64,000 nucleotides of DNA, from NCBI RefSeq assembly GCF_001709345.1, contig NZ_MDTQ01000001.1:1711108-1775107 (forward strand). The letters run 5' to 3'. Positions 1 through 64,000 of the stretch are shown here, in pieces. This DNA is from Terasakiispira papahanaumokuakeensis (lineage in GTDB: Bacteria; Pseudomonadota; Gammaproteobacteria; Pseudomonadales; Halomonadaceae). Below the pieces are notes generated by a model. The model made no database searches. It was not told the origin of the DNA and worked only from the letters and a program-made list of their open reading frames with translations. A program made the translations under genes and the position numbers. The stretch's first letter is position 1. The number at the start of each line of letters is the position of its first letter.

Positions 1-461
1 GCTTGCTTGACGGCATCAAACCCTTCGATATTCAGGAAAGTTTCTTGCTGACCCGCAAATGAGGCATCTGGCAAATCTTCTGCTGTCGCGGATGACCTGA
101 CCGCCACTTTAAGGCTTGGTTCTTGAGCCAACATTTGCTCATAAGCATCACGTAAGGCCGCTTCAAGCGCAGGAGGAAACGGGGTTTCAATAACCCAGCG
201 CCGAACTTGTTCACCCGTTCTCGCTAATGCCGCGACATCATCAACATCTAGTGAAGACAACGCCTGATTGATGCGCTCATTGAGGCCTTCATGCTGCAAA
301 AACTCACGGTAAGCATCCGCGGTTGTCGCAAAACCATTGGGAACAGAAACCCCAGCTGCCGCCAAATTACTGATCATTTCCCCTAAAGAGGCATTCTTGC
401 CGCCTACTTTCTCAACGTCATTCATGCCCAGCTGATCAAACCAGATCACATACTTGTTCAA
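1..461 (-). CDS. ppsA: Phosphoenolpyruvate synthase, N-terminal part (runs off the window)
   Basis: PEP synthase converts pyruvate, ATP and water to PEP, AMP and phosphate, the entry step of gluconeogenesis from pyruvate. Only about the first 153 residues are present. They begin with the family's ATP-grasp (PPDK N-terminal) opening: a short leader, then [10 protein letters not shown] and a segment ending [15 protein letters not shown], and later [19 protein letters not shown]. The start is taken as TTG at 461, because a GGGGAG ribosome-binding site lies about 8 bases upstream and the protein start then matches known PpsA; no in-frame ATG fits as well. The gene is divergent from ppsR, which encodes its regulator. 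The C-terminal His and PEP-binding domains lie outside the window. Confidence 0.95.
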
Positions 462-598
462 AACGCGTCTCCCCTAAAGCAGCGTTGCAATCACGCACGG
501 CATTGCGACAATAGTTAAGTTGTCAATAAAGCGTCACTAAACCTTCGCACTTGCCTAGGCCTAAGTCGCTCAATCATATCACGATTAATGGGGGCTAC

Positions 599-1429
599 AT
601 GAAGCGCACCGCTTTTTTCATTTCAGATGGCACAGGCATTACCGCCGAAGCGCTAGGGCGAAGCTTGCTAGCCCAATTTGAGACCTCTCGCCTATACATG
701 GTCACTAAGCCATATATCGACACACTCGACAAGGCGCATCAATTGCTTGATGTCATTAAAAAGACAGGCGAAGAAGATGGTCATCGGCCGATTGTAATCG
801 ACACCATTATTGACCAGAACATACGAGATATAATAAAAAGCGCTGATGCTTTAAATATTGATGTTTTTTCAACTTTTCTTGAGCCCATTGAAAATGAGCT
901 AGGTGTCAAATCATCTTATACCGTTGGCAAAACCCATGCCCTAACAAAAGCTAAAGAAGATATCTATAAATCTAGAATAGACTCAGTACACTATGCACTC
1001 GATAATGATGATGGGGCACGTACTCACCATTACGACAAAGCCGATCTTATTTTAGTGGGTGTATCTCGCTGTGGTAAAACCCCGACCTGTATATATTTGG
1101 CCCTACAATTTGGCATTCGAGCCGCCAACTACCCCATTACTGAAGACGACATGTTAGATACTGAGCTACCGAAATCGCTTCGCCCATACCGGCATAAACT
1201 CTTTGGCCTTACAATAGACCCCGAACGCTTGTCCACTATACGCCATGAACGTCGCCCTAACAGTCACTATGCTGACTTACATCAGTGTCAACGGGAGGTC
1301 AGCGATGTCGAAGCACTCTATCAACGTCATCACATCAGCTATCTAGATTCAACGTATTATTCGATCGAAGAAATTGCTGCTCGAATTCTGGCTGCAGCAG
1401 GAATAGAAAGAAGAATGTCGCCTATTTAA
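599..1429 (+). CDS. ppsR: PEP synthase regulatory protein (bifunctional kinase/pyrophosphorylase)
   Basis: PpsR (DUF299 family) switches PEP synthase off by ADP-dependent phosphorylation of a threonine next to the catalytic His, and back on by phosphate-dependent dephosphorylation. The product has the family opening [17 protein letters not shown] and the P-loop-like nucleotide motif [10 protein letters not shown] at about residues 156-165; its length of 276 aa is typical. An in-frame ATG lies 48 bases upstream, but the start at 599 is preceded by a G-rich ribosome-binding site and matches the conserved N-terminus. The gene is divergent from ppsA across a 137-bp gap, so the pair is probably co-controlled. 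It carries all the expected motifs and looks intact. Confidence 0.96.
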
Positions 1430-1478
1430 TAACTTAACATGCATGCTAGATGACTATTTAATGCATCAAATGCGCCGA

Positions 1479-1506
1479 TTGATATGACAATCTTGATATG
1501 ACAATC
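1479..1506. repeat. 14-bp exact tandem duplication
   Basis: Two identical adjacent copies of TTGATATGACAATC lie between ppsR and the following phosphoesterase-like gene. It is one of many short tandem duplications in the gaps of this window. Confidence 0.9.
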
Positions 1507-1576
1507 GATGACTCAGTAATAAGTCATCTATAAAGCCTAATACTGTCATCTCGATGTCACCGTTACAGACCAAACT

Positions 1577-1606
1577 CTCCAGGTATGTTCATTAGCATGC
1601 CTGGAG
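1577..1606 (+). promoter_or_regulatory. Inverted repeat covering the ribosome-binding site of the next gene
   Basis: CTCCAGGTATG (1577-1587) pairs with CATGCCTGGAG (1596-1606) with one G-T wobble and an 8-base loop. The right arm contains the GGAG that sits about 5 bases before the GTG start at 1612. In RNA the hairpin would bury that ribosome-binding site. A regulatory role is inference. Confidence 0.5.
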
Positions 1607-1611
1607 TCACT

Positions 1612-2187
1612 GTGTTCAGACTAAAATCATCATTAATCGCCGCCAGACATGAAGAAAATTTATGTGGTTTAGATATTCCAGAAGGTCACTGGCAATTTAT
1701 TACCACCTCTCCCGAGAGTACGGGAATCGAATTGCCTTATTATCGAGTCACTCCGCATACACGCAATCAAAACAGATCAGATAGACAAACTTACGGATGT
1801 GATGGGCAGGTTAGCTGGATTGTACTGGACACCTGTAGCCATGATGGCAGCGGGGGCAGTTTTTGCGACGATCGGCGCCATTGGCTATCAAAAGCCTTAA
1901 CACAAAGTCATAGTCCGATTATCTTATTTATGGCTTATCCTCCTTTTAGTATCGATTTAAATGAATATTATATTCAAGGTTTCGATGATGAAGGAGTATT
2001 TAGCACCTTATTGATGCGTAGCCGAGACCGTATCAGAGGCCTCATCTGGCACTATGGGGACCGGCCTGTTTCGGGAGTCTGGCAAGGGATCCCTCATTAC
2101 AACTTACCCTATTTAGTTAAGCGCAGCATTTCTGTTAATGGCTTACCACCAAAAGATAACGGTATAAAACTAACCGCTATCTCATAA
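1612..2187 (+). CDS. Degenerate calcineurin-like phosphoesterase (CpdA/Icc-related), probably inactive
   Basis: The second half resembles the C-terminal half of CpdA-type cyclic-nucleotide phosphodiesterases: a strand reading WIVLDT, an acidic helix, then IILFMAYPPF, and later LIWHYGDRPVSGVWQGIP. In active enzymes these last two places read roughly HHPPF and CGHxHRP and supply metal-binding histidines; here those are replaced. The N-terminal half, which should carry the DLH, GDN and GNHD metal motifs, is absent: the first 65 or so residues show none of them and the gap upstream encodes none. GTG at 1612 has a well-placed GGAG; an ATG at 1585 in the same frame is the alternative. It is either a decayed gene or a pseudoenzyme. 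Assignment to the fold is by motif alignment from memory and is moderately sure. Confidence 0.55.
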   Translation: MFRLKSSLIAARHEENLCGLDIPEGHWQFITTSPESTGIELPYYRVTPHTRNQNRSDRQTYGCDGQVSWIVLDTCSHDGSGGSFCDDRRHWLSKALTQSHSPIILFMAYPPFSIDLNEYYIQGFDDEGVFSTLLMRSRDRIRGLIWHYGDRPVSGVWQGIPHYNLPYLVKRSISVNGLPPKDNGIKLTAIS

Positions 2188-2294
2188 ATAAAGGATCCGT
2201 TAGCAGACCAAAGAAGACATTGTCACATGTTGCTTTCAATACGCTAAGTGACAATCATTCATCACACCTTCCCAAAGCTATTAGCGCAAGGGGT

Positions 2295-4313
2295 TCACAA
2301 AGCCAAACGCATGTTCTCCAGCTGCTGCAAACGATCGCGTAGACGAGCCGCTTCCTCAAACTCTAGATTTTTAGCCGCTTCATACATTTTTTTCTGTAAC
2401 GCTGAAATCTCTTTTTCCAGTACTTCAGGAGATTCAGGTAAGCCCGAAAGATCGTATTCCGCCGCGGCTTCGGCAACTTTTTTCTGATGCTTACGGCTTC
2501 TTGAGCCTGGGGCTTGGGCTCCTTCCAAAATATCAGCAACCGATTTATGAATTGTAACAGGTGAAATATTATGTTCAGCATTAAATCCCAGCTGCTTGTC
2601 ACGACGACGCTGAGTCTCATCCATAGCTCTTTGCATCGATCCTGTCACTTTATCAGCATACAAAATTGCGCGACCTTCGGCGTTACGCGCTGCCCGTCCA
2701 ATCGTTTGAATCAAAGAGCGTTCTGAACGGAGAAACCCCTCTTTATCCGCATCCAAAATAGCAACAAGAGAAACTTCTGGCATATCCAGCCCTTCACGCA
2801 GCAAATTGATCCCAACGAGGACATCAAAAACACCCAAACGTAAGTCCCTAATAATTTCGACACGCTCTACCGTATCAATATCAGAATGCAGATAGCGGAC
2901 CTGAACACCGTGTTCAGCTAAATAATCTGTCAGATCTTCAGCCATGCGCTTGGTCAACGTTGTCACCAGCACGCGCTCTTCTCTGGCTGCAACCTGGTGG
3001 ATCTCCCCTAATAAATCATCGACTTGATGTGTTGCTGGGCGAATCTCAATCAAAGGATCAACAAGGCCTGTAGGACGAACAACTTGCTCGACAACCTGGC
3101 CAGCATGCTCATCCTCATAAGCACCCGGGGTTGCAGAGACGAAGATCATTTGGGGCGCTAATTGCTCCCACTCCTCAAACTTTAATGGCCGATTATCTAG
3201 CGCAGAAGGAAGGCGGAAACCATACTCCACAAGCGTTTCTTTCCGAGATCGGTCTCCCCGGTACATGGCCCCAATTTGAGGAACAGTGACATGAGACTCA
3301 TCGATAAATAGCAATGCATTATCAGGTAGATAATCAAAAAATGTCGGCGGGGCTTCCCCAGGAGAACGTCCAGATAGGTAACGAGAGTAGTTCTCTACGC
3401 CGTTACAATAACCTAACTCTAGCATCATCTCGATGTCATAGAGTGTGCGTTGCTCCAAGCGTTGAGCCTCTACTAAGCGATCATGCTTGCGTAACCATTC
3501 AAGCCGCTCTCGAAGCTCTTCTTTAATATGCTCGACGGCATTCAGCAAAGTATCACGTGGCGTTACATAGTGACTTTTCGGATAAACGGTATAACGAGGT
3601 ACTTTGTTTAACACCTCGCCCGTCAATGGATCAAACAGAGAAAGCTGTTCAATCTCATCATCGAACATTTCAATACGCAGTGCTTCTTGCTCGGACTCTG
3701 CTGGGAAGATATCCACGACATCCCCTCGCACCCGAAAAGTCGCTCGCCGAAAGTCCATATCATTGCGGGTATATTGCAGCTCAGCTAGGCGGCGCAGCAA
3801 TTGGCGTTGATCAATATGATCACCACGGTCGAGATGCAGCACCATTTTCAAATAAGAAGCAGGATCCCCAAGGCCATAAATAGATGAAACCGTCGCAACG
3901 ATAATGGCATCATTACGCTCTAATAATGCTTTCGTTGCGGAAAGCCGCATTTGCTCAATGTGATCATTGATTGAGGCATCTTTCTCAATGAAAGTATCAC
4001 TCGAAGGCACATAAGCTTCCGGCTGATAATAATCATAATATGAAACAAAATACTCAACCGCATTGGCCGGGAAGAACTGCTTGAATTCACCGTACAATTG
4101 CGCAGCCAGCGTTTTATTGTGTGCCAATACAAGCGTTGGCCGCTGTTGCGACTGAATCACATTGGCCATGGTGAACGTCTTACCTGACCCGGTCACACCC
4201 AACAACGTCTGATGCGCTAATCCACTCTGTAATCCATCCACCAACTGATTAATCGCTTTGGGCTGATCCCCAGCGGGGGAATAGGAAGAGCTCAGTTGGA
4301 AAGCATCAGTCAT
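2295..4313 (-). CDS. uvrB: Excinuclease ABC subunit B
   Basis: UvrB is the damage-verifying helicase-like subunit of the UvrABC nucleotide excision repair complex. It receives DNA from UvrA and then recruits UvrC for incision. The 672-aa product has Walker [11 protein letters not shown] near residue 40, the beta-hairpin region [12 protein letters not shown], the helicase motifs DESHVT and ATPGAYE, motif [11 protein letters not shown], and a C-terminal UVR coiled-coil ([20 protein letters not shown]) that binds UvrC. ATG at 4313 is preferred over an in-frame TTG at 4325, because GAGG lies directly before the TTG. A LexA-box sequence lies 70-85 bases upstream, so SOS induction is likely. Confidence 0.97.
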
Positions 4314-4382
4314 TATATTCTTCAACCTCGCATCATGCTGAACGAATCAAATAAGGCACCACCATACCCCACTCCGACATAA

Positions 4383-4398
4383 CTGTATATAATCACAG
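4383..4398 (-). promoter_or_regulatory. LexA (SOS) box upstream of uvrB
   Basis: CTGT-ATATAATC-ACAG matches the gammaproteobacterial LexA consensus CTGT-N8-ACAG exactly in its conserved arms. It overlaps the last codons and stop of the upstream ugd-like gene and lies about 70 bases before the uvrB start. uvrB is a classical SOS gene, which supports the call. Confidence 0.8.
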
Positions 4399-5697
4399 CT
4401 CACGAACCTGTCGACCAACACCACAGTAAACAAACCCTTGATCGGCAACGAATGCGGGGTCGTAGATATTACGACCATCAAAAATAACGGCCTGTCGCAT
4501 CGCCGTTTTAAGACGGGTAAAGTCTGGACTCCAATAAGCCTTCCATTCAGTCACAATCAATAAGGCATCAGCATCAATAGCAGCATTGTAGGGATCCTCA
4601 TGGTAAGTCAGACCTTCCTGCACCCCGAACTCATCCTGCAATGCGGGCAAAGCTTCAGGATCATGAACCTGAACGTGGCAGCCTTGCGCAATTAAGGCCT
4701 CAATCAGCCGAATTGAAGGCGCATTATCAATGCGAGAACTCCCCGGTTTAAATGCTGCCCCCCACAAGGCGACGGTCCGTCCTTTGAGGTCCGCATTGTA
4801 AAACTGCCACAGCTTGCGAAAGAGTACTTCTTTCTGCTGTTCGTTGATATCAAGGACTTGGGCTAAAAGTGTCGACCCAACGCCTTTATCTTCAAGGGTT
4901 GATACCAGATTCATGACATCGCGAGAGAAATTACGTCCGCCAAAGCCGCAACCAGGATAGAGGTATTCATGACCAATACGCCGATCGCCCCCCATCCCTT
5001 GACGCACACTTTCGATATCGACATTGAGGCTATCAGCTAAATTGGCCATATCATTCATAAAGCTCAAACGCGTCGCCAACATGCCGGTGATGGCCAACTT
5101 AGTAAACTCAGCCTCGCGCGTCCCCATCACCCGAATACGGTCTTCACGCCGGTTAAAAGGACGGAGTAATTCTCGAATCAGTCGCTCAGCCCAAGGTGAC
5201 TCGGCGCCTAATAAGACTTGATTCGGCCGAGTGAATCCTTTTAAAGCAGCCCCTTCTTGCAACAAATCAGGCAATGCCACCACTTCTCGCGGCCAATCAT
5301 TGGAAGGATGCTGAATTAAGCCATGTAGCTGAGCAGTGGTACCCACAGGAAAAGTGCTCTGATTCACGACCAATAAAGCACCCACTGTTTGCTCTGCAAT
5401 AGCCTGAACCAATGTCATCGCATCGTTTTGCTGGTCTGGCGGCAATGCCACGAAAATCACACGAGGAGAATGAGTATTCGCTGAAACAGACTCACCAGGC
5501 AAAACGAGTCGTCCCGAGCGCCGCTGCTCTTGGATCAGCAACGCCAAACCTGGTTCTCGATCGATGGCTTCTCCATCGTTCAAAGCGCGCTCTAACGCTT
5601 GGGAATTCAAGTGCAACGTGACATTGTGCCCGGTGGATGCCATACAAGCTGCGGTGACTAGCGCACATAAGCCTTGGCCATAAATATCCAGGTTCAT
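4393..5697 (-). CDS. UDP-glucose 6-dehydrogenase-like protein lacking the catalytic Cys
   Basis: This is a 434-aa member of the UDP-glucose/GDP-mannose dehydrogenase family, whose active members oxidise UDP-glucose to UDP-glucuronate with NAD. The overall domain order is kept: N-terminal Rossmann fold, central dimer helix (LATRLSFMNDMANLADSLN) and C-terminal UDP-binding domain (WGAAFKPGSSRIDNAPS). Key positions differ. The catalytic-loop motif normally GGSCFPKD reads GGRNFSRD, so the nucleophilic Cys is Asn256. The Asn four residues after the conserved Lys200 is Thr204. NPEFL reads LPDLL. The dinucleotide motif GxGYVG reads GQGLCA. The ATG overlaps the galU stop (ATGA), so the two are translationally coupled. 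It is probably a pseudoenzyme or an enzyme with changed chemistry. Confidence 0.85.
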   Translation of the reverse strand: MNLDIYGQGLCALVTAACMASTGHNVTLHLNSQALERALNDGEAIDREPGLALLIQEQRRSGRLVLPGESVSANTHSPRVIFVALPPDQQNDAMTLVQAIAEQTVGALLVVNQSTFPVGTTAQLHGLIQHPSNDWPREVVALPDLLQEGAALKGFTRPNQVLLGAESPWAERLIRELLRPFNRREDRIRVMGTREAEFTKLAITGMLATRLSFMNDMANLADSLNVDIESVRQGMGGDRRIGHEYLYPGCGFGGRNFSRDVMNLVSTLEDKGVGSTLLAQVLDINEQQKEVLFRKLWQFYNADLKGRTVALWGAAFKPGSSRIDNAPSIRLIEALIAQGCHVQVHDPEALPALQDEFGVQEGLTYHEDPYNAAIDADALLIVTEWKAYWSPDFTRLKTAMRQAVIFDGRNIYDPAFVADQGFVYCGVGRQVREL

Positions 5698-6581
5698 GAC
5701 AGAGCCTCAACCTGTTGACGCAGGAGCGCTTCGAACGCCTTCCCCATCATCGGATGCTTAACCGCATAGTTCAAAGTGGCCTGCAAATATCCCAACTTGT
5801 TACCGCAGTCATAAGTAACGCCCTGCATACGATACGCTTCCAACGTGTGGGTCCGTAAAAGCGCATCAAGTGCATCGGTTAATTGAATTTCGTTACCCGC
5901 ACCGGGCTTGGTTTGAGCCAATAACTCAAAGATCTCAGGAGGTAAAATATAGCGTCCGACTACGGATAAATTTGAGGGGGCTTGATCCGGGGAGGGCTTT
6001 TCAACCAAACCAACCATTGGACAGCTCTGCCCTGGCTCGGGTGAATCTTTTAAATCCGCAATACCATACTGATCAACATTTTGATCCGGTACGGCTTCAA
6101 CCATAATCTGTGCATGGCCTGTTGACTCATAACGCTCAAGCATACAACGTAAATCTTGAGCCGTATCGGCCGCTTGATCCACCAAAACATCAGGTAAAAG
6201 CACTGCGAAAGGACTCTCTCCAATGACCTCTCGAGCACATAAAACCGCATGCCCAAGCCCCAACGCTTGACCCTGTCGAACAGCAATCACACGCACATCA
6301 TCAGGAATAATCTGGCGTACAGTATTCAATAGTTCTATTTTGCCGCGACGCTCGAGCTCACTCTCAAGCTCATAATTGACATCAAAATGATCTTCAATTG
6401 CGCGCTTCGCATTATGCGTAACCAACACAATCTCACGAATACCGGCCGCAACCGCTTCCTCAACAACGTACTGAATCACAGGCTTATCGACGACCGTCAA
6501 CATCTCTTTTGGGATCGCCTTGCTGGCAGGTAAAAAACGGGTTCCAAGACCAGCAACAGGCAAAACGGCTTTCGTCAGCAT
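5694..6581 (-). CDS. galU: UTP--glucose-1-phosphate uridylyltransferase
   Basis: GalU makes UDP-glucose from UTP and glucose-1-phosphate for lipopolysaccharide, capsule and osmolyte synthesis. The product opens with KAVLPVAGLGTRFLPASKAIPKEML in two overlapping motifs: the nucleotide-binding GLGTRFLPA and the catalytic SKAIPKEML. It later has VEKPSPDQAPSNL and GNEIQLTDA, as in bacterial GalU, and the 295-aa length is typical. The start at 6581 follows GGAG by 6 bases; an in-frame upstream ATG at 6602 lacks a site. It is the first gene of a two-gene unit with the ugd-like gene, overlapping it by 4 bases. Confidence 0.96.
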   Translation of the reverse strand: MLTKAVLPVAGLGTRFLPASKAIPKEMLTVVDKPVIQYVVEEAVAAGIREIVLVTHNAKRAIEDHFDVNYELESELERRGKIELLNTVRQIIPDDVRVIAVRQGQALGLGHAVLCAREVIGESPFAVLLPDVLVDQAADTAQDLRCMLERYESTGHAQIMVEAVPDQNVDQYGIADLKDSPEPGQSCPMVGLVEKPSPDQAPSNLSVVGRYILPPEIFELLAQTKPGAGNEIQLTDALDALLRTHTLEAYRMQGVTYDCGNKLGYLQATLNYAVKHPMMGKAFEALLRQQVEALS

Positions 6582-7020
6582 GATTTCTCCATCAGATGTC
6601 ATCAGGATATTGATGCAAAGCGCACCTTAATAGTTAAATTCAATTATGCGGGAGCGCAGTATGCCATGTTCCCAGCCCCTCAACACTACTCAATCAAACA
6701 TTCAGCCAAACATTCAATTACAATGCTCAATTACAACACTCAATCACGACACAGCTCACCAGCATGAAGGACAGTATCTTACGGAAGACTGAATCGGATC
6801 ACACGTTCAGGCGTTGAGAAAGCCCACTACACTCGAGATTAAAAGCAAAGATTGCATCTCGTTACGCCTTTATGCATTGGCGCAATTGATTTCAGTGCTC
6901 ACTCAATGCTTAGAATAGCGTTTATGTAGCACTCACTCGCATGGCGCCATACTGCGACAATGCGTACACTAAGCTTTGACCCCTAACCCTTTTCGCTATC
7001 CACTCAGGGCGGAGCGGCAG
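6582..7020. other. 439-bp divergent gap between galU and cheV
   Basis: This gap must hold the promoters for galU (minus) and cheV (plus). I see no convincing sigma-70 or sigma-28 hexamer pair. It contains an imperfect tandem array at 6691-6752. Nothing else stands out and no small ORF with a good ribosome-binding site was seen. Confidence 0.6.
6691..6752. repeat. Five imperfect tandem units of 12-13 bp
   Basis: Units read CAATCAAACATT, CAGCCAAACATT, CAATTACAATGCT, CAATTACAACACT and CAATCACGACAC in direct succession. The similarity is partial but the period is regular. Confidence 0.7.
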
Positions 7021-7965
7021 ATGAGTAAGTTACTGGAATCGATTAATCAGCACACCCAAATGGCGGGCGAAAACCGGCTTGAACTCTTGCTGTTCCGGCT
7101 GAATAGTCCTCAGCTCTATGGGATTAATGTCTTTAAGGTCAAGCGAATCATTCCGACACCCGCGATGGTTCAATTACCAGACCATCATCCTTGTATCGTC
7201 GGCATCGCCGACACCATGGATGGTACACTACCGATTATCAACCTTAATACCGCATTACGTCGCCCAGAGGCCCAGGCACACTTTAATACGGTGATTGTCA
7301 CTGAGTTTAACCACCATTTACAGGGCTTTATGGTGGAAACAGTAGAGCACATCATTAATCTGGATTGGCCAGCGATTCAACGCCCGCCTCATAGTACTGG
7401 ACGTCACCATTACTTAACGGCGATTACAGAGTATGAAAATAAGATCGTTGAAATCATCGACGTTGAAAAGATCATGGATGAGATTTCGCCTAAAACGTCT
7501 TCTGCGATCATTGAAGCATCGTTACCCGATAATGCTCAACACCCACAAAAGATTCTAGTCGTTGATGATTCACAGGTTGCCCGCCAACAAATCAAAAGAA
7601 GTCTCACAGCCATTGGCTTTGAAGCGGTCATGATGGAAGACGGTAAAGAAGCGCTTCAACACCTTAGAAAGCTTGTCGATGAAGGCCATTCACCTATAGA
7701 AGAATACCTTATGGTCATTTCAGATATTGAAATGCCACAAATGGATGGCTATGCCCTAACGCGGGCGATTAAAGAAACACCAGCACTTGCAGAGCTACAT
7801 GTTTTACTACATACATCGCTAAGCGGTATTTTCAACAAGCCAATGGTACAAGCCGTTGGTGCCGATGATTTTATCGCAAAATTTGACCCGACAAGCCTAG
7901 CCCAAGCAATTCTTGAGCAGGCGGGACACTCTCCGCCCTATGTTGAAGCCGGTGCTGCCTCTTAA
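7021..7965 (+). CDS. cheV: Chemotaxis coupling protein CheV
   Basis: CheV links chemoreceptors to the CheA kinase through an N-terminal CheW domain (about residues 20-160) and carries a C-terminal receiver domain (about 180-310) thought to tune adaptation. The N-terminus MSKLLESINQHTQMAGENRL is characteristic. The receiver shows the acidic pocket VVDDS, the phospho-acceptor in VISDIEMPQMDG and the lysine in DDFIAKFDP. Start at 7021 has GGAG in good position; an upstream in-frame start at 6976 does not match the family N-terminus. The gene stands alone, convergent with yciK, and its stop lies in a 22-bp palindrome. Confidence 0.95.
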   Translation: MSKLLESINQHTQMAGENRLELLLFRLNSPQLYGINVFKVKRIIPTPAMVQLPDHHPCIVGIADTMDGTLPIINLNTALRRPEAQAHFNTVIVTEFNHHLQGFMVETVEHIINLDWPAIQRPPHSTGRHHYLTAITEYENKIVEIIDVEKIMDEISPKTSSAIIEASLPDNAQHPQKILVVDDSQVARQQIKRSLTAIGFEAVMMEDGKEALQHLRKLVDEGHSPIEEYLMVISDIEMPQMDGYALTRAIKETPALAELHVLLHTSLSGIFNKPMVQAVGADDFIAKFDPTSLAQAILEQAGHSPPYVEAGAAS

Positions 7966-7974
7966 GAGGCAGCA
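7953..7974 (+). terminator. 22-bp perfect palindrome across the cheV stop codon
   Basis: TGCTGCCTCTT and AAGAGGCAGCA form a perfect inverted repeat with the cheV TAA near its centre. There is no T-run after it, so a rho-independent terminator is possible but not proven. It also lies between convergent genes. Confidence 0.45.
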
Positions 7975-8013
7975 TCAAGCCGTTAGTTCAAGCTCATTGA
8001 CACACGATAGCGA

Positions 8014-8775
8014 TTACAGCTTAGGCGGCTGTGCGTTAAAAGCCTGACCTGTCACCCCTCGACTATCCGGCCCCATTAAATATAAATAAGTAGGCATAAT
8101 CTCATCTGGGGTACGTAAACTATTAGGATCTTCTGCCGGAAACGCAGCCTTACGCATGGCTGTTCGCGTCGCCCCGGGGTTGAGCGTATTCACTCGAATT
8201 GTCGTGGTATTTTCCAGCTCGTCAGCCAATATCTGCATCAGGCCTTCGGTCGCAAATTTAGATGTTGCATAAGCGCCCCAAAAAGCACGCCCCTTCCTAC
8301 CAACAGATGAAGAAGTAAAGATAATCGATGCATCGTCAGAGGCGCTCATCAACCCCAGCAAGGCTTGAGTCATCATCAAAGGCCCCTGAAAGTTGATTTT
8401 CATGACCTGCTCCCACAATTGTGGGTTATAGCCTTGCACTGGCGTAATGCGCCCTAAAATACCGGCATTATGCAAAAGCCCATCAAGTCGCCCAAACGTC
8501 TCTCTAAGACGATCCGCCATGGTCTCATAATCGGACCATGTCGCCCCTTCCAAGTCTAATGGGTAAATTGCAGGCTGGGGGCCACCAGATTGCTCAATTT
8601 CGTCGTAAACAGCTTCAAGCTTACTGATTGTCCGACCCAGTAGTATGACCGTGGCACCATGGGCCGCATAACTTAAAGCGGCCGCACGTCCAATACCGTC
8701 ACCAGCGCCAGTTACGACCACAACACGGCCGCTAAGCAGGTCATCAGCCGCTTGATACTCCAATTGACAACTCAT
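8014..8775 (-). CDS. yciK: Short-chain dehydrogenase/reductase, YciK type
   Basis: This is a soluble classical SDR close to YciK, whose physiological substrate is not established. It has the NAD(P)-binding TGAGDGIG near residue 20, NNAG-equivalent HNAGILG, the catalytic Ser in FTSSSVG, and YATSK with the catalytic Tyr and Lys. The first in-frame ATG (8790) directly follows the cpoB stop codon; ATG at 8775 has a weak GGA upstream and gives a start closer to the family, so I chose it without certainty. It is the last gene of the tol-pal block, probably read through from cpoB. Confidence 0.88.
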   Translation of the reverse strand: MSCQLEYQAADDLLSGRVVVVTGAGDGIGRAAALSYAAHGATVILLGRTISKLEAVYDEIEQSGGPQPAIYPLDLEGATWSDYETMADRLRETFGRLDGLLHNAGILGRITPVQGYNPQLWEQVMKINFQGPLMMTQALLGLMSASDDASIIFTSSSVGRKGRAFWGAYATSKFATEGLMQILADELENTTTIRVNTLNPGATRTAMRKAAFPAEDPNSLRTPDEIMPTYLYLMGPDSRGVTGQAFNAQPPKL

Positions 8776-8790
8776 CGTACAATAATCCAT

Positions 8791-9645
8791 TTATTCAGAC
8801 TTGGATGATGCTGACGACTTACTTTCTAGCCAAGCTTTGGCTAATTTTGCAGCATTACTCTGTGCATATTGATCCACAATCGATTGCATGTTGGCCTCAG
8901 CCTTAGATTGATTACCAAAGCGGGCCTGGATCAACGCTAATTTATACATGGAGTCAGGCACTTTATAACTATCGGGATGCTCACTAATGACCGCTTCAAA
9001 CATCTTTTGTGCTTCAGATGATCGATTCTGCGCCATATAAATTTCGCCAATCCAATAGTAGGCATTACCTAATAGGCGAGTATCGGGATGTTCGCGGATG
9101 AATGTCTGAAAGGCTTCTATCGCAGCATCAAACTGCTTCTTCTGAACTAAAGCATAAGCCGCGGTATAGTCAGCCTGGGCAGAGCCACTGTTATGAGTCG
9201 TGCTTGAAGCACTATCACTCTCTGTAGGGGCTGGCACTGATTGCGTATCAGCGGGTTCAGAGGCGTCAATATCCGCACGCGCCTCAGCGGAGGTAGCACC
9301 GCCTTCGGCCCCAGCTTTCAAGCTCGGCAAAAGTTCCTCAAAACGATCAACCTTCTGGCGAAGCGTCTGTAGACGTTGGTCTGTATCCACATAACGGTTA
9401 CGCTGGTTGTCTTCTAAACGTTGGATCACTCGTTGTTGGCGCTCAACCATATCCCGCAAAGACTGAGTTTCAACTTTCAACTGCTCCAGCTGCATCATCA
9501 ACTCTGCACTGGCAATCGCCTGGCTACGTGCAGGAGGATTACTGGATTCACTGGCCGCTTGCACGGGTAGAGCCATAAACATACTGGGGGCACTCAGTGC
9601 CCCCAGTAAGCTCAGCCCGACAGCCCACTTGCGCATGTCGTTCAC
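8791..9645 (-). CDS. cpoB: Tol-Pal-associated periplasmic TPR protein CpoB (YbgF)
   Basis: CpoB links the Tol-Pal machine to peptidoglycan synthesis (PBP1B) during division. The product has a signal peptide ending near VQAAS, an N-terminal trimeric coiled coil (LMMQLEQLKVETQSLRDMVE onward), a low-complexity Ser/Ala/Thr linker, and a C-terminal TPR domain with the YAYALVQKKQFDAAI-like first repeat, here DYTAAYALVQKKQFDAA. GTG at 9645 has AGGAG at 9 bases; an ATG at 9654 touches that site directly, and an ATG at 9636 is a further option. It follows pal by 34 bases in the same operon. Confidence 0.93.
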   Translation of the reverse strand: MNDMRKWAVGLSLLGALSAPSMFMALPVQAASESSNPPARSQAIASAELMMQLEQLKVETQSLRDMVERQQRVIQRLEDNQRNRYVDTDQRLQTLRQKVDRFEELLPSLKAGAEGGATSAEARADIDASEPADTQSVPAPTESDSASSTTHNSGSAQADYTAAYALVQKKQFDAAIEAFQTFIREHPDTRLLGNAYYWIGEIYMAQNRSSEAQKMFEAVISEHPDSYKVPDSMYKLALIQARFGNQSKAEANMQSIVDQYAQSNAAKLAKAWLESKSSASSKSE

Positions 9646-9679
9646 GCTGATCATCTCCTACTTGTTATTCGGCACTCAA

Positions 9680-10240
9680 TTAGTAGCGAATAACGACACG
9701 ACGGTTTTTGGCGTAAGCGTCAAGAGAATGGCCCATTACAGCCGGACGCTCTTCACCATAACTCACAACTTCCATCTGGCTAGTTTCAACACCTTGCAGT
9801 GTCAGATAACGTTTCACTGCATCAGCACGACGCTCGCCCAGTGCCATGTTGTATTCACGGCTACCACGCTCATCAGTATGCCCTTCCAAGACGACATTAG
9901 CGTCTTTATTGGCCAGCAGATAGCGTGCATGTGCATTCAATGTCTGATAAGCATCCTGACGGATGGTTGATTTATCAAAGTCAAAATAAATACGGTTTTC
10001 ATCAGGCATCATGACATTCGGCGTTTGTTTTTCGCCAGTCATATCATTAGCAGAAGCATTGCTGTCTTGATCAACGGCAGAGGCTTCGGCCCCCTCATCG
10101 CTGGTCTGAACCGGTGCAACTTCTTCTTGCATAGGCTCAGAAGTTTGATCCTGAGTACCGCCGGAGCTACCACAACCCGCGAGAAGCGCCATAGAAGTAG
10201 CCAGGGCCAGCGGTTTAGCATATTTCATCAAATCCATCAT
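9680..10240 (-). CDS. pal: Peptidoglycan-associated lipoprotein
   Basis: Pal is an outer-membrane lipoprotein that binds peptidoglycan and TolB and helps constrict the outer membrane at division. A lipobox LLAGC gives the acylated Cys at residue 23. A Ser/Asp/Glu-rich linker follows, then the OmpA-like domain (about 80-186) with IYFDFDKS, LEGHTDERGSREYN and the basic NRRVVIRY end. AGGAG lies just before the ATG at 10240. The gene sits between tolB and cpoB as in most gammaproteobacteria. Confidence 0.96.
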   Translation of the reverse strand: MMDLMKYAKPLALATSMALLAGCGSSGGTQDQTSEPMQEEVAPVQTSDEGAEASAVDQDSNASANDMTGEKQTPNVMMPDENRIYFDFDKSTIRQDAYQTLNAHARYLLANKDANVVLEGHTDERGSREYNMALGERRADAVKRYLTLQGVETSQMEVVSYGEERPAVMGHSLDAYAKNRRVVIRY

Positions 10241-10330
10241 CTTTCTCCTGTCGGATGCTTCAATCGTGAGTCTACATACACCACTTTAAGTGGTTCATCT
10301 TTTCTTGCTTTTTTAGGGTTCTGGTCAATT

Positions 10331-11662
10331 TCAGTTAAGATAAGGCGACCAAGCAGGCTCTCGAACATCTCCTTCTATCGCCGGCAACTGATACTGCACT
10401 CGCCCATCAGTTGACACAACTCCGAGAACACCTTTTCCTCCCTTTTGCATGGCGTAAATTACCATACTTCCATTCGGTGCAACACTGGGCGACTCATCCA
10501 AAGGCATACTGGTTAATGAGCGTAATCGGCCAGAATCCAAATTCATGGCTGCGATATGAAAGTTAAGAAAACCTTCCTCGCGATGCACTATAAAAATTTC
10601 ATCTCCTTTGGGTGAATAACTCGCCCGAGCATTGTAATTTCCATCATAAGTTAAACGACGGACATCACCTGAATTGACTTCCACTTCATAGATCTGAGGC
10701 CCGCCACTACGGCTTGAGGTAAATAAAAGCCGTTGACCATCAGGGGACCAAGACGGCTCAGTATCAATTGCGTAATGACGTGTCACTCTTCTTAAGCGGT
10801 TTTGATTCATATCATAAATATAAATTTCTGGATTACCATCTTTAGATAAAGTCATCGCAATTTTTTGTCCATCTGGCGACCAAGAAGGTGCACCATTTAA
10901 ACCACGAAAATCAGTTAATTGATATCGTTTGCCTGTAGCGACATTTTGAACAAATATGGCGGCACGTCCGGTTTCAAATGACACATAAGCCAAGCGACGT
11001 CCATCAGGTGCCCAGTTCGGCGAAAGAATCGGGTGCCGAGAACTTAAAATCGCTTTGGCACGACGCCCATCCGCATCCGCCACATTCAATTGGAAATCAT
11101 AGGCACCAGGGCCCCGCCGCTGAGCAGTCACATAAGCGATACGGGTCGAGAAAATACCCCGCTCGCCGGTTACCGCTTGATAGACGCGGTCACTAATAAA
11201 GTGGGCCCTTGAGCGTAATTCTTGAACCTTACCCCGAACCTGTTCTGCCAGCATCCGTTCCTGTTTCAACACATCATAGAGCTCATATTGAATCAAAAGC
11301 TCATTGTTTTCCTGCGCCTTCACACGACCGATTAAGACATAGTTCGCTTTCACCATGCGCCAGTCACGATAAATGACATCCTCCTGACGACTGGGCAAAC
11401 TAATCAAGTTTTCCCTTGGCATAGGATCAAAATAAGGGGTTCTGGCAAGATCATTCCCAACCACTTTGGCGATATCCTCAGGCAACATACCGCTGCCTTG
11501 CCAATCAAATGGCACCACAGCAATCGGAGCTGCACGGTCATTGCCTTGGGTAATCTCTAGTCTGAGGTCCGCAAAGGCAGGCGTCGCCCATGCGATATAA
11601 ATCAGACATAGGAGCACCCAGTATGGCCACTTCAGGGCTTGTAAATACATGCGATCAATCAC
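10331..11662 (-). CDS. tolB: Tol-Pal periplasmic protein TolB
   Basis: TolB is the periplasmic beta-propeller protein that shuttles between Pal and TolA. There is a signal peptide (hydrophobic [17 protein letters not shown]), then the N-terminal domain, then WD-like propeller blades with repeated SWSPDG/APDGRRL motifs. The GTG at 11662 overlaps the tolA stop (GTGA) and has GAGGA at 9 bases, so coupling to tolA is likely; an ATG at 11650 is the alternative. Length of 443 aa is typical. Confidence 0.95.
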
Positions 11663-12621
11663 TGCGCCAAGTCCTCTGCCTTAAATGAGATAGTGATATG
11701 CCTTGCTTCGTTACGTACCGCAACAGAATAGTCGAGAAACTCATTGAACGGTGCTGCCGCAAAGGCCGCTTGTACAGCAGAGCGATCAAAGGCAGCATTA
11801 CCACTGGACTGCGAAATTTTGGCATCCAACAACTCCCCTGAAGGGAGCAGCGTCAGTGCCACTTCGACTTCCATCTGCGGCGTTGTCCCAGGGGGTCTTG
11901 ACCACTGATCCGCAATGACCGCTTTGAGCCTATCCCCCAATGCAGATTTACCCGCCTGAATCCGCGCCCTCTCGGCCGCTTCTTCCGCCCGTCGACGAGC
12001 CTCAGCCGCTTTTAAACGTGCCTCTCGCTCAGCGGCTTCACGGGCTTTACGTGCCTGTTCAGCTTCAGCCTGTTTACGCGCGGCTTCTTCACGTTGACGC
12101 TGGGCCCGAGCTTCTGCCTCTTGACGTTCACGTTCCGCTTTGGCTTGGGCCTCACGGCGCGCCTGCTCCTGCCGGGCACGTTCTTCTGCTTCCTGCTTAC
12201 GCTTAAGTGCTAGTTCTCGCTCACGCGCCGCTTTTTCAGCTTGGCGCTTCTCTTCTGCGGCCTTAGCCTCGGCCTCTCGGCGCGCTTGAGCCTCCCTTTC
12301 AGCAGCAGCTTTAGCCTCAGCCTCACGCTTGGCCTTAGCTTGCGCTTCAGCACGTTGACGTGCTTCTTCCTCGGCGGCTTCTTTTCTGCGCGCTTGCGCC
12401 TCACGCTCAGCCTCTAAACGTTGGCGAGCAGCCTCTCGTGCCTTTTCTGCACGCACTTTTGCCGGATCTTCACTGACTAAAGAGGCTTGCACAATAACAG
12501 GGGCAGATTGTCGACTTTGCTTTGGCCATGATTCCCATTGCCAAATCAATGGAACCGCAACAGCCACGTGCACTAAGATGGCTAAACATGTGGAGAGGCT
12601 CCACTGGCCTGATTTACGCAT
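11659..12621 (-). CDS. tolA: Cell envelope integrity protein TolA
   Basis: TolA is the inner-membrane protein that spans the periplasm to contact Pal/TolB, powered by TolQR. One N-terminal membrane segment (about residues 10-28) is followed by a very long Ala/Glu/Lys/Arg-rich helix (about 55-225) with repeated EAEAKA-type units, then a globular C-terminal domain (about 225-320) of TonB_C/TolA type. Length 320 aa is within the family range. It lies 7 bases after tolR and overlaps tolB by 4 bases. Confidence 0.94.
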
Positions 12622-12628
12622 AAGCGAC

Positions 12629-13075
12629 TCAACGCTCCGGCGGTTCAGAGATCAAACCGACGTTACCTACATTGGCGGCCTGAAGGTGGCTCATTAATTG
12701 AATCACATCACCATAGGGCACCGCAGTATCACCTCGAACCAGCACTTTAATGCCAGGATTACTTCTCACCAGAGCCGCAACTTTATCCGCCACCGTATCT
12801 AAACTGACAGACTGTTTGGGATCAGACCCCATTTCTAAGTAATAATGACCTTTAGCATCTAAAGTAACCACAATCGGCTCATTATCTTCAGGGCTTTCAA
12901 TGGGCTTAGAAGCCACCTTAGGAAGATCCACTTCAACGCCTTGGGTCAGAATCGGAGCGGTGACCATAAAGATCACCAGCAAGACCAGCATGACATCGAT
13001 ATAGGGCACAACATTCATTTCAGCAATCGGCTTACGCCCATTACGACGCTTGAGCCCACCGGACCTTAAACTCAT
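12629..13075 (-). CDS. tolR: Tol-Pal system protein TolR
   Basis: TolR forms the proton channel with TolQ and couples proton flow to TolA. It has one N-terminal membrane helix with the essential Asp (VVPYIDVMLVLLVIF) and a periplasmic ExbD-like domain. At 148 aa it is of normal length. The ATG overlaps the tolQ stop as ATGA. Confidence 0.96.
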   Translation of the reverse strand: MSLRSGGLKRRNGRKPIAEMNVVPYIDVMLVLLVIFMVTAPILTQGVEVDLPKVASKPIESPEDNEPIVVTLDAKGHYYLEMGSDPKQSVSLDTVADKVAALVRSNPGIKVLVRGDTAVPYGDVIQLMSHLQAANVGNVGLISEPPER

Positions 13076-13755
13076 GCCTGCTCCTGTTGCCGATTCAACA
13101 GATTACGCTGGAGTATACCGGCGAACTCTTCAGCAAAATTCTCATATTGCCCAGCAAGACCTTCACTAGCCGCCACAAAACGGTTGTAGGCAATAAAGGC
13201 TGGAATCGCGGCAAACAGTCCCATTGCGGTGGCGATCAAGGCTTCAGCAATCCCAGGGGCCACAACGGCCAATGTCGCCTGTTGCACATTGGCTAAACCT
13301 CGGAAAGATTCCATAATGCCCCAAACCGTCCCGAACAAGCCGACATAGGGGCTGGTCGAACCGATGGTTGCCAGTAGCGGGAGGCCAAACTGTAGGCGCT
13401 CTTCTTCTTCCGCTAGCGCCACCCGCATAGAGCGCTCAACGCACTCCATCAAAGGCGCCGGCTGTTGGGAGAGTTGACGTACTTTGTTAAAGGTTTTATA
13501 GCCGGAAAAGATGACACGTTCAGCGCCTTCAGTTTGTTCTGACTGGGTATCACGAAAAAGCTCAGCCAAATCAATACCCGACCAGAATTTTTTGCGAAAA
13601 GCGGCCAGTGTTTTTCGTGCCTTGGTCATCAACATCCAGCGTTGAAATAGCGTTACCCAGGAGATCACTGAAGCCACTAATAAAGCCAGCATCACCAGCT
13701 GCACCAACACGCTGGCATTAGCGACTAACGACCAAAAAGAAAGAGGTTCGGACAC
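13072..13755 (-). CDS. tolQ: Tol-Pal system protein TolQ
   Basis: TolQ is the three-helix inner-membrane channel subunit of the MotA/TolQ/ExbB family. Membrane segments lie at about residues 14-36, 135-157 and 170-192. Typical motifs are GSTSPYVGLFGTVWGIM and VVAPGIAEALIATAMGL, which hold the conserved Thr residues of the proton path. It opens the tolQRAB-pal-cpoB cluster after a 172-bp gap following ybgC, so a promoter may lie in that gap. Confidence 0.96.
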   Translation of the reverse strand: MSEPLSFWSLVANASVLVQLVMLALLVASVISWVTLFQRWMLMTKARKTLAAFRKKFWSGIDLAELFRDTQSEQTEGAERVIFSGYKTFNKVRQLSQQPAPLMECVERSMRVALAEEEERLQFGLPLLATIGSTSPYVGLFGTVWGIMESFRGLANVQQATLAVVAPGIAEALIATAMGLFAAIPAFIAYNRFVAASEGLAGQYENFAEEFAGILQRNLLNRQQEQA

Positions 13756-13927
13756 TTTAACTCCTCATCTGCCCATCAGGTATTCAATAACCTGGTCATT
13801 ACAACTTGATTGATACACAACTGCCAGTCGCAGCTCAAATAAAGCGCAATCACACCAGACTGCCATGTTACGCTCAAATTGTCTCTATATGACTACGGGA
13901 TCAACAAAATATTCAACTTATAGATTG

Positions 13928-14332
13928 CTATGATAATTGCATCAAAGCGTCTGCAATAGGTGCAGGTAACGCACAGGGATGCATCGCTCGAGCATCGATA
14001 CACGCCACTTGAACCTGAGCCTCACATAAAAGTTCCGTATCCCTGAGCACCTGTTGAACAAAGGTCAAACTGGCCCGGCCACATTGTTGAACTCGAGTCA
14101 TGACCGTTAAGGCATCATCCAAGTGTGCAGGTTTGCGATAACGGGCCTGAACATCCCGAACAACAAAGAGCACAGGCAGAGCCTTCTGCTCAAACCCTAA
14201 GCTTCGTAACCACTCAGTTCGACCACGCTCCATAAATTTCAGGTAGTTCACGTAATACACGATGCCTCCGGCATCTGTGTCCTCGTAATAAACGCGAACA
14301 GGGAACTGATGTTGTTGCTCAAACGATGCCAT
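13928..14332 (-). CDS. ybgC: Tol-Pal-associated acyl-CoA thioesterase YbgC
   Basis: YbgC is a hot-dog-fold thioesterase acting on short-chain or acyl-carrier thioesters and is encoded with tol-pal in most proteobacteria. The catalytic-loop motif [17 protein letters not shown] is at residues 15-31, with the Asp in DTDAGG. The 134-aa length is normal. It lies 20 bases after ruvB on the same strand, so it probably shares the ruv transcript. Confidence 0.95.
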
Positions 14333-14352
14333 AATTCATCTCTTCAACCTTG

Positions 14353-15366
14353 TCAGGACTCAGTGCTCGGTAGAGGTAATCCAAAGTGATGCCAAGCTTG
14401 ATCGGTCACCATTCGGCCTCTCGCGGTACGCATCATGAACCCTTGCTGTATCAAATAAGGCTCCAGGACCTCTTCAATCGTATCGCTTGCCTCAGAAATA
14501 GCCGCAGCTAAGCTTTCAACGCCTACCGGCCCGCCAGAAAACTTCTCCAGCATCGTCATCAGCAACCGCCGATCCATATGGTCCAATCCATGAGTATCCA
14601 CATTCAACATGTTGAGCGCCCGGTCAGCCATTGTCGCACAAATGCGACCATCACCTTTCACCTGAGCATAATCGCGTACACGCCGCAGTAGACGATTCGC
14701 GATTCGCGGTGTGCCCCGAGAGCGCCTTGCAATTTCGGTAGCCCCTTCAGTCTCAATCGATAGGCCCAATAAATGAGCTGAACGAGCCACAATATGAGCC
14801 AGATCTTCAACAGAATAGAACTCAAGACGCTGAACAATTCCAAAGCGATCACGTAACGGACCTGTCAACAAACCTGCTCTTGTCGTCGCCCCCACCAGTG
14901 TAAAGGGAGGCAAATCAAGCTTTATCGAGCGTGCAGCGGGACCTTCACCGATCATGATATCGAGTTGAAAATCCTCCATTGCCGGATATAACACCTCCTC
15001 AACCGCAGGATTCAGCCGATGGATCTCATCGATAAACAGCACATCACCTTCTTCAAGGTTGGTCAGCATGGCGGCCAAATCCCCCGCCTTCTCTAATACG
15101 GGCCCTGAAGTGCTCCGCATATTGACCGACATCTCTTCAGCAATAATATTGGCCAAAGTCGTCTTACCCAGACCAGGAGGACCAAAGACCAGCGTATGAT
15201 CTAATGCCTCACGACGACTCCTGGCGGCCTCAATGAAAATCTCCATTTGTTCGCAAACACGCGGCTGCCCCACATAATCGGCCAACCTCTTAGGACGAAT
15301 AGCATGATCAGGGGCATCATCTAGCGGTTTTTCTGTCGCTGAAACTAAGCGATCTGTCTCAATCAT
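14353..15366 (-). CDS. ruvB: Holliday junction branch migration ATPase RuvB
   Basis: RuvB forms the hexameric motor that, with RuvA, drives branch migration of Holliday junctions. It has Walker [12 protein letters not shown] (about residues 62-72), Walker [10 protein letters not shown], the sensor motif GATTRAGLL and a C-terminal winged helix ending in a region near [13 protein letters not shown]. The 337-aa length is typical. It is separated from ruvA by 170 bp, a longer gap than usual, with no clear terminator seen. Confidence 0.97.
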
Positions 15367-15536
15367 GATTTATCCCCATGCTTATCGTTGTAGCCTACAC
15401 TCATCATACTAATGCTGAGTAAACAGCCCTCATCTACGGCTAATAGCGCTTTAATTAACGCTGGACATACAAATAGGTTGCCGGTCGAACCTGGAGACCA
15501 AGTCCCCGTCATCAAGCCAGCACATGAACAATCCTG

Positions 15537-16154
15537 TTACCGTGTTGCCATTTGTTTTAGCGCAGCTCGAATTAAGGCCTGTGTATCCATGCCAGATTCT
15601 TCCACTTGACTAATGGCACGACTGGCTTCAGTCGGCTTATAGCCTAACGCAATCAGCGCCGCTTCAGCCTCGCCATGAGGGTCATGAGCAGGGAGCAGCT
15701 CTGTCGACTGCCCCGGCTCGGCCGCCAATTGGGCCACCTGTTGAGGTTGCCAATCCGCCAACCGGTCACGCAATTCGACTAACAAGCGCTCAGCAGTTTT
15801 CTTACCCACCCCCGGAATGCGCGTTAGAGACTTCACATCTCCATCTTGCAAAACCTGCAACAGTTGTGACGACACCATCCCGGATAAAATAGCCAATGCC
15901 ATTTTTGGCCCAACGCCACTCACTCGAATCAATTCGCGAAATAAGCGACGATCCGAGAGTTTAAAAAAGCCATATAAAAGCTGAGCATCCTCACGAACAA
16001 CGTGATGGGTCCAGAGCGTCAAGGGCTCTCCAGTACTCGGCAGGGATGCGAACACAGAAAGTGGCAACTCAACTTCATAGCCTACGCCATGAACATCGAG
16101 GATCACCCAAGCGGGTTGCTTTTCAACTAATATCCCATCTAAACGGCCAATCAT
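15537..16154 (-). CDS. ruvA: Holliday junction DNA-binding protein RuvA
   Basis: RuvA binds the four-way junction as a tetramer and loads RuvB. The product (205 aa) starts MIGRLDGILVEKQ, has the OB fold, two helix-hairpin-helix motifs (RVSGVGPKMALAIL and RIPGVGKKTAERLLVEL) and a C-terminal RuvB-binding helix bundle (EAALIALGYKPTEASRAI). The start at 16154 has AAGGAG at 7 bases. In-frame upstream codons to 16217 lie in a repetitive stretch and are rejected. Confidence 0.97.
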   Translation of the reverse strand: MIGRLDGILVEKQPAWVILDVHGVGYEVELPLSVFASLPSTGEPLTLWTHHVVREDAQLLYGFFKLSDRRLFRELIRVSGVGPKMALAILSGMVSSQLLQVLQDGDVKSLTRIPGVGKKTAERLLVELRDRLADWQPQQVAQLAAEPGQSTELLPAHDPHGEAEAALIALGYKPTEASRAISQVEESGMDTQALIRAALKQMATR

Positions 16155-16182
16155 TTGGCGCTCCTTACTTGGTTCTGTCGAC

Positions 16183-16250
16183 ACATTCTGTGATATGAAA
16201 ACATTGGTGACATGCAAACATTCTGTGATGTAAACATATTTTGCGATATC
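16183..16250. repeat. Four imperfect tandem units of 16-18 bp upstream of ruvA
   Basis: Successive units begin ACATTCTGTGATATGAAA, ACATTGGTGACATGCAA, ACATTCTGTGATGTAA and ACATATTTTGCGATATC. The array lies between the TRIC channel gene and ruvA. I looked for a LexA box here and found none. Confidence 0.75.
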
Positions 16251-16297
16251 AGCTGATGATTGAACTCAGGCGGATCACCCCTGCCCGATCACAGCAT

Positions 16298-16957
16298 TCA
16301 TTGAGGTCCGTTATGATCACGATATTGCTCAATCGTCAGAAAGACAGGTAAATGCAAGTGCCAGCGAATCGCCGACAACCTCATGGCCAAAACGACTAGC
16401 ATGGCCGTCACATTGTTAAATGTTGTCCAACTACCGGGTAGGAACCAGCTCAGATTGACAAAAACGACAGCACCTAACATGGCCGCCGTCGCGTATATCT
16501 CTTTTTGGAAGATCAAAGGCTTCTCAGCCGTCAGCACATCTCTCACGATACCGCCGAATACGCCCGTCATGACACCAGTCACCACCGAAATGATGGGGGG
16601 ATGCCCTAAATTCATGGCCACCTGGGCGCCAATCACGGTAAAAACAGCCAACCCCAACGCATCGGCAATCAACAATATTCGATGCGGCAAGCGTGACCAC
16701 CTGGCATAGACAAAAGTCAAGACGGACGCCCCAATAGTAAGCCAAATATATAGCGTGTCATGTACCCAAAAGACAGGGGTTCGTCCTAAGATTAAGTCTC
16801 GTATCGTGCCGCCACCAATGGCCGTAACAGTCCCGACCACAATGACACCAAACAGGTCCAAACGCCGCTCGGCGGCAGCGAGTACACCCGTAATGGCAAA
16901 CACCACGGTGCCGAATAGATCGAGATAGAAAATCACTTGAGGTAAATCAAATAACAC
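16298..16957 (-). CDS. TRIC-family (trimeric intracellular cation channel-like) membrane protein
   Basis: This belongs to the UPF0126/TRIC family of about 220-aa proteins; bacterial members form potassium-permeable trimeric channels, but the role here is unknown. Seven hydrophobic helices are visible, arranged as two repeats each with a glycine-rich turn: IGGGTIRDLILGR and FGGIVRDVLTAEKP, the two signature GGxxRD motifs. The TTG at 16963 overlaps the ruvC stop, but GTG at 16957 has AAGG at 9 bases and is preferred. It lies between ruvC and ruvA, where most gammaproteobacteria have no gene. Confidence 0.88.
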   Translation of the reverse strand: MLFDLPQVIFYLDLFGTVVFAITGVLAAAERRLDLFGVIVVGTVTAIGGGTIRDLILGRTPVFWVHDTLYIWLTIGASVLTFVYARWSRLPHRILLIADALGLAVFTVIGAQVAMNLGHPPIISVVTGVMTGVFGGIVRDVLTAEKPLIFQKEIYATAAMLGAVVFVNLSWFLPGSWTTFNNVTAMLVVLAMRLSAIRWHLHLPVFLTIEQYRDHNGPQ

Positions 16958-16959
16958 GC

Positions 16960-17505
16960 TCAATATCCTTCTGGCTTAAAGTCCCGCCAGCGACTGCCAC
17001 GCTTACGGGCTAATTGACCTGACATCGCAACCAATCCCCCATGGGTATGGGCATGGCACAGCGCAATAGCCAATGCATCTGCGGCATCCGCTTGCGGACG
17101 CCCAGAAAGGCTTAGCAGCGCCGTTACCATATGCTGAACCTGCGTCTTATCGGCGCTGCCTTTACCGACGACGGCTTGCTTGACCTCTGTCGCGGCATAC
17201 TCTGCCACGGCAAGCCCGTGATTCACGACACAGACCATCGCGGCCCCCCGAGCCTGACCTAGCTTCAATGCCGAATCAGCATTACGCGCCATAAAGACTT
17301 GTTCAATCGCCACTTCATCGGGCTGGTGCACCGCGATCAAATCCGTCAATCCGGCATAAAGCTGTGCGAGCTTTTGTCCAAGAGTGTCAGCCTCCAAGCG
17401 AATACAACCACTGGCGACATAACATGGCTTACGCGCCTGGACTAGCTCAACTACGCCCCAACCTGTAATACGAGACCCAGGGTCGATCCCCAGAATCTTT
17501 GTCAT
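16960..17505 (-). CDS. ruvC: Crossover junction endodeoxyribonuclease RuvC
   Basis: RuvC resolves Holliday junctions by paired cuts. It has the first catalytic Asp in [14 protein letters not shown], the Glu in EVAIEQVFM, and the acidic cluster [15 protein letters not shown] near residue 140. The 181-aa length is slightly above the usual 173 because of a basic tail ([15 protein letters not shown]). A terminator separates it from yebC, so it probably starts its own transcript with the TRIC gene and ruvAB. Confidence 0.96.
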
Positions 17506-17602
17506 CAGATCAACACCTTATGTAGGAAACCTGTCTATAATAACAGTCTTCATCATGATCGGTCGTCATTTAATGCGCTCCCCCTCGCGCACCAAAGGCG
17601 AT

Positions 17603-17629
17603 AAAAAAGCAGGCTTGCAGCCTGCTTTT
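17603..17629 (-). terminator. Rho-independent terminator of yebC
   Basis: A perfect 11-bp stem (AAAAGCAGGCT with its complement) with a 3-base loop is followed, on the minus strand, by a run of T. It lies between yebC and ruvC. Confidence 0.9.
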
Positions 17630-17667
17630 CACGCGAAGACGGATGAGGGGGCATTGAAGCTGTGAAT

Positions 17668-18417
17668 TTATTCGATTTCAGCTAAAACCTCATCTGAAAA
17701 ATCAGCATTTGAATAAACTTCCTGCACATCATCCAAATCTTCTAACGCGTCAATTAAACGCCAGACTTTTTGGGCTGTCTCAACGTCAGTGATCTCTGAA
17801 TAACTTTCAGGTAACTGTGTCACCTCAGCACGTTCAATCAACATCCCAGCCTGATCCAGCGCATCTTTGACATCACCCAGCTCTTGAGGGCTTGTCAGCA
17901 CTTCTACACGACCATCCGGATGCACCTGCAAATCATCAGCCCCGGCATCCAAAGCCACATCCATCACATCCTCTTCTGTCACACCCTCAGCTAACGAAAC
18001 CACACCGCGCGGATTAAATAAGTAGGCAACAGAACCTGAAGTTCCCAGATTCCCACCGCTACGAGAAAAGGCATGACGGACATCTGAAACGGTACGGTTA
18101 CGATTATCAGACAAGCATTTGACCAAAACAGCCACACCTGCAGGGCCATAGCCTTCATAGACAATCTCTTCAACATTATCGCCATCAGCATCACCCACGC
18201 CGCGAGCAATAGCACGCTCAACCGTGTCTTTGGTCATGTTATTTGATAACGCTTTGTCGATAGCCGCTCGCAGCCGTGGATTATCTGACGGCTCAGGGCC
18301 ACCAGCCCGAGCCGCTACGGTAAGCTCACGAATCAGCTTAGTGAAGATTTTTCCACGCTTAGCATCTTGGGCGGCTTTACGGTGCTTGATATTCGCCCAT
18401 TTGCTATGGCCAGCCAT
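17668..18417 (-). CDS. yebC: YebC/PmpR-family transcriptional regulator (TACO1 family)
   Basis: This is a 249-aa YebC-family protein. Members bind DNA in some species and, more recently, have been linked to translation of difficult proline stretches. It opens with the invariant [23 protein letters not shown], given here as [14 protein letters not shown] and AAQDAKRGK, followed by FTKLIREL and later the acidic region [15 protein letters not shown]. It is 67 bases downstream of aspS, in the usual aspS-yebC-ruvC order. Confidence 0.95.
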
Positions 18418-18440
18418 AATATTCGCCTCCTTAAACTAAA

Positions 18441-18464
18441 CGAGGCGCTCCTAAGAGCGCCTCG
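18441..18464 (-). terminator. Strong hairpin between aspS and yebC
   Basis: A perfect 10-bp stem (CGAGGCGCTC and its complement) with a CTAA loop. On the minus strand it is followed only by GTTTAGTTTAAGG, a poor T-run, and then the yebC ribosome-binding site. It may attenuate rather than stop transcription. Confidence 0.5.
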
Positions 18465-18484
18465 CAATCACTTCATAATGCGAC

Positions 18485-20257
18485 TTAGCTTTCTGCTTGC
18501 GGTTTCTGACGCAAGCGAATGTGTAAGTCTTTAAGCTGTTGTGTACTGACTTCTCCAGGCGCATCAGTCAGCACGCAGCTTGCGCTTTGTGTTTTCGGGA
18601 ACGCAATCACATCACGAATCGACTTAGCTCCCGTCATTAACATGATCAAGCGGTCCAAACCAAAGGCTAAACCACCATGGGGCGGCGCACCAAATTTGAG
18701 CGCATCCAGCAGGAAGCCAAACTTCTCTTGCTGCTCCTCAGCCTCAATGCCCAATACGCGGAAAACAGCCTGCTGCATCTCCTGGTGATGAATACGGATG
18801 GAACCACCCCCTAGCTCAGTGCCATTAAGCACCATGTCATAAGCACGTGAAAGCTGAGGTGCCGGATCAGCTTCTAACGCTTCGGCTGAACAGGAAGGCG
18901 CAGTGAAGGGGTGGTGCAGCGCACTCAAACGCCCTTCGCCATCTTCTTCGAACATCGGGAAGTCAACCACCCACAAAGGCGCCCACTCTTGGGTATACAG
19001 ATTCAGGTCTTCACCCAATTTACAGCGCAGCGCGCCCAACGCTTCGTTGACGACTTTGGCCTGATCAGCACCGAAGAAGATGATATCGCCATTTTGGGCA
19101 TCGACGCGATCCAATACTTGCTCAATCACGTTTTCCATAAACTTGACAATAGGCGACTGCAGCCCTTCAAGACCTGCGGAACGGTCATTGACTTTAATCC
19201 ACGCCAGACCTTTCGCGCCATAAATGCCAACGAATTTCGTGTACTCATCAATCTGTTTACGCGAAATTTCAGCACCACCAGGTACTTTAAGTGCAGCCAC
19301 CCGCCCTTTAGGATCGGCTGCCGGACCAGAGAACACTTTGAAGTCGACCTGACTCATCAGATCGCCCATATCGACTAATTCTAGCGGAATACGCAGATCA
19401 GGCTTATCAGAGCCAAAGCGATCCATTGCTTCGCTGAACTGCATCCGCGGGAAGGTCCCCAGATCAACATCCTTCACTTCTTTGAAGATGCGACGAATCA
19501 TGCCTTCAGCCACACCCATGATGTCTTCTTCATCAACGAAAGAGGCTTCAAGGTCAATCTGAGTAAATTCGGGCTGACGATCTGCTCGCAGATCTTCATC
19601 ACGGAAACATTTGGCAATCTGATAATAACGATCAAAGCCAGACACCATCAGCAGTTGTTTGAACAGCTGAGGAGACTGAGGTAACGCAAAGAAATGACCA
19701 TCATGAACGCGGCTGGGCACCAGATAATCGCGTGCACCTTCAGGTGTGGCACGAGTCAGAATAGGGGTCTCAATATCAAGAAAGCCCTGCTCTTCGAGAT
19801 AATTACGCAGCTGATGAGTAATGCGCGAACGCAGACGCAAGCGATCAGCCATTTCCGGGCGACGCAGATCGACATAGCGATACTTGAGACGAACCTCTTC
19901 ACCGACCCGGCCATATTCATCTAATTGAAACGGGGGTGTTTCCGCAGTATTCAGAACTTCAACATCTTTGGCTAAAACTTCAATCGCACCCGTCGGCATA
20001 TTATCATTCACCGTCCCTTCCGGGCGACGACGAACCAGCCCTTGAATACGTAGAACATATTCATTACGAGCACGATCTGCCGTGGCAAAAGCAGCCTCAG
20101 TATCGGGGTCGACCACGACTTGCGCAATGCCGTTGCGATCACGCAAATCCAGGAAAATAACACCGCCGTGGTCGCGTCGGCGATGTACCCAGCCACATAG
20201 CGTGACTTCCTGATCCAGATGGCGCTCATTCAAATCGCCGCAATAATGGCTGCGCAT
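18485..20257 (-). CDS. aspS: Aspartate--tRNA ligase
   Basis: AspRS charges tRNA with aspartate; it is a class II synthetase. The N-terminal OB fold (about 1-105) has [20 protein letters not shown] in two motifs (VHRRRDHGG and FLDLRDR). Class II motif 2 is seen in [19 protein letters not shown], shown here as [17 protein letters not shown], and motif 3 in [13 protein letters not shown]. The bacterial GAD insertion is present. Start at 20257 gives the family N-terminus MRSHYCGDL with AGGA at 10 bases; an upstream in-frame start at 20299 is rejected. Confidence 0.97.
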
Positions 20258-20323
20258 ATTCAAAATATCCTGTTGCTGTCTAATGGGGGCATCGCACACT
20301 GCATGCCCTTAATCTCTAAATGT

Positions 20324-20351
20324 AAATTAATCAGTACAAATGAATCAGTAC
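20324..20351. repeat. 14-bp tandem duplication between fmdB and aspS
   Basis: AAATTAATCAGTAC is followed directly by AAATGAATCAGTAC, one mismatch in 14. Confidence 0.85.
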
Positions 20352-20366
20352 GGGTTGGCAAGTGTC

Positions 20367-20390
20367 GGTGAAGGGGCTTCCCCCTTCACC
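20367..20390 (-). terminator. Perfect hairpin downstream of fmdB
   Basis: GGTGAAGGGG and CCCCTTCACC form a 10-bp perfect stem with a 4-base loop, 25 bases after the fmdB stop. There is no T-run on the minus strand, so this is a candidate terminator or a transcript-stabilising hairpin between fmdB and aspS. Confidence 0.45.
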
Positions 20391-20414
20391 TCAAGATTCA
20401 GCACAAGCAGACAA

Positions 20415-20657
20415 TTAATCCGCTTTCGCTGAGCCTGAACCACCCTCACTTCCGCCAGAAAGATTCCGCTTATTGCCGGTTTTAAAGTCGGTTTCATACC
20501 AACCATCACCCGATAAACGAAAACCTGCGGCAGAAATCAAACGCTGCAAACTGGCCGCATGACAGGCAGGACAATCAGTTAAGGCCGGATCACTCATCTT
20601 TTGCATCGCTTCAAGATGATGGCCACAGGATTGACATTCATATTCATAGATCGGCAT
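20415..20657 (-). CDS. FmdB-family zinc-ribbon protein
   Basis: An 80-aa protein with the CxxC-CxxC zinc ribbon of the FmdB/CxxC_CXXC_SSSS family: MPIYEYECQSCGH at the start and TDCPACHAASL about 25 residues later. A Gly/Ser-rich tail follows. The function of the family is unclear; FmdB was first described as a regulator of formamidase. It commonly precedes aspS in gammaproteobacteria, as here, and probably starts the fmdB-aspS-yebC transcript. GAGG lies 8 bases before the ATG. Confidence 0.92.
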   Translation of the reverse strand: MPIYEYECQSCGHHLEAMQKMSDPALTDCPACHAASLQRLISAAGFRLSGDGWYETDFKTGNKRNLSGGSEGGSGSAKAD

Positions 20658-20842
20658 GACGTGTGCCTCATGATTCCATTAATATCAATACATGCCGGAC
20701 TCGACCGGCTGCAATAACATAAGGTCGGCCGAGACAGAATCAAGCCCTAGTGGACCTATCAGGGGCCGGCACAGACCCGCAAAGGGGCAATATTATAGCG
20801 CATGCCCGCGTGCATGGAACCGTATTAATAAGAATCTCTGTG

Positions 20843-21829
20843 ATGAATGCCCAAATTCCAACATCAACGGCCCCTGGCTTGCATCAGGCGGACTTTATTC
20901 CAGCCCCAGGTTGCCAATCCCCTCATTTACAAACCCTACTCCCCCGTATCATGTCGCGACCAAAACTCAAGACGACACTGGAATGGTTAGCCACCCCAGA
21001 TCATGATTGGGTCGAACTTAACTGGTACGGCTTACCGATGCCCTACAGCCCCATCCTTGTGCTCTTTCATGGCCTTGAAGGCAACCAGAGATCGCCTTAC
21101 ATCATCAGCATGATGCAAGCAGCAAGGCAACAGGGCATCAGTTGCGTCATCATGCATTTCAGGGGATGTGGTCAGTACGATAATACTCAAGCACAGAGCT
21201 ACCATAGCGGTGCAACGGCCGATGCTCGACACTGCCTTAACATACTGTCAGCACGATATCCCACAAGCCCATTATGGGCTTGTGGCTACTCACTAGGCGC
21301 TAACATGTTGCTTAAACTGGCTGGCGAAGGGCCTCATCCGCTTATGCGCCTAGCCGCTGTATGCCCACCCTTTGAGTTAGGCGCATGCGCTGACCGCTTG
21401 AACCAGGGCCTCTCCAAAGGTTATCAACGCTACTTGCTAAGCCCATTGAAACAGAAAACACTGCACAAATACCGCCAGGGCTTATTACCTGAAACAATCA
21501 CACCCGACATCATCCATCAGAGTCAGCACTTTAGGGCCTTTGACGGCCAGATCACAGGCCCGTTACACGGCTTTCAAGATGCTAACGACTACTACAGTCA
21601 CGCCAGCTGTCGCGCTTTTCTGCCCGACATCACAACGCCAACGTTGATTCTGTTTGCAGAAGATGATCCCTTTATGGATCCCGCTTGCATTCCAAGCGCT
21701 GAAGAGCTCAGTGTGACCACACGCCTAGAAGTGAGCCGTCATGGCGGTCATGTGGGGTTCATTCACTACGCCCAAGGTTTGAGACATTGGCTACCTAAAC
21801 GAATTCTATCTTTCCTGGCAGCCACGTAA
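20843..21829 (+). CDS. YheT-family alpha/beta hydrolase
   Basis: A 328-aa alpha/beta hydrolase of the YheT/EMB8 family; substrates are uncertain, with esterase activity on short acyl chains reported for relatives. The family opening HLQTLLPRI is at residues 28-36. The oxyanion strand LVLFHGLEGN, nucleophile elbow CGYSLGAN (Ser150), an acid in LILFAEDDPF and a His in HGGHVGF complete a Ser-Asp-His triad. ATG at 20843 was chosen because the family N-terminus begins shortly after it; the in-frame extension back to 20750 has no similarity. It is followed by a HIT gene on the same strand. Confidence 0.9.
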   Translation: MNAQIPTSTAPGLHQADFIPAPGCQSPHLQTLLPRIMSRPKLKTTLEWLATPDHDWVELNWYGLPMPYSPILVLFHGLEGNQRSPYIISMMQAARQQGISCVIMHFRGCGQYDNTQAQSYHSGATADARHCLNILSARYPTSPLWACGYSLGANMLLKLAGEGPHPLMRLAAVCPPFELGACADRLNQGLSKGYQRYLLSPLKQKTLHKYRQGLLPETITPDIIHQSQHFRAFDGQITGPLHGFQDANDYYSHASCRAFLPDITTPTLILFAEDDPFMDPACIPSAEELSVTTRLEVSRHGGHVGFIHYAQGLRHWLPKRILSFLAAT

Positions 21830-21850
21830 GTGACCAGCGTCACCACAAAC

Positions 21851-21909
21851 TATTTTCAAACACGTTTTCAGCCACGGCTTTTTCAACCACAACTTCTCAA
21901 CCAAGAGCG
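21851..21909. repeat. Four imperfect tandem units of about 15 bp before the HIT gene
   Basis: Units TATTTTCAAACACG, TTTTCAGCCACGGCT, TTTTCAACCACAACT and TCTCAACCAAGAGCG follow one another. They are in frame with the HIT gene if a GTG at 21830 were the start, giving five-residue repeats of the FQPRL type. Confidence 0.75.
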
Positions 21910-21916
21910 CATCAGC

Positions 21917-22330
21917 ATGACATTTACATTACACCCTCGCCTCGCTGCAGACAGCCATTGGGTTGGCGAACTGAGCCTATGCCAAGTTCGTCTCATCAAT
22001 GATCAACGCTTCCCCTGGCTGCTCCTCATTCCACAACGAGCGCACATGACTGAATTGCACCAACTCGATTCAGATGACTACATTCAGCTCTTTACAGAAA
22101 TCCGTCAGCTGGCCGCCCCCTTTCAGCAACTCACTCAGGCCGACAAGCTGAATATTGCCACACTGGGCAATATGGTACCGCAGCTCCATTTACACCTCGT
22201 GGCCCGGCACCCACAAGACGCAGCCTGGCCTGGCCCGGTATGGGGGCATGGCCAGGCAGAGCCCTATTCAGACGAAGATCTAACCGCGCAAATCAACCTC
22301 ATTCGCCGCCAGCTCCCAGGGCTGTCATAA
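21917..22330 (+). CDS. HIT-domain protein
   Basis: A 137-aa histidine-triad protein. HIT proteins hydrolyse or transfer nucleotidyl groups from substrates such as Ap4A or adenylated amino acids. The motif PQLHLHLVARH carries the alternate histidines, followed by the conserved AWPGPVWG. FPWLLLIPQRA is the matching N-terminal strand. ATG at 21917 gives the usual start (MTFTLHPRLAADSH); a GTG at 21830, immediately after the YheT stop, would add 29 repeat-rich residues and cannot be excluded. The protein probably shares a transcript with the YheT gene. Confidence 0.9.
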   Translation: MTFTLHPRLAADSHWVGELSLCQVRLINDQRFPWLLLIPQRAHMTELHQLDSDDYIQLFTEIRQLAAPFQQLTQADKLNIATLGNMVPQLHLHLVARHPQDAAWPGPVWGHGQAEPYSDEDLTAQINLIRRQLPGLS

Positions 22331-22387
22331 CGCAGTGCTTCACTGGTCCATTCAGGTTAAATCGCCAACCTCGGACGGTCGATCACG

Positions 22388-22419
22388 CTGAAACCAGTTC
22401 AAACTGAAAACAGTTCAAC
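22388..22419. repeat. 16-bp tandem duplication between HIT and rlmD
   Basis: CTGAAACCAGTTCAAA is followed by CTGAAAACAGTTCAAC, two mismatches in 16. Confidence 0.85.
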
Positions 22420-22425
22420 ACTAAA

Positions 22426-22447
22426 GCTCTTTCAACGTTGAAAGAGC
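22426..22447 (-). terminator. 22-bp perfect palindrome across the rlmD stop codon
   Basis: GCTCTTTCAAC and GTTGAAAGAGC form a perfect inverted repeat that contains the rlmD TGA. On the minus strand it is followed by TTTAG. It is probably a terminator between convergent genes, and has the same arrangement as the cheV palindrome. Confidence 0.5.
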
Positions 22448-23940
22448 GCCATGGTTTCAACATGTGCCGTTCGGGGAAACATATCCATAATGCCCCAGCG
22501 AACCAGTGAGTACCCTTGCGCAGCCAAAAGCCCAGCATCACGGGCTAAGGTCGCTGCATCACAGGAAATATATAAAATTTGACGAGGATTAAGCTGGGTC
22601 ACCTGCTGCACTTGAACCTCAGCGCCAGCACGAGGGGGGTCCAGTAACACGCAATCAACGCCGTCTTCCAGACCCAACTTACCCCAATTAACCGGTTGAT
22701 TAAGGTCAGCCGCCATAAAGGTCACTTCCCCTTTCAAAGTCGTCAGGTTGGCGGCATTGGCCCGAGCTCTCTCGACTTGCACGACAATACCTTCCACCCC
22801 AATGACACGCCCGGCAACATGAGCCAGGGGCAAGGTGAAGTTCCCAAAGCCACAGAACAAATCCAACACAGTGTCGTCAGCCGATAAACTTAACCAGTCA
22901 AGCGCCTGACGAATCATGCGCTGATTAATCCCGGCGTTCACTTGCAGAAAATCTTCTGGACCAAAAGATAATGACACCACCTGCGACTCATCTTGATGCG
23001 CCGCATCTACCGTATGGCTTGAAATCGTGACATCGTATTGAAGTGACTGATCTTCAGAGGAAGATAACGGTATAAATCCCTGGTCATCTTGAAGCCAAAC
23101 CGCGACATTGTGATCCTCCCCCCAAGCGATCCAACGCTGCTGATCACGAGCAGGGAGCCGCTTACGGTCTCTCAGCCAACGCATTGACAAGGCGACAGAG
23201 TGATCTCCTGCGATCAGTTCCAAGTGCCCGATATGACGACTTTCAAGCGTTTCTAAGAGACGCCGTAAAGACGGAAGCAACACATTCAAGCGCGATTCCA
23301 TAATGGGGCATTGCTCAATATCAACCAATTGAGCACTTTGCGCAGCACGAAACCCCAAAATCAAACGCCCATCACGCCGCCACTTAACCCCTAAACGTAC
23401 TTTACGGCGGTAGCCTTCAGGCGCTTCACAAAGCGCAGCATCAGGCTCAGGTAAATGCGACAAGTGCCCAATATGATGCAGTTGCTCCTGAACCCGAGAC
23501 TGCTTAAAAAGCACTTCGGCGTGATGATCTAAATGCTGTAAGCGGCACCCGCCACAACGGCCAAAATGCTCGCACACCGGGGCCACTCGATCTTGGGAAG
23601 CCGAAACCACCTCTGTGACAGAAGCCTCGTTATAACGCTTACGTGTCTTTTGCGTGGTGGCGATCACCCATTCACCGCTTAAAGCGCCTTCGATAAAGCA
23701 CGTTTTGCCTTGTTCGTCACGAGCCACACCACGGCCTTCATGACTCAAGCGCTCAATATAAAGTGCGCCAGGAACAGGCGGTAAGGCTTCATTCGCGTGC
23801 GCCGTTTTCGAACCTGTCGAAGACGTACTCTTCAAAGAAGTGCTCTCCGAAGAAGTACCCTCTGATAGAGCACCATTGTCAGGAGTATCACTGGAGCGGC
23901 GGCGCGGGGTCTTACGCGGTTTCTTTAACAACAAAGACAT
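22432..23940 (-). CDS. rlmD: 23S rRNA (uracil-1939-C5)-methyltransferase RlmD
   Basis: RlmD methylates U1939 of 23S rRNA. It has the [4Fe-4S] cysteines (Cys123, Cys129, Cys132 in CEHFGRCGGC, and Cys211 in EQCPIM), the SAM site LDLFCGFGNFTLPLA, LDPPRAGA, and the nucleophile motif YISCDAATLARD. A TRAM domain (about 55-115) precedes. At 502 aa it is longer than the usual 430-450. The excess is a basic and then Ser/Thr-rich N-terminal tail (about 1-50) containing a 15-bp coding repeat. The gene is convergent with the HIT gene. Confidence 0.94.
   Translation of the reverse strand: MSLLLKKPRKTPRRRSSDTPDNGALSEGTSSESTSLKSTSSTGSKTAHANEALPPVPGALYIERLSHEGRGVARDEQGKTCFIEGALSGEWVIATTQKTRKRYNEASVTEVVSASQDRVAPVCEHFGRCGGCRLQHLDHHAEVLFKQSRVQEQLHHIGHLSHLPEPDAALCEAPEGYRRKVRLGVKWRRDGRLILGFRAAQSAQLVDIEQCPIMESRLNVLLPSLRRLLETLESRHIGHLELIAGDHSVALSMRWLRDRKRLPARDQQRWIAWGEDHNVAVWLQDDQGFIPLSSSEDQSLQYDVTISSHTVDAAHQDESQVVSLSFGPEDFLQVNAGINQRMIRQALDWLSLSADDTVLDLFCGFGNFTLPLAHVAGRVIGVEGIVVQVERARANAANLTTLKGEVTFMAADLNQPVNWGKLGLEDGVDCVLLDPPRAGAEVQVQQVTQLNPRQILYISCDAATLARDAGLLAAQGYSLVRWGIMDMFPRTAHVETMALFQR
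23818..23877 (-). repeat. 15-bp in-frame tandem repeat in the rlmD N-terminus
   Basis: Four imperfect 15-bp units (plus-strand CGAAGACGTACTCTT, CAAAGAAGTGCTCTC, CGAAGAAGTACCCTC, TGATAGAGCACCATT) encode repeating five-residue blocks such as EGTSS, ESTSL, KSTSS. Confidence 0.75.
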
Positions 23941-23973
23941 AACGTTTGGATCTGCCTGAGAGAGTCACGAAAA

Positions 23974-24030
23974 GTAGAGCCACAAGAAATATAGCCACAA
24001 GTTATAGAGCTAAGAGAAATAGAGCCAGAA
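23974..24030. repeat. Imperfect tandem units of 13-17 bp upstream of rlmD
   Basis: Related units beginning TAGAGCCACAAGAAA, TAGCCACAAGTTA, TAGAGCTAAGAGAAA and TAGAGCCAGAAAA follow each other just before the terminator of the chemoreceptor gene. Confidence 0.65.
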
Positions 24031-24058
24031 AAAAGGGGCGCTATTATAACGCCCCCTT
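24029..24058 (-). terminator. Rho-independent terminator of the chemoreceptor gene
   Basis: GGGGCG and CGCCCC arms with an AT-rich loop, followed on the minus strand by a run of six T. It lies about 50 bases after the stop at 24112. Confidence 0.8.
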
Positions 24059-24111
24059 TATGAACAGCCAGACTAATGCCGATAAAACATGTCAACAAAA
24101 TACGTCAGGTT

Positions 24112-26070
24112 TTAACAGGTAAATTCATTAACATGCTGACGCAACTGCCTCACTTGCTGGCCGAGGTGACGCGTTCCCGAACTGGCCTGATCCACCATCG
24201 CGGCAGCATTACCGCCTTGGTCCGATAAATGCTGAAGGCCTTGATGCACATCGCTGATAGACGCTTGCTGCTCGTGAGTACTTTCTGCGATCAGGGCATT
24301 CATATCAAACATATTGCTCAGGGACTGACTCATTTCATGGAGCTGATCCCGCGTCATTTTTAAACTCAAAAGCCCTTGATGGGTACTTTCAGTACTGGAC
24401 TGCATCTGGGCGGCAACACGCTGACTCGAATTGCGTAGGCTATCGATCATAGTCCGGATCTCAGACGTTGAATCCGAAGTACGCTGAGCCAACTGACGTA
24501 CTTCATCGGCAACAACAGCAAACCCGCGTCCATGGTCACCTGCCCTAGCCGCTTCTATTGCGGCATTTAGAGCCAACAAGTTCGTTTGATCAGAAACCCC
24601 TCGAATCACATCCAGCACATGCATAATGTCATCACTATGCTTCTGTAATAGATTCATTTCATTGCAGTTTTCATTCATTTCATCCTGAAGTTGAGAAATC
24701 GTATCGAAACTCTGATCCAAGCGTTCAATAGAGTCGGCTAAAGTCTGGCGCCCCTGATCAGACTGATCGCCCACACTTTGTGCCGATTGCGCAATAGTGG
24801 AGACTTGTTCAGTAATCCCATTCATGGTCTGTGTGATATTTTCCAAAGCCAGTTGCTGTTGATGGAAAGAAGCAGTGGCATGCTGAGAGCTAGACTCGAC
24901 CTGCGCAGAAAGGGTTTCAGTCTCATCAGTCACTTGATGAACCTCAATGAGCGTTTGCCGAAGACGCTGCATGAGGCTGTTCATCTGCGCACATAGATCG
25001 CCAATCTCAGCCTGATCATGGGTTTCAAAAGCTAACGTTAGATTGAGTGTTTCAGCGACATGTCTGACTTGTTGGCGCAGACCGACAACAGGCTTGATTA
25101 GGGCCCCTGTGACGGGAAATAGCACAACCACACCAATCACTAATACCACACTGGCAACGCCCAATGTCACCCACTGATTGTTTTGAATCTGAGCATCAAT
25201 CGCTTTAGTGGGGACAACGGCGACCAAAAAGCGCTTTAGACCAGGCATCCACATGGTTGCAATAAAGGCATCTTCATTTTTCCAAGACGTTTTCAAAATA
25301 TGTGGAGTCTGCTCACGCTTTTCGAATAATCTGGCCATGTCAGGGTCAGTGGAGAAATCAGGAATACCCTCAGAGAGATGCTTAGGCGCAATATCGACGC
25401 GACCATCGGCTTGCACCAACATGACCACCCCATTAGCCCCGATGCGGTAAGATTGCACCAAATCAACAATACTCTGAATGCTCAACACACCGCCTGCGAC
25501 AACAAACGGGACACCAGAACGATTCTCTGCTTGACTGCTATAGTTAATAAACATGCGCGGCTCATCACCGCTAAAAGAATTACTATCGAGATTCAATTCA
25601 TATTGAGGGCGGCGCGACAGGTATTCAAAATACCATCGATCATCCTGACCATTTTCAATAATAGGACGCCGATGCAACTCGCCATCCTGATAATGGAAGT
25701 AAAATTTCTGCTGGCCATTATTCCCTGCCAGAAAGACGCCCACGGCACCCATCGCATCTTGAGTCTGCAAAATGGTTTGCTTGACTAGAGGAAAGTCATC
25801 ATTGGACATTCCTGAACGTACCCAATGAATGATCATTGGATTATTAGCCAAGGCCTGAGATCCCGCGATGACAGTATTCAAATGTGCTTGAATTCCGTGA
25901 CCAACGCCCTCAATTAATAAAGGAAGTTCTTCTGATTCAAGACGATCCAGACGATCACGACTCGAAAGCACTGACTGTACCGTCACCACTGCCACAATTA
26001 AAACCGCTAGAATTAGTGCTGCCACGATAAAAAATCGTGATCGAAGTGAAATTCGGTACCAATGCACCAT
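24112..26070 (-). CDS. Methyl-accepting chemotaxis protein with periplasmic Cache-type sensor
   Basis: A 652-aa transmembrane chemoreceptor. Membrane helices are at about 13-34 and 300-322. The periplasmic part between them has dCache-like features: a long N-terminal helix, [20 protein letters not shown] and [14 protein letters not shown]-type linker follows (about 322-375). The signalling domain (about 390-652) has the conserved hairpin tip with [21 protein letters not shown] split as [20 protein letters not shown], then [15 protein letters not shown]. The ligand cannot be read from sequence. GGGAG precedes the ATG by 7 bases. It has its own terminator and probably its own promoter. Confidence 0.93.
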
Positions 26071-26260
26071 GTGTTATCTCCCTTTCGTCGCCTGGACCTT
26101 CACCATCCCAAATGAGCAATAAAAACTCAGGTATAAAAGCATCATATCGTGAGAAAGAGTGGCCGACTACTCGAACAAAAAAATTAGAATTTACTAATTA
26201 TTAGACTTTCAATAACCGATCTCCCTGACGATTCAAAACCCCATTGATTTCGGAGCCAAT

Positions 26261-27790
26261 ATGTCAACTGCAGATTTACATCTGAATTTACGCAACCTGC
26301 AAATAGAGGATTATCCTCAGCTCAAGACGCTAATGGACCGCGTTTATAACGATATCGGGGGGGCATGGCCCGAGCACACGATTCAAAAACTCGTGCAAGA
26401 ATTCCCTGAAGGTCAGATTGTGATCGAAGATGACCAAACGATCATCGGTGTCGCCTTAAGTGTACAAGTTGATTACGACACCTTTTCCAACCCACATCAA
26501 TATGATGACTTGATTGGCGCACGTGAAGTCATCCTCAACGATGACCAAGGGGATGCCATCTATGGACTGGATGTTTTAATTGACCCGGAATATCGAGGCC
26601 ACCGACTAGGACGCCGCCTTTACGAAGCACGCAAAGAACTCTGTCGTTCGCTGAATCTGCGCGCCATCCTTGCAGGGGGTCGAATTCCGTATTATCACCA
26701 ACATGCCGATGTGCTCAAACCGGCAGAATATATTGATCTAGTGTCAAGAAAAGAGCTTTACGATCCCATTTTATCTTTTCAGCTCGCGAATGACTTTCAG
26801 GTCAAACGCTTAATGAGCAAATATTTGCCTGAAGATGAAAAATCCCAAGGCTACGCCACATTATTAGAATGGAATAATATCCTTTATGAACCCGCTGAGT
26901 GCATTCTAGAAACGGCGAAAACTCAAGCTCGGGTAGGCGCAGTACAATGGCAAATGCGTGAATTTGACTCTGTTGAGTCAGTGCTTCAACAAGTCGAATA
27001 TTTTGTTGACGCATTATCCGACTATCAAAGTGATTTTGCTGTCTTTCCAGAACTATTCAATGCTCCTTTAATGGGGCTTACAGACCAATCGGATCAAGTT
27101 GAGGCGATTAAATTCCTCGGCACCTTCACTGAACGCTTCATCTCGGAATTGACTAGAATGGCAGTCAATTACAACATTAATATTATTGCAGGCTCACTCA
27201 TCGAAGAAGGCGAGGATGGCCGTCTTTACAATGTGGCTTATCTCTGCCGACGAGATGGCACCTTGGAACGCCAACCCAAATTGCATATTACACCTCAGGA
27301 AAAACGCGACTGGGTCATTGAAGGCGGTGATGAACTCGCCGTGTTTGAAACTGATGCCGGTCGCGTGGGAATGCTGATTTGTTATGATGTTGAATTTCCA
27401 GAATTGGCCCGACTCCTTTCTGACGAAGAGGTGGATATTTTATTTGTACCTTTTTGGACGGATACCAAAAATGGTTATTTGAGAGTACGTCATTGTGCCC
27501 AAGCAAGAGCAATCGAAAATGAATGTTATGTTGTGATCTGTGGCAGCGTGGGGAACTTACCCTCCATTGAGAATCTGGACATTCAATATGCCCAATCTGC
27601 TGTCTTTTCCCCTTCTGATTTCGCATTTCCTCATGATGCAGTACTCAACGAAACCACACCTAACACCGAAATGATCTTCTTCTCCGATCTAGACTTGAAT
27701 CGTTTGAAGATCGTCCGTAATGAAGGTTCAGTCACCAACTTGAAAGATCGAAGAACTGACCTTTTCAACCTGAAGTGGCATAAACGCTAA
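26261..27790 (+). CDS. Bifunctional GNAT acetyltransferase / carbon-nitrogen hydrolase
   Basis: A 509-aa fusion. Residues about 8-160 are a GNAT domain with the acetyl-CoA loop YRGHRLGRRLYEA (111-123). Residues about 222-500 are a nitrilase-superfamily amidohydrolase with a complete catalytic triad: Glu264 in FPELFN, Lys340 in PKLHITP and Cys374 in LICYDVEFPE. This two-domain architecture is known as a family but its substrate is unknown; acylated amine turnover has been suggested only by architecture. The start has GGAG at 5 bases. The gene stands alone, and a hairpin with a T-run follows. Confidence 0.92.
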   Translation: MSTADLHLNLRNLQIEDYPQLKTLMDRVYNDIGGAWPEHTIQKLVQEFPEGQIVIEDDQTIIGVALSVQVDYDTFSNPHQYDDLIGAREVILNDDQGDAIYGLDVLIDPEYRGHRLGRRLYEARKELCRSLNLRAILAGGRIPYYHQHADVLKPAEYIDLVSRKELYDPILSFQLANDFQVKRLMSKYLPEDEKSQGYATLLEWNNILYEPAECILETAKTQARVGAVQWQMREFDSVESVLQQVEYFVDALSDYQSDFAVFPELFNAPLMGLTDQSDQVEAIKFLGTFTERFISELTRMAVNYNINIIAGSLIEEGEDGRLYNVAYLCRRDGTLERQPKLHITPQEKRDWVIEGGDELAVFETDAGRVGMLICYDVEFPELARLLSDEEVDILFVPFWTDTKNGYLRVRHCAQARAIENECYVVICGSVGNLPSIENLDIQYAQSAVFSPSDFAFPHDAVLNETTPNTEMIFFSDLDLNRLKIVRNEGSVTNLKDRRTDLFNLKWHKR

Positions 27791-27796
27791 ACATCT

Positions 27797-27821
27797 AGCC
27801 AGTCAGCTAAGTGGCTTTTTA
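27797..27821 (+). terminator. Probable terminator of the GNAT-nitrilase gene
   Basis: AGCCA and TGGCT arms around a 10-base loop, followed by a run of T, 6 bases after the stop codon. The stem is short. Confidence 0.55.
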
Positions 27822-27855
27822 TGCTCAGCAACACCTGACGGGTTATTCAATAATC

Positions 27856-27879
27856 CCTGAGCCACGGCCGTGGCTCAGG
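27856..27879. repeat. 24-bp perfect palindrome
   Basis: CCTGAGCCACGG and CCGTGGCTCAGG make a perfect loopless inverted repeat. It could be a second terminator stem or a protein-binding site. Confidence 0.6.
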
Positions 27880-28112
27880 ACCTCCCCCATACCTGACAGG
27901 CATTCGAGTTGTTAAGAGCGCATCCGTCAAAAGCGCTAAAAAAGTGCATCAGCAATCATTATCGGGCATGCTCTCGACTCAACGGCTTGTCTAGGCGACA
28001 AGAAAGTGATTGAGAGCAAGGCGATTTAAAACGCCAGCATTAACTATAAAAATATCAAACAACATAATCAGAACAATTCGTAAGATCACAACAACTCAAG
28101 AGAACACACGCA

Positions 28113-29366
28113 ATGACATCGACTAAAACACCTCTTGGTTTATGGCGCCGCCTACCTTTGTGGCAAAGAATTATCTTAGGCTTAACCCTCGGCGTCCTCA
28201 CTGGCGCTTTATTTGGAGAAGACGCAAGCATCTTCAAACCATTAGGCGACATTTTCATTAATGCCATTCGCATGCTGATTGTACCTCTGGTATTCACCAC
28301 CCTCATTGTGGGGATTACCGCGATGCGAGACCCACAAAAAATGGGCCGTATCGGAGGTAAAACCATTTTGCTCTATTTATTGACGACGGCTTTTGCGATT
28401 GCCATTGGGCTATTAGCTTCAACGATTTTTCAGCCTGGTGCCGGTGTTCACGTCGACTTGGAAGGCGATATGGTCAGCCAAGATGCGCCCTCATTGGTGC
28501 AAATCTTGGTGAACCTTGTACCACGCAATCCCATTGATGCACTCGCCAATGGGAATATCATGCAAATTATTGTATTTGCCGTCGGGATTGGTATCGCACT
28601 GATCATGATTGGCGAAAAAGGCAAGCCTGTCATGGCCTTGTTCGATAGTTTTGCTGAGGTCATGTACAAACTGACTGAGTTTGTCATGGCTTTTGCGCCA
28701 TTTGGTGTCTTTGGGCTTATGGCTCATGTCGCAGGTCACTATGGGCTGGATGTGCTTATTCCCCTCGCCAAAGTGATTCTGGTCGCCTATATCGCCAGTA
28801 TTGCCCATGTACTGATTATTTATTCCGGACTCTTAACGCTACTCGCACGCCTGAACCCGATACGCTATCTCACTGGGATTGTCGACGCCTTGGTGGTCGC
28901 ATTCTCTTCCGCTTCAAGCTCAGGCACATTACCGGTATCTATGCGTTGCGCCCAACGTAACCTTGGCGTCTCCCCAGCCGTATCAGGCTTTGTACTCCCC
29001 GTAGGGGCGACGATCAATATGGATGGCACCGCAATTTATCAAGGGGTTGTCGCACTCTTTATTGCACAAATGGTCGGCGTCGATTTGAGCCTGATGGATT
29101 ATGGCATGATCATTGTCACCGGCACCTTGGCCTCAATAGGCACAGCAGGGGTCCCTGGAGCGGGCTTAATTATGCTGTCAATTGTGTTGAGTCAAGTGGG
29201 CCTACCGCTGGAAGCCGTCGCAGTTATCGGAGGGATTGACCGTATCCTGGATATGGCCCGAACCAGTGTCAACGTGGCAGGTGACCTGATGGTGACAGTG
29301 CTGGTCGGACGCTCAGAAGGTGAGCTAGACCAAGCGGTCTACGACGAAAAACAGACCCGTGCTTAA
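28113..29366 (+). CDS. Dicarboxylate/amino acid:cation symporter (DAACS family)
   Basis: A 417-aa inner-membrane secondary transporter of the GltP/DctA family, taking up glutamate/aspartate or C4-dicarboxylates with protons or sodium. Eight membrane helices and two re-entrant loops are expected; the hallmark serine-rich hairpin SSASSSGTLPVS (about 266-277) and the NMDGTAIYQGV motif in helix 7 are both present, as is the second hairpin near GTAGVPGAGLIML. The substrate cannot be settled from sequence. The gene is monocistronic: it has its own terminator, and the preceding gene is separately terminated. Confidence 0.93.
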   Translation: MTSTKTPLGLWRRLPLWQRIILGLTLGVLTGALFGEDASIFKPLGDIFINAIRMLIVPLVFTTLIVGITAMRDPQKMGRIGGKTILLYLLTTAFAIAIGLLASTIFQPGAGVHVDLEGDMVSQDAPSLVQILVNLVPRNPIDALANGNIMQIIVFAVGIGIALIMIGEKGKPVMALFDSFAEVMYKLTEFVMAFAPFGVFGLMAHVAGHYGLDVLIPLAKVILVAYIASIAHVLIIYSGLLTLLARLNPIRYLTGIVDALVVAFSSASSSGTLPVSMRCAQRNLGVSPAVSGFVLPVGATINMDGTAIYQGVVALFIAQMVGVDLSLMDYGMIIVTGTLASIGTAGVPGAGLIMLSIVLSQVGLPLEAVAVIGGIDRILDMARTSVNVAGDLMVTVLVGRSEGELDQAVYDEKQTRA

Positions 29367-29409
29367 ACTTCACGCGCTTCGCTAAGCCACTTGAGACCAT
29401 TTGCTCAAT

Positions 29410-29448
29410 AGACAGGCGCCCACGATAACCTCATGGGCGCCCTTGTCT
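29410..29448 (+). terminator. Terminator-like hairpin after the symporter gene
   Basis: GGCGCCCA and TGGGCGCC pair around an 11-base loop, with outer AGACA/TGTCT pairing. T content after the stem is low. It lies between convergent genes. Confidence 0.6.
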
Positions 29449-29514
29449 CAGTCAGTCCTAACACTCAGCATTAACAAGGGCTAAATTTCTTGAGTGATTA
29501 GACGACTTGAACCA

Positions 29515-31755
29515 TTAAGCTTGTTGATCGCCGCTCGGCGTTTCTCGTGTCTGCTGACCTTTGGGCAAAAAAGCCTGACGAACTTCAATTAAGCGCTCTT
29601 CTCGTGCCGAATCTAGTGTCGAGCTAGCCTCCACCACATGTTCAATACGCGCCAACCATTGCTGACGACTTTTAGTGTTCGCCCCCTTCAGCAATTGAGG
29701 AAGCGCCGCCATGGCACTTTCGTGATCCGTTCTTAAAATCAAAAACTGTTCTCGGACATGCGCTTTGTATTCACTTAAAGATAACCCCGGCTCCAACTCG
29801 GTATGCACCATTTCCAAACGTTCAAAATTACGTTCATCAGTTGAAGTGCCACCACCCAAAATATGAATAATCGCCCGCATGACCGCGGCTTTGACGCCGC
29901 CTTGATCCACTCGCTCACGTAACTGCTTTTGACGCTGTGCGACAAACCGACGATGCTCCGGCTCAACACCTGGACGAAAACGTACCTGACGATCCTGAGC
30001 ACCGAGACCGGCCAAAAGCTGCAGACCTTCTCGCCCATAAACGGTCATAAAGGTTTGCTCAACCCACTCATCCCGGAGATCACGCACCTTATCCAAGGTG
30101 TTTTCAATCATCTCGGAGCCCATCTTTTCCAGCTGGCGCCATCGATTATGATCATTCACTGGGTGACGTTCAGCCGTCACCGCAGCAGCCATTTCAGCCA
30201 CACCCGACATTACGGGGTTATCGTCAGAAAACAGCCGATAGCGCAACCGTAAAGGGTGAAATCGGCGACTCAGACGAGCCGTTTCGGGAGTCACAACTGC
30301 TCTAATCAATGGTTGCAGCCAAGTGCGGTAAATCCCTAAGTTTACTCGTGATAAATGCTCAACAGCAGCAAACCGGCGGTCATCGGCTTCAATCGGGTTC
30401 ACCACCTCATCCAACGATTCGATATCCTGCCGTGTGAATGTGAGCAGATAGTTATCATCCGACGGACCGGCCTGATCTAAAGATTCAATATCATTCACAT
30501 CGGTGCGATATAAGCCCGGCGGAAGGACATCGATATAATCCATATTATCGGTAAACTCGGTATGCTCTTTGCGAGAAACACTGCTGGACACAAAGATGCC
30601 GAGGTGGCCGGTCGTATCATGAATGCAATAGACAATCGTCTGATCGTTCGCGACCAAGTCGTCTTCATTAGCATATAAGTCTCGCACCCAGCCAAGTGCT
30701 TGAGGCGGCGGCGTGATGTCATCCCCTTTTGAGCAAAAGACCACAATGGGCGAACGTACATTGCGCAAGTCAATACGGCGCCCATCGCGAGTAATCAACT
30801 GAGCCGAACTGAGCCGATTTCCGATAAATAACTGATCAACGATATATTGAATTTCATCGGCCGCCAGGACAACATGCCCACCCCACCAGCGTTCAAAATC
30901 AAGATAGCGTTTGGCTTCAGTATCGATTTGGCTGAATAACCGGTATTGCTTGCTCCAGAGCGTATTGGCCGGGTTCATATTCTCAAAGTTTTGAACCAAC
31001 CAAGCACCATCAAACAACCCATCCCCAAGATCACTCGCAAAAGCCGTGGACCAGCTCCCCCCGACCATGCCACCGGTATAACGCATAGGGGCTTTACCAC
31101 GCTCACCGGCCCAATAAGACAGCGGCGCTCCAGCAATCAGAATGGGACCAAAACAATCAGGCTCTAAAGCCGCTGCCATCATGATTTGCCAACCCGCCTG
31201 ACAATTCCCCACCACCATGGGTTTTTCACTGATGTCTGGATGACGCTCAATCACCGCCTTCAGAAATTCAATTTCAGCTTCAACAACATCTTCAACCTGC
31301 TGACCACGCACGGGGTGAGGTAAAAAACCCACAAAGTAGCAAGGATGTCCCGCTTTGAGCGCGACACCAATTTCACTGTCGGGTTTAAAACCGCCAATCC
31401 CCGGCCCATGCCCGGCCCGGGGATCGACCACGACAAAGGGTCGCTTACCCGGTTGAACATCAACGCCATCAGGCGGAATCACACGCATCAACTCGTAATT
31501 CACTGGATGAGGGAGATCGCGTCCATCCATGATCAATTCAGTTTCAAAGCCCAATACATGAGGCCTTGTTTTAGCAATATGCTCTAAATACTGATTCCCT
31601 CGACGGCGCATGACATCTAAATACAGCCACTGCCGCTCAGCAGTATCACGCCAATAGTCGCACCACTCTCGGCCAAGCCCGGTCGGATCGACCAAGGGCC
31701 ACCAGGGTGCGCTTGGCGTCATAAATGCCAAGGGATTACGCCATGCTGCAGTCAT
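29515..31755 (-). CDS. DUF3141 protein, PHA-synthase/depolymerase-like alpha/beta hydrolase
   Basis: A 746-aa DUF3141 protein. The central region (about 100-390) is an alpha/beta-hydrolase core related to class III PhaC polyhydroxyalkanoate synthases. The nucleophile elbow VGNCQAGWQ places Cys185, matching the GxCxxG box of PHA synthases; an acid is in CSKGDDITPP (Asp345/346) and a His in DTTGHLGIF (His384). The C-terminal 350 residues are charged, mostly helical and of unknown role. No signal peptide is seen. DUF3141 genes often lie near phosphotransacetylase/acyl-CoA genes; here the upstream neighbour is pycB, separated by a strong terminator. Enzyme activity is not established for the family. 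Confidence 0.88.
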   Translation of the reverse strand: MTAAWRNPLAFMTPSAPWWPLVDPTGLGREWCDYWRDTAERQWLYLDVMRRRGNQYLEHIAKTRPHVLGFETELIMDGRDLPHPVNYELMRVIPPDGVDVQPGKRPFVVVDPRAGHGPGIGGFKPDSEIGVALKAGHPCYFVGFLPHPVRGQQVEDVVEAEIEFLKAVIERHPDISEKPMVVGNCQAGWQIMMAAALEPDCFGPILIAGAPLSYWAGERGKAPMRYTGGMVGGSWSTAFASDLGDGLFDGAWLVQNFENMNPANTLWSKQYRLFSQIDTEAKRYLDFERWWGGHVVLAADEIQYIVDQLFIGNRLSSAQLITRDGRRIDLRNVRSPIVVFCSKGDDITPPPQALGWVRDLYANEDDLVANDQTIVYCIHDTTGHLGIFVSSSVSRKEHTEFTDNMDYIDVLPPGLYRTDVNDIESLDQAGPSDDNYLLTFTRQDIESLDEVVNPIEADDRRFAAVEHLSRVNLGIYRTWLQPLIRAVVTPETARLSRRFHPLRLRYRLFSDDNPVMSGVAEMAAAVTAERHPVNDHNRWRQLEKMGSEMIENTLDKVRDLRDEWVEQTFMTVYGREGLQLLAGLGAQDRQVRFRPGVEPEHRRFVAQRQKQLRERVDQGGVKAAVMRAIIHILGGGTSTDERNFERLEMVHTELEPGLSLSEYKAHVREQFLILRTDHESAMAALPQLLKGANTKSRQQWLARIEHVVEASSTLDSAREERLIEVRQAFLPKGQQTRETPSGDQQA

Positions 31756-31891
31756 GCCTCACCTCCTGCCTACTCATCATTGTGCTCTCAAGGCCACCTT
31801 ATCCCTTTGCAGCCTAGCTTGTCAGGTATAATTTTGCAGCGCATCAAAACATAAAACTGATCTTATGACGCCCTCAGCAGCTCACAAAGAT

Positions 31892-31919
31892 AAAAAAGCC
31901 GGCCCTTTTCAGGGCCGGC
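31892..31919 (-). terminator. Rho-independent terminator of pycA-pycB
   Basis: A perfect 9-bp GC-rich stem (GCCGGCCCT) with a 4-base loop followed on the minus strand by six T. It lies 118 bases after the pycB stop and before the DUF3141 gene. Confidence 0.92.
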
Positions 31920-32036
31920 AAGTCCGCATGATTCAATGCACTCACACGGAACAGCGACTGGAGAGTGCCGCAGTCATCGACACGGTTTGTCTTATTCAAT
32001 CAGCAACTTGCTGAAGAAGAATGTTGATAAGCTAGC

Positions 32037-33830
32037 TTAAGCCGTAATTTCGAGTAGAACTTCTCCTGGGGTCACGCGATCGCCCTTCTGGACATAAACA
32101 GCGGTCACCCGTCCGCCCACAGAGGCCTGGACTTCAGTCTCCATTTTCATGGCTTCAGTGATCAAAACCGCTTGCCCCGCCTGGATTTCATCCCCTTCGG
32201 CCACCAAAACGTCCACAATATTGCCTGGCATGCTGGTGGTGACATGACCCGGTTCAGAAGCCTGAGGACGACCACTCGGGCCCCCAACAAAACTATTTTG
32301 CGACTGTAAAACCACCTCTTCGGGCATACCATCCAAAGTCAGATAAATCTGGCGGCGACCATCTGATTTACCGCCCACACCGGTAATCGCGACCTGATAA
32401 GACTCGCCATGCACATCAATCGTAAACTCGGTTGGCGCGCCTTCCATCACCGGTTTACCGGCATCTTGTGGGGGCAGCAGCGGCTCTGGCTCAAGGGTAT
32501 TGTCTCGACACCCCTGCAAGAAATCTCGACCAATATCGGGGAACATCGCAAAAGTCAGCACATCTTCAGGCGATTCGGCTAAATCGCCGATCTCAGCGGT
32601 CAAGCGTGACATTTCAGCACCAAGCTGATCGGCCGGACGCCCTTCCAATACCGGCTCATTGCCTATCGCTTGGCGTCGAAGCACTTCATCGACATCAGCC
32701 GGTGGCTGACCATAGCCCCCTTGGAGATAGCGCTTCACTTCATTGGTAATGGTTTTATAGCGCTCACCGGTCAGAATATTCAGTACTGCTTGAGTCCCGA
32801 CGATCTGAGAGGTCGGCGTCACCAACGGGGGGTAACCAAGATCACGCCTAACGCGAGGAATCTCATCAAACACTTCACGAATCCGGTCGAGGGCATTTTG
32901 CTCTTTCAGCTGATTCGCCAAATTCGACATCATGCCGCCGGGCACTTGGTTGATCTGAACAGAAACATCCTCACGGGTAAATTCACTTTCGAATTGATGA
33001 TACTTTTTACGGACTTCACGGAAGTAATCAGCCACATGTTGCAGCTTTTCAAGATCTAACCCCGTGTCGTAAGGCGTGTCTTTTAAAGCCGCAACCAGCG
33101 TCTCTGTCGCAGGATGGCTGGTCCCACTAGCAAAACTGGAGATGGCGGTATCAATGTGATCACAACCCGCTTCAATGGCCTTCAATTGACACAGTGGCGC
33201 CAACCCAGACGTCGCATGAGAGTGTAAAAACAGAGGTAAATCTACCGCAGCCTTAAGCGCGGTCACCAGCTCATGCGTGGCCGATGGCGTCAACAGGCCC
33301 GCCATGTCTTTAATCGCAATGGAGTCGCACCCCATCGCCACTAAGTCTTTCGCCTGCTGCACATAAAGATCCGGCGTATGAACAGGGCTGGTGGTATAGC
33401 AAATCGTCCCTTGAGCGTGACGTCCGACTTTCTTGACGGCCCGAATGGCTGTTTCAAGGTTTCTCAGATCATTCAATGCATCAAAAACACGGAAAACATC
33501 AATACCATTCTCCGCTGCTTTCGCGACAAACGCTTCCACGACATCATCGGCATAATGCCGGTAACCTAAGAGGTTTTGCCCCCTCAGCAACATTTGTAGC
33601 GGCGTATTCGGCAACGCCTCTCGCAGTTGTCGTAAGCGCGCCCAGGGGTCTTCTTTCAAGAATCGGACACACGCATCAAAGGTCGCGCCACCCCAGACCT
33701 CCAATGACCAGTAGCCAATTTGATCCAACTCAGCACAAATCGGCAGCATATCCTCAGTGCGCATACGCGTGGCAATCAACGACTGATGGGCATCACGCAA
33801 GATGACATCAGTGACATGAACCTGACTCAT
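32037..33830 (-). CDS. pycB: Pyruvate carboxylase subunit B (carboxyltransferase + biotin carrier)
   Basis: PycB transfers the carboxyl group from biotin to pyruvate, making oxaloacetate. The N-terminal TIM-barrel domain (about 1-450) has LRDAHQSL, the metal-binding HSHATSG and the lysine-bearing IKDMAGLL. The C-terminal biotinyl domain ends with ITEAMKMETEV, where the Lys is the biotin attachment site. Close homologues are also called oxaloacetate decarboxylase alpha, but the partner here is a biotin carboxylase and no oadB/oadG is present, so the anaplerotic PycAB of pseudomonads and halomonads is the better call. AGGAG precedes the ATG at 33830; upstream in-frame starts are rejected. Confidence 0.93.
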   Translation of the reverse strand: MSQVHVTDVILRDAHQSLIATRMRTEDMLPICAELDQIGYWSLEVWGGATFDACVRFLKEDPWARLRQLREALPNTPLQMLLRGQNLLGYRHYADDVVEAFVAKAAENGIDVFRVFDALNDLRNLETAIRAVKKVGRHAQGTICYTTSPVHTPDLYVQQAKDLVAMGCDSIAIKDMAGLLTPSATHELVTALKAAVDLPLFLHSHATSGLAPLCQLKAIEAGCDHIDTAISSFASGTSHPATETLVAALKDTPYDTGLDLEKLQHVADYFREVRKKYHQFESEFTREDVSVQINQVPGGMMSNLANQLKEQNALDRIREVFDEIPRVRRDLGYPPLVTPTSQIVGTQAVLNILTGERYKTITNEVKRYLQGGYGQPPADVDEVLRRQAIGNEPVLEGRPADQLGAEMSRLTAEIGDLAESPEDVLTFAMFPDIGRDFLQGCRDNTLEPEPLLPPQDAGKPVMEGAPTEFTIDVHGESYQVAITGVGGKSDGRRQIYLTLDGMPEEVVLQSQNSFVGGPSGRPQASEPGHVTTSMPGNIVDVLVAEGDEIQAGQAVLITEAMKMETEVQASVGGRVTAVYVQKGDRVTPGEVLLEITA

Positions 33831-33894
33831 GAGCTTTTCTCCTGTTATTCGGTCATCAGTGCATTGGCGTGTCGGCATCACAACACAGGTCAAT

Positions 33895-33920
33895 CAGCCG
33901 TACTGCTCAGCCATACTGCT
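33895..33920. repeat. 13-bp tandem duplication between pycA and pycB
   Basis: CAGCCGTACTGCT is followed by CAGCCATACTGCT, one mismatch in 13. Confidence 0.85.
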
Positions 33921-33929
33921 GAGCCGGAC

Positions 33930-35360
33930 TTAATAACCTGCGTGGGCGGCCAATGCAGCCGATACCGCCAGGGCCACCTCACTGGGATGGCGTTTCACGG
34001 AATAATGCAGTAACTCTGGATGGTTAGGTACAAAACTGGTATCAAAACGACCCGAACGAAACTCAGGGCAATTTAAGATTTCTAGATAATAAGGCGACGT
34101 CGTCGTCACACCTTGTAAGCGCATATCATTCAATGCCCGAGTGCCTCGATCTAAAACTTCTTCCCAAGTTAGCGCCCACACAATCAGCTTCAGACACATC
34201 GAATCATAATAAGGCGGGATGGTATAACCGGTATAAATAGCGGTATCTGTTCTGACACCAGGCCCACCCGGTGCGTAATAGCGCGTGATGCGTCCGAAAC
34301 TGGGCAAGAAGTTATTCTTAGGGTCTTCCGCATTAATCCGGAACTGCATGGCATAACCACGAAAGTGAATATCTTCTTGCCGGTAAGCCAGCTTCAAACC
34401 TGCAGCGATCCGAATCTGTTCTCGAACGATATCAACCCCGGTGATTTGCTCAGTGATCGTGTGCTCGACCTGCACACGCGTATTCATTTCCATGAACCAC
34501 ACTTCATGACCCACAACGAGAAATTCAACCGTACCTGCATTTTCATAGCCCACGGCTTTCGCAGCACGAACCGCTAACTCTCCGACATAATCGCGTTGCT
34601 CAGGTGTCAACTGGGGGCTTGGCGCAATTTCAATCAACTTCTGATTACGACGCTGAATAGAACAGTCACGCTCAAACAAGTGCACCACATTGCCGTGAGC
34701 ATCCGCCAACACCTGAACTTCAATATGTCGCGGATCAATGATGCACTTTTCAAGAAACACCTCGGCACTGCCAAAGGCCTTAGTCGCTTCAGAAACAACT
34801 CGGGGATATTGCTGACGTAACTCATCAGCAGAATCACATCGGCGAATGCCACGCCCACCGCCGCCCGATGTCGCTTTGAGCATCACGGGATAGCCAATCT
34901 CATCGGCCAACGCCAAGCCTTCATCAAGGCTAGTTAAATTACCCTCAGAACCTGGCGTCACCGGTACGCCCGCCGCAATCATGCTTTGCCGCGCCTGGGT
35001 CTTATCTCCCATACGATGAATGACATCTGCAGCCGGGCCTATAAAAGTGACTCCACGCTCAGCGCAGATGCGTGCGAACTCCGCATTTTCTGACAAAAAG
35101 CCATAACCGGGATGAATGGCATCGCAACCGCTCTCAACGGCCAGGTTCACCAGGCGCCGCGGATCTAGATATCCGGCCAGAGGGTCATCACCGACAAAGT
35201 GAGCCTCATCAGCCCGTTTAACATGTAACGCAAAACGATCGGCTTCAGTAAATACCGCCACAGAGCGGATGCCCATTTCGGCGCAAGCCCTTACAATACG
35301 CACAGCAATTTCGCCGCGGTTCGCGATCAGAATTTTCTTAAACAAAGGTTGGTGGGACAT
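33930..35360 (-). CDS. pycA: Pyruvate carboxylase subunit A (biotin carboxylase)
   Basis: PycA carboxylates the biotin of PycB using ATP and bicarbonate. It opens FKKILIANRGEIAVRIVRAC, then the ATP-grasp motif KATSGGGGRGIR (about 157-168), HIEVQVLADAHGNV, ERDCSIQRRNQK and the catalytic MEMNTRVQVEH. The 476-aa length is typical of stand-alone biotin carboxylase subunits. Start at 35360 has GGAG at 10 bases. It is followed by pycB after about 100 bp and is divergent from pycR. Confidence 0.95.
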   Translation of the reverse strand: MSHQPLFKKILIANRGEIAVRIVRACAEMGIRSVAVFTEADRFALHVKRADEAHFVGDDPLAGYLDPRRLVNLAVESGCDAIHPGYGFLSENAEFARICAERGVTFIGPAADVIHRMGDKTQARQSMIAAGVPVTPGSEGNLTSLDEGLALADEIGYPVMLKATSGGGGRGIRRCDSADELRQQYPRVVSEATKAFGSAEVFLEKCIIDPRHIEVQVLADAHGNVVHLFERDCSIQRRNQKLIEIAPSPQLTPEQRDYVGELAVRAAKAVGYENAGTVEFLVVGHEVWFMEMNTRVQVEHTITEQITGVDIVREQIRIAAGLKLAYRQEDIHFRGYAMQFRINAEDPKNNFLPSFGRITRYYAPGGPGVRTDTAIYTGYTIPPYYDSMCLKLIVWALTWEEVLDRGTRALNDMRLQGVTTTSPYYLEILNCPEFRSGRFDTSFVPNHPELLHYSVKRHPSEVALAVSAALAAHAGY

Positions 35361-35462
35361 GAGACTCGGCTCCGTTAGTTCGGTCACGCAATCAATGCAT
35401 CCCAAGACGTTGCTCAGCCTATATCGACTTCACTGACAATAAAAACTAATATTTTTTTGATC

Positions 35463-35479
35463 AGCTATAACCAATAGCT
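35463..35479. promoter_or_regulatory. Candidate LysR-type operator between pycA and pycR
   Basis: AGCTAT and ATAGCT form an inverted repeat around 5 bases in the 201-bp divergent gap. This fits the usual T-N11-A dyad and location for LysR regulators. It is a proposal only. Confidence 0.4.
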
Positions 35480-35561
35480 TATGATTAAGCCAAAAGAATA
35501 ATAGACAACTTCATTTTATACTGCAGAGCAGCATTTTATTTTCTCAGCCCGGACATCCCTT

Positions 35562-36524
35562 ATGGCACAAAAAACCACCAACCTTCTAAACCGGCTCACC
35601 TTTAGGCAGCTCCAGGTTTTTGAAGCCGTACACCGCATGCGCAGCTACAGCCGGGCTGCCGAATTTCTAGGTCTCACCCAACCCGCCGTTAGCGCTCAGA
35701 TCAGACAGCTCGAACAAGCCCTTGACCAACCCCTCTTTGAGTATGCCGGTAAGACGCTACACATCACCCAAGCCGGACAAAGCTTGGCGGCCTCAGTCAA
35801 AGCCGTGTTTGGTGAAATCAATAGACTCCAAATGTCACTTTCAGAAATGAGTGGCAGCTTAAAAGGCGAACTCAAACTCAGCTCGGTCACCAGCGCCCAA
35901 TACATCATGCCCTGGCTAATCAGGCGATTCAGCGACCTTCACCCTGAGATCCATATTCAGTTATGTGTCGCGAACCGCGCACAAGCCCTACAGCGTTTGG
36001 AACAACAGCGTGATGACTTAACCATTTTAGGCATGGCACCGCGGCATAAGCACATGGAGTTTCTCCCCTTTTTGGAAAACCACCTGATCCCCGTACTGCC
36101 ATCCGCGCACCCGCTGGCCAGCAGAAAGCGGCTGACACCCGAAGAGTTTTTAAGCAATCCATTACTGGTGAGAGAAAGCGGCTCAGGTACACGCGATATT
36201 GTGGACGAATACTGCACACACATCCGAGTGACACCCGAGCAGACAATAGAACTAGGGAGCATTGAAGCGATCAAGGCAGGCCTAGCCCAAGAAATGGGGG
36301 TTGCGATCTTGCCTTGGGTCTCCGTGCGCAGGGCACTCAAACAAGGTGATTTAGTCCGCCCGTCCGTCAGAGGGCTGCCTTTAAGACGCTCATGGTCACT
36401 GGTTCACAGCCAGCAACGCCCCCTCAGCCCGGCCGCCCAGGCATTTCATGAGTTTGTGTCATCACAACTGGCCGCTATGGAGCAAGCCTTTCAGCCACCA
36501 GGGCCAGATAATCGATTGGTCTGA
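35562..36524 (+). CDS. pycR: LysR-family regulator adjacent to pyruvate carboxylase (PycR-like)
   Basis: A 320-aa LysR-type regulator with an N-terminal winged helix-turn-helix (LTFRQLQVFEAVHRMRSYSR, then AAEFLGLTQPAVSAQIRQLE) and a C-terminal substrate-binding-like domain. Divergent placement next to pycA matches PycR of pseudomonads, so control of the pyc genes is the likely job; the family also contains CbbR and CysB-type sensors and the effector is unknown. GGAC lies 7 bases before the ATG. A strong hairpin follows the stop. Confidence 0.85.
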   Translation: MAQKTTNLLNRLTFRQLQVFEAVHRMRSYSRAAEFLGLTQPAVSAQIRQLEQALDQPLFEYAGKTLHITQAGQSLAASVKAVFGEINRLQMSLSEMSGSLKGELKLSSVTSAQYIMPWLIRRFSDLHPEIHIQLCVANRAQALQRLEQQRDDLTILGMAPRHKHMEFLPFLENHLIPVLPSAHPLASRKRLTPEEFLSNPLLVRESGSGTRDIVDEYCTHIRVTPEQTIELGSIEAIKAGLAQEMGVAILPWVSVRRALKQGDLVRPSVRGLPLRRSWSLVHSQQRPLSPAAQAFHEFVSSQLAAMEQAFQPPGPDNRLV

Positions 36525-36563
36525 TGACGGGTATGAGCCATACAAAATAATCTCATTAAAACA

Positions 36564-36594
36564 ACAAAAGGGGGCCGAGGCCCCCTTTTGTTTC
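36564..36594. terminator. Bidirectional terminator between convergent LysR genes
   Basis: CAAAAGGGGGCC pairs with GGCCCCCTTTTG around a very small loop, with T-rich sequence on the right and A-rich on the left. It serves pycR and the HypT-like gene. Confidence 0.85.
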
Positions 36595-36634
36595 TGTTCA
36601 GACCTGGCTGAACAGACTTGCCTGAACAATCGAT

Positions 36635-37594
36635 TTATATCCGCACTGCATCAACACCTAACTGATGATTAATACGCTGCTGACGTTCCAGATCCCGTGC
36701 AAGGCGCTTCCACAAGCGCTCGACCGGCGGCTTATGCACAAGCGTGCAACGATACAACCGAATTTCTAACGGAATGCTCCATTGATCGCTACCACACTGG
36801 ACCAGCGTCCCCTCCCTCAACTCGCGATCAATGCACAACTCAGGAATCCAGGCCACCCCCTGACCGTGCAACGCCATGCCTTTGAGCCCCTCAGCCATGG
36901 CCGTTTCATACACCGTTTTCAAACGTAAGCTTAGCGGCTTTTGCCGCAGCAATAAGCGCAAAGCACGTCCGAGATACGCCCCCGAGGTATACGCCAATAA
37001 CGGTAACTCAGTCTCTCCAGAAGCATCCAGATCATATAAGGGCGCCCCTTTTGCATTAGGCGCACAAACCGGCACCATACGCGTACTTTCTAAGTGCAAA
37101 GAAGGAAACAAATCGGCATCAAGTTGCAGCGTCCCCAACGGATCGTGATAAGACAGCATCAAATCGCACTTGCCTTCCCTCAAGGCGTGCATGGCCTCAC
37201 CGACATTCATCGCCACTAAACGGGAAGACTGCTTACCCATCAGTGGCTCCAATGCATGCAACCATTGCGGAAAGAACGTAAACGCCAGCGAATGGGCAAC
37301 CGCAAACTCCAGAACCTGCCCGGCTGAAGGATCCAACCCCCTTAAGTGTCTCAAGGCTTCAGAAAGCTGCTCAACCACATTCCGCGCCGTCACTAAAAAC
37401 AACTGGCCATCCGCAGTCAACTCAACAGGTGTTTTACCTCGATCCACCAACTTGGCTCCTACTGAGCGCTCTAACGCTTGAATACGCCGACTAAAGGCAG
37501 GCTGAGTGACAAATCGGCGCTGTGCGGCCTGAGAGAAACTCTGAGTGGTTGCTAATGCGACGAAATCTTCGAGCCATTTGACTTCTAGGTTCAC
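36635..37594 (-). CDS. LysR-family regulator, HypT (YjiE)-like
   Basis: A 319-aa LysR regulator. The N-terminus VKWLEDFVALATTQSFSQAA and TQPAFSRRIQALE, the HSLAFTFFPQW segment and LREGKCDLMLSYHD correspond from memory to HypT, the hypochlorite-responsive regulator of E. coli, rather than to generic LysR proteins. Whether it senses oxidants is unknown. The start is GTG at 37594 with AGGA at 8 bases. It is downstream of lrgAB on the same strand with no terminator seen in the 268-bp gap. Confidence 0.8.
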   Translation of the reverse strand: MNLEVKWLEDFVALATTQSFSQAAQRRFVTQPAFSRRIQALERSVGAKLVDRGKTPVELTADGQLFLVTARNVVEQLSEALRHLRGLDPSAGQVLEFAVAHSLAFTFFPQWLHALEPLMGKQSSRLVAMNVGEAMHALREGKCDLMLSYHDPLGTLQLDADLFPSLHLESTRMVPVCAPNAKGAPLYDLDASGETELPLLAYTSGAYLGRALRLLLRQKPLSLRLKTVYETAMAEGLKGMALHGQGVAWIPELCIDRELREGTLVQCGSDQWSIPLEIRLYRCTLVHKPPVERLWKRLARDLERQQRINHQLGVDAVRI

Positions 37595-37862
37595 GCCAAT
37601 GTCCTGTTATTTTTTATCCTGTAGGCGCAGCCATTCCCTGAGGTGATCAACTTGCGCCAGCTTGGTCGTTCAGTTTACCGAAAGGTTAGGGCTATGCCTA
37701 TCCATCCAGAGGCCAAAAATATGCCCAAAAACATCTCACCCAAGCCCGCTAAGTACTGAAAATCACATTACTTTCTCAGCAACCGTTCTTGTGGCGCGCC
37801 CTTAACGATATCGCCAACATCGAACACGTAAGATAACGGTATAACCCAAATACCCATTTGAA

Positions 37863-38606
37863 TTAAATGAGGCTGACCACAATCGGTAATAAAATGGCCG
37901 TCACCCCCCCCGTAAGCCCCATCGCTAATGATGAAAATGCGCCCGCCACCGGGCTGATTTCGAACGCTCTCGCCGTTCCAATACCATGGCCATTAAGCCC
38001 CATCGCAAACCCGATCACGCGATCGTCTCGAATTCTCATCATACGCGCCACATCGGCGCCGATTAAACTGGAAAAAACCCCCGTAATCATCACGACGCCA
38101 ACGGTCAAGGATACCAGCCCACCCAGCCCTTCAGTGATTCCCATCGCGATAGGCGCGGTGACTGATTTAGGCGCCAAAGACAACAACACTTGCCATTTCA
38201 CGCCCAGCAAGTAGGCAATCCCGACGGTATAAACCACCGCTAAAGAAGCCCCGACAAGCAAAGTAGTCACAATCGGCACCAGCAAAGCCCGAATATGAGG
38301 AAACTGCTGATAAAGAGGCACTCCCAGCGCGACAGTCGCCGGTCCCAGCAAGAACGAAACCCAGAAAGCCCCATCGGCATACTGGGCATAACTGATCGGC
38401 AAGATGGCAATCATCGGCACCAGAAAAATCACCATTGCCATAATTGGCGGGCACCAAGTGGGGCGTTTCAGGCGCTCCAGAAGCATATTGCCTAACACAA
38501 ACGCCAGTAGCGTCATGGCGATGGCCAGCAGCGGAGACTCCAGCAAATGCTCAGGCAATGCCAGCAATCGCTCCACTGGCGTACTTTGGCTCAAGGGGGT
38601 GGACAT
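37863..38606 (-). CDS. lrgB: LrgB-family membrane protein
   Basis: LrgB/CidB/YohK proteins are multi-pass inner-membrane proteins that act with LrgA in murein hydrolase control and, in several species, in pyruvate or glycolate transport. The 247-aa product has about seven hydrophobic helices and the family segments SVTAPIAMGITEGLGG and GLNGHGIGTARAFE. It starts 3 bases after the lrgA stop with AGGAG in place, so the two are one unit. Given the pyc genes nearby, pyruvate transport is an appealing but unproven idea. Confidence 0.92.
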   Translation of the reverse strand: MSTPLSQSTPVERLLALPEHLLESPLLAIAMTLLAFVLGNMLLERLKRPTWCPPIMAMVIFLVPMIAILPISYAQYADGAFWVSFLLGPATVALGVPLYQQFPHIRALLVPIVTTLLVGASLAVVYTVGIAYLLGVKWQVLLSLAPKSVTAPIAMGITEGLGGLVSLTVGVVMITGVFSSLIGADVARMMRIRDDRVIGFAMGLNGHGIGTARAFEISPVAGAFSSLAMGLTGGVTAILLPIVVSLI

Positions 38607-38609
38607 ATC

Positions 38610-38990
38610 TCAGGACTCCTGCTGCAATTCAGGGGGTTGAGGTTCAGACGGTCGTCGCACAAGCCGTTGCATCAGCCACAAAGTGCTGATAAAACTCAGC
38701 AGAGTGCCGACTAACACCGACACCAGTACGCCCACCCACTGCCCATCCATCACATCGCCAAGAAAAAAGAGCCCTGCGCCGCCAGGCAATAACAATAAGG
38801 ACAGTAAACTGATCAACTTATCACTGGCCAATCTCAGCCCTTCTCCCACCTGCTGACGCAACAACAGAAAAAGGCATAACAGCAGCATACCGATCACATT
38901 ACCGGTCACAGGCAAAGCAAACACAAAACTGATACCTTCACCTAAAATTAAAAACAGTAAAATCTGCAAAAACCCTTTAATCAGAGACAT
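38610..38990 (-). CDS. lrgA: LrgA/CidA-family holin-like protein
   Basis: A 126-aa protein with four hydrophobic helices and the family motif LPVTGNVIGMLLL near residues 25-37. LrgA/CidA are holin-like partners of LrgB/CidB. ATG at 38990 is chosen since the family begins a few residues before the first helix; AAAGGAG is rather far at 14 bases. A longer in-frame form to 39098 would add a 36-residue basic tail and is less likely. The C-terminal tail is rich in Pro/Gln. Confidence 0.9.
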   Translation of the reverse strand: MSLIKGFLQILLFLILGEGISFVFALPVTGNVIGMLLLCLFLLLRQQVGEGLRLASDKLISLLSLLLLPGGAGLFFLGDVMDGQWVGVLVSVLVGTLLSFISTLWLMQRLVRRPSEPQPPELQQES

Positions 38991-39270
38991 AATGAATATC
39001 GAACTCCTTTGCCCGAAAAAATATTCAACCCACTGATCATACAGAATTTTTCGCCGTAAACTGCGGCAAAAAACAAGAGGCATTCTCAACAACTGCAATG
39101 ATCGGTGCTAGTGTCATGCTGACGACATTTAAATTAATCGCGAAGACATAATAGGTGTAGCGTCAAACCTCACCTCTCCATAGAATATCAAGTCATTGAG
39201 AGAGTCTGACTAAGACTTTAAGACGATAACGATTTTATAGACATTCATTCATACGGATACGAGAGCATTC

Positions 39271-40995
39271 ATGCGTGCCACACAATTGCTGATCGCCACC
39301 TTGAAAGAGACCCCTAACGACGCCCAAGTTGTCAGCCACCAATTGATGCTGCGAGCGGGGCTGATTCGCAGCTTAGGATCTGGGCTTTATACCTGGCTCC
39401 CCTTGGGCCTTAAGGTATTGCGTAAGGTCGAGCGAATTGTTCGTGAAGAAATGGATAAGGCGGGCGCGCAAGAAGTGCTTATGCCGGGTGTTCAGCCGGG
39501 TGAGCTGTGGCAAGAATCTGGACGCTGGGATCAATACGGCCGGGAGTTACTACGCCTTAAAGATCGCCATGATCGTGATTTCTGCCTCGGTCCCACGCAT
39601 GAAGAGGTAATCACAGACCTGGTTCGCCGTGAGCTGAAATCCTACAAGCAACTCCCGGCGAATTTCTATCAAGTTCAGACCAAGTTCCGTGATGAAATCC
39701 GTCCGCGCTTCGGTATTATGCGAGCCCGCGAATTCATTATGAAAGATGCCTACTCCTTCCACTTGGACCAGGCCTCATTACAAAGCACGTATGACATCAT
39801 GTATCAGGCCTACAGCAATATCTTTACTCGCCTAGGCCTGGAGTTCCGAGCAGTGGTTGCCGACAACGGCTCCATCGGCGGTACTGGATCACATGAATTT
39901 CATGTCCTGGCGCAATCTGGTGAAGATGATATTGTCTTTTCCAATGAATCAAGCTATGCGGCCAACATCGAAAAAGCCGAAGCAATGGCGCCTGAAGGCC
40001 ATTATGCGGCCCCCCAAGAAGCACTACGCCAAGTTGACACTCCCAATGCGAAAACCATTGCAGCACTGGTTGAGCAGTTCGATCTCCCCATTGAGAAAAC
40101 CATCAAGACACTGATTGTCAAAGGTGAAGCGAACGAACAAGGCCAACAATCTTTGATTGCGCTGTTGGTGCGCGGCGATCACGAACTCAATGAAATTAAA
40201 GCCACCCATATTGAGGGCATCGCTGATCCGCTGGAAATGGCCGAAGATGAAGAAATTCGTGCCGCGATCGGTGCTGGACCGGGCTCCCTCGGCCCAGTTA
40301 ACCTCAACTTGAGAATCATTGCCGACCGCTCCGTCGCCATGATGAGCGACTTTGCCGCAGGCGCCAACATTGAGGGGCAGCATTACTTCGGCATCAACTG
40401 GGAGCGGGATCTACCCATGCCAGAAGTGGCCGATCTGCGCAATGTCGTTGAAGGCGATCCCAGTCCGGACGGTCAGGGCACGCTGCATATCAAGCGCGGG
40501 ATTGAAGTGGGCCACATCTTCCAGCTGGGCACCAAATACTCCAACGCCATGAATGCCACGGTACTGGATGAAGACGGTAAAGCCACCCCGCTGATCATGG
40601 GCTGTTACGGCATTGGCGTCAGCCGCATTGTCGCTGCCGCTATTGAGCAGAACCACGATGAGAACGGAATTACCTGGCCGCAACATTTAGCCCCTTATCA
40701 AGTCGCGATAGTGCCCATGAACGCGCATAAATCAGAAGCCGTCAGGGACGCCTCAGAACAGCTGTATCAGGCGCTCCAACAGGCGGGTATTGATGTCCTG
40801 TTCGACGACCGCGATGAGCGTCCAGGTTCGAAGTTTGCTGATCTTGAACTGATTGGTATTCCGCACCGTATTGTGGTCGGGGATCGCGGTCTGAAGAATC
40901 AGGAGCTTGAATATAAAGGTCGACAAGATACCGAAGCTCAGATGATCCCTCAGCAAGACATCGTCAGCTTTATCTGTGATCGTTTGCACCATTAA
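39271..40995 (+). CDS. proS: Proline--tRNA ligase
   Basis: ProRS charges tRNA with proline. It is the bacterial form, with class II catalytic core, a YbaK-like editing insertion (about 225-400) that clears Ala-tRNA(Pro), and a C-terminal anticodon domain. Visible motifs are the opening [19 protein letters not shown], motif 2 with [19 protein letters not shown], and GCYGIGVSR as motif 3. The 574-aa length is typical. tRNA-Pro(GGG) lies elsewhere in the window at 55.3 kb. Confidence 0.97.
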
Positions 40996-41126
40996 CCTGC
41001 AACCTTTTTCACGCATCATTGGCAGGATACATTCATAGGCCAGCATATCGTCTTCAAGACGATCACGGTTTGGCCCAAAGAAATATCACCTGAATCGGGC
41101 AGTCCGCTGCCCGAATTTCAGCCGTA

Positions 41127-43655
41127 ATGGATGTTGCAATGAAAAAACCCAGTTTAAAGCTCGCCATAACCCTGCCCTATGTGCTGAGCCTGCTCATTAT
41201 TCTGGGGTCTTTTGCCTTGCTGTGGCGGCTCGACCAAGATGACATGATTGAACGCCAGAGCAATAAATTGCTCAATGCAATGCAAGCCACATTGCATGAA
41301 CGCCTTAATAACGTTTTAGATGCACCGATGCAGCTTGCGCGCTTCCAAGCCTCGGAAATTATCAGTAATAAACTCTACCAGTTCGACACCCTCAGCCAAC
41401 TCGAGATTTTTAACCGCCGGCTGTACCAAGCGACAGCTCCCGGCATACCTCAAGTCTCAGCATTGGCTTATGCCGACCTTGAGCGCCGAATCGTCGGGCA
41501 AAGACGTAATGGTCAAGATGAAGCCGCCAGCCTCATCCTCCAAGATCAAAGAACGAATAATCAATTGACGATCTATGCCGGCCCAACGCAACAGAACCCC
41601 ATTATCAAGCGCTCAAAAGACTATGATGTTCGCCAACGCCCTTTTCTTAAGCCGCTTATAGACAATCCAGTCCCTCAGTGGACCCAGCTGTATGTCAATG
41701 AAGATGAAAAACACGCCGCCACCGTGTCGGCCATCTATCCGATCAGCGTCAACGACCGTTTAATCGGCACGAGCATTGTTGATGTCGGTCTAAAAGGGAT
41801 TAGTGACTTCTTACAGCAAGAAAGTGCTCAAACGGGCGGTATTTTCATTATTCTTGACTCAATGGGTCAGCTGATCGCGTCGGTATCCCCAGAGGATGTC
41901 ATACTCTCCACACCCGCGATTGAACGCATAATTAAGGCTGCTGAAGCCAACACAGAAAAGACCAATTTCAAGCTAAAGAATATTGAGACCACCCCCGCCC
42001 AATGGCGAGGACACGTCACCCATTATCATCACGCCTATAACCTGGATTGGACCTTAATCACCGCATTACCCGAAAAGCTATTGCGGGGTGATTCACGACG
42101 CAATCAGAATTTATCACTCATTGCCCTAGTGGGCATCGGCCTTGCCACACTGCTGATCGGTTTGTTTTTTATCCGTCGCCTGATTCAACCGATTATGGAA
42201 ACAGCCAACGCGGCACGACAGATCTCAAGTCGCAACTGGGAACACCACGTTCACTCATCACGAGGGCTCACTCAAGAAACCACGACGCTCGTCGAAGCAT
42301 TCAGCGAAATGTCAGGTCAGTTGCGTACCGCTTTTGATGACATGCGCTACACCTTGCAGTATGACCAACTGACAGGGCTGTTGAGTATGCAAGGGTTGAA
42401 AGAAGAAGCGCTAGAACATGCCGAGCATGACCCCGGCACTTGGAGTCTTGCCTTACTCTCCCTAGAGCATTTCCGCATTATTAATGACAGTATGGGGCGT
42501 GGCATAGGCGACCGTCTGCTCTGCGCCGTCGCCGAACGGCTCCAACAGCATGCGGGCATTGACTGCCTGGTCGCTCGCTTAGATGGCGCAGATTTTGCCA
42601 TACTGTATCCACCCTCACTGTCGGGCCAGATGGATGAACATGTCGAAACATTGATGCATTTAGTCGCGGGCACACCTTACGACATCCAGCAAGAAGAAGT
42701 GATACTCAAGGCCAACCTGGGCTGGACGCAACGCGATCTCCCTCGCTGCAATCTCGATGACTTACTCCGCTTTGCCAGTATCGCCCTCAATCGTACCAAG
42801 GCAATTCCCGACTTACATATCATGCGTTTTCGCTCGGAAATGGTCGAAAGCCTAGTAGAAGAAACCCGTTTAGCTGCCGAGCTCAGCCGTGCTGCGGCCG
42901 ATGACGAACTACTGACCTGGTATCAACCCATTGTCGATCTGCATACATTTAAAATGGTCGGCGCAGAGGCCCTGATGCGCTGGCATAGTCAAGTTCGTGG
43001 CATGGTCTCCCCCGCTCAGTTCATCCCGGTCGCAGAACAAAGCAGCCTCATCCTGACACTGGGTGAATGGATATTGAACGATGCTTGCCAAAAGCTGACA
43101 CAGACACCATTGACCCATCAGCAGGACTTCAGGTTACACGTCAATTTATCTGCACGTCAGGTACTCCAATCAGACCTTGTCGATACGATTGAGGACACCA
43201 TCGCCCGAACAGGCCTATCACCGACCAAGCTCACACTTGAGGTCACCGAATCAGTCTTACTGGATCAGAACCGAGAGACACTCAGAAAGCTTGAAACACT
43301 GCGCCGACAAGGCATGCACATTTCACTGGATGATTTTGGCACAGGCTACTCTTCCTTGGCTTATCTCCACCGATTACCGGTCGACAGCCTGAAAATCGAT
43401 CAAAGCTTCATTCGAGAAATGCGCGACAGCGCCAGCAGTCAAGCGATCGTCCGAGCCATTATTGCCATGGCAGAAGGCGTCGGCGTCGAAGTCGTCGCAG
43501 AAGGCGTCGAAACGCTGGAGCAAGCAGAGTGGTTGCGTAAGATGGGCTGCCAAATGGCTCAAGGCTTCTTCTTCGCCAAGCCGGGAGATATTCAGCAATT
43601 AAAGCAAATGGCAAATACCCCGCTACCGCTCAAGACACACGCGATCAAGCCATAA
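41127..43655 (+). CDS. Cache-HAMP-GGDEF-EAL protein, predicted c-di-GMP phosphodiesterase
   Basis: An 842-aa membrane signalling protein. Helices at about 17-35 and 330-350 bracket a periplasmic dCache-like sensor; a HAMP region follows, then GGDEF (about 410-575) and EAL (about 590-835) domains. The GGDEF site is degenerate: the signature reads DGADF, so cyclase activity is unlikely. The EAL domain keeps its catalytic set: EALMRW, NLSARQ, the Glu of LEVTES, DDFGTGYSSLAYL, LKIDQSFI and VAEGVET. So it should hydrolyse c-di-GMP, with the GGDEF perhaps regulatory. ATG at 41139 is an alternative start. It is convergent with the trmH-like gene. Confidence 0.92.
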   Translation: MDVAMKKPSLKLAITLPYVLSLLIILGSFALLWRLDQDDMIERQSNKLLNAMQATLHERLNNVLDAPMQLARFQASEIISNKLYQFDTLSQLEIFNRRLYQATAPGIPQVSALAYADLERRIVGQRRNGQDEAASLILQDQRTNNQLTIYAGPTQQNPIIKRSKDYDVRQRPFLKPLIDNPVPQWTQLYVNEDEKHAATVSAIYPISVNDRLIGTSIVDVGLKGISDFLQQESAQTGGIFIILDSMGQLIASVSPEDVILSTPAIERIIKAAEANTEKTNFKLKNIETTPAQWRGHVTHYHHAYNLDWTLITALPEKLLRGDSRRNQNLSLIALVGIGLATLLIGLFFIRRLIQPIMETANAARQISSRNWEHHVHSSRGLTQETTTLVEAFSEMSGQLRTAFDDMRYTLQYDQLTGLLSMQGLKEEALEHAEHDPGTWSLALLSLEHFRIINDSMGRGIGDRLLCAVAERLQQHAGIDCLVARLDGADFAILYPPSLSGQMDEHVETLMHLVAGTPYDIQQEEVILKANLGWTQRDLPRCNLDDLLRFASIALNRTKAIPDLHIMRFRSEMVESLVEETRLAAELSRAAADDELLTWYQPIVDLHTFKMVGAEALMRWHSQVRGMVSPAQFIPVAEQSSLILTLGEWILNDACQKLTQTPLTHQQDFRLHVNLSARQVLQSDLVDTIEDTIARTGLSPTKLTLEVTESVLLDQNRETLRKLETLRRQGMHISLDDFGTGYSSLAYLHRLPVDSLKIDQSFIREMRDSASSQAIVRAIIAMAEGVGVEVVAEGVETLEQAEWLRKMGCQMAQGFFFAKPGDIQQLKQMANTPLPLKTHAIKP

Positions 43656-43686
43656 GTTTCAAAAGGCATGAGCTTCAAAAGGCATG
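43655..43686. repeat. 16-bp tandem duplication starting in the stop codon of the EAL gene
   Basis: AGTTTCAAAAGGCATG is followed by AGCTTCAAAAGGCATG, one mismatch in 16. The first copy begins with the last base of the TAA stop. Confidence 0.9.
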
Positions 43687-43698
43687 AACCCCCGGAAT

Positions 43699-43719
43699 AC
43701 AAGCGCGTGACGCGCTTGT
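43699..43719. terminator. Hairpin between convergent EAL and trmH-like genes
   Basis: ACAAGCGCG and CGCGCTTGT form a 9-bp stem with a TGA loop, flanked by CCCC and GGGG that could extend it. There is no T-run. Confidence 0.55.
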
Positions 43720-43790
43720 GGGGCGTCATCTCATACCCTCGATTATTCATACCCCGATATAAATTGCACTGATATCCATTGCACCGAAGC

Positions 43791-43818
43791 AATGACACCA
43801 CAACAATGACACCAAAAC
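43791..43818. repeat. 14-bp tandem duplication next to the trmH-like stop
   Basis: AATGACACCACAAC is followed by AATGACACCAAAAC, one mismatch in 14, ending 2 bases before the stop codon of the convergent gene. Confidence 0.85.
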
Positions 43819-43820
43819 AA

Positions 43821-44606
43821 TTACTTCGCCGAACAAGATAAACGGCGCAAGTTGTCACACAGAATGCCCGTGGCCATCGCCACGTTTAAAGACTCAGCCC
43901 CACCACCATAACTCGGTATTGTGACAGGCCGATCAATCAAGGCGGCAACAGCCGAGCTGATACCATGAGATTCATTCCCCATCACCAGCACGCCGCCCTG
44001 CAAAACAGGTAAATCATGCACCGACTCACCATCCAACACCGCCCCCAAAATCGGCAACTGGCCTTGCCACTGGGACAATAGCTCGGGCAAATCCCGCACA
44101 TGGGGCATCACGCGCAACAGAGATCCTTTCGCCGCTGCGACAACTTTTGGGTTAAACACATCAACCGTGTTGGCCGAGCACACCACTTGTTCAATACCAA
44201 ACCAGTCCGCCACTCGTAAAATCGTGCCCAGATTGCCGGGATCATTAATACAATCAAGCACCAGCGTCCAATTATCCGGCTGACAAATCAGAGGGTCAGG
44301 CTTTGGCATAGCCACAACAGCCAAAGCACCGCGATTACTTTGCAACTGCCCCATTTGAGCCAATTGTTCTGCCGTCGCCAGCCATACCGATTCACAACGC
44401 GACCAAAGGTTTTCATGGGCTTGCGCAAAATCTTCAGTCATGACCAGTTTAAGGCATTGGACGCCCCGCCCACCATGTAATGACAAAAGCTCCAGGACAA
44501 GCTTTTCTCCCTCAACCACAAAGCAACCCTGTTCATACCGGTGCTTTTTTTGCTGTAAAGCCCGTATCGATTTAATTTGAGCCTTACTGATCACTGAAAG
44601 CGGCAT
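43821..44606 (-). CDS. TrmH/SpoU-family RNA 2'-O-methyltransferase
   Basis: A 261-aa SPOUT-class RNA ribose methyltransferase. The N-terminal substrate-binding domain (HRYEQGCFVVEGEKLVLELL) is followed by the knotted SAM domain with LDCINDPGNLGTILRVADWFG (in two parts, INDPGNLGTILR and VADWFG), VLVMGNESHG and a C-terminal IPSYGGGAESLNVAMATGI. This resembles the RlmB/YsgA group; the exact target is not identifiable. ATG at 44606 has AGGA at 8 bases; a longer in-frame form to 44678 is less likely. Confidence 0.9.
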   Translation of the reverse strand: MPLSVISKAQIKSIRALQQKKHRYEQGCFVVEGEKLVLELLSLHGGRGVQCLKLVMTEDFAQAHENLWSRCESVWLATAEQLAQMGQLQSNRGALAVVAMPKPDPLICQPDNWTLVLDCINDPGNLGTILRVADWFGIEQVVCSANTVDVFNPKVVAAAKGSLLRVMPHVRDLPELLSQWQGQLPILGAVLDGESVHDLPVLQGGVLVMGNESHGISSAVAALIDRPVTIPSYGGGAESLNVAMATGILCDNLRRLSCSAK

Positions 44607-44936
44607 GGCAACATCCTGAACAAACGCTACACGAGTCAACACTCGCTGAATTAAACAATACCCAACTGAGCGGCCCATGATACTGATTTGATTGGCATTG
44701 CTCGACCATAAAATACCCGCTCATTCGCCACAAAGCCCAATCGCCAAGCCATTGAGCTGAAGTCAGTCTAAACCCAACACGATGCCAACTAGAATCTAGT
44801 TCACCAACTAAAACCTATTTCAATAGTCTAAACCCTTAAATTCACATCATCATGATGACACGCATCTGGTATCTCACCACCAGGCAGTGTATAAAAACAC
44901 AATGATCAAGAATCATTCTCAAACTAAGGAGTGCAT
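44607..44936. other. 330-bp divergent gap holding a Fur-like site
   Basis: Between the trmH-like gene (minus) and the heme monooxygenase gene (plus). It contains two copies of AGTCTAAACCC (about 44764 and 44826), repeated CCAACTA-type elements between them, a TATAAA sequence near 44890 and the Fur-like site at 44901-44921. Confidence 0.6.
44901..44921 (+). promoter_or_regulatory. Fur-box-like operator upstream of the heme monooxygenase gene
   Basis: AATGATCAAGAATCATTCTCA resembles the Fur consensus (AATGAT and AATCATTCTC halves), with spacing slightly longer than the ideal 19-bp site. It lies between a TATAAA-like -10 and the ribosome-binding site. Iron repression is inferred. Confidence 0.55.
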
Positions 44937-45239
44937 ATGTATATCGCGATGAATCGGTTCAAAATCGCACTGGGTCGTGAAGAGGATTTTATTCAGATTT
45001 GGCGTGAGCGGGACAGCCACCTACACGAAGTACCGGGATTCAAGAGCTTTAACCTGCTTCAAGGCGCCACCCATGAAGATCACACCCTGTTCACTTCGCA
45101 CAGCACCTGGGACTCAGAAGCCGACTTTATCGCCTGGACGAAATCTGAAGCCTTTAGAAAAGCGCATGCCAGCGCCTCACCTGATCGCACGATTTACCTA
45201 GGCCCGCCCCAATTCGAAGGATTCAAAGCTGTACTGTAA
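44937..45239 (+). CDS. IsdG/HmoA-type heme-degrading monooxygenase (ABM domain)
   Basis: A 100-aa antibiotic-biosynthesis-monooxygenase fold protein. The three residues that define IsdG-type heme oxygenases are in the right places: Asn6 in MNRFKIALG, Trp67 in FIAWTKSEAF and His77 in RKAHASA. Such enzymes open heme and free iron in the cytoplasm. The upstream Fur-like site supports a role in iron supply. AAGGAG is 5 bases before the ATG at 44937; a GTG six bases upstream is rejected. No heme transporter lies nearby. A generic ABM protein remains the alternative. Confidence 0.82.
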   Translation: MYIAMNRFKIALGREEDFIQIWRERDSHLHEVPGFKSFNLLQGATHEDHTLFTSHSTWDSEADFIAWTKSEAFRKAHASASPDRTIYLGPPQFEGFKAVL

Positions 45240-45246
45240 AACCGTG

Positions 45247-45288
45247 TTTGTAAAGCGGCCTTTTATAAAGCAACTTTTATAAAGCAGT
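45247..45288. repeat. About 14-bp unit in three tandem copies
   Basis: TTTGTAAAGCGGCC, TTTTATAAAGCAAC and TTTTATAAAGCAGT follow one another just after the heme monooxygenase stop codon. Confidence 0.8.
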
Positions 45289-45328
45289 GCTGGTAGAGCC
45301 CGCTTGCAAAACATGCTGAACAATCCCA

Positions 45329-45351
45329 AGGGGCCTTTCACTGAGGCCCCT
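45329..45351 (+). terminator. Terminator-like hairpin after the heme monooxygenase gene
   Basis: AGGGGCCT pairs with AGGCCCCT around a 7-base loop. The following sequence is not T-rich. Confidence 0.5.
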
Positions 45352-45498
45352 CTCACCATCAGCCTCATCAGCCGAGAGTCGCCCCCTCATGACGCCGCAA
45401 CTCATCAGACATCAAGTAACCCCCGGATGAGATGCTGAATGTAATAAACGCCTGAACACATTTAGCATGCTACGGAGTGGCGCTCATCATCCATAGCG

Positions 45499-46131
45499 TT
45501 AAGCCAAATGAGTATTATACCAAGGGCGTCGGGGCTCAACGGTCGACACCACACCGCGTAAATCATGCGACAAAATATTGGACCATCGACCCAACCCTAA
45601 ACCTCGAATTACCTCAAGCGGGGATTGCTGCGGTGGTGGCGGTGTTTTCTTGAATAAACGCGCCCAAAAGCCCGGCCTTTGACCCAATGCCGCATGAACA
45701 GCGGCCAACACCTCAGGTACCTGATCCGGTGCTTTTTGCAAAGACTCAAGCAAACACTGAGTTTGAACGTCCAATGAGTCCCCTTCCCGGTCAAAAAGCT
45801 CCGCCGCCTCAAGAATGAAATACGGCTTACTTTTGATCGAAATACCTAGAAAATCGATCGCCTCTCTCACAAGAGGCTGGGCTGTAGGCCCGGTTAACTG
45901 CATTAAAAAAGACTTAAGCGCCTGCATCCCCAGTGTCACATCCGCAGCAATCGCAACCTTGCCTGCCTCAGGCCAAATGGAAGAAGTACAGATGACAGGA
46001 TTGCCAGACATCATGAGTTTAAAAGTAAAGGGCACCTGTTCTTGCCACTCACACAAACCAATCATTGATGAACGTTCTGCATTGGGCATGGGCATTCGGT
46101 GAGCTGCATATAGATAACTACGATTAGCCAC
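45499..46131 (-). CDS. Conserved hypothetical protein (MANRSYLY start)
   Basis: A 210-aa soluble protein that I do not recognise with certainty. It starts MANRSYLYAAHRMP from GTG at 46131, with AAGGA at 6 bases. There is no signal peptide or membrane segment. It has an FTFKLMMSGNPVICTSSIW segment, a helical middle, a Pro/Gln-rich hinge (KKTPPPPQQSP) near residue 165 and a tryptophan-bearing C-terminus. I have a vague memory of similar MANRSYLY-type proteins in proteobacteria, without known function. It is divergent from the PfpI gene and its base composition is like the neighbours. Confidence 0.75.
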   Translation of the reverse strand: MANRSYLYAAHRMPMPNAERSSMIGLCEWQEQVPFTFKLMMSGNPVICTSSIWPEAGKVAIAADVTLGMQALKSFLMQLTGPTAQPLVREAIDFLGISIKSKPYFILEAAELFDREGDSLDVQTQCLLESLQKAPDQVPEVLAAVHAALGQRPGFWARLFKKTPPPPQQSPLEVIRGLGLGRWSNILSHDLRGVVSTVEPRRPWYNTHLA

Positions 46132-46462
46132 ATTACATCCTTACGTTAACTTATAAAGTCATACGGTGATGGGGCTATCACAACAAACCTTTTGAAGATT
46201 CACAATCGTCTAAAAATCACAACATCAATTTGTCGCCGAAAAATTAACCAACGCGGAAAGTATTAACAGTGGAAAGCCCTGAATGAAAAGCCCTGAATGA
46301 AAAGCTCTGAATGAAAAACCCGAGTGGCAAGCAACAAAGCCGCTATCACCAACGTCGGCTAGTCAAATCAATCAATAAAGTGATAGCGTGTTGATCGCAG
46401 CATCTCTCGGTTTTTTTATTTACACTCGCGTATTTTTGCCCATCAACATAGGAGATCGCAAA
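46132..46462. other. 331-bp divergent gap with a 14-bp x 3 repeat
   Basis: Holds the promoters of two divergent genes and the tandem repeat at 46273-46314. An in-frame extension of the PfpI gene back to 46388 exists but lacks a ribosome-binding site. Nothing else is seen. Confidence 0.6.
46273..46314. repeat. 14-bp unit in three tandem copies
   Basis: AAAGCCCTGAATGA occurs twice exactly and then once as AAAGCTCTGAATGA, with a partial fourth unit starting AAAACCC. Confidence 0.92.
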
Positions 46463-47035
46463 ATGGCGAAACTATTATTGTTGGCCGGCGATTTTGTTGA
46501 AGATTATGAAATCATGGTGCCCTTTCAGGCACTTCAAGCCATGGGGCATACGGTTGATGCCATCTGTCCAGAAAAAGCCAAAGGCGAAACGATCAAGACC
46601 GCAATCCATGATTTTGAAGGTGATCAAACCTATAGCGAAAAACCGGGCCACTTATTCACACTGAATGCCAGTTTTAATGACATCAAACCTGAAGATTACG
46701 ACGGCTTAGTGATTCCCGGAGGGCGGGCACCCGAATACCTGAGAATGAATGACAGCGTGTTAACCCTAGTGAGACACTTTATCGAAAGCGACAAACCCGT
46801 AGCCGCCATCTGTCATGGGGCGCAGCTCTTGGCCGCCGCAGTCTCATTATCAGGCCGCCAGGTCTCCGCTTACCCAGCCTGTGCCGCCGAAGTCCGGCTT
46901 GCAGGGGGTGATTACGCCGATATTCCCGTTGAGCAAGCCATTACCTGCGGCCACTTGGTCACCGCGCCTGCCTGGCCAGCTCACCCCGAATGGTTGAAAC
47001 AGTTCCAGACATTGCTTTCAAGCCTTGAGAGCTGA
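46463..47035 (+). CDS. DJ-1/PfpI-family protein
   Basis: A 190-aa protein of the DJ-1/PfpI superfamily, related to Pfp1 peptidase and YhbO-type deglycases or glyoxalases. The nucleophile elbow [10 protein letters not shown] has Cys117-His118, and FVEDYE places the partner Glu near residue 16; [11 protein letters not shown] is the family loop. The substrate is not known. AGGAG is 9 bases before the ATG at 46463, so the in-frame upstream start at 46388, which would add a hydrophobic leader, is rejected. Confidence 0.9.
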
Positions 47036-47067
47036 TTGTATGGCCTCATGACCAATCCATAACAACC

Positions 47068-47100
47068 CAGGGGTGGAACATGGCTCGCAGCCCACCCCTG
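47068..47100 (+). terminator. Terminator-like hairpin after the PfpI gene
   Basis: CAGGGGTGG and CCACCCCTG pair (9 bp) around a 15-base loop. No T-run follows. Confidence 0.45.
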
Positions 47101-47230
47101 CATGACGCTTGTTGATTGAAGACCCCACCTTCACTTTTCATCCCCATTTTTATCCTTATTTTTATCACTACACATAAACAAATCCTGATACAGTCAATTC
47201 GTGCGCTCTCACAACAAGGCGATATTGACG

Positions 47231-47782
47231 ATGGACACGCTTACACGGAAACCCTTTGTATTTCTACGACATGGCCAGAGCACCCACAACCAGTTACAGC
47301 GGATAGCCGGCCATTTGGATGTTCAGCTAACCGACCAGGGGCGGCAAGAAGCCTATCATGCCTCACAGCTTCTCAATCAAAAGGTGTGGCCCCTCGTGAT
47401 CAGCAGTCCGCTCATTCGCGCGCTAGAAACCGCCCAAATTGCGTCGGGGCGAGATCCCGACCACCAAGATGCACGGCTGGCTGAACGCCACTGGGGTGAG
47501 CTAGAAGACAACCCCGTGCCTAGGGCCATGCATTACAGAATGACACCCCCTGGGGGCGAACCCTGGGAAGATTTTGTCACACGCACCATTGCTGGCTTGA
47601 ATGACGCCTTAACCCATGATCAGATCCCACTTATTGTCGGTCACTCAGGGCTCATCCGCGTCATCCGTCATCTCTCAAATGGCGAACCTTCTGGCCCCCG
47701 AACGCCCAATGCGCGCCCCTTATTGATCCAACCGGTGAATCAGCATCAGTGGGATATCAGCCTCTGGCACCCCAACACCTAA
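47231..47782 (+). CDS. Histidine phosphatase family protein
   Basis: A 183-aa member of the histidine phosphatase (phosphoglycerate mutase-like) superfamily. FLRHGQSTHNQ carries the catalytic RHG, ISSPLIRALETAQIA the second Arg, ERHWGELED the acid region and VGHSGLIRV the second His. The substrate is unknown; small members include alpha-ribazole phosphatase and SixA-type enzymes. ATG at 47231 is preceded by AAGG at 11 bases; an in-frame start at 47201 is less likely. Confidence 0.9.
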   Translation: MDTLTRKPFVFLRHGQSTHNQLQRIAGHLDVQLTDQGRQEAYHASQLLNQKVWPLVISSPLIRALETAQIASGRDPDHQDARLAERHWGELEDNPVPRAMHYRMTPPGGEPWEDFVTRTIAGLNDALTHDQIPLIVGHSGLIRVIRHLSNGEPSGPRTPNARPLLIQPVNQHQWDISLWHPNT

Positions 47783-47890
47783 AAGCACTTGAAGGGCTTT
47801 ATCAGCGCACACTGGTCGCCTCTCACGCCCTCATAAGCCAGCAAAGCAAGCTAAAAAACAACCTAGACAAAACAAACGAGAGAAAACACG

Positions 47891-48673
47891 CTAGATAAAA
47901 AACTGGCTGGGGGAGCGGCCCAACTGGGCTTTAAAAGCCTCACCAAAGGCAGAAATTGAATCATAGCCGCAGGCTAGAGCCACATCCGTCACTGGGTGGT
48001 GCTGCTGCAAGAGTGCCAGCGCATGAATAATTCTCAAACGTTGGCGCCATTGCTGAAAGGTCATACCAGTTTGAAGTCTAAACAAGCGACTGACACTACG
48101 ACCACTTAGCCCCACCGCTGCGCCCAACTGATCAATCCCCCAACGACACCCCGGCTGATCCTGTAAATGCTGGCAAACCATTGATAACCGCTTATCAGAA
48201 GGCATCGGCAACTCTAGCTCCACCAACGTCTGCTGTTGCAGTTCATCTAAAAGCACTTGGGCCAAGCGGCCATGAGCGGAGTCTTCATCATAATCCAACG
48301 GCAGCTGACAAAACCGAATCAGCAGCTCACGACAAAGCGGTGAAATCTCACACACCAAAGGGCGCTGCCAACTCGGGAGATCCAGCAAAGCCGCTTGAAC
48401 ATAGAGGCCCCGCATTTTGGCCGCCCCATCTGACACTACTTGATGCCGAACCCCGACAGGAATCCAGATGCCATAATGAGGAGGCGCCACAAACTCAACC
48501 TCCGGCGTTTTAACCTTAAGAATGCCCTCAGCCGCGTATGAAAACTGCCCCCAGGCATGTTGATGCCAAGCCGTAATACTGCCCTCGTCGCCCCAACTCT
48601 CAGGACGCGCCCAAATGGGACGCGGTAACGTCTCTAACGGCGGAACCGCCCTTGCTTGTCTGGTAAGCGACAT
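47891..48673 (-). CDS. AraC-family transcriptional regulator (NimR-like)
   Basis: A 260-aa regulator with an N-terminal cupin-type sensor domain (HQHAWGQFSYAAEGILKV, IPVGVRHQV) and a C-terminal double helix-turn-helix (about 160-260) with LGAAVGLSGRSVSRLFRLQT and VALACGYDSISAFGEAFKAQ. Cupin-AraC proteins of this size, such as NimR, usually control a divergent transporter gene. Here the divergent neighbour is the SBF symporter, 75 bp away, so that is the likely target. AGGA is 7 bases before the ATG. Confidence 0.9.
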   Translation of the reverse strand: MSLTRQARAVPPLETLPRPIWARPESWGDEGSITAWHQHAWGQFSYAAEGILKVKTPEVEFVAPPHYGIWIPVGVRHQVVSDGAAKMRGLYVQAALLDLPSWQRPLVCEISPLCRELLIRFCQLPLDYDEDSAHGRLAQVLLDELQQQTLVELELPMPSDKRLSMVCQHLQDQPGCRWGIDQLGAAVGLSGRSVSRLFRLQTGMTFQQWRQRLRIIHALALLQQHHPVTDVALACGYDSISAFGEAFKAQLGRSPSQFFI

Positions 48674-48748
48674 ATTTTGTCCTGATAACGATTGCAGGAA
48701 AAACTGTACCCCTTAATCTGAGCATCCAGTCCAATCAAAGCAAGCTCA

Positions 48749-49771
48749 ATGTTTATGCTCAATTTATTGAATATCATTAAAAAAGAGTGGTTTCTGGTCG
48801 GCATGTTAGGAGCCATTGTTGTTGCCATACTCGCCCCAGCCTTAGGACAGAACCAAGGTGCCCTACACCTTGAAACCGTCACCCATATTGGCATTGCCAT
48901 TATCTTCTTTTTACACGGCATTGGGTTATCACCAGAAAAAATTCGCTCGGGTCTGAGTAACTGGCGCCTGCACCTTGCCATTCAAATCACGACCTTTGGG
49001 ATTTACCCCCTGATTTGGATCATCAGCCATCAAGGTTTTTACGCCCTATTCCCCACCTCACTGGCCATTGGCTTTTGCTACCTGCTCGTATTGCCCAGCA
49101 CCATTTCATCATCCGTTGCGATGACAGCCATTGGCAAAGGGAACGTACCCGGCGCAATTTTTAACGCCTCACTCTCCAGTGTCTTAGGCGTGATACTGAC
49201 CCCATTATTGATGGGGCTGCTCACCACTCAATCCCACATCAGCGGTGCTCAGGAACTCTCAAACACCATCACCACCGTAGCCCAAACACTGCTTCTCCCC
49301 ATGCTCATTGGCCAACTCTGTCGCCCCTTTCTCGCCGCGCCACTCCAACGCTATCGGGCCATTACCGGCAAAATCGATAAATGGGTCATTATTTTGATCG
49401 TACTGAATGCATTCAGTAACTCAGTCGCTGACCATATTTGGCAAGATTTCTCCTTAAGCTCACTGATCAGCTCAATCCTGATTTGCTGTGTCATTTTAAT
49501 CATCATCTGCACACTGCTACAGCATGGCTCGCGATGGTTAAAGTTCAATCATGAAGATGAAGTCGCCACTGTCTTTTGCGGCACAAAGAAAACCCTTGCC
49601 GCGGGCATTCCCATGGCCCAAGTGATTTTTGGTGGCTCCCCCGACCTCGGCATGATCCTACTCCCCATCATGCTTTACCACCCGATACAGCTGTTCTACT
49701 GCGCCTTCCTCGCCAACCGTTACGCGGCACAAGCCCCCGACACCCCCCTTGAAAGCAACACAACCCCCTGA
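48749..49771 (+). CDS. Bile acid:sodium symporter (SBF/YfeH-type) family transporter
   Basis: A 340-aa inner-membrane protein with about ten hydrophobic helices. The family signatures FFLHGIGLSPEKIRSG and LPSTISSSVAMTAIGKGN (the latter one of the crossed helices) are present, placing it in the YfeH branch of the SBF-like group. Substrates of bacterial members are mostly unknown; bile acids are unlikely in a free-living host. ATG codons at 48749 and 48755 are both possible. A divergent AraC regulator probably controls it. Confidence 0.88.
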   Translation: MFMLNLLNIIKKEWFLVGMLGAIVVAILAPALGQNQGALHLETVTHIGIAIIFFLHGIGLSPEKIRSGLSNWRLHLAIQITTFGIYPLIWIISHQGFYALFPTSLAIGFCYLLVLPSTISSSVAMTAIGKGNVPGAIFNASLSSVLGVILTPLLMGLLTTQSHISGAQELSNTITTVAQTLLLPMLIGQLCRPFLAAPLQRYRAITGKIDKWVIILIVLNAFSNSVADHIWQDFSLSSLISSILICCVILIIICTLLQHGSRWLKFNHEDEVATVFCGTKKTLAAGIPMAQVIFGGSPDLGMILLPIMLYHPIQLFYCAFLANRYAAQAPDTPLESNTTP

Positions 49772-49780
49772 CCGCCAAAC

Positions 49781-49803
49781 GGCAGACGCTCCCAACGTCT
49801 GCC
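49781..49803 (+). terminator. Terminator-like hairpin after the SBF symporter gene
   Basis: GGCAGACG and CGTCTGCC form an 8-bp stem around CTCCCAA, 10 bases after the stop codon. No T-run follows. Confidence 0.5.
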
Positions 49804-49899
49804 CATTAGCATTTCCCTCAAGGCTAGAACCGTATATGTTGGTGTTATGGCAACGTTTCGGCATTAAATAATGAAGAATAATCACGGATGGAGAAATAA

Positions 49900-50580
49900 A
49901 TGAAAGGCCTACGTGTTCAAGACACACTTAATTTCAACGGCAATGGCCATAAAGCAGGCATTATCGTAGACGATGTATTAATTGGTTTAGACCAACATAA
50001 GCTCGACTCAGTAGATGGGCTTATCAAACTCATGCAGATGCTCGACGGCGCTGAATGCATAATCACATTAGTACGAAAAGGCGAGCTAAAAAAAGTAACG
50101 GTTACGTCTGGGTCTTTGGGGCTATCACTCGTACCCGTCGACATCGAAAATACTTTCTATAACGTTAACCCAGATGATGAAGCCTTTAAGAATCACTTTG
50201 ACACAGTAGATGATCAATTCAACCTGCAAAAAAATCTTGAAAAGATCATCGTCACAACCACACCAGAGGTAGACGGCCACAAGGTCGTCAAAAATTTAGG
50301 TGTCATCGGTGCGGAGTGTGCTTTTGGCATGAACATCCTCAAAGATCTTTTTGCTTCAGTCAGAGATGTGACTGGTGGGCGCAGTGGCGCCATTCAAAGC
50401 ACTCTGCGTGATGCTCGTGAAGCCAGCCTTGCAGACCTCAAAAAAGAAGCCAACCAAAAAGGCGCGAATGCCGTGATCGGCGTCAACCTTGATTACAGTG
50501 AGTTCTCAGGCGGCGGGAAATCAATGCTGTTCGTTGCAGTAACAGGTACAGCCGTATTGATTGAACCGACTGAATCATAA
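49900..50580 (+). CDS. PDZ-like domain fused to a YbjQ (UPF0145) domain
   Basis: A 226-aa cytoplasmic protein. Residues about 15-80 look like a PDZ domain: [20 protein letters not shown] followed by a strand-rich [17 protein letters not shown]. Residues about 114-222 are a YbjQ/DUF74 domain with [20 protein letters not shown], the loop [19 protein letters not shown] and [14 protein letters not shown], the normal family motifs. YbjQ proteins are usually about 105-aa stand-alone pentamers of unknown role, sometimes called heavy-metal-binding. There is no signal peptide. I have not seen this fusion described. The PDZ call is by pattern and less sure than YbjQ. Confidence 0.8.
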
Positions 50581-50603
50581 GACGGCCCCAGACGAATCAA
50601 CAC

Positions 50604-50650
50604 CCGGCCTATCGCCTCATGGAGGGCATGTCTCTCATGGTGATGGCCGG
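50604..50650 (+). terminator. Long imperfect hairpin after the PDZ-YbjQ gene
   Basis: CCGGCC at 50604 pairs with GGCCGG at 50645, and the inner ATCGCCTCATG/CATGGTGAT segments also pair with small bulges. It probably ends the PDZ-YbjQ transcript or structures the leader of the next ORFs. Confidence 0.45.
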
Positions 50651-50686
50651 TTGCTATATGCTTTGAGGCCTGAATACTGAGGTGTA

Positions 50687-50806
50687 ATGATCGATCATGC
50701 GCTGAAAGATCCTAGTGACGCTGAGTTTTGCTGGAAGTGCTTGACGGCGTTTAGACAATGGCCTGAACTGGATGCCGAAGGAAGGCGCAAGGGAAAACCC
50801 AAGTAG
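50687..50806 (+). CDS. Candidate 39-aa small protein
   Basis: A short ORF starting MIDHALKDPSDAEFCWKCL and ending RRKGKPK. GAGGT is 4-5 bases before the ATG, codon use looks ordinary, and the stop is 20 bases before the GTG of the membrane protein gene, so the two could be co-translated. It has a CWKC pair and a basic tail. I recognise no family. It could also be the leftover end of a larger gene. Confidence 0.4.
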   Translation: MIDHALKDPSDAEFCWKCLTAFRQWPELDAEGRRKGKPK

Positions 50807-50826
50807 GGATAGGAAGAGGACATAGA

Positions 50827-51702
50827 GTGGCAGAACAAGATCAGCAGCAGGAGCATCATGCTGGAAGTTGCGAACAACCGGAAAATAAAAAAATTCCATC
50901 GATGACTTGGTGGTTGGCTAGCCCTGGCCTTTTGCTGACCATCGCGGGTGTCATCGGTTCAGCATCTCACATTGGGGATAACGCCTATTGCGCAGGAGCC
51001 ATATTATTAGGAGGCCTAATGCTTACCGTTGCATTATGTCTTCATAAGAAAGCTTCCTGGTCCATTGATGCTGAACTCAAATCGAGTGCGACTTTTATCC
51101 TTATCATAGGTAGTGTCTTATCCTTAGCCCTATTTATGGCTGCTATAGTCTTATTCCCGCTACCATTTGTAATCACTCAACAGGGTATTGAGACATTCTT
51201 TAATAATGGTACATCTATCGCTAAAGTCCTTGCTGGTGGCGCTGCATTAGCTGCCTTTTACGCGACAATGCATCGGTCGAGCCAAACACAAAAACAACTT
51301 GATCATCATCGAGTCATAGAACTAAAAGCGCTAGAAGATGAGATAGAGAATTCAAAACACATATTGATATACTTACATCGGCATTTAGAATCAATACTTC
51401 ACAAAACCACCAGTATAAACTTTGAAGACATCAATATAATAGAGAGCTTCATCAATAAATACAATAAAATAACTGATTTTGAAAAAAAAGCCCCCAGCTT
51501 ATCAGTCAAAATTTTCAATATCGAAGCATCAATACAACGGGCAAAAAAACACCAAAAAGACAACAACACACAAAAATTAAACCTAGAACTACAAGGAATA
51601 GAAAATACATTAACGGCAATGAAATCAGAAATTATTATATCTTATAATAACTGGGCAAAAGTCACTTCATTAACTTTCCAAAAAAAATCAATATATAGAT
51701 AG
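50827..51702 (+). CDS. AT-rich four-helix membrane protein with long cytoplasmic coiled coil
   Basis: A 291-aa protein of unknown family. Hydrophobic helices are at about 28-48, 54-72, 88-115 and 131-147; the remaining 145 residues are charged, helical and rich in Lys/Asn/Ile/Glu. The last 350 bases are AT-rich; two 60-base lines I counted (51361 and 51541) are 30% GC, well below neighbouring genes. The start is GTG at 50827 with AGAGGA in place. It lies just beyond the 3' end of tRNA-Ser, a common site for acquired DNA, and is followed by a terminator. The gene looks horizontally acquired. Function not inferred. Confidence 0.7.
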   Translation: MAEQDQQQEHHAGSCEQPENKKIPSMTWWLASPGLLLTIAGVIGSASHIGDNAYCAGAILLGGLMLTVALCLHKKASWSIDAELKSSATFILIIGSVLSLALFMAAIVLFPLPFVITQQGIETFFNNGTSIAKVLAGGAALAAFYATMHRSSQTQKQLDHHRVIELKALEDEIENSKHILIYLHRHLESILHKTTSINFEDINIIESFINKYNKITDFEKKAPSLSVKIFNIEASIQRAKKHQKDNNTQKLNLELQGIENTLTAMKSEIIISYNNWAKVTSLTFQKKSIYR

Positions 51703-51799
51703 AAAGCCCCTACAAAAAATAAACTCAAAGCTATCTGCCTACTTCTGAGGCTAAAATACCTTAGAGAATCTACCGCGACCAAAGTCAACGATCACAACG

Positions 51800-51834
51800 A
51801 AAAAAGGGGCATCAGTTTTACTGATGCCCCTTTT
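51800..51834. terminator. Strong bidirectional terminator
   Basis: AAAAGGGGCATCAGT pairs perfectly over 15 bp with its complement around a TTT loop. On the minus strand it is followed by a T-run and ends the tRNA-Ser transcript; it can also end the membrane protein gene. Confidence 0.92.
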
Positions 51835-51842
51835 AGGAATAT

Positions 51843-51933
51843 TGGCGGAGGGACAGGGATTCGAACCCTGGAAGGGCTATTAACCCTTGCCGGTTTTCAA
51901 GACCGGTGCATTCAACCGCTCTGCCATCCCTCC
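51843..51933 (-). tRNA. tRNA-Ser (anticodon UGA)
   Basis: A 91-base tRNA including the encoded CCA. The acceptor stem GGAGGGA pairs with TCCCTCC, the anticodon stem CCGGT/ACCGG frames CTTGAAA with anticodon TGA, a long variable arm follows as expected for serine, and the T-arm is GGTTCGAATCC-type (CAGGGTTCGAATCCCTG). Confidence 0.97.
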
Positions 51934-51944
51934 GACGGATGTGA

Positions 51945-51973
51945 ATATTACTGATATGCCCTTTTGGGGTCAA
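51945..51973 (-). promoter_or_regulatory. Sigma-70 promoter of tRNA-Ser
   Basis: On the minus strand TTGACC (-35, 51973-51968) and TAATAT (-10, 51950-51945) are separated by exactly 17 bases, and the tRNA begins about 11 bases after the -10 box. Confidence 0.8.
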
Positions 51974-52070
51974 CCCTTTTTTTGAGATTTTTTTAAAATT
52001 CTTTCAGTAGTATCAGCAAGTTGCGATTACGGGCTTGTCAAGCCCCTAGTTATCAGTAGGTCAATCTGGC

Positions 52071-53315
52071 TCATGACTCTTCCGCTGAGGTGTCGCGTTT
52101 AATCCCCAGCAGCTGTTCGACGGCAGCCAGTTGGGCTCGTGAGGTATCAGAGAGTTTGAGGCGGGCTCGGTTGGTCAGTCCACCTGGGGCAAGTTTTTCA
52201 AACGCAGGGACTTGATCCATCCGAGGGAGGTCAACCTGGCGGTCAGTACCGATGGCGGCATGCAGTTGCGCCACAATCAGGATGTCCTGGTAAAGCGGTT
52301 TGTGGCCGGGGGTACGAATAAACCAGTCATGGCAATGTTTGACGGTTTGTACGATGCCTTCATCAAAACGCCAGTACTGCAGCAGAATGACCGATAAGGG
52401 CAGCCCGAGTAAAGTTAACCAGCGCTGTACTTGCACTTCGTTAGCTGGGTCGCGGGTTTCCAAGAAGCTGAGCAGCATGAGTTCACCAATATTGTGCACC
52501 AGCCCGGTCAGTAAGGCACGCTCAGGATCAAGCTCGGTACAACTCTGCGCCAACAGTTGCGATAAGCTGCCCACGGCAATGGCACGCCGCCAAGCGGCTT
52601 CGATATCTCGTTTCACCCAGCGCTTGTGACCATGGAAGAGTTGCTGCAATGCAAAGCTCAAGACCAGTTCTCGGGTGACATTGATCCCCAGACGGGTGAC
52701 CGCTTCAATACAGCTACGGGTGCGCGTTTTACCTCGGTATAAGGGGGAGTTAGCCGCAGAGATCAAGCGACTGACAATGAAAGGGTCAGCCTCGATCACT
52801 GGGGCCAAGTCTTCCGGCGCCAAATCAGGCTCGCGATCCGCCATTTGGCGCACTTTATGTGCAACCTCCGGCATGATGGGCACTTGGAACTGACCAGAGC
52901 TCAATGCCTTGCGAATATCAATGAGTAATTGCTGGGCTTCAGCATCTTGTAACTGGAAATCATTGGCTTGAGCCGCGGCTTTCTCAACCAGTGAAGCCAA
53001 CAAATCAGGATGCACCACCAATAAACGGCAAGGCCCTTCAGCCAAGACTTCGTAACGTGTAGGGCGTAACCGCGCCAGGCTCAAGCGTGCTCTTTCGGAG
53101 CCTGCTTCAATGATTTCAACATGATCCTGGTCGTCATGCAGCGCCACTTTGCCTTTCATTAGAAAGAATTCTTGGGGGGTAAAAGAGCCTAACGGCAGAA
53201 TCAGCTCACCTTTTTCATGGCATTCGTAAACCCGAAGATGCGGCTTTACCAGAATCAGCTGCTCATCAGTCAAGCGGCGAAACTGTTCGAAGTGACGCAG
53301 ATCGGCAAGCTTCAT
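52071..53315 (-). CDS. Cyclic-nucleotide-binding-like + HDOD domain protein
   Basis: A 414-aa cytoplasmic signalling protein. Residues about 8-125 look like a cNMP-binding/Crp-type beta-roll (ELILPLGSFTPQEFFLMKGKVAL split as LPLGSFTPQEFFLMKGKVAL), though the phosphate-binding cassette is not typical, so ligand binding is uncertain. Residues about 145-345 are an HDOD domain with FQVPIMPEVAHKVRQM, the ADPFIVSRLISAANS loop, GINVTRELVLSFALQQLF and LLTGLVHNIGELMLL. HDOD proteins affect motility, c-di-GMP and biofilm signalling without known enzyme activity. The gene is 46 bp after the RNase J gene on the same strand and is probably co-transcribed. Confidence 0.87.
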   Translation of the reverse strand: MKLADLRHFEQFRRLTDEQLILVKPHLRVYECHEKGELILPLGSFTPQEFFLMKGKVALHDDQDHVEIIEAGSERARLSLARLRPTRYEVLAEGPCRLLVVHPDLLASLVEKAAAQANDFQLQDAEAQQLLIDIRKALSSGQFQVPIMPEVAHKVRQMADREPDLAPEDLAPVIEADPFIVSRLISAANSPLYRGKTRTRSCIEAVTRLGINVTRELVLSFALQQLFHGHKRWVKRDIEAAWRRAIAVGSLSQLLAQSCTELDPERALLTGLVHNIGELMLLSFLETRDPANEVQVQRWLTLLGLPLSVILLQYWRFDEGIVQTVKHCHDWFIRTPGHKPLYQDILIVAQLHAAIGTDRQVDLPRMDQVPAFEKLAPGGLTNRARLKLSDTSRAQLAAVEQLLGIKRDTSAEES

Positions 53316-53361
53316 GAAAACTCCTGTCTAAAAGGCTCTAGCGTAAACAATGCTAGATAAG

Positions 53362-54972
53362 TTATTCATTGGGGATCAGGTCAACCAGGATCAAGGGACG
53401 CTTGCCCCATTGCTGCCAACACCAACGTTCCAGTTGGACTTTTAGCCGAGACGGATTGGCTGGTGTACCAGATTGTAATTGGGTCTGCAGCCACTGGTGT
53501 AATGTCGCTAGATCCAGACTGAGCCCAGGTGCTTGGATCTTGACCGTGTCCCCAGGGCCAATACGCACTTGCAATAGACCTTGCTCTGCCAGCTGTCGAC
53601 GCTGGTCAAGCAGGGCACTATCCGGCGCTAGCAGGCGATGCCCATCCACAAGCCAGCGCCCGTGCGGTACCTCGCCCAGCCGCTGTAAAGTCGGCGCGAG
53701 TTGCATCAGCTCGCCATCGCTCACAATTTGGCACTCAATCCCTTTTCGCATGGCCAGTTGCGCATGGGCCTGCTGATGCCGAAACTCGCCATGAACGGGT
53801 ACCAGGCGTTTCGGTTTGAGCCAGTCATACAGTAACGCAAGCTCTTCTTGGCAAGGATGACCAGACGCATGGATAAGCGCATTTCTCGACGTGATCAAAT
53901 CCACTTTGAGGCGCAGTAGCGCGTTGATCAACCGTTCGACAGCCAACTCGTTACCAGGAATGGTTTTGGCCGAAAGCAACACATGATCACCCGCTTCCAG
54001 CTCAAGGCTCGGGTGCAGGCCTGTCGCCAAACGCGATAAGGCGGCTTCAGGCTCCCCCTGACTACCAGTGCAGATCCAGAGCTGTTCGTGCCGAGGCAAA
54101 AAGCCTGCATCACGAGGGCTGATGGGATTAGGGAAGTCATTCAAGTAGCCGCAGGCTTTACCCGCATGATAGAGGCGCCACATGCTGCGCCCTAACAAGG
54201 TGACAAAACGTTGGGATTGTTGAGCAACTTTGCCCAACGCAGCCAGGCGCGCAATATTACTGGCAAAACAACTGACAACCACCCGGTGTTCCAGCGGTTG
54301 AATAGTCTTAGCTAATCCCTGAGCGACTTGTTGTTCCGAAACGCTGTGACCCGCAACCGGTGCATTAGTGGAATCCCCCACCACCACATCGACCCCTTCT
54401 CGCCCCAATGCTTGCAAACGAGATGTGGCCAACCCGTGACCCACCCCAGGTGATGGGTCAATTTTCCAGTCACCCGTATGGTAGATCAGTCGATCTCCAG
54501 CCTTAATGGCTAAGCCAAAAGCTTCAGGAATCGAATGGGTGACAGGGATCCACTCAACCTCAAACATACCGATCCGATAAGATTGACCGGCGACCACTTG
54601 ATGCATCGCAGGCCAAGTCTGGCGGTTGTCCAGCCGATCACGAATCAGATGCTGAGCGAAAGGGGTGGCGTACAGCGGGCAATTCAGGCGTGACCACAAA
54701 TGAGGCAGCGCCCCAATGTGGTCTTCATGGGCATGGGTGATCACCAAAGCATCCAGCTGAATACCTAAATCGATCAAGGCATCAAGACTGGGTACGGTCG
54801 TACCTGTCCCCCCAGGGGCATCATTTAAGAAACCTTGACCACAATCGACCGCGATCCAACTGCCCTGATAAGTGTATAGATAAAAATTGGCTCCAATTTC
54901 ACCTGCACCACCTAAAGGCAGCAGACAAGGTTCTTTGGCATGGTGTAGCCACTCATCGGGTGGTTGTTTCAC
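53362..54972 (-). CDS. rnj: Ribonuclease J-like metallo-beta-lactamase RNase
   Basis: A 536-aa RNase J-type endo/5'-exonuclease of the metallo-beta-lactamase/beta-CASP class. The metal-binding motif HAHEDHIG is at residues 80-87, TGDWKID provides the next ligand, the beta-CASP motifs CTGSQGEPEAALSRLA and IHASGHPCQEE are present, and LVPVHGEFRH follows. RNase J is typical of Gram-positives but occurs in several gammaproteobacteria alongside RNase E. The start is GTG at 54972 with AAGGGG upstream. It forms a pair with the cNMP-HDOD gene. The symbol follows the usual naming for gammaproteobacterial RNase J. Confidence 0.88.
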   Translation of the reverse strand: MKQPPDEWLHHAKEPCLLPLGGAGEIGANFYLYTYQGSWIAVDCGQGFLNDAPGGTGTTVPSLDALIDLGIQLDALVITHAHEDHIGALPHLWSRLNCPLYATPFAQHLIRDRLDNRQTWPAMHQVVAGQSYRIGMFEVEWIPVTHSIPEAFGLAIKAGDRLIYHTGDWKIDPSPGVGHGLATSRLQALGREGVDVVVGDSTNAPVAGHSVSEQQVAQGLAKTIQPLEHRVVVSCFASNIARLAALGKVAQQSQRFVTLLGRSMWRLYHAGKACGYLNDFPNPISPRDAGFLPRHEQLWICTGSQGEPEAALSRLATGLHPSLELEAGDHVLLSAKTIPGNELAVERLINALLRLKVDLITSRNALIHASGHPCQEELALLYDWLKPKRLVPVHGEFRHQQAHAQLAMRKGIECQIVSDGELMQLAPTLQRLGEVPHGRWLVDGHRLLAPDSALLDQRRQLAEQGLLQVRIGPGDTVKIQAPGLSLDLATLHQWLQTQLQSGTPANPSRLKVQLERWCWQQWGKRPLILVDLIPNE

Positions 54973-55048
54973 ATTGATCCCCTTTCCTGTTCTTTTGGAT
55001 CATATCGTATGCCAGCTGTTCAGCTCAGTCACGCCGCAACCCATCAAC

Positions 55049-55096
55049 ATGAACACAACACTCGATGAACACAACAATCGATGAACACAGCACTCG
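55049..55096. repeat. 16-bp unit in three tandem copies
   Basis: ATGAACACAACACTCG, ATGAACACAACAATCG and ATGAACACAGCACTCG follow each other without gaps, each differing by one base from the first. Confidence 0.93.
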
Positions 55097-55166
55097 AAAA
55101 AGCCTCTACCAAAAGTGAAGCGGATCTTGCCGGTAAAAATTTCCTAAAATTTTGTTCAAAAAGGGG

Positions 55167-55195
55167 TTTTCAAATCCAAACAGTCTCCATATAAT
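55167..55195 (+). promoter_or_regulatory. Sigma-70 promoter upstream of tRNA-Pro
   Basis: A perfect TATAAT (55190-55195) with TTTTCA 17 bases upstream as a partial -35, followed by a GC-containing stretch as is common in stable RNA promoters. Confidence 0.65.
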
Positions 55196-55301
55196 ACGCC
55201 TCGCTCTCACAGGAAAGGTGTTCAAAACACCATTCACTATGATGATAAATCCCCAATGATCATAGGCCTAATTAGCAGTATAGGATGTGAAGCATCGATG
55301 A

Positions 55302-55378
55302 CGGAGCGTGGCGCAGTTTGGTAGCGCACTTGCATGGGGTGCAAGGGGTCGCAGGTTCGAATCCTGTCGCTCCGACCA
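55302..55378 (+). tRNA. tRNA-Pro (anticodon GGG)
   Basis: A 77-base tRNA with encoded CCA. The acceptor stem CGGAGCG pairs with CGCTCCG, the D-arm has GGCGCAGTTTGGTAGCGC, the anticodon stem CTTGC/GCAAG frames ATGGGGT with anticodon GGG, and the T-arm is CAGGTTCGAATCCTG. Confidence 0.97.
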
Positions 55379-55380
55379 TT

Positions 55381-55413
55381 AAAAAAAGCCAGCCTACGGG
55401 TTGGCTTTTTTTT
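55381..55413 (+). terminator. Rho-independent terminator of tRNA-Pro
   Basis: AAAAAGCCAGCC and GGTTGGCTTTTT pair with one G-T wobble around TACG, followed by further T residues. Confidence 0.92.
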
Positions 55414-55642
55414 GTCTGCTTTTCAAGATCACTGGCGCACCTGAGTCTAATTCTCCCCGACCAAAAAGCACTTGCATACCAAGAATCTTTAACAGAATCT
55501 CTTCATATCGCCTCTTAACATCACTTTTAGACAATCGCTTCTGGGCGTGTTTGCACTGAACTCTGTCATTAAAACTGATCGCATGATCACCTATGATCAA
55601 TGTAGCGTTCATCAACACCAGACTCAGCAGAAGGCCATTGCT

Positions 55643-56593
55643 ATGCCGACCCCCTCTCAGATGTCGCAAGACCCCGCATCATCACAAGCACAATCAACAC
55701 AAACACGATCATCACAAACACGATCATCACAAACACAATCGTCATCAGCACTGTCATCACCATATCAAGCATCACTACAGCAACACTATGCCCCCGCACA
55801 ACTCATTGAGCATTTGCGAGAAACGCTGATCGCGGAAGGCCTGAATCCGGAGCAACTCACGCCTGATGACACTGCCGCAATTGACCAGCTTCACCTCGGT
55901 GGTCGGCATGCAAGTCGCCAGTTGGCACAGTGGGGTGATATTCAACAAGAACAGCAAGTACTGGATATTGGGTGTGGCCCTGGCGGTGCCAGTCGACTGC
56001 TCGCTGCGGAGCTGGGTTGCCAAGTCATCGGCGTCGATTTAACGCCCCGCTTTATTGAAATGGCGCAATGGCTCAATAAAGCCACAGGGTTAGATGACAA
56101 AGTGAGCTGTTTAACCGCCGATGCCTGCCAGCTTCCCCTTGCAGATCAAAGTGTTGATGTGATTTGGAGTCAACATACCTTAATGAATATTGAGAATCAG
56201 CCCCGGCTGATGCATGAGATCCGTCGTGTCTGCAAACCCCAAGGCCGTTTATTGCTACATGAAATTGTTCAAGGTGATAACCCTGAGCCCTTACTCTTGC
56301 CCGTTCCTTGGGCAAGAGAACCCGCCCATAGCCATTTGATGACACTGGATACATTGAGCACTCAACTTGAGGCCCATCACTGGCAAATTAACGCCATTGA
56401 AGATATTTCCGAAAACGCCCTGCAATGGCGGCAAAAACACTTAGAACGCGAATCACGTGGGCAACCGACAATCCTCACGCCACAGCTGATCTTTGGCCCC
56501 GACTTCACAAGCATGACCCATAACTTGATTCACAACTTGCAAAGCGATCGTATTCGTATCATTGCACTGCATGCGCAGCTCGGCGAAGCATAA
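55643..56593 (+). CDS. SAM-dependent class I methyltransferase with repeat N-terminal tail
   Basis: A 316-aa methyltransferase. The SAM-binding core has VLDIGCGPGGASRLLA (motif I), VIGVDLTPRFIEMAQ, and LPLADQSVDVIWSQHTLMNI. Sequence around GGRHASRQLAQWG and LLLHEIVQGDN recalls sarcosine/dimethylglycine-type N-methyltransferases and other small-molecule enzymes; the substrate is not certain. The first 40 residues are low-complexity Ser/Gln/Thr from a 15-bp DNA repeat and should be disordered. ATG at 55643 has AGAAGG at 8 bases. It stands alone between tRNA-Pro and the dipeptide operon. Confidence 0.85.
   Translation: MPTPSQMSQDPASSQAQSTQTRSSQTRSSQTQSSSALSSPYQASLQQHYAPAQLIEHLRETLIAEGLNPEQLTPDDTAAIDQLHLGGRHASRQLAQWGDIQQEQQVLDIGCGPGGASRLLAAELGCQVIGVDLTPRFIEMAQWLNKATGLDDKVSCLTADACQLPLADQSVDVIWSQHTLMNIENQPRLMHEIRRVCKPQGRLLLHEIVQGDNPEPLLLPVPWAREPAHSHLMTLDTLSTQLEAHHWQINAIEDISENALQWRQKHLERESRGQPTILTPQLIFGPDFTSMTHNLIHNLQSDRIRIIALHAQLGEA
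55679..55753 (+). repeat. 15-bp in-frame tandem repeat, five units
   Basis: Units TCATCACAAGCACAA, TCAACACAAACACGA, TCATCACAAACACGA, TCATCACAAACACAA and TCGTCATCAGCACTG encode the SSQTR/SSQTQ repeats of the methyltransferase N-terminus. Confidence 0.9.
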
Positions 56594-57242
56594 CCTTTCG
56601 GGCCATGTGTATCATGCGGCCACTTTCATCTAGGCATTAAGTCTAACCCCCACGATCAATAACCCCATCGCCTCAGACGGACGTTTTCTCCGCTGAGGCG
56701 ATAGAGGATATTCGAAGATCGCGCTTGCTGGCCTGTTAAAGCGGCCTTTTGTCATCAGTGCGCCAACAAAGCGCAATCATCGGTCATTTAGCATCATAAA
56801 GAGTCATTCATGATCTGAATTAAGACCAGTTGTAAATTCGATTGCCTAATCACACACCATGTCGGTAGCGTGTCAACTGTTGCGTAAAAGTCGACAGTGA
56901 TGGATGACAAGGTCATTCATTTAACGAGACCGCATGATGAGCAGTCGATCGTGATGTGCAAATATAGCAAGGATCACGCTGAAGGATTGAGACTCACCTC
57001 CACTGCGCGATTCGAAATTCAAACATTCGGCTGTTTTAAACGGACAACAGGCGAGACACAAGGCGTCTATAGAACAACAACAAACCACAAACCCGAATAG
57101 GGACCCAAATCACGCATGGCTTAGATCTCATGCTGCGACCGAGCACATCAGCATCCAAGCCTTAATCACACTTTAAAAACTGATAACAATCTAAAGCTAA
57201 CAATAACCAAAACACTTGACGACTTAATAGACGGATCGACCC
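56594..57242. other. 649-bp gap upstream of the dipeptide transport operon
   Basis: The largest gap in the window. It holds a hairpin at 56667-56702 and must contain the promoter and any operator for the dpp-like operon, none of which I can identify with confidence. A 67-codon reading frame at 56897-57100 has no ribosome-binding site or recognisable product and was not accepted. Confidence 0.6.
56667..56702 (+). terminator. Terminator-like hairpin after the methyltransferase gene
   Basis: ATCGCCTCAG and CTGAGGCGAT form a perfect 10-bp stem, with CGGA/TCCG pairing further in. No T-run follows. Confidence 0.5.
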
Positions 57243-58799
57243 ATGAAAAAAACTTTAACCGCTCTAGCCGCCGGTGCGGCCCTGACCTTGGGAAGCTTAA
57301 CGGCACAGGCCACAACGCTTCGAATGGCTTATGATTCAGACCCCGTCACACTGGACATTCAAGAGCAGTTATCCGGTGCGACACTGCAACTCTCCCATAT
57401 GACGTTTGATCCATTGGTACGCTGGACGAAGGATCTCCAGTTTGAGCCCCGTTTGGCTGAATCCTGGGAGCGCATTGATGAAAACACCATGCGTTTTAAA
57501 CTGCGCCAAGGGGTTCACTTCCACAGCGGCAATACCTTGACGGCGACAGATGTGGCCTGGACGTTTGAGCGCTTGAAAAACAGCCCGGATTTTAAGGCCA
57601 TTTTTGCGCCCTTCTCCGGCATCAAAGTAATTGATGATTACACCTTTGAATTGATCACGGCTGAGCCTTATCCACTGGTGCTTAACGCGGCGACTTATCT
57701 ATTCCCGATGGATCACGCTTTTTACAGCGGTAAAGATGAGAGCGGGCACCCGAAAAGCGAAATCGTGAAGCATGGTAACTCTTACGCTTCAACACACTTA
57801 TCCGGAACAGGTCCTTACACCGTCACTGAACGCCAGCAAGGCGTACGTGTTGAGTTCCAGCGCTTTGATGATTACTGGGACAAAAGCTCGCCTGGCAATG
57901 TCGATAAAATCATCCTCACGCCGATTAAAGAAAATGCCACTCGCGTTTCAGCCTTGTTGTCTGGCGGCGTCGATTATATTGCCCCGGTGCCGCCGACTGA
58001 CCTAGAGCGTATCCGTCGCGATGATAATTCCGAGCTGGTGACCATGAGTGGCACTCGCATCATTATGATGCAGATGAATCAACAACGCGTTGAGGCCTTT
58101 AAAGATCGCCGCGTGCGTCAGGCCATCGCTTATGCGGTCAATCAGGAAGGGATTGCCGCCAAGATCATGAAGGGGTTTGCAACACCCGCAGCGCAGCTCT
58201 CACCTGAAGGCTACCTGGGCCATAACCCCGATCTCAAACCACGCTATGATCTAGAGAAAGCTAAAGCCCTGATGGCAGAGGCCGGTTACGCCGATGGTTT
58301 CACTATTACCATGATGGCGCCCAATAACCGTTATGTGAATGATGCCAAAATTGCCCAGGCTGTTGCAGCCATGCTGGCGCGGATTAACATCAAAGTCGAT
58401 CTCAAAACCCTGCCTAAAGCCCAATATTGGCCAGAATTTGACAACCGCTCGGCAGATATCATGATGATTGGTTGGCACTCCGATACTGAGGATTCCACCA
58501 ACTTCTACGAGTTCCTGACCATGTGCCCAGATACAGCCACCGGCAGCGGCCAGTACAACTCCGGCCAATACTGTAACCCTGACATTGATCGTGAAGTTCG
58601 TGCAACCAACACCGAGACCGATGTCGACAAGCGGGCAGCGATGCTGAAAGACATTGAGCAAAAACTTTACGATGATGCCGCCTTTATCCCACTCCATTGG
58701 CAAGATCTGGCTTGGGCATCTCGAAAAGGTGTTGAGATTGAGCCCGTCATCAATGTCATGAACTTCCCCTACCTCGGCGACTTGGTGATCAAGGAATAA
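57243..58799 (+). CDS. Dipeptide/oligopeptide ABC transporter, periplasmic binding protein
   Basis: A 518-aa family 5 solute-binding protein. A signal peptide ends near LTAQA; the mature start TTLRMAYDSDPVTLDIQ and internal segments such as LRQGVHFHSGNTLTATDVAWTFERL and GTGPYTVTERQQG (quoted in part) are typical of DppA-type proteins. It delivers peptides to the inner-membrane channel. It is first of a five-gene operon with two permeases and two ATPases. The C-terminal codons and stop are part of a tandem duplication. Peptide specificity is not readable; nickel, heme or opine use also occurs in this family. Confidence 0.93.
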   Translation: MKKTLTALAAGAALTLGSLTAQATTLRMAYDSDPVTLDIQEQLSGATLQLSHMTFDPLVRWTKDLQFEPRLAESWERIDENTMRFKLRQGVHFHSGNTLTATDVAWTFERLKNSPDFKAIFAPFSGIKVIDDYTFELITAEPYPLVLNAATYLFPMDHAFYSGKDESGHPKSEIVKHGNSYASTHLSGTGPYTVTERQQGVRVEFQRFDDYWDKSSPGNVDKIILTPIKENATRVSALLSGGVDYIAPVPPTDLERIRRDDNSELVTMSGTRIIMMQMNQQRVEAFKDRRVRQAIAYAVNQEGIAAKIMKGFATPAAQLSPEGYLGHNPDLKPRYDLEKAKALMAEAGYADGFTITMMAPNNRYVNDAKIAQAVAAMLARINIKVDLKTLPKAQYWPEFDNRSADIMMIGWHSDTEDSTNFYEFLTMCPDTATGSGQYNSGQYCNPDIDREVRATNTETDVDKRAAMLKDIEQKLYDDAAFIPLHWQDLAWASRKGVEIEPVINVMNFPYLGDLVIKE

Positions 58800-58827
58800 C
58801 CAAGCCATCAAGGAATCAACCAAGTCC
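58788..58827. repeat. Tandem duplication of about 20 bp spanning the stop codon of the binding-protein gene
   Basis: ATCAAGGAATAACCAAGCC is followed by ATCAAGGAATCAACCAAGTCC, the second copy carrying two single-base insertions. The first copy contains the last sense codons and the TAA. Confidence 0.75.
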
Positions 58828-58901
58828 ATTCCTTAGCCGCATCTCAGTGCCACCTATAGCGGTGGTACTGAGATCCCAAGTTTCATTCAGGGTTATTTTA
58901 C

Positions 58902-59948
58902 ATGATTGCATTTCTGGTCCAGCGTATCTCCCATGCGCTGCTGGTGATGTTCGTGATCAGTTTGATCAGCTTCGCCATCCAAGACAGCCTGGGCGACCCG
59001 TTACGTGAGATGGTCGGTCAATCCGTCTCGCAAGAAGAACGAGACGCCTTACGTGAAGAACTGGGCTTGAATGATCCCTTTCTGGTGCAGTATTGGCGCT
59101 TTGCCACCCATGCTTTGCAAGGTGATCTAGGCGACTCTTATTTCTACAAAGAGCCTGCGCTGAGTGTGATCTCGCAACACCTACCAGCCACCTTAGAACT
59201 GGTCATTTGCGCCGCGTTGATCATCATTCTGCTGTCGATTCCTATCGGAGTTTATGCGGCAATCAAACCCCGAAGTCCGCTCTCCAAAGCCTTTATGGGG
59301 GTGTCCATTGTCGGTATTTCAATCCCGGTGTTCTTAACGGCGATTGTATTGATTCAATTGTTTTCTATCGGCGTCACTGTCCATTGGTTTCCGCAGGAAA
59401 CTGGCTGGGGGGCTTGGTTGAATGACTTTTTTTCAACGGATGGCGGCATGCCTTCTTATGGGCGTGGCGAGAGTCTAGTCCACTTATTCGGCAGCTGGGA
59501 TACGAATTTTCTGACCCTTAATGGTCTCAACCACTTGATTCTCCCCGCCATTTCACTGGCTTCGATCATGCTACCGCTGTTTATTCGGCTGATTCGGGCT
59601 GAAATGCTAGAAGTGCTGCAAAGCGACTATATCCGATTTGCTCGTGCCAAAGGCTTGCCCATGGGCCGCGTTTATTTCTTACATGCGTTGAAAAATACCA
59701 TGCTCCCGGTGATTACGGTGGGCGGTGTTCAAATTGGCACCATGGTGGCCTACACCATTTTGACTGAAACCGTTTTCCAGTGGCCCGGTATGGGGTTGAT
59801 GTTTTTAGAAGCGATTACCCGCAGTGATATCCCCCTGATTGTGGCTTACCTGATGGTCGTTGGGGTGATTTTTGTGGTGACGAATACGCTGGTTGATCTG
59901 ATCTATGGTCTGGTCAATCCCACGGTTAAACTGACAGGTAAGAAGTGA
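58902..59948 (+). CDS. Dipeptide ABC transporter permease, DppB-type
   Basis: A 348-aa inner-membrane permease with about six helices and the N-terminal conserved AFLVQRISHALLVMFVISLI segment. The cytoplasmic EAA loop reads YIRFARAKGLPMGRVYFLHA, the ATPase contact. It begins about 100 bp after the binding protein and overlaps the next permease at the stop. Together with DppC it forms the heterodimeric channel. Confidence 0.95.
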   Translation: MIAFLVQRISHALLVMFVISLISFAIQDSLGDPLREMVGQSVSQEERDALREELGLNDPFLVQYWRFATHALQGDLGDSYFYKEPALSVISQHLPATLELVICAALIIILLSIPIGVYAAIKPRSPLSKAFMGVSIVGISIPVFLTAIVLIQLFSIGVTVHWFPQETGWGAWLNDFFSTDGGMPSYGRGESLVHLFGSWDTNFLTLNGLNHLILPAISLASIMLPLFIRLIRAEMLEVLQSDYIRFARAKGLPMGRVYFLHALKNTMLPVITVGGVQIGTMVAYTILTETVFQWPGMGLMFLEAITRSDIPLIVAYLMVVGVIFVVTNTLVDLIYGLVNPTVKLTGKK

Positions 59949-60898
59949 TGACGCCTTCAACAACGACAACTCAAGTGGTGCCTACGCGTTGGCAACGCTT
60001 TCGAGCCTCCTATTTATTTTATAGCTTTAAGCGCGACCGGGTGGCGCAGATCAGCTTACTGATCTTTGTGGCGTTAGTGCTGGCCGCCTTCAGTGCCCCA
60101 CTGATTGCCCCAACCGACCCTTACGATCTGGCCCAGATTGATATCTTGAACTCTGAACTGCCGCCGGTCTGGATGGAAGGCAGTGATCCCGCCTTTTTAC
60201 TCGGCACTGATGCCCAAGGGCGTGACTTGTTGTCCACCATTCTTTATGGCGCGCGTGTCTCGCTATTGATTGGCTTTGGTGCCGTCATGCTACAAGGCCT
60301 GCTGGGTATCCTATTTGGCCTTTTAGCGGGTTATTACGGGGGACGCATTGATGCCGTGTTAATGCGAATAGCCGATATTCAGCTGTCGTTTTCAACCCTG
60401 ATGGTGGCCATCGTCGTGGGTGCGATCTTCAAAGCCACCTTCGGTAATTTAATGTTCGGCGAGGTGGCCGTACTGATCTTGATACTGATTATCGGGATCG
60501 CTGAATGGCCTCAGATCGCACGCACGGTACGCGCTTCGGTGTTGGCCGAGAAGAGCAAAGAATATGTCGATGCCTCACGAGTGATGGGCTTCGGTTCGGC
60601 TCGCATCATGTTCCGCCATATTTTGCCCAACACCCTCTCCCCGATTTTTGTCATCGCGACGGTGCAAATTGCTAACGCCATTATTTCCGAAGCGGCACTC
60701 TCCTTTCTGGGCCTAGGGATGCCGGAGACGCAACCCTCTCTGGGCTCATTGATTAAATCAGGTTTTGATTATATTCAAAGTGGCTCCTGGTGGATCACCC
60801 TCGTACCGGGTCTGGTGCTGGTCGTGCTCGTATTGGTCGTCAACTTATTAGGTGACTGGTTACGAGATGTGATGAATCCGCGGCTGTACAAAGGTTAA
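59948..60898 (+). CDS. Dipeptide ABC transporter permease, DppC-type
   Basis: A 316-aa permease with the oligopeptide-permease N-terminal segment and an EAA loop (YVDASRVMGFGSARIMFRHIL). HLLGTDAQGRD-type sequence, here LLGTDAQGRDLLS, is diagnostic of DppC/OppC. The ATG at 59948 shares a base with the dppB stop (TGATG), so coupling is likely; a GTG at 59945 is the alternative. Confidence 0.94.
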   Translation: MTPSTTTTQVVPTRWQRFRASYLFYSFKRDRVAQISLLIFVALVLAAFSAPLIAPTDPYDLAQIDILNSELPPVWMEGSDPAFLLGTDAQGRDLLSTILYGARVSLLIGFGAVMLQGLLGILFGLLAGYYGGRIDAVLMRIADIQLSFSTLMVAIVVGAIFKATFGNLMFGEVAVLILILIIGIAEWPQIARTVRASVLAEKSKEYVDASRVMGFGSARIMFRHILPNTLSPIFVIATVQIANAIISEAALSFLGLGMPETQPSLGSLIKSGFDYIQSGSWWITLVPGLVLVVLVLVVNLLGDWLRDVMNPRLYKG

Positions 60899-60948
60899 TT
60901 CAGCCCAGGCGAACCGAACTAGGCCCAATGAAACAAAGGGGATCATAA

Positions 60949-61935
60949 ATGGCGCTTTTAGAAGTCAATCATTTGGATGTGCGCTTCGCCCTGCGTGGCG
61001 GTGATATCCAAGCACTGCGCGATGTCAGCTTTAGCTTGGATCGTGGTGAACGGCTGGGCATTGTCGGCGAATCCGGCGCGGGTAAATCAGTGGCGGCCTT
61101 TTCAATACTGAATCTGATCGCCCAACCTGGCTATATTGCCGGGGGTGATATTCATTTTGATGGCCAGACCCTATCCGCCATGAGCGAGCATCAATTACGT
61201 CAGATCAGGGGCCATCGGATCTCAATGATTTTTCAAGATCCGATGATGACACTCAATCCGGTACTCTCGATTGGTGAGCAGATGGTGGAATGCTTACGCG
61301 CTCACCGACGCATCAGCCATCGTGAAGCTCGAGAGATTGCGCTAGACCGGCTCAAGCAAGTCCAGATTCCATCACCGCAAAAACGGTTGGATCAATACCC
61401 GCATGAACTGTCAGGGGGGATGCGCCAGCGTATTATCATTGCGATTGCGCTGCTGTTAGACCCCGACATTATCATTGCTGATGAGCCCACCACCGCGCTG
61501 GACGTCACTATTCAAGCCGAAATCATGGCCTTGCTACTGGAGCTGTGTGAACAACATAACGTCGCGCTAATGCTCATTACCCACGATCTTGGGGTGGTCT
61601 CACAAGTCACCCAGCGCACGCTGGTGATGTATGCCGGTCGTATCATTGAACAGGGCCCCACCAAAGAAATTATTAATGATGCCCAACACCCTTATACCCA
61701 AGGGTTGATCAATGCCCTGCCCCAGATGGCAGACCCAGGCCAACGCTTAAATCAGATTCGTGGCGCGATGCCTTCACTGAACGCGATTCCTAGCGGCTGT
61801 GCGTTTAATCCTCGCTGCGATTTTGCCACGGAACATTGCCGTCACGTCATGCCTGAATTTGTCACCTCAGGGGGCTGTCAGGTGGCGTGCCATATGGTGA
61901 GAGAAATGATTGAGGAGGCACAGCACCATGCCTGA
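60949..61935 (+). CDS. Dipeptide ABC transporter ATPase, DppD-type
   Basis: A 328-aa ATPase. Walker A is GESGAGKSV (about 41-49), the signature is LSGGMRQRI and Walker B is [11 protein letters not shown], followed by the His switch ITHDLGVV. The C-terminal oligopeptide-ABC extension contains the cysteine-rich [15 protein letters not shown], typical of DppD/F where it may bind an iron-sulfur cluster. GGGG precedes the ATG. It overlaps the next gene by 8 bases. Confidence 0.95.
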
Positions 61936-62995
61936 TGTCACGACCCACAAGACGACAAACGCTGAGGCCTCAATGCAACCATCGACTGAGACCCAAACGC
62001 TGGTGCGCATACAGGATCTGGAAAAACGTTTCGACCTTTCCGGCAGCTGGCTCGAACAGTTGCAATTCAAAGAGGGTAAGCTGCAACGCCACCAAGAGTT
62101 TGTCCACGCGATCAATGGCGTCACCCTTGAGGTACAAAAAGGAGAAGCCTTGTGCGTGGTGGGCGAATCCGGCTGTGGTAAATCCACCGTAGCGCGCACG
62201 GTGATGGGCTTGATCAGCCCCTCAGGTGGAGAAATTCACTATGATGGCCAGCGTATTGATCATTTACCCGCCAAAGCCATGCTGCCCTACCGTCGGCGTA
62301 TGCAAATGATCTTCCAGAATCCTTATGCCTCACTCAACCCGAGGATGACGATTCAACAAACCCTAGAAGAGCCCTTGAGGTTTCATCAGCCAGGTCTTAA
62401 TCCCAGTGAAGTCGGTGATAAAGTCCACGAAGTGATGCATGCGGTCGGGATTAATCCGGATTGGGGAAAGCGTTACGCCCATGAATTTTCTGGCGGGCAG
62501 CGTCAGCGTATATCCATTGCTCGCGCACTGGCGGTAGATCCAGAGTTTATCGTCGCAGATGAGCCCATTTCAGCGTTAGATGTCTCCATTCAAGCGCAAG
62601 TACTCAATCTCATGATGGATGCTCAGGAAGCTCGCGGCCTGACCTACTTATTCATCACTCACGACCTCTCAGTAGTCGAACACTTTGGCACACGTGTCGC
62701 GGTCATGTATTTAGGCACTGTCTGTGAGCTGGCTACCACCCGTGAACTGTTTGCCAACCCTCGCCACCCTTATACGCAAGCCTTATTATCAGCCATTCCT
62801 AGGCTCGAAGATGATCGCCCCACCCACATTCGGTTGCAAGGCGAAGTCCCCACCCCAGTCAATCTACCTAGCGGCTGTGTTTTTCATGGTCGCTGCCCTT
62901 ACGCCGACCAACGTTGCCGTACTGAAAAGCCACAACTTATTCCGACGGCAGGCGGTCAAGTCGCCTGCCATGCCGTACAGGAAGGCAGGCTATAA
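61928..62995 (+). CDS. Dipeptide ABC transporter ATPase, DppF-type
   Basis: A 355-aa ATPase, partner of the previous one. Walker A GESGCGKST, Q-loop region FQNPYASLNPRMT, signature FSGGQRQRI, Walker B IVADEPISALD and switch ITHDLSVV are intact, with the C-terminal GCVFHGRCPYADQRC box. ATG at 61928 has AGGAGG at 9 bases; an in-frame TTG at 61910 overlaps that site and is rejected. A hairpin follows the stop. Confidence 0.95.
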   Translation: MPDVTTHKTTNAEASMQPSTETQTLVRIQDLEKRFDLSGSWLEQLQFKEGKLQRHQEFVHAINGVTLEVQKGEALCVVGESGCGKSTVARTVMGLISPSGGEIHYDGQRIDHLPAKAMLPYRRRMQMIFQNPYASLNPRMTIQQTLEEPLRFHQPGLNPSEVGDKVHEVMHAVGINPDWGKRYAHEFSGGQRQRISIARALAVDPEFIVADEPISALDVSIQAQVLNLMMDAQEARGLTYLFITHDLSVVEHFGTRVAVMYLGTVCELATTRELFANPRHPYTQALLSAIPRLEDDRPTHIRLQGEVPTPVNLPSGCVFHGRCPYADQRCRTEKPQLIPTAGGQVACHAVQEGRL

Positions 62996-63030
62996 CAATC
63001 CGGAATAGATTATATTAAGATTTAATGATT

Positions 63031-63054
63031 GACCCTTGGGTGAACTCAAGGGTC
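63031..63054 (+). terminator. Terminator-like hairpin at the end of the dipeptide operon
   Basis: GACCCTTG and CAAGGGTC form an 8-bp stem with an 8-base loop, about 35 bases after the stop. No T-run follows. Confidence 0.5.
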
Positions 63055-63098
63055 GACATTGAAGTAATCGATATTCAAGCAATCGACATGACAACAAT
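63054..63098. repeat. 15-bp unit in three imperfect tandem copies
   Basis: CGACATTGAAGTAAT, CGATATTCAAGCAAT and CGACATGACAACAAT lie between the operon hairpin and the next LysR gene. Confidence 0.75.
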
Positions 63099-63151
63099 AC
63101 GGTCACCAGGCCAATGCGCTATTGCGATTGACCAATACTACTGGGGCAAGC

Positions 63152-64000
63152 ATGGAAATACGCTGGCTTGAGGATTTCATGGCGTTGGCTGAGACTCGTC
63201 ATTTCTCACGAGCAGCCGAACAACAGTATGTCAGCCAGCCGACATTTAGTCGGCGTATAAAGCTACTTGAAGAAGCGATGGGCACCACGCTGATCAATCG
63301 TCAGACGCTGCCTTTATCGCTCACTCGAGAGGGTGAGCTGTTTCTGGGGATGTGCGAAAGAGTCAGCACTGAAGTCAGGGAAACACGAGAGCGAATTGCC
63401 ACACTGCAAGCCGAGGCAGAATCTAAAATTCCGTTTGCAGCGACACAAAGCCTATTTTCTCATTTCTTTCAGGAGTGGGCGCACCAACATCAACTTAAAG
63501 ACCGTCTCGCCCTCAACCTGAAAGCCACCAGCTGGATTGGAGAAGACTACCTGGATGCACTGGACCAAGGGGAATGCGAACTCATTCTGATTTATTGGCA
63601 TGCTGATCTGCCTTGGGCACAACGGCTTGCCAGCCCGCGCTTTCGTTCACTGACGCTGGATCATGAGACACTCGTCCCTTATAGCATCGTTCAAAATAAA
63701 TCGACTCAAAATGATTCGGGACGCAATCATCCAGAAAACAATGATCCAGAACAGCATGTTCCAGTGCATCACGCTGGCGATGGAAGCCCTCGCTTTCAGC
63801 TGCCAGGCACCAGTGAGCGACCAACGCCTTTTATTGGCTACCATCCACGAAGCTTTATGGCTCCCGCCATTGCGGCACATTTGGCGCGGACAGCCACTCA
63901 AACTCATCTGCTTCCTTTAAACGACAATATACAGTCAGCTAATGTCAAATCACTGATTAAACAAGGCTATGGCATGGGTTGGTTGCCCACCCGAATCGCC
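63152..64000 (+). CDS. LysR-family regulator, HypT-like (3' end outside the window)
   Basis: An uninterrupted frame of 283 codons running to the window edge. The start MEIRWLEDFMALAETRHFSR and AAEQQYVSQPTFSRRIKLLE is the LysR winged helix, closest to the HypT type also seen at 36.6 kb. Downstream are QSLFSHFFQEW and LDQGECELILIYWHADLPW, again as in that subgroup. Residues about 181-205 are an Asn/His/Pro-rich insert made of five 15-bp DNA repeats. GGGG is 5-8 bases before the ATG. It follows the dipeptide operon by 156 bp on the same strand and could regulate it, but that is inference. The C-terminal end is missing here. Confidence 0.85.
   Translation, partial: MEIRWLEDFMALAETRHFSRAAEQQYVSQPTFSRRIKLLEEAMGTTLINRQTLPLSLTREGELFLGMCERVSTEVRETRERIATLQAEAESKIPFAATQSLFSHFFQEWAHQHQLKDRLALNLKATSWIGEDYLDALDQGECELILIYWHADLPWAQRLASPRFRSLTLDHETLVPYSIVQNKSTQNDSGRNHPENNDPEQHVPVHHAGDGSPRFQLPGTSERPTPFIGYHPRSFMAPAIAAHLARTATQTHLLPLNDNIQSANVKSLIKQGYGMGWLPTRIA
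63692..63766 (+). repeat. 15-bp in-frame tandem repeat inside the LysR gene, five units
   Basis: CAAAATAAATCGACT, CAAAATGATTCGGGA, CGCAATCATCCAGAA, AACAATGATCCAGAA and CAGCATGTTCCAGTG encode the blocks QNKST, QNDSG, RNHPE, NNDPE and QHVPV. Confidence 0.8.

Follow-up and report, generated by a model that had tools for sequence, protein, structure and literature searches.

The gene directly downstream of galU in the 64,000-nucleotide stretch of Terasakiispira papahanaumokuakeensis DNA analysed here (the window) encodes a UDP-glucose dehydrogenase (UGDH) homologue that has lost the catalytic cysteine. We refer to this cysteine-less (Cys-less) gene as Xugd. There is good support from the sequence that its product is not a UGDH, and the window protein belongs to what we propose as a distinct group, the Cys-less, galU-linked UGDH clade, as it lies on the corresponding branch and its gene neighbors galU. 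Our preferred reading, which we hold at a probability of roughly 60%, is that Xugd encodes a dead, NAD-free UGDH paralogue that would bind UDP-glucose or a closely related UDP-sugar and take part in UDP-glucose supply as a sensor or partner, with no catalysis of its own. From sequence, we infer the absence of activity, the UDP-sugar binding and the regulatory role alike. The features of the gene and its surroundings are listed in Table 1; reference sites such as Cys260, Lys204 and Arg244 follow the numbering of the S. pyogenes UGDH throughout, and residue roles are those given in the accessible text of Freas et al. (PMC4794789).

Table 1 Xugd, its diagnostic codons and its neighbors, by position in the window
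Feature	Position	Strand	Remark
uvrB	2295..4325	-	next gene downstream of Xugd
Xugd, Cys-less UGDH homologue, 434 aa	4393..5697	-	ORF, Pfam and alignment to 2y0e
Asp324 codon	4726..4728	-	at the Arg327 position; residue alignment
Lys317 codon	4747..4749	-	equivalent of Lys320, UDP diphosphate contact, kept (role from the accessible text of PMC4794789)
Former catalytic loop, residues 253-260 (GGRNFSRD)	4918..4941	-	
Asn256 codon	4930-4932	-	at the Cys260 position
Arg240 codon	4978..4980	-	equivalent of Arg244, intersubunit glucose contact (role from the accessible text of PMC4794789)
Thr204 codon	5086..5088	-	at the Asn208 position
Lys200 codon	5098..5100	-	equivalent of sugar-contact Lys204, kept
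LPDLL, residues 142-146	5260..5274	-	NPEFL in UGDH; Glu141 replaced by Asp
Degenerate Rossmann motif, residues 7-12 (GQGLCA)	5662..5679	-	GxGxxG in UGDH
galU, UTP-glucose-1-phosphate uridylyltransferase	5694..6602	-	nucleotidyl transferase PF00483 match

The first-pass annotation had described a full-length, galU-coupled gene, and this is borne out by an intact frame with an ATG start, 434 codons and zero internal stops that overlaps the directly upstream galU by 4 nt. All three Pfam domains of the NDP-sugar dehydrogenase superfamily, PF03721, PF00984 and PF03720, scored above cut-off, which makes the protein a member of this superfamily. Translation and alignment to 2y0e confirmed that Asn replaces the catalytic Cys in the loop; the altered NAD motif and LPDLL in place of NPEFL were likewise found in the translation as first annotated. 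The Thr reported after Lys200 is present in the window protein, but does not hold as a family trait, as Asn is kept at this position in 87 of 160 Cys-less sequences. Within the Rossmann motif, Tyr10 is replaced by Leu and Gly12 by Ala, and the alignment further places Leu at Asp29, a gap at Thr83, Arg at Lys263 and Asp at Arg327, a residue that in UGDH forms a salt bridge with the NAD pyrophosphate (accessible text of PMC4794789). As the Thr83 column is also gapped in 6 of 39 Cys-containing controls, all of the short type, Lys263 and Arg327 weigh more than Thr83. Thus, Gly7 and Gly9 are kept and the other five NAD positions are lost. Since both glycines remain and the NAD-domain Pfam match exceeds its cut-off, the N-terminal domain of the window protein is less eroded than that of many relatives. 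The UDP-sugar contacts Lys204, Arg244, Gly257 and Lys320 are all retained, as are Lys200 and Asp260 (window numbering) of the old active site.

The second, canonical ugd that the first-pass annotation suggested looking for was found in the 4.05 Mb genome. Apart from Xugd, only one PF00984 protein (L001) is encoded there, and it is a short-type canonical Ugd of the S. pyogenes and E. coli kind that belongs to the same superfamily and shares 22% identity with the window protein. Unlike the latter, it has the loop GGYCLPKD with its Cys; Tyr10, Gly9, Gly12, Asp29, Lys263 and Arg327 are intact as well, and the Thr83 column is gapped, as in all six short-type rows. The two genes lie about 1.9 Mb apart. 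Among long-type enzymes, BceC of Burkholderia (2y0c, 2y0d and 2y0e) gave a full-length match to the window protein (E = 7.6e-94 to 2y0e), with about 39% identity in the structural alignment and the same three domains. In contrast to the BceC type, the window protein lacks Cys260, Tyr10, Gly12, Asp29, Thr83, Lys263 and Arg327.

The substitutions had been treated as those of a single gene; they instead characterize a family that includes the 'ugd' of the Acinetobacter baumannii K locus. From 216 UGDH-like ORFs, 200 distinct sequences were obtained, of which 199 were tabulated (at least 380 aa; one shorter sequence was left out), 160 without and 39 with the Cys. We collected 158 distinct Cys-less sequences of the window kind, the window's included (54 representatives in the tree), from Halomonadaceae, Alcanivorax, Halopseudomonas, Piscirickettsiaceae and Moraxellaceae. 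Within the taxonomic family of the window, 200 of 201 genomes matched at 1e-20 or better, and for 187 of them, that of the window included, the best E-value was at or below 1e-110; the loops were read in the best 30 loci and none had the Cys (30/30). Of 70 named loci taken from genome contigs, 68 carried a Cys-less copy, including Marinospirillum, Halopseudomonas and Alcanivorax types, Halomonas, Vreelandella and Sulfurivirga, and two, both Arenimonas, carried a normal copy only. At class level, 206 of 281 genomes matched, and the class and order searches added further families; in 20 of these 206 genomes, taken mostly from the top of the list, we read a Cys-less gene in 7 and a canonical gene in 14, a single genome being counted under both. 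A lone oddity of the window genome was ruled out by the 68 of 70 loci and the family-wide matches. A quick tree search on 79 representatives, with SH-aLRT support and without bootstrap, placed 54 of the 56 Cys-less representatives, the window row among them, on one branch with a support of 100.

Two Cys-less genes, L141:3004-4287 (G567) and L142:3001-4332 (G569), have the loops GGVGLPRD and GGSRFPRV, respectively, and fall among the canonical UGDHs in the tree; they are counted in the 160 sequences of the residue table and left out of the 158 of the linkage count. Because of this placement, and because no galU was present in their fetched stretches, they probably represent independent losses of the Cys. 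In a Moraxellaceae subgroup (family f2; L134, L135, L160-L164 and L166), the N-terminal domain has changed to the point that the match to the family profile starts no earlier than about residue 75-140; each of the eight rows read has Arg in place of Lys204 and Glu as the general base.

Across the family, the losses concentrate on the cofactor side. The absence of Cys260 defines the Cys-less set, and the aligned column is Cys in all 39 controls. The NAD and reaction positions are kept in only a few of the 160 Cys-less sequences: Gly9 in 5 (including the window protein), Tyr10 in 2, Gly12 in 4, Asp29 in 7, Thr83 in 0, Lys263 in 3 and Arg327 in 5. All six NAD positions tested are lost in 143 of 160, five of them in the window protein, and 38 of the 39 canonical sequences keep the five positions counted when Thr83 is left out. 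The positions that contact the UDP-sugar or the neighboring subunit or shape the loop (Glu201, Asn219, Arg244, Gly257, Gly258 and Asn287) are each kept in 160/160; Lys320 is kept in 154 and Lys204 in 150, and Lys204, Arg244, Gly257, Gly258 and Lys320 occur together in 149. Correspondingly, among the columns invariant in canonical long UGDHs, 9 are kept and 31 lost in the N-terminal domain compared to 41 kept and 15 lost in the C-terminal domain (Fisher p = 1.2e-6, with columns treated as independent), the C-terminal losses including the Cys loop and the Arg327 region. Neither of the two groups compared contained the eight degenerate Moraxellaceae rows, L141, L142, the six short-type ugd or L118_5618. 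Lys263 and Arg327 are both present in two Piscirickettsiaceae-like sequences (L105 and L110), which may reflect a step at which the loss of the NAD site was less advanced. The clade also has invariants of its own, namely Trp297 and Phe252 (weighted frequency 1.00), Arg294 and Gln338 (0.98 each) and Arg210 (0.97). Arg294 and Trp297 share one helix (276-299) in the AlphaFold model, and the two residues are candidates for a partner surface.

The AlphaFold model of the window protein reached a mean pLDDT of 86.2, with block means of 54-65 at 241-290, the stretch that holds the former catalytic loop. Foldseek assigned the UGDH fold (best hit 2y0e_A, E = 2.0e-35, TM 0.46). When aligned by VIA-align, the model gave a Z of 29.8 and an rmsd of 19.2 over 403 aligned residues to 2y0c_B, and a Z of 26.9 and an rmsd of 4.1 Å over 374 residues to the GDP-mannose dehydrogenase 1mfz_A, both with the stretch 241-290 weakly modelled. 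A canonical control model from the same rows, with the same weak stretch, gave a Z of 41.2 and an rmsd of 2.5 Å over 404 residues to 2y0c_B and an rmsd of 21.2 to 1mfz_A. As a mere hint from the models, the two halves of the window protein may be placed as in the domain-swapped GDP-mannose dehydrogenase (AlgD-like C-terminal exchange).

Since the protein has lost the NAD contacts and the nucleophile but shows a nearly invariant UDP-sugar pocket, dimer contact and loop, a UDP-sugar-binding reporter is the simplest reading. The first-pass annotation had also considered new chemistry. With the cofactor contacts lost, an NAD-dependent form of it is unlikely. As the old active-site Lys and Asp remain in the window protein, Xugd might instead encode an enzyme with NAD-independent UDP-sugar chemistry of the hydrolase, epimerase or mutase type. 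The retention of Lys204 (150/160), of the general base Asp264 (139/160) and of the substrate-side residues would agree with this. However, Asp264 is replaced in 21 of 160 sequences, by Glu, His, Asn, Thr, Gly, Ser or Val, and ten have Arg for Lys204, including the eight of the degenerate Moraxellaceae subgroup. The former Cys position is also variable (Asn 99, Ser 40, Gly 13, Thr 4, His 2, Arg 1 and Ala 1), unlike what a new catalytic residue would show, and we therefore regard such chemistry as unlikely.

The gene neighborhood links the family to UDP-glucose synthesis, and many marine bacteria carry the Cys-less gene beside genes of this pathway. Linkage was counted only for loci with 2.7 kb on both sides, which left 86 Cys-less loci and 22 canonical controls. 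Within 2.7 kb of the Cys-less gene, galU was found in 79/86, pgi in 41/86 and either of the two in 82/86 loci. In the controls with the same flanks, from which the flank filter had excluded 11 canonical copies that share a fetched locus with a Cys-less copy, galU occurred in 0/22 and pgi in 1/22. The gene orders galU-Xugd-uvrB, galU-Xugd-pgi-pgm and galU-pgi-Xugd were seen, the identity of pgi and pgm being verified in L042; uvrB holds the same position in Marinospirillum-type loci (L033-L035) and is no general partner of the Cys-less gene. Four Vreelandella-type loci (L053-L055 and L059) carry the Cys-less gene without galU or pgi nearby, showing that a strict GalU partnership is not needed for retention of the gene. 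The 11 canonical copies in shared loci (11 of 39) are found in Alcanivorax-type L039, L043, L047, L102 and L133 and in Moraxellaceae L134, L153-L155, L164 and L165, and three of them lie less than 300 bp from galU. So, galU linkage marks the Cys-less gene, though canonical copies sometimes join the same cluster.

The idea of a GalU regulator or UDP-sugar sensor, raised in the first-pass annotation, fits both the kept UDP-sugar residues and this linkage. According to the reading we prefer, a dimer of the Xugd product would hold UDP-glucose, or a closely related UDP-sugar, where UGDH holds its substrate, without NAD, and would report on the UDP-sugar or hand it on with no conversion. It would act in the UDP-glucose supply branch formed by Pgi, Pgm, GalU and their users. 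Because the neighboring genes encode the proteins that make UDP-glucose (Pgi, Pgm and GalU), the target is likely to be GalU or the UDP-glucose pool; the Xugd product might, for example, modulate GalU or gate UDP-glucose into envelope polysaccharide. Known proteins resemble such a function in part. GalF, a catalytically poor GalU paralogue of enterobacteria, offers a parallel in that the Xugd product would act on UDP-glucose supply without catalysis, but GalF is a GalU homologue and the Xugd product a UGDH homologue. UgtP and OpgH are UDP-glucose-dependent regulators of cell size and also represent enzyme-derived UDP-glucose sensing, but are unrelated glycosyltransferases. If read correctly, Xugd provides a clean natural example of a two-substrate active site stripped of its cofactor half, with the sugar-nucleotide half left nearly invariant, and whether a dehydrogenase can have a role without NAD is a question that one purified protein could address directly.

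In the genus g324, the gene order galU-Xugd-pgi-galE-pgm resembled the end of the Acinetobacter K locus. A tblastn search of a plasmid database matched, with 66% identity, three A. baumannii records as large as chromosomes (L201-L203). These have the order sugar transferase, galU, ugd, phosphoglucose isomerase, epimerase, phosphoglucomutase and L-lactate permease, which is the published order of K-locus region 3. The K-locus 'Ugd' (the region-3 'Ugd' of PMC3628348 and of the accessible text of PMC9676051) has the loop GGENFSHD in all three records, with Asn at the Cys position as in the window protein, and the Rossmann motif GTTLHA, and it falls on the Cys-less branch of the tree. It matches PF00984 and the UDP-binding PF03720 and, unlike the window protein, gave no match to the NAD-binding PF03721 at E 0.001. 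The A. baumannii ugd adjoins gpi, which overlaps it by 4 nt in the loci read, whereas the window gene has no pgi alongside and lies between galU and uvrB. The three records represent two distinct proteins, and what we state for A. baumannii rests on these together with a survey of genus g324, where 57 of 60 genomes matched and the 30 sequences fetched plus that of G600 (L149) all lacked the Cys. We call this genus Acinetobacter because the protein of one member (G697) is nearly identical to that of A. baumannii in the tree. Two of the three A. baumannii records were searched whole for PF00984, and each of these chromosomes encodes two such proteins, the K-locus 'Ugd' and one with the loop GGHCIGVD. 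The latter, tested in one of the chromosomes, scored above cut-off as a TviB-type UDP-GlcNAc dehydrogenase; no canonical UGDH was found in either.

These genomes bear on the possibility that the Xugd product pairs with canonical Ugd in mixed dimers and, as a subunit without catalysis of its own, regulates it. Such a role would be consistent with the intersubunit Arg244 kept in 160/160, with the canonical ugd in the window genome, with the presence of at least two PF00984 proteins in 95 of the 101 genomes that the family search covered, and with the Alcanivorax-type and Moraxellaceae loci shared by both kinds of gene. However, no canonical UGDH was found in either of the A. baumannii chromosomes searched, and in the draft genome G041 the single PF00984 match leaves space for nothing but the Cys-less gene; as a general role, mixed-dimer regulation is therefore disfavored. 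The distance between the two genes in the window genome and the rarity of canonical copies in well-flanked Cys-less loci (7 of 86) also speak against it, and we consider it improbable.

The K-locus gene further allows us to weigh whether Xugd, in line with its annotation, still encodes a UDP-glucose dehydrogenase whose active site has shifted. Homology to UGDH spans the full length, both the window protein and the A. baumannii K-locus protein exceed the cut-off of NCBIfam TIGR03026, and the K-locus papers name the latter Ugd. In their accessible text, region 3 (galU, ugd, gpi and pgm) is always present and its ugd is described as a UDP-glucose dehydrogenase, a maker of UDP-GlcA (PMC9676051, PMC3628348). 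Against this stand the missing Cys nucleophile, the missing thioester-hydrolysing Tyr10 and the lost NAD contacts. The D-GlcA capsule types are moreover listed with additional genes: the accessible text of PMC9676051 assigns D-GlcA to ugd2-ugd5 in 24 KL, and that of PMC11619341 places ugd4 in KL71, a type whose capsule contains D-GlcA. A retained UGDH activity thus appears very improbable. Among the phage-resistant A. baumannii mutants described in the accessible text of PMC10904470, one has an IS insertion at position 1,137 of ugd and others are affected in gpi and pgm. The ugd mutant suggests a role in capsule, with the reservation that the insertion may act by polarity on the overlapping gpi. 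We found no paper on a Cys-less K-locus Ugd in the open-access literature searched.

Extending the preferred reading, we tentatively propose, at slightly less than even odds, an ancient, so far unrecognised UDP-glucose sensor family that arose from UGDH by loss of the cofactor site and controls how UDP-glucose is allocated to envelope polysaccharide in several gammaproteobacterial families, and that includes the A. baumannii K-locus 'ugd', which would make no UDP-GlcA. If this is true, the 'ugd' that typing papers describe as an invariable part of the capsule locus in a major hospital pathogen is not a UDP-glucose dehydrogenase, predictions of GlcA-containing capsules from region-3 ugd would be wrong, and the extra ugd2-ugd5 in GlcA types would be explained.

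Selection was measured in relatives of Xugd outside the window's genus. Codon models gave an omega of 0.064 for 4 Marinospirillum-type, 0.082 for 8 Halopseudomonas-type and 0.058 for 33 Acinetobacter sequences, with 0.040 for the neighboring galU of 32 Acinetobacter loci as control. Pairwise NG86 medians were 0.076 (3 pairs), 0.167 (22 pairs) and 0.072 (67 pairs) for the same three groups and 0.060 (107 pairs) for Acinetobacter galU. The 30 Halomonas-type rows, for which only pairwise values were calculated, had a higher median of 0.205 (314 pairs, range 0.036-0.384), yet one far below one. The gene is thus under strong purifying selection in the groups measured by codon models. A value near one, which the first-pass annotation had named as the sign of plain decay, was thus not seen in these groups, and its maintained pseudoenzyme is supported by the intact ORF, the single old branch, the low omega of the three groups of relatives and the canonical ugd in the genome. 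A decaying pseudogene or annotation artefact, for which the lost catalytic residues and the strongly altered N-terminal domain of one subgroup might speak, is ruled out for practical purposes by the open frame in the window, the full-length frames in the relatives read, an omega of 0.058-0.082 and new clade-specific invariants such as Trp297 and Arg294.

Two minor observations concern database records. The three A. baumannii records NZ_CP077849.1, NZ_CP104448.1 and NZ_CP064203.1 (3.7-4.1 Mb) are filed as plasmids in PLSDB, and they look like chromosomes because they carry the K locus and a lactate permease gene. In a single-contig genome of the window's family, the profile match of G010:C1:2369482-2370588 stops at position 371 of 430, and this copy is possibly truncated or frameshifted.
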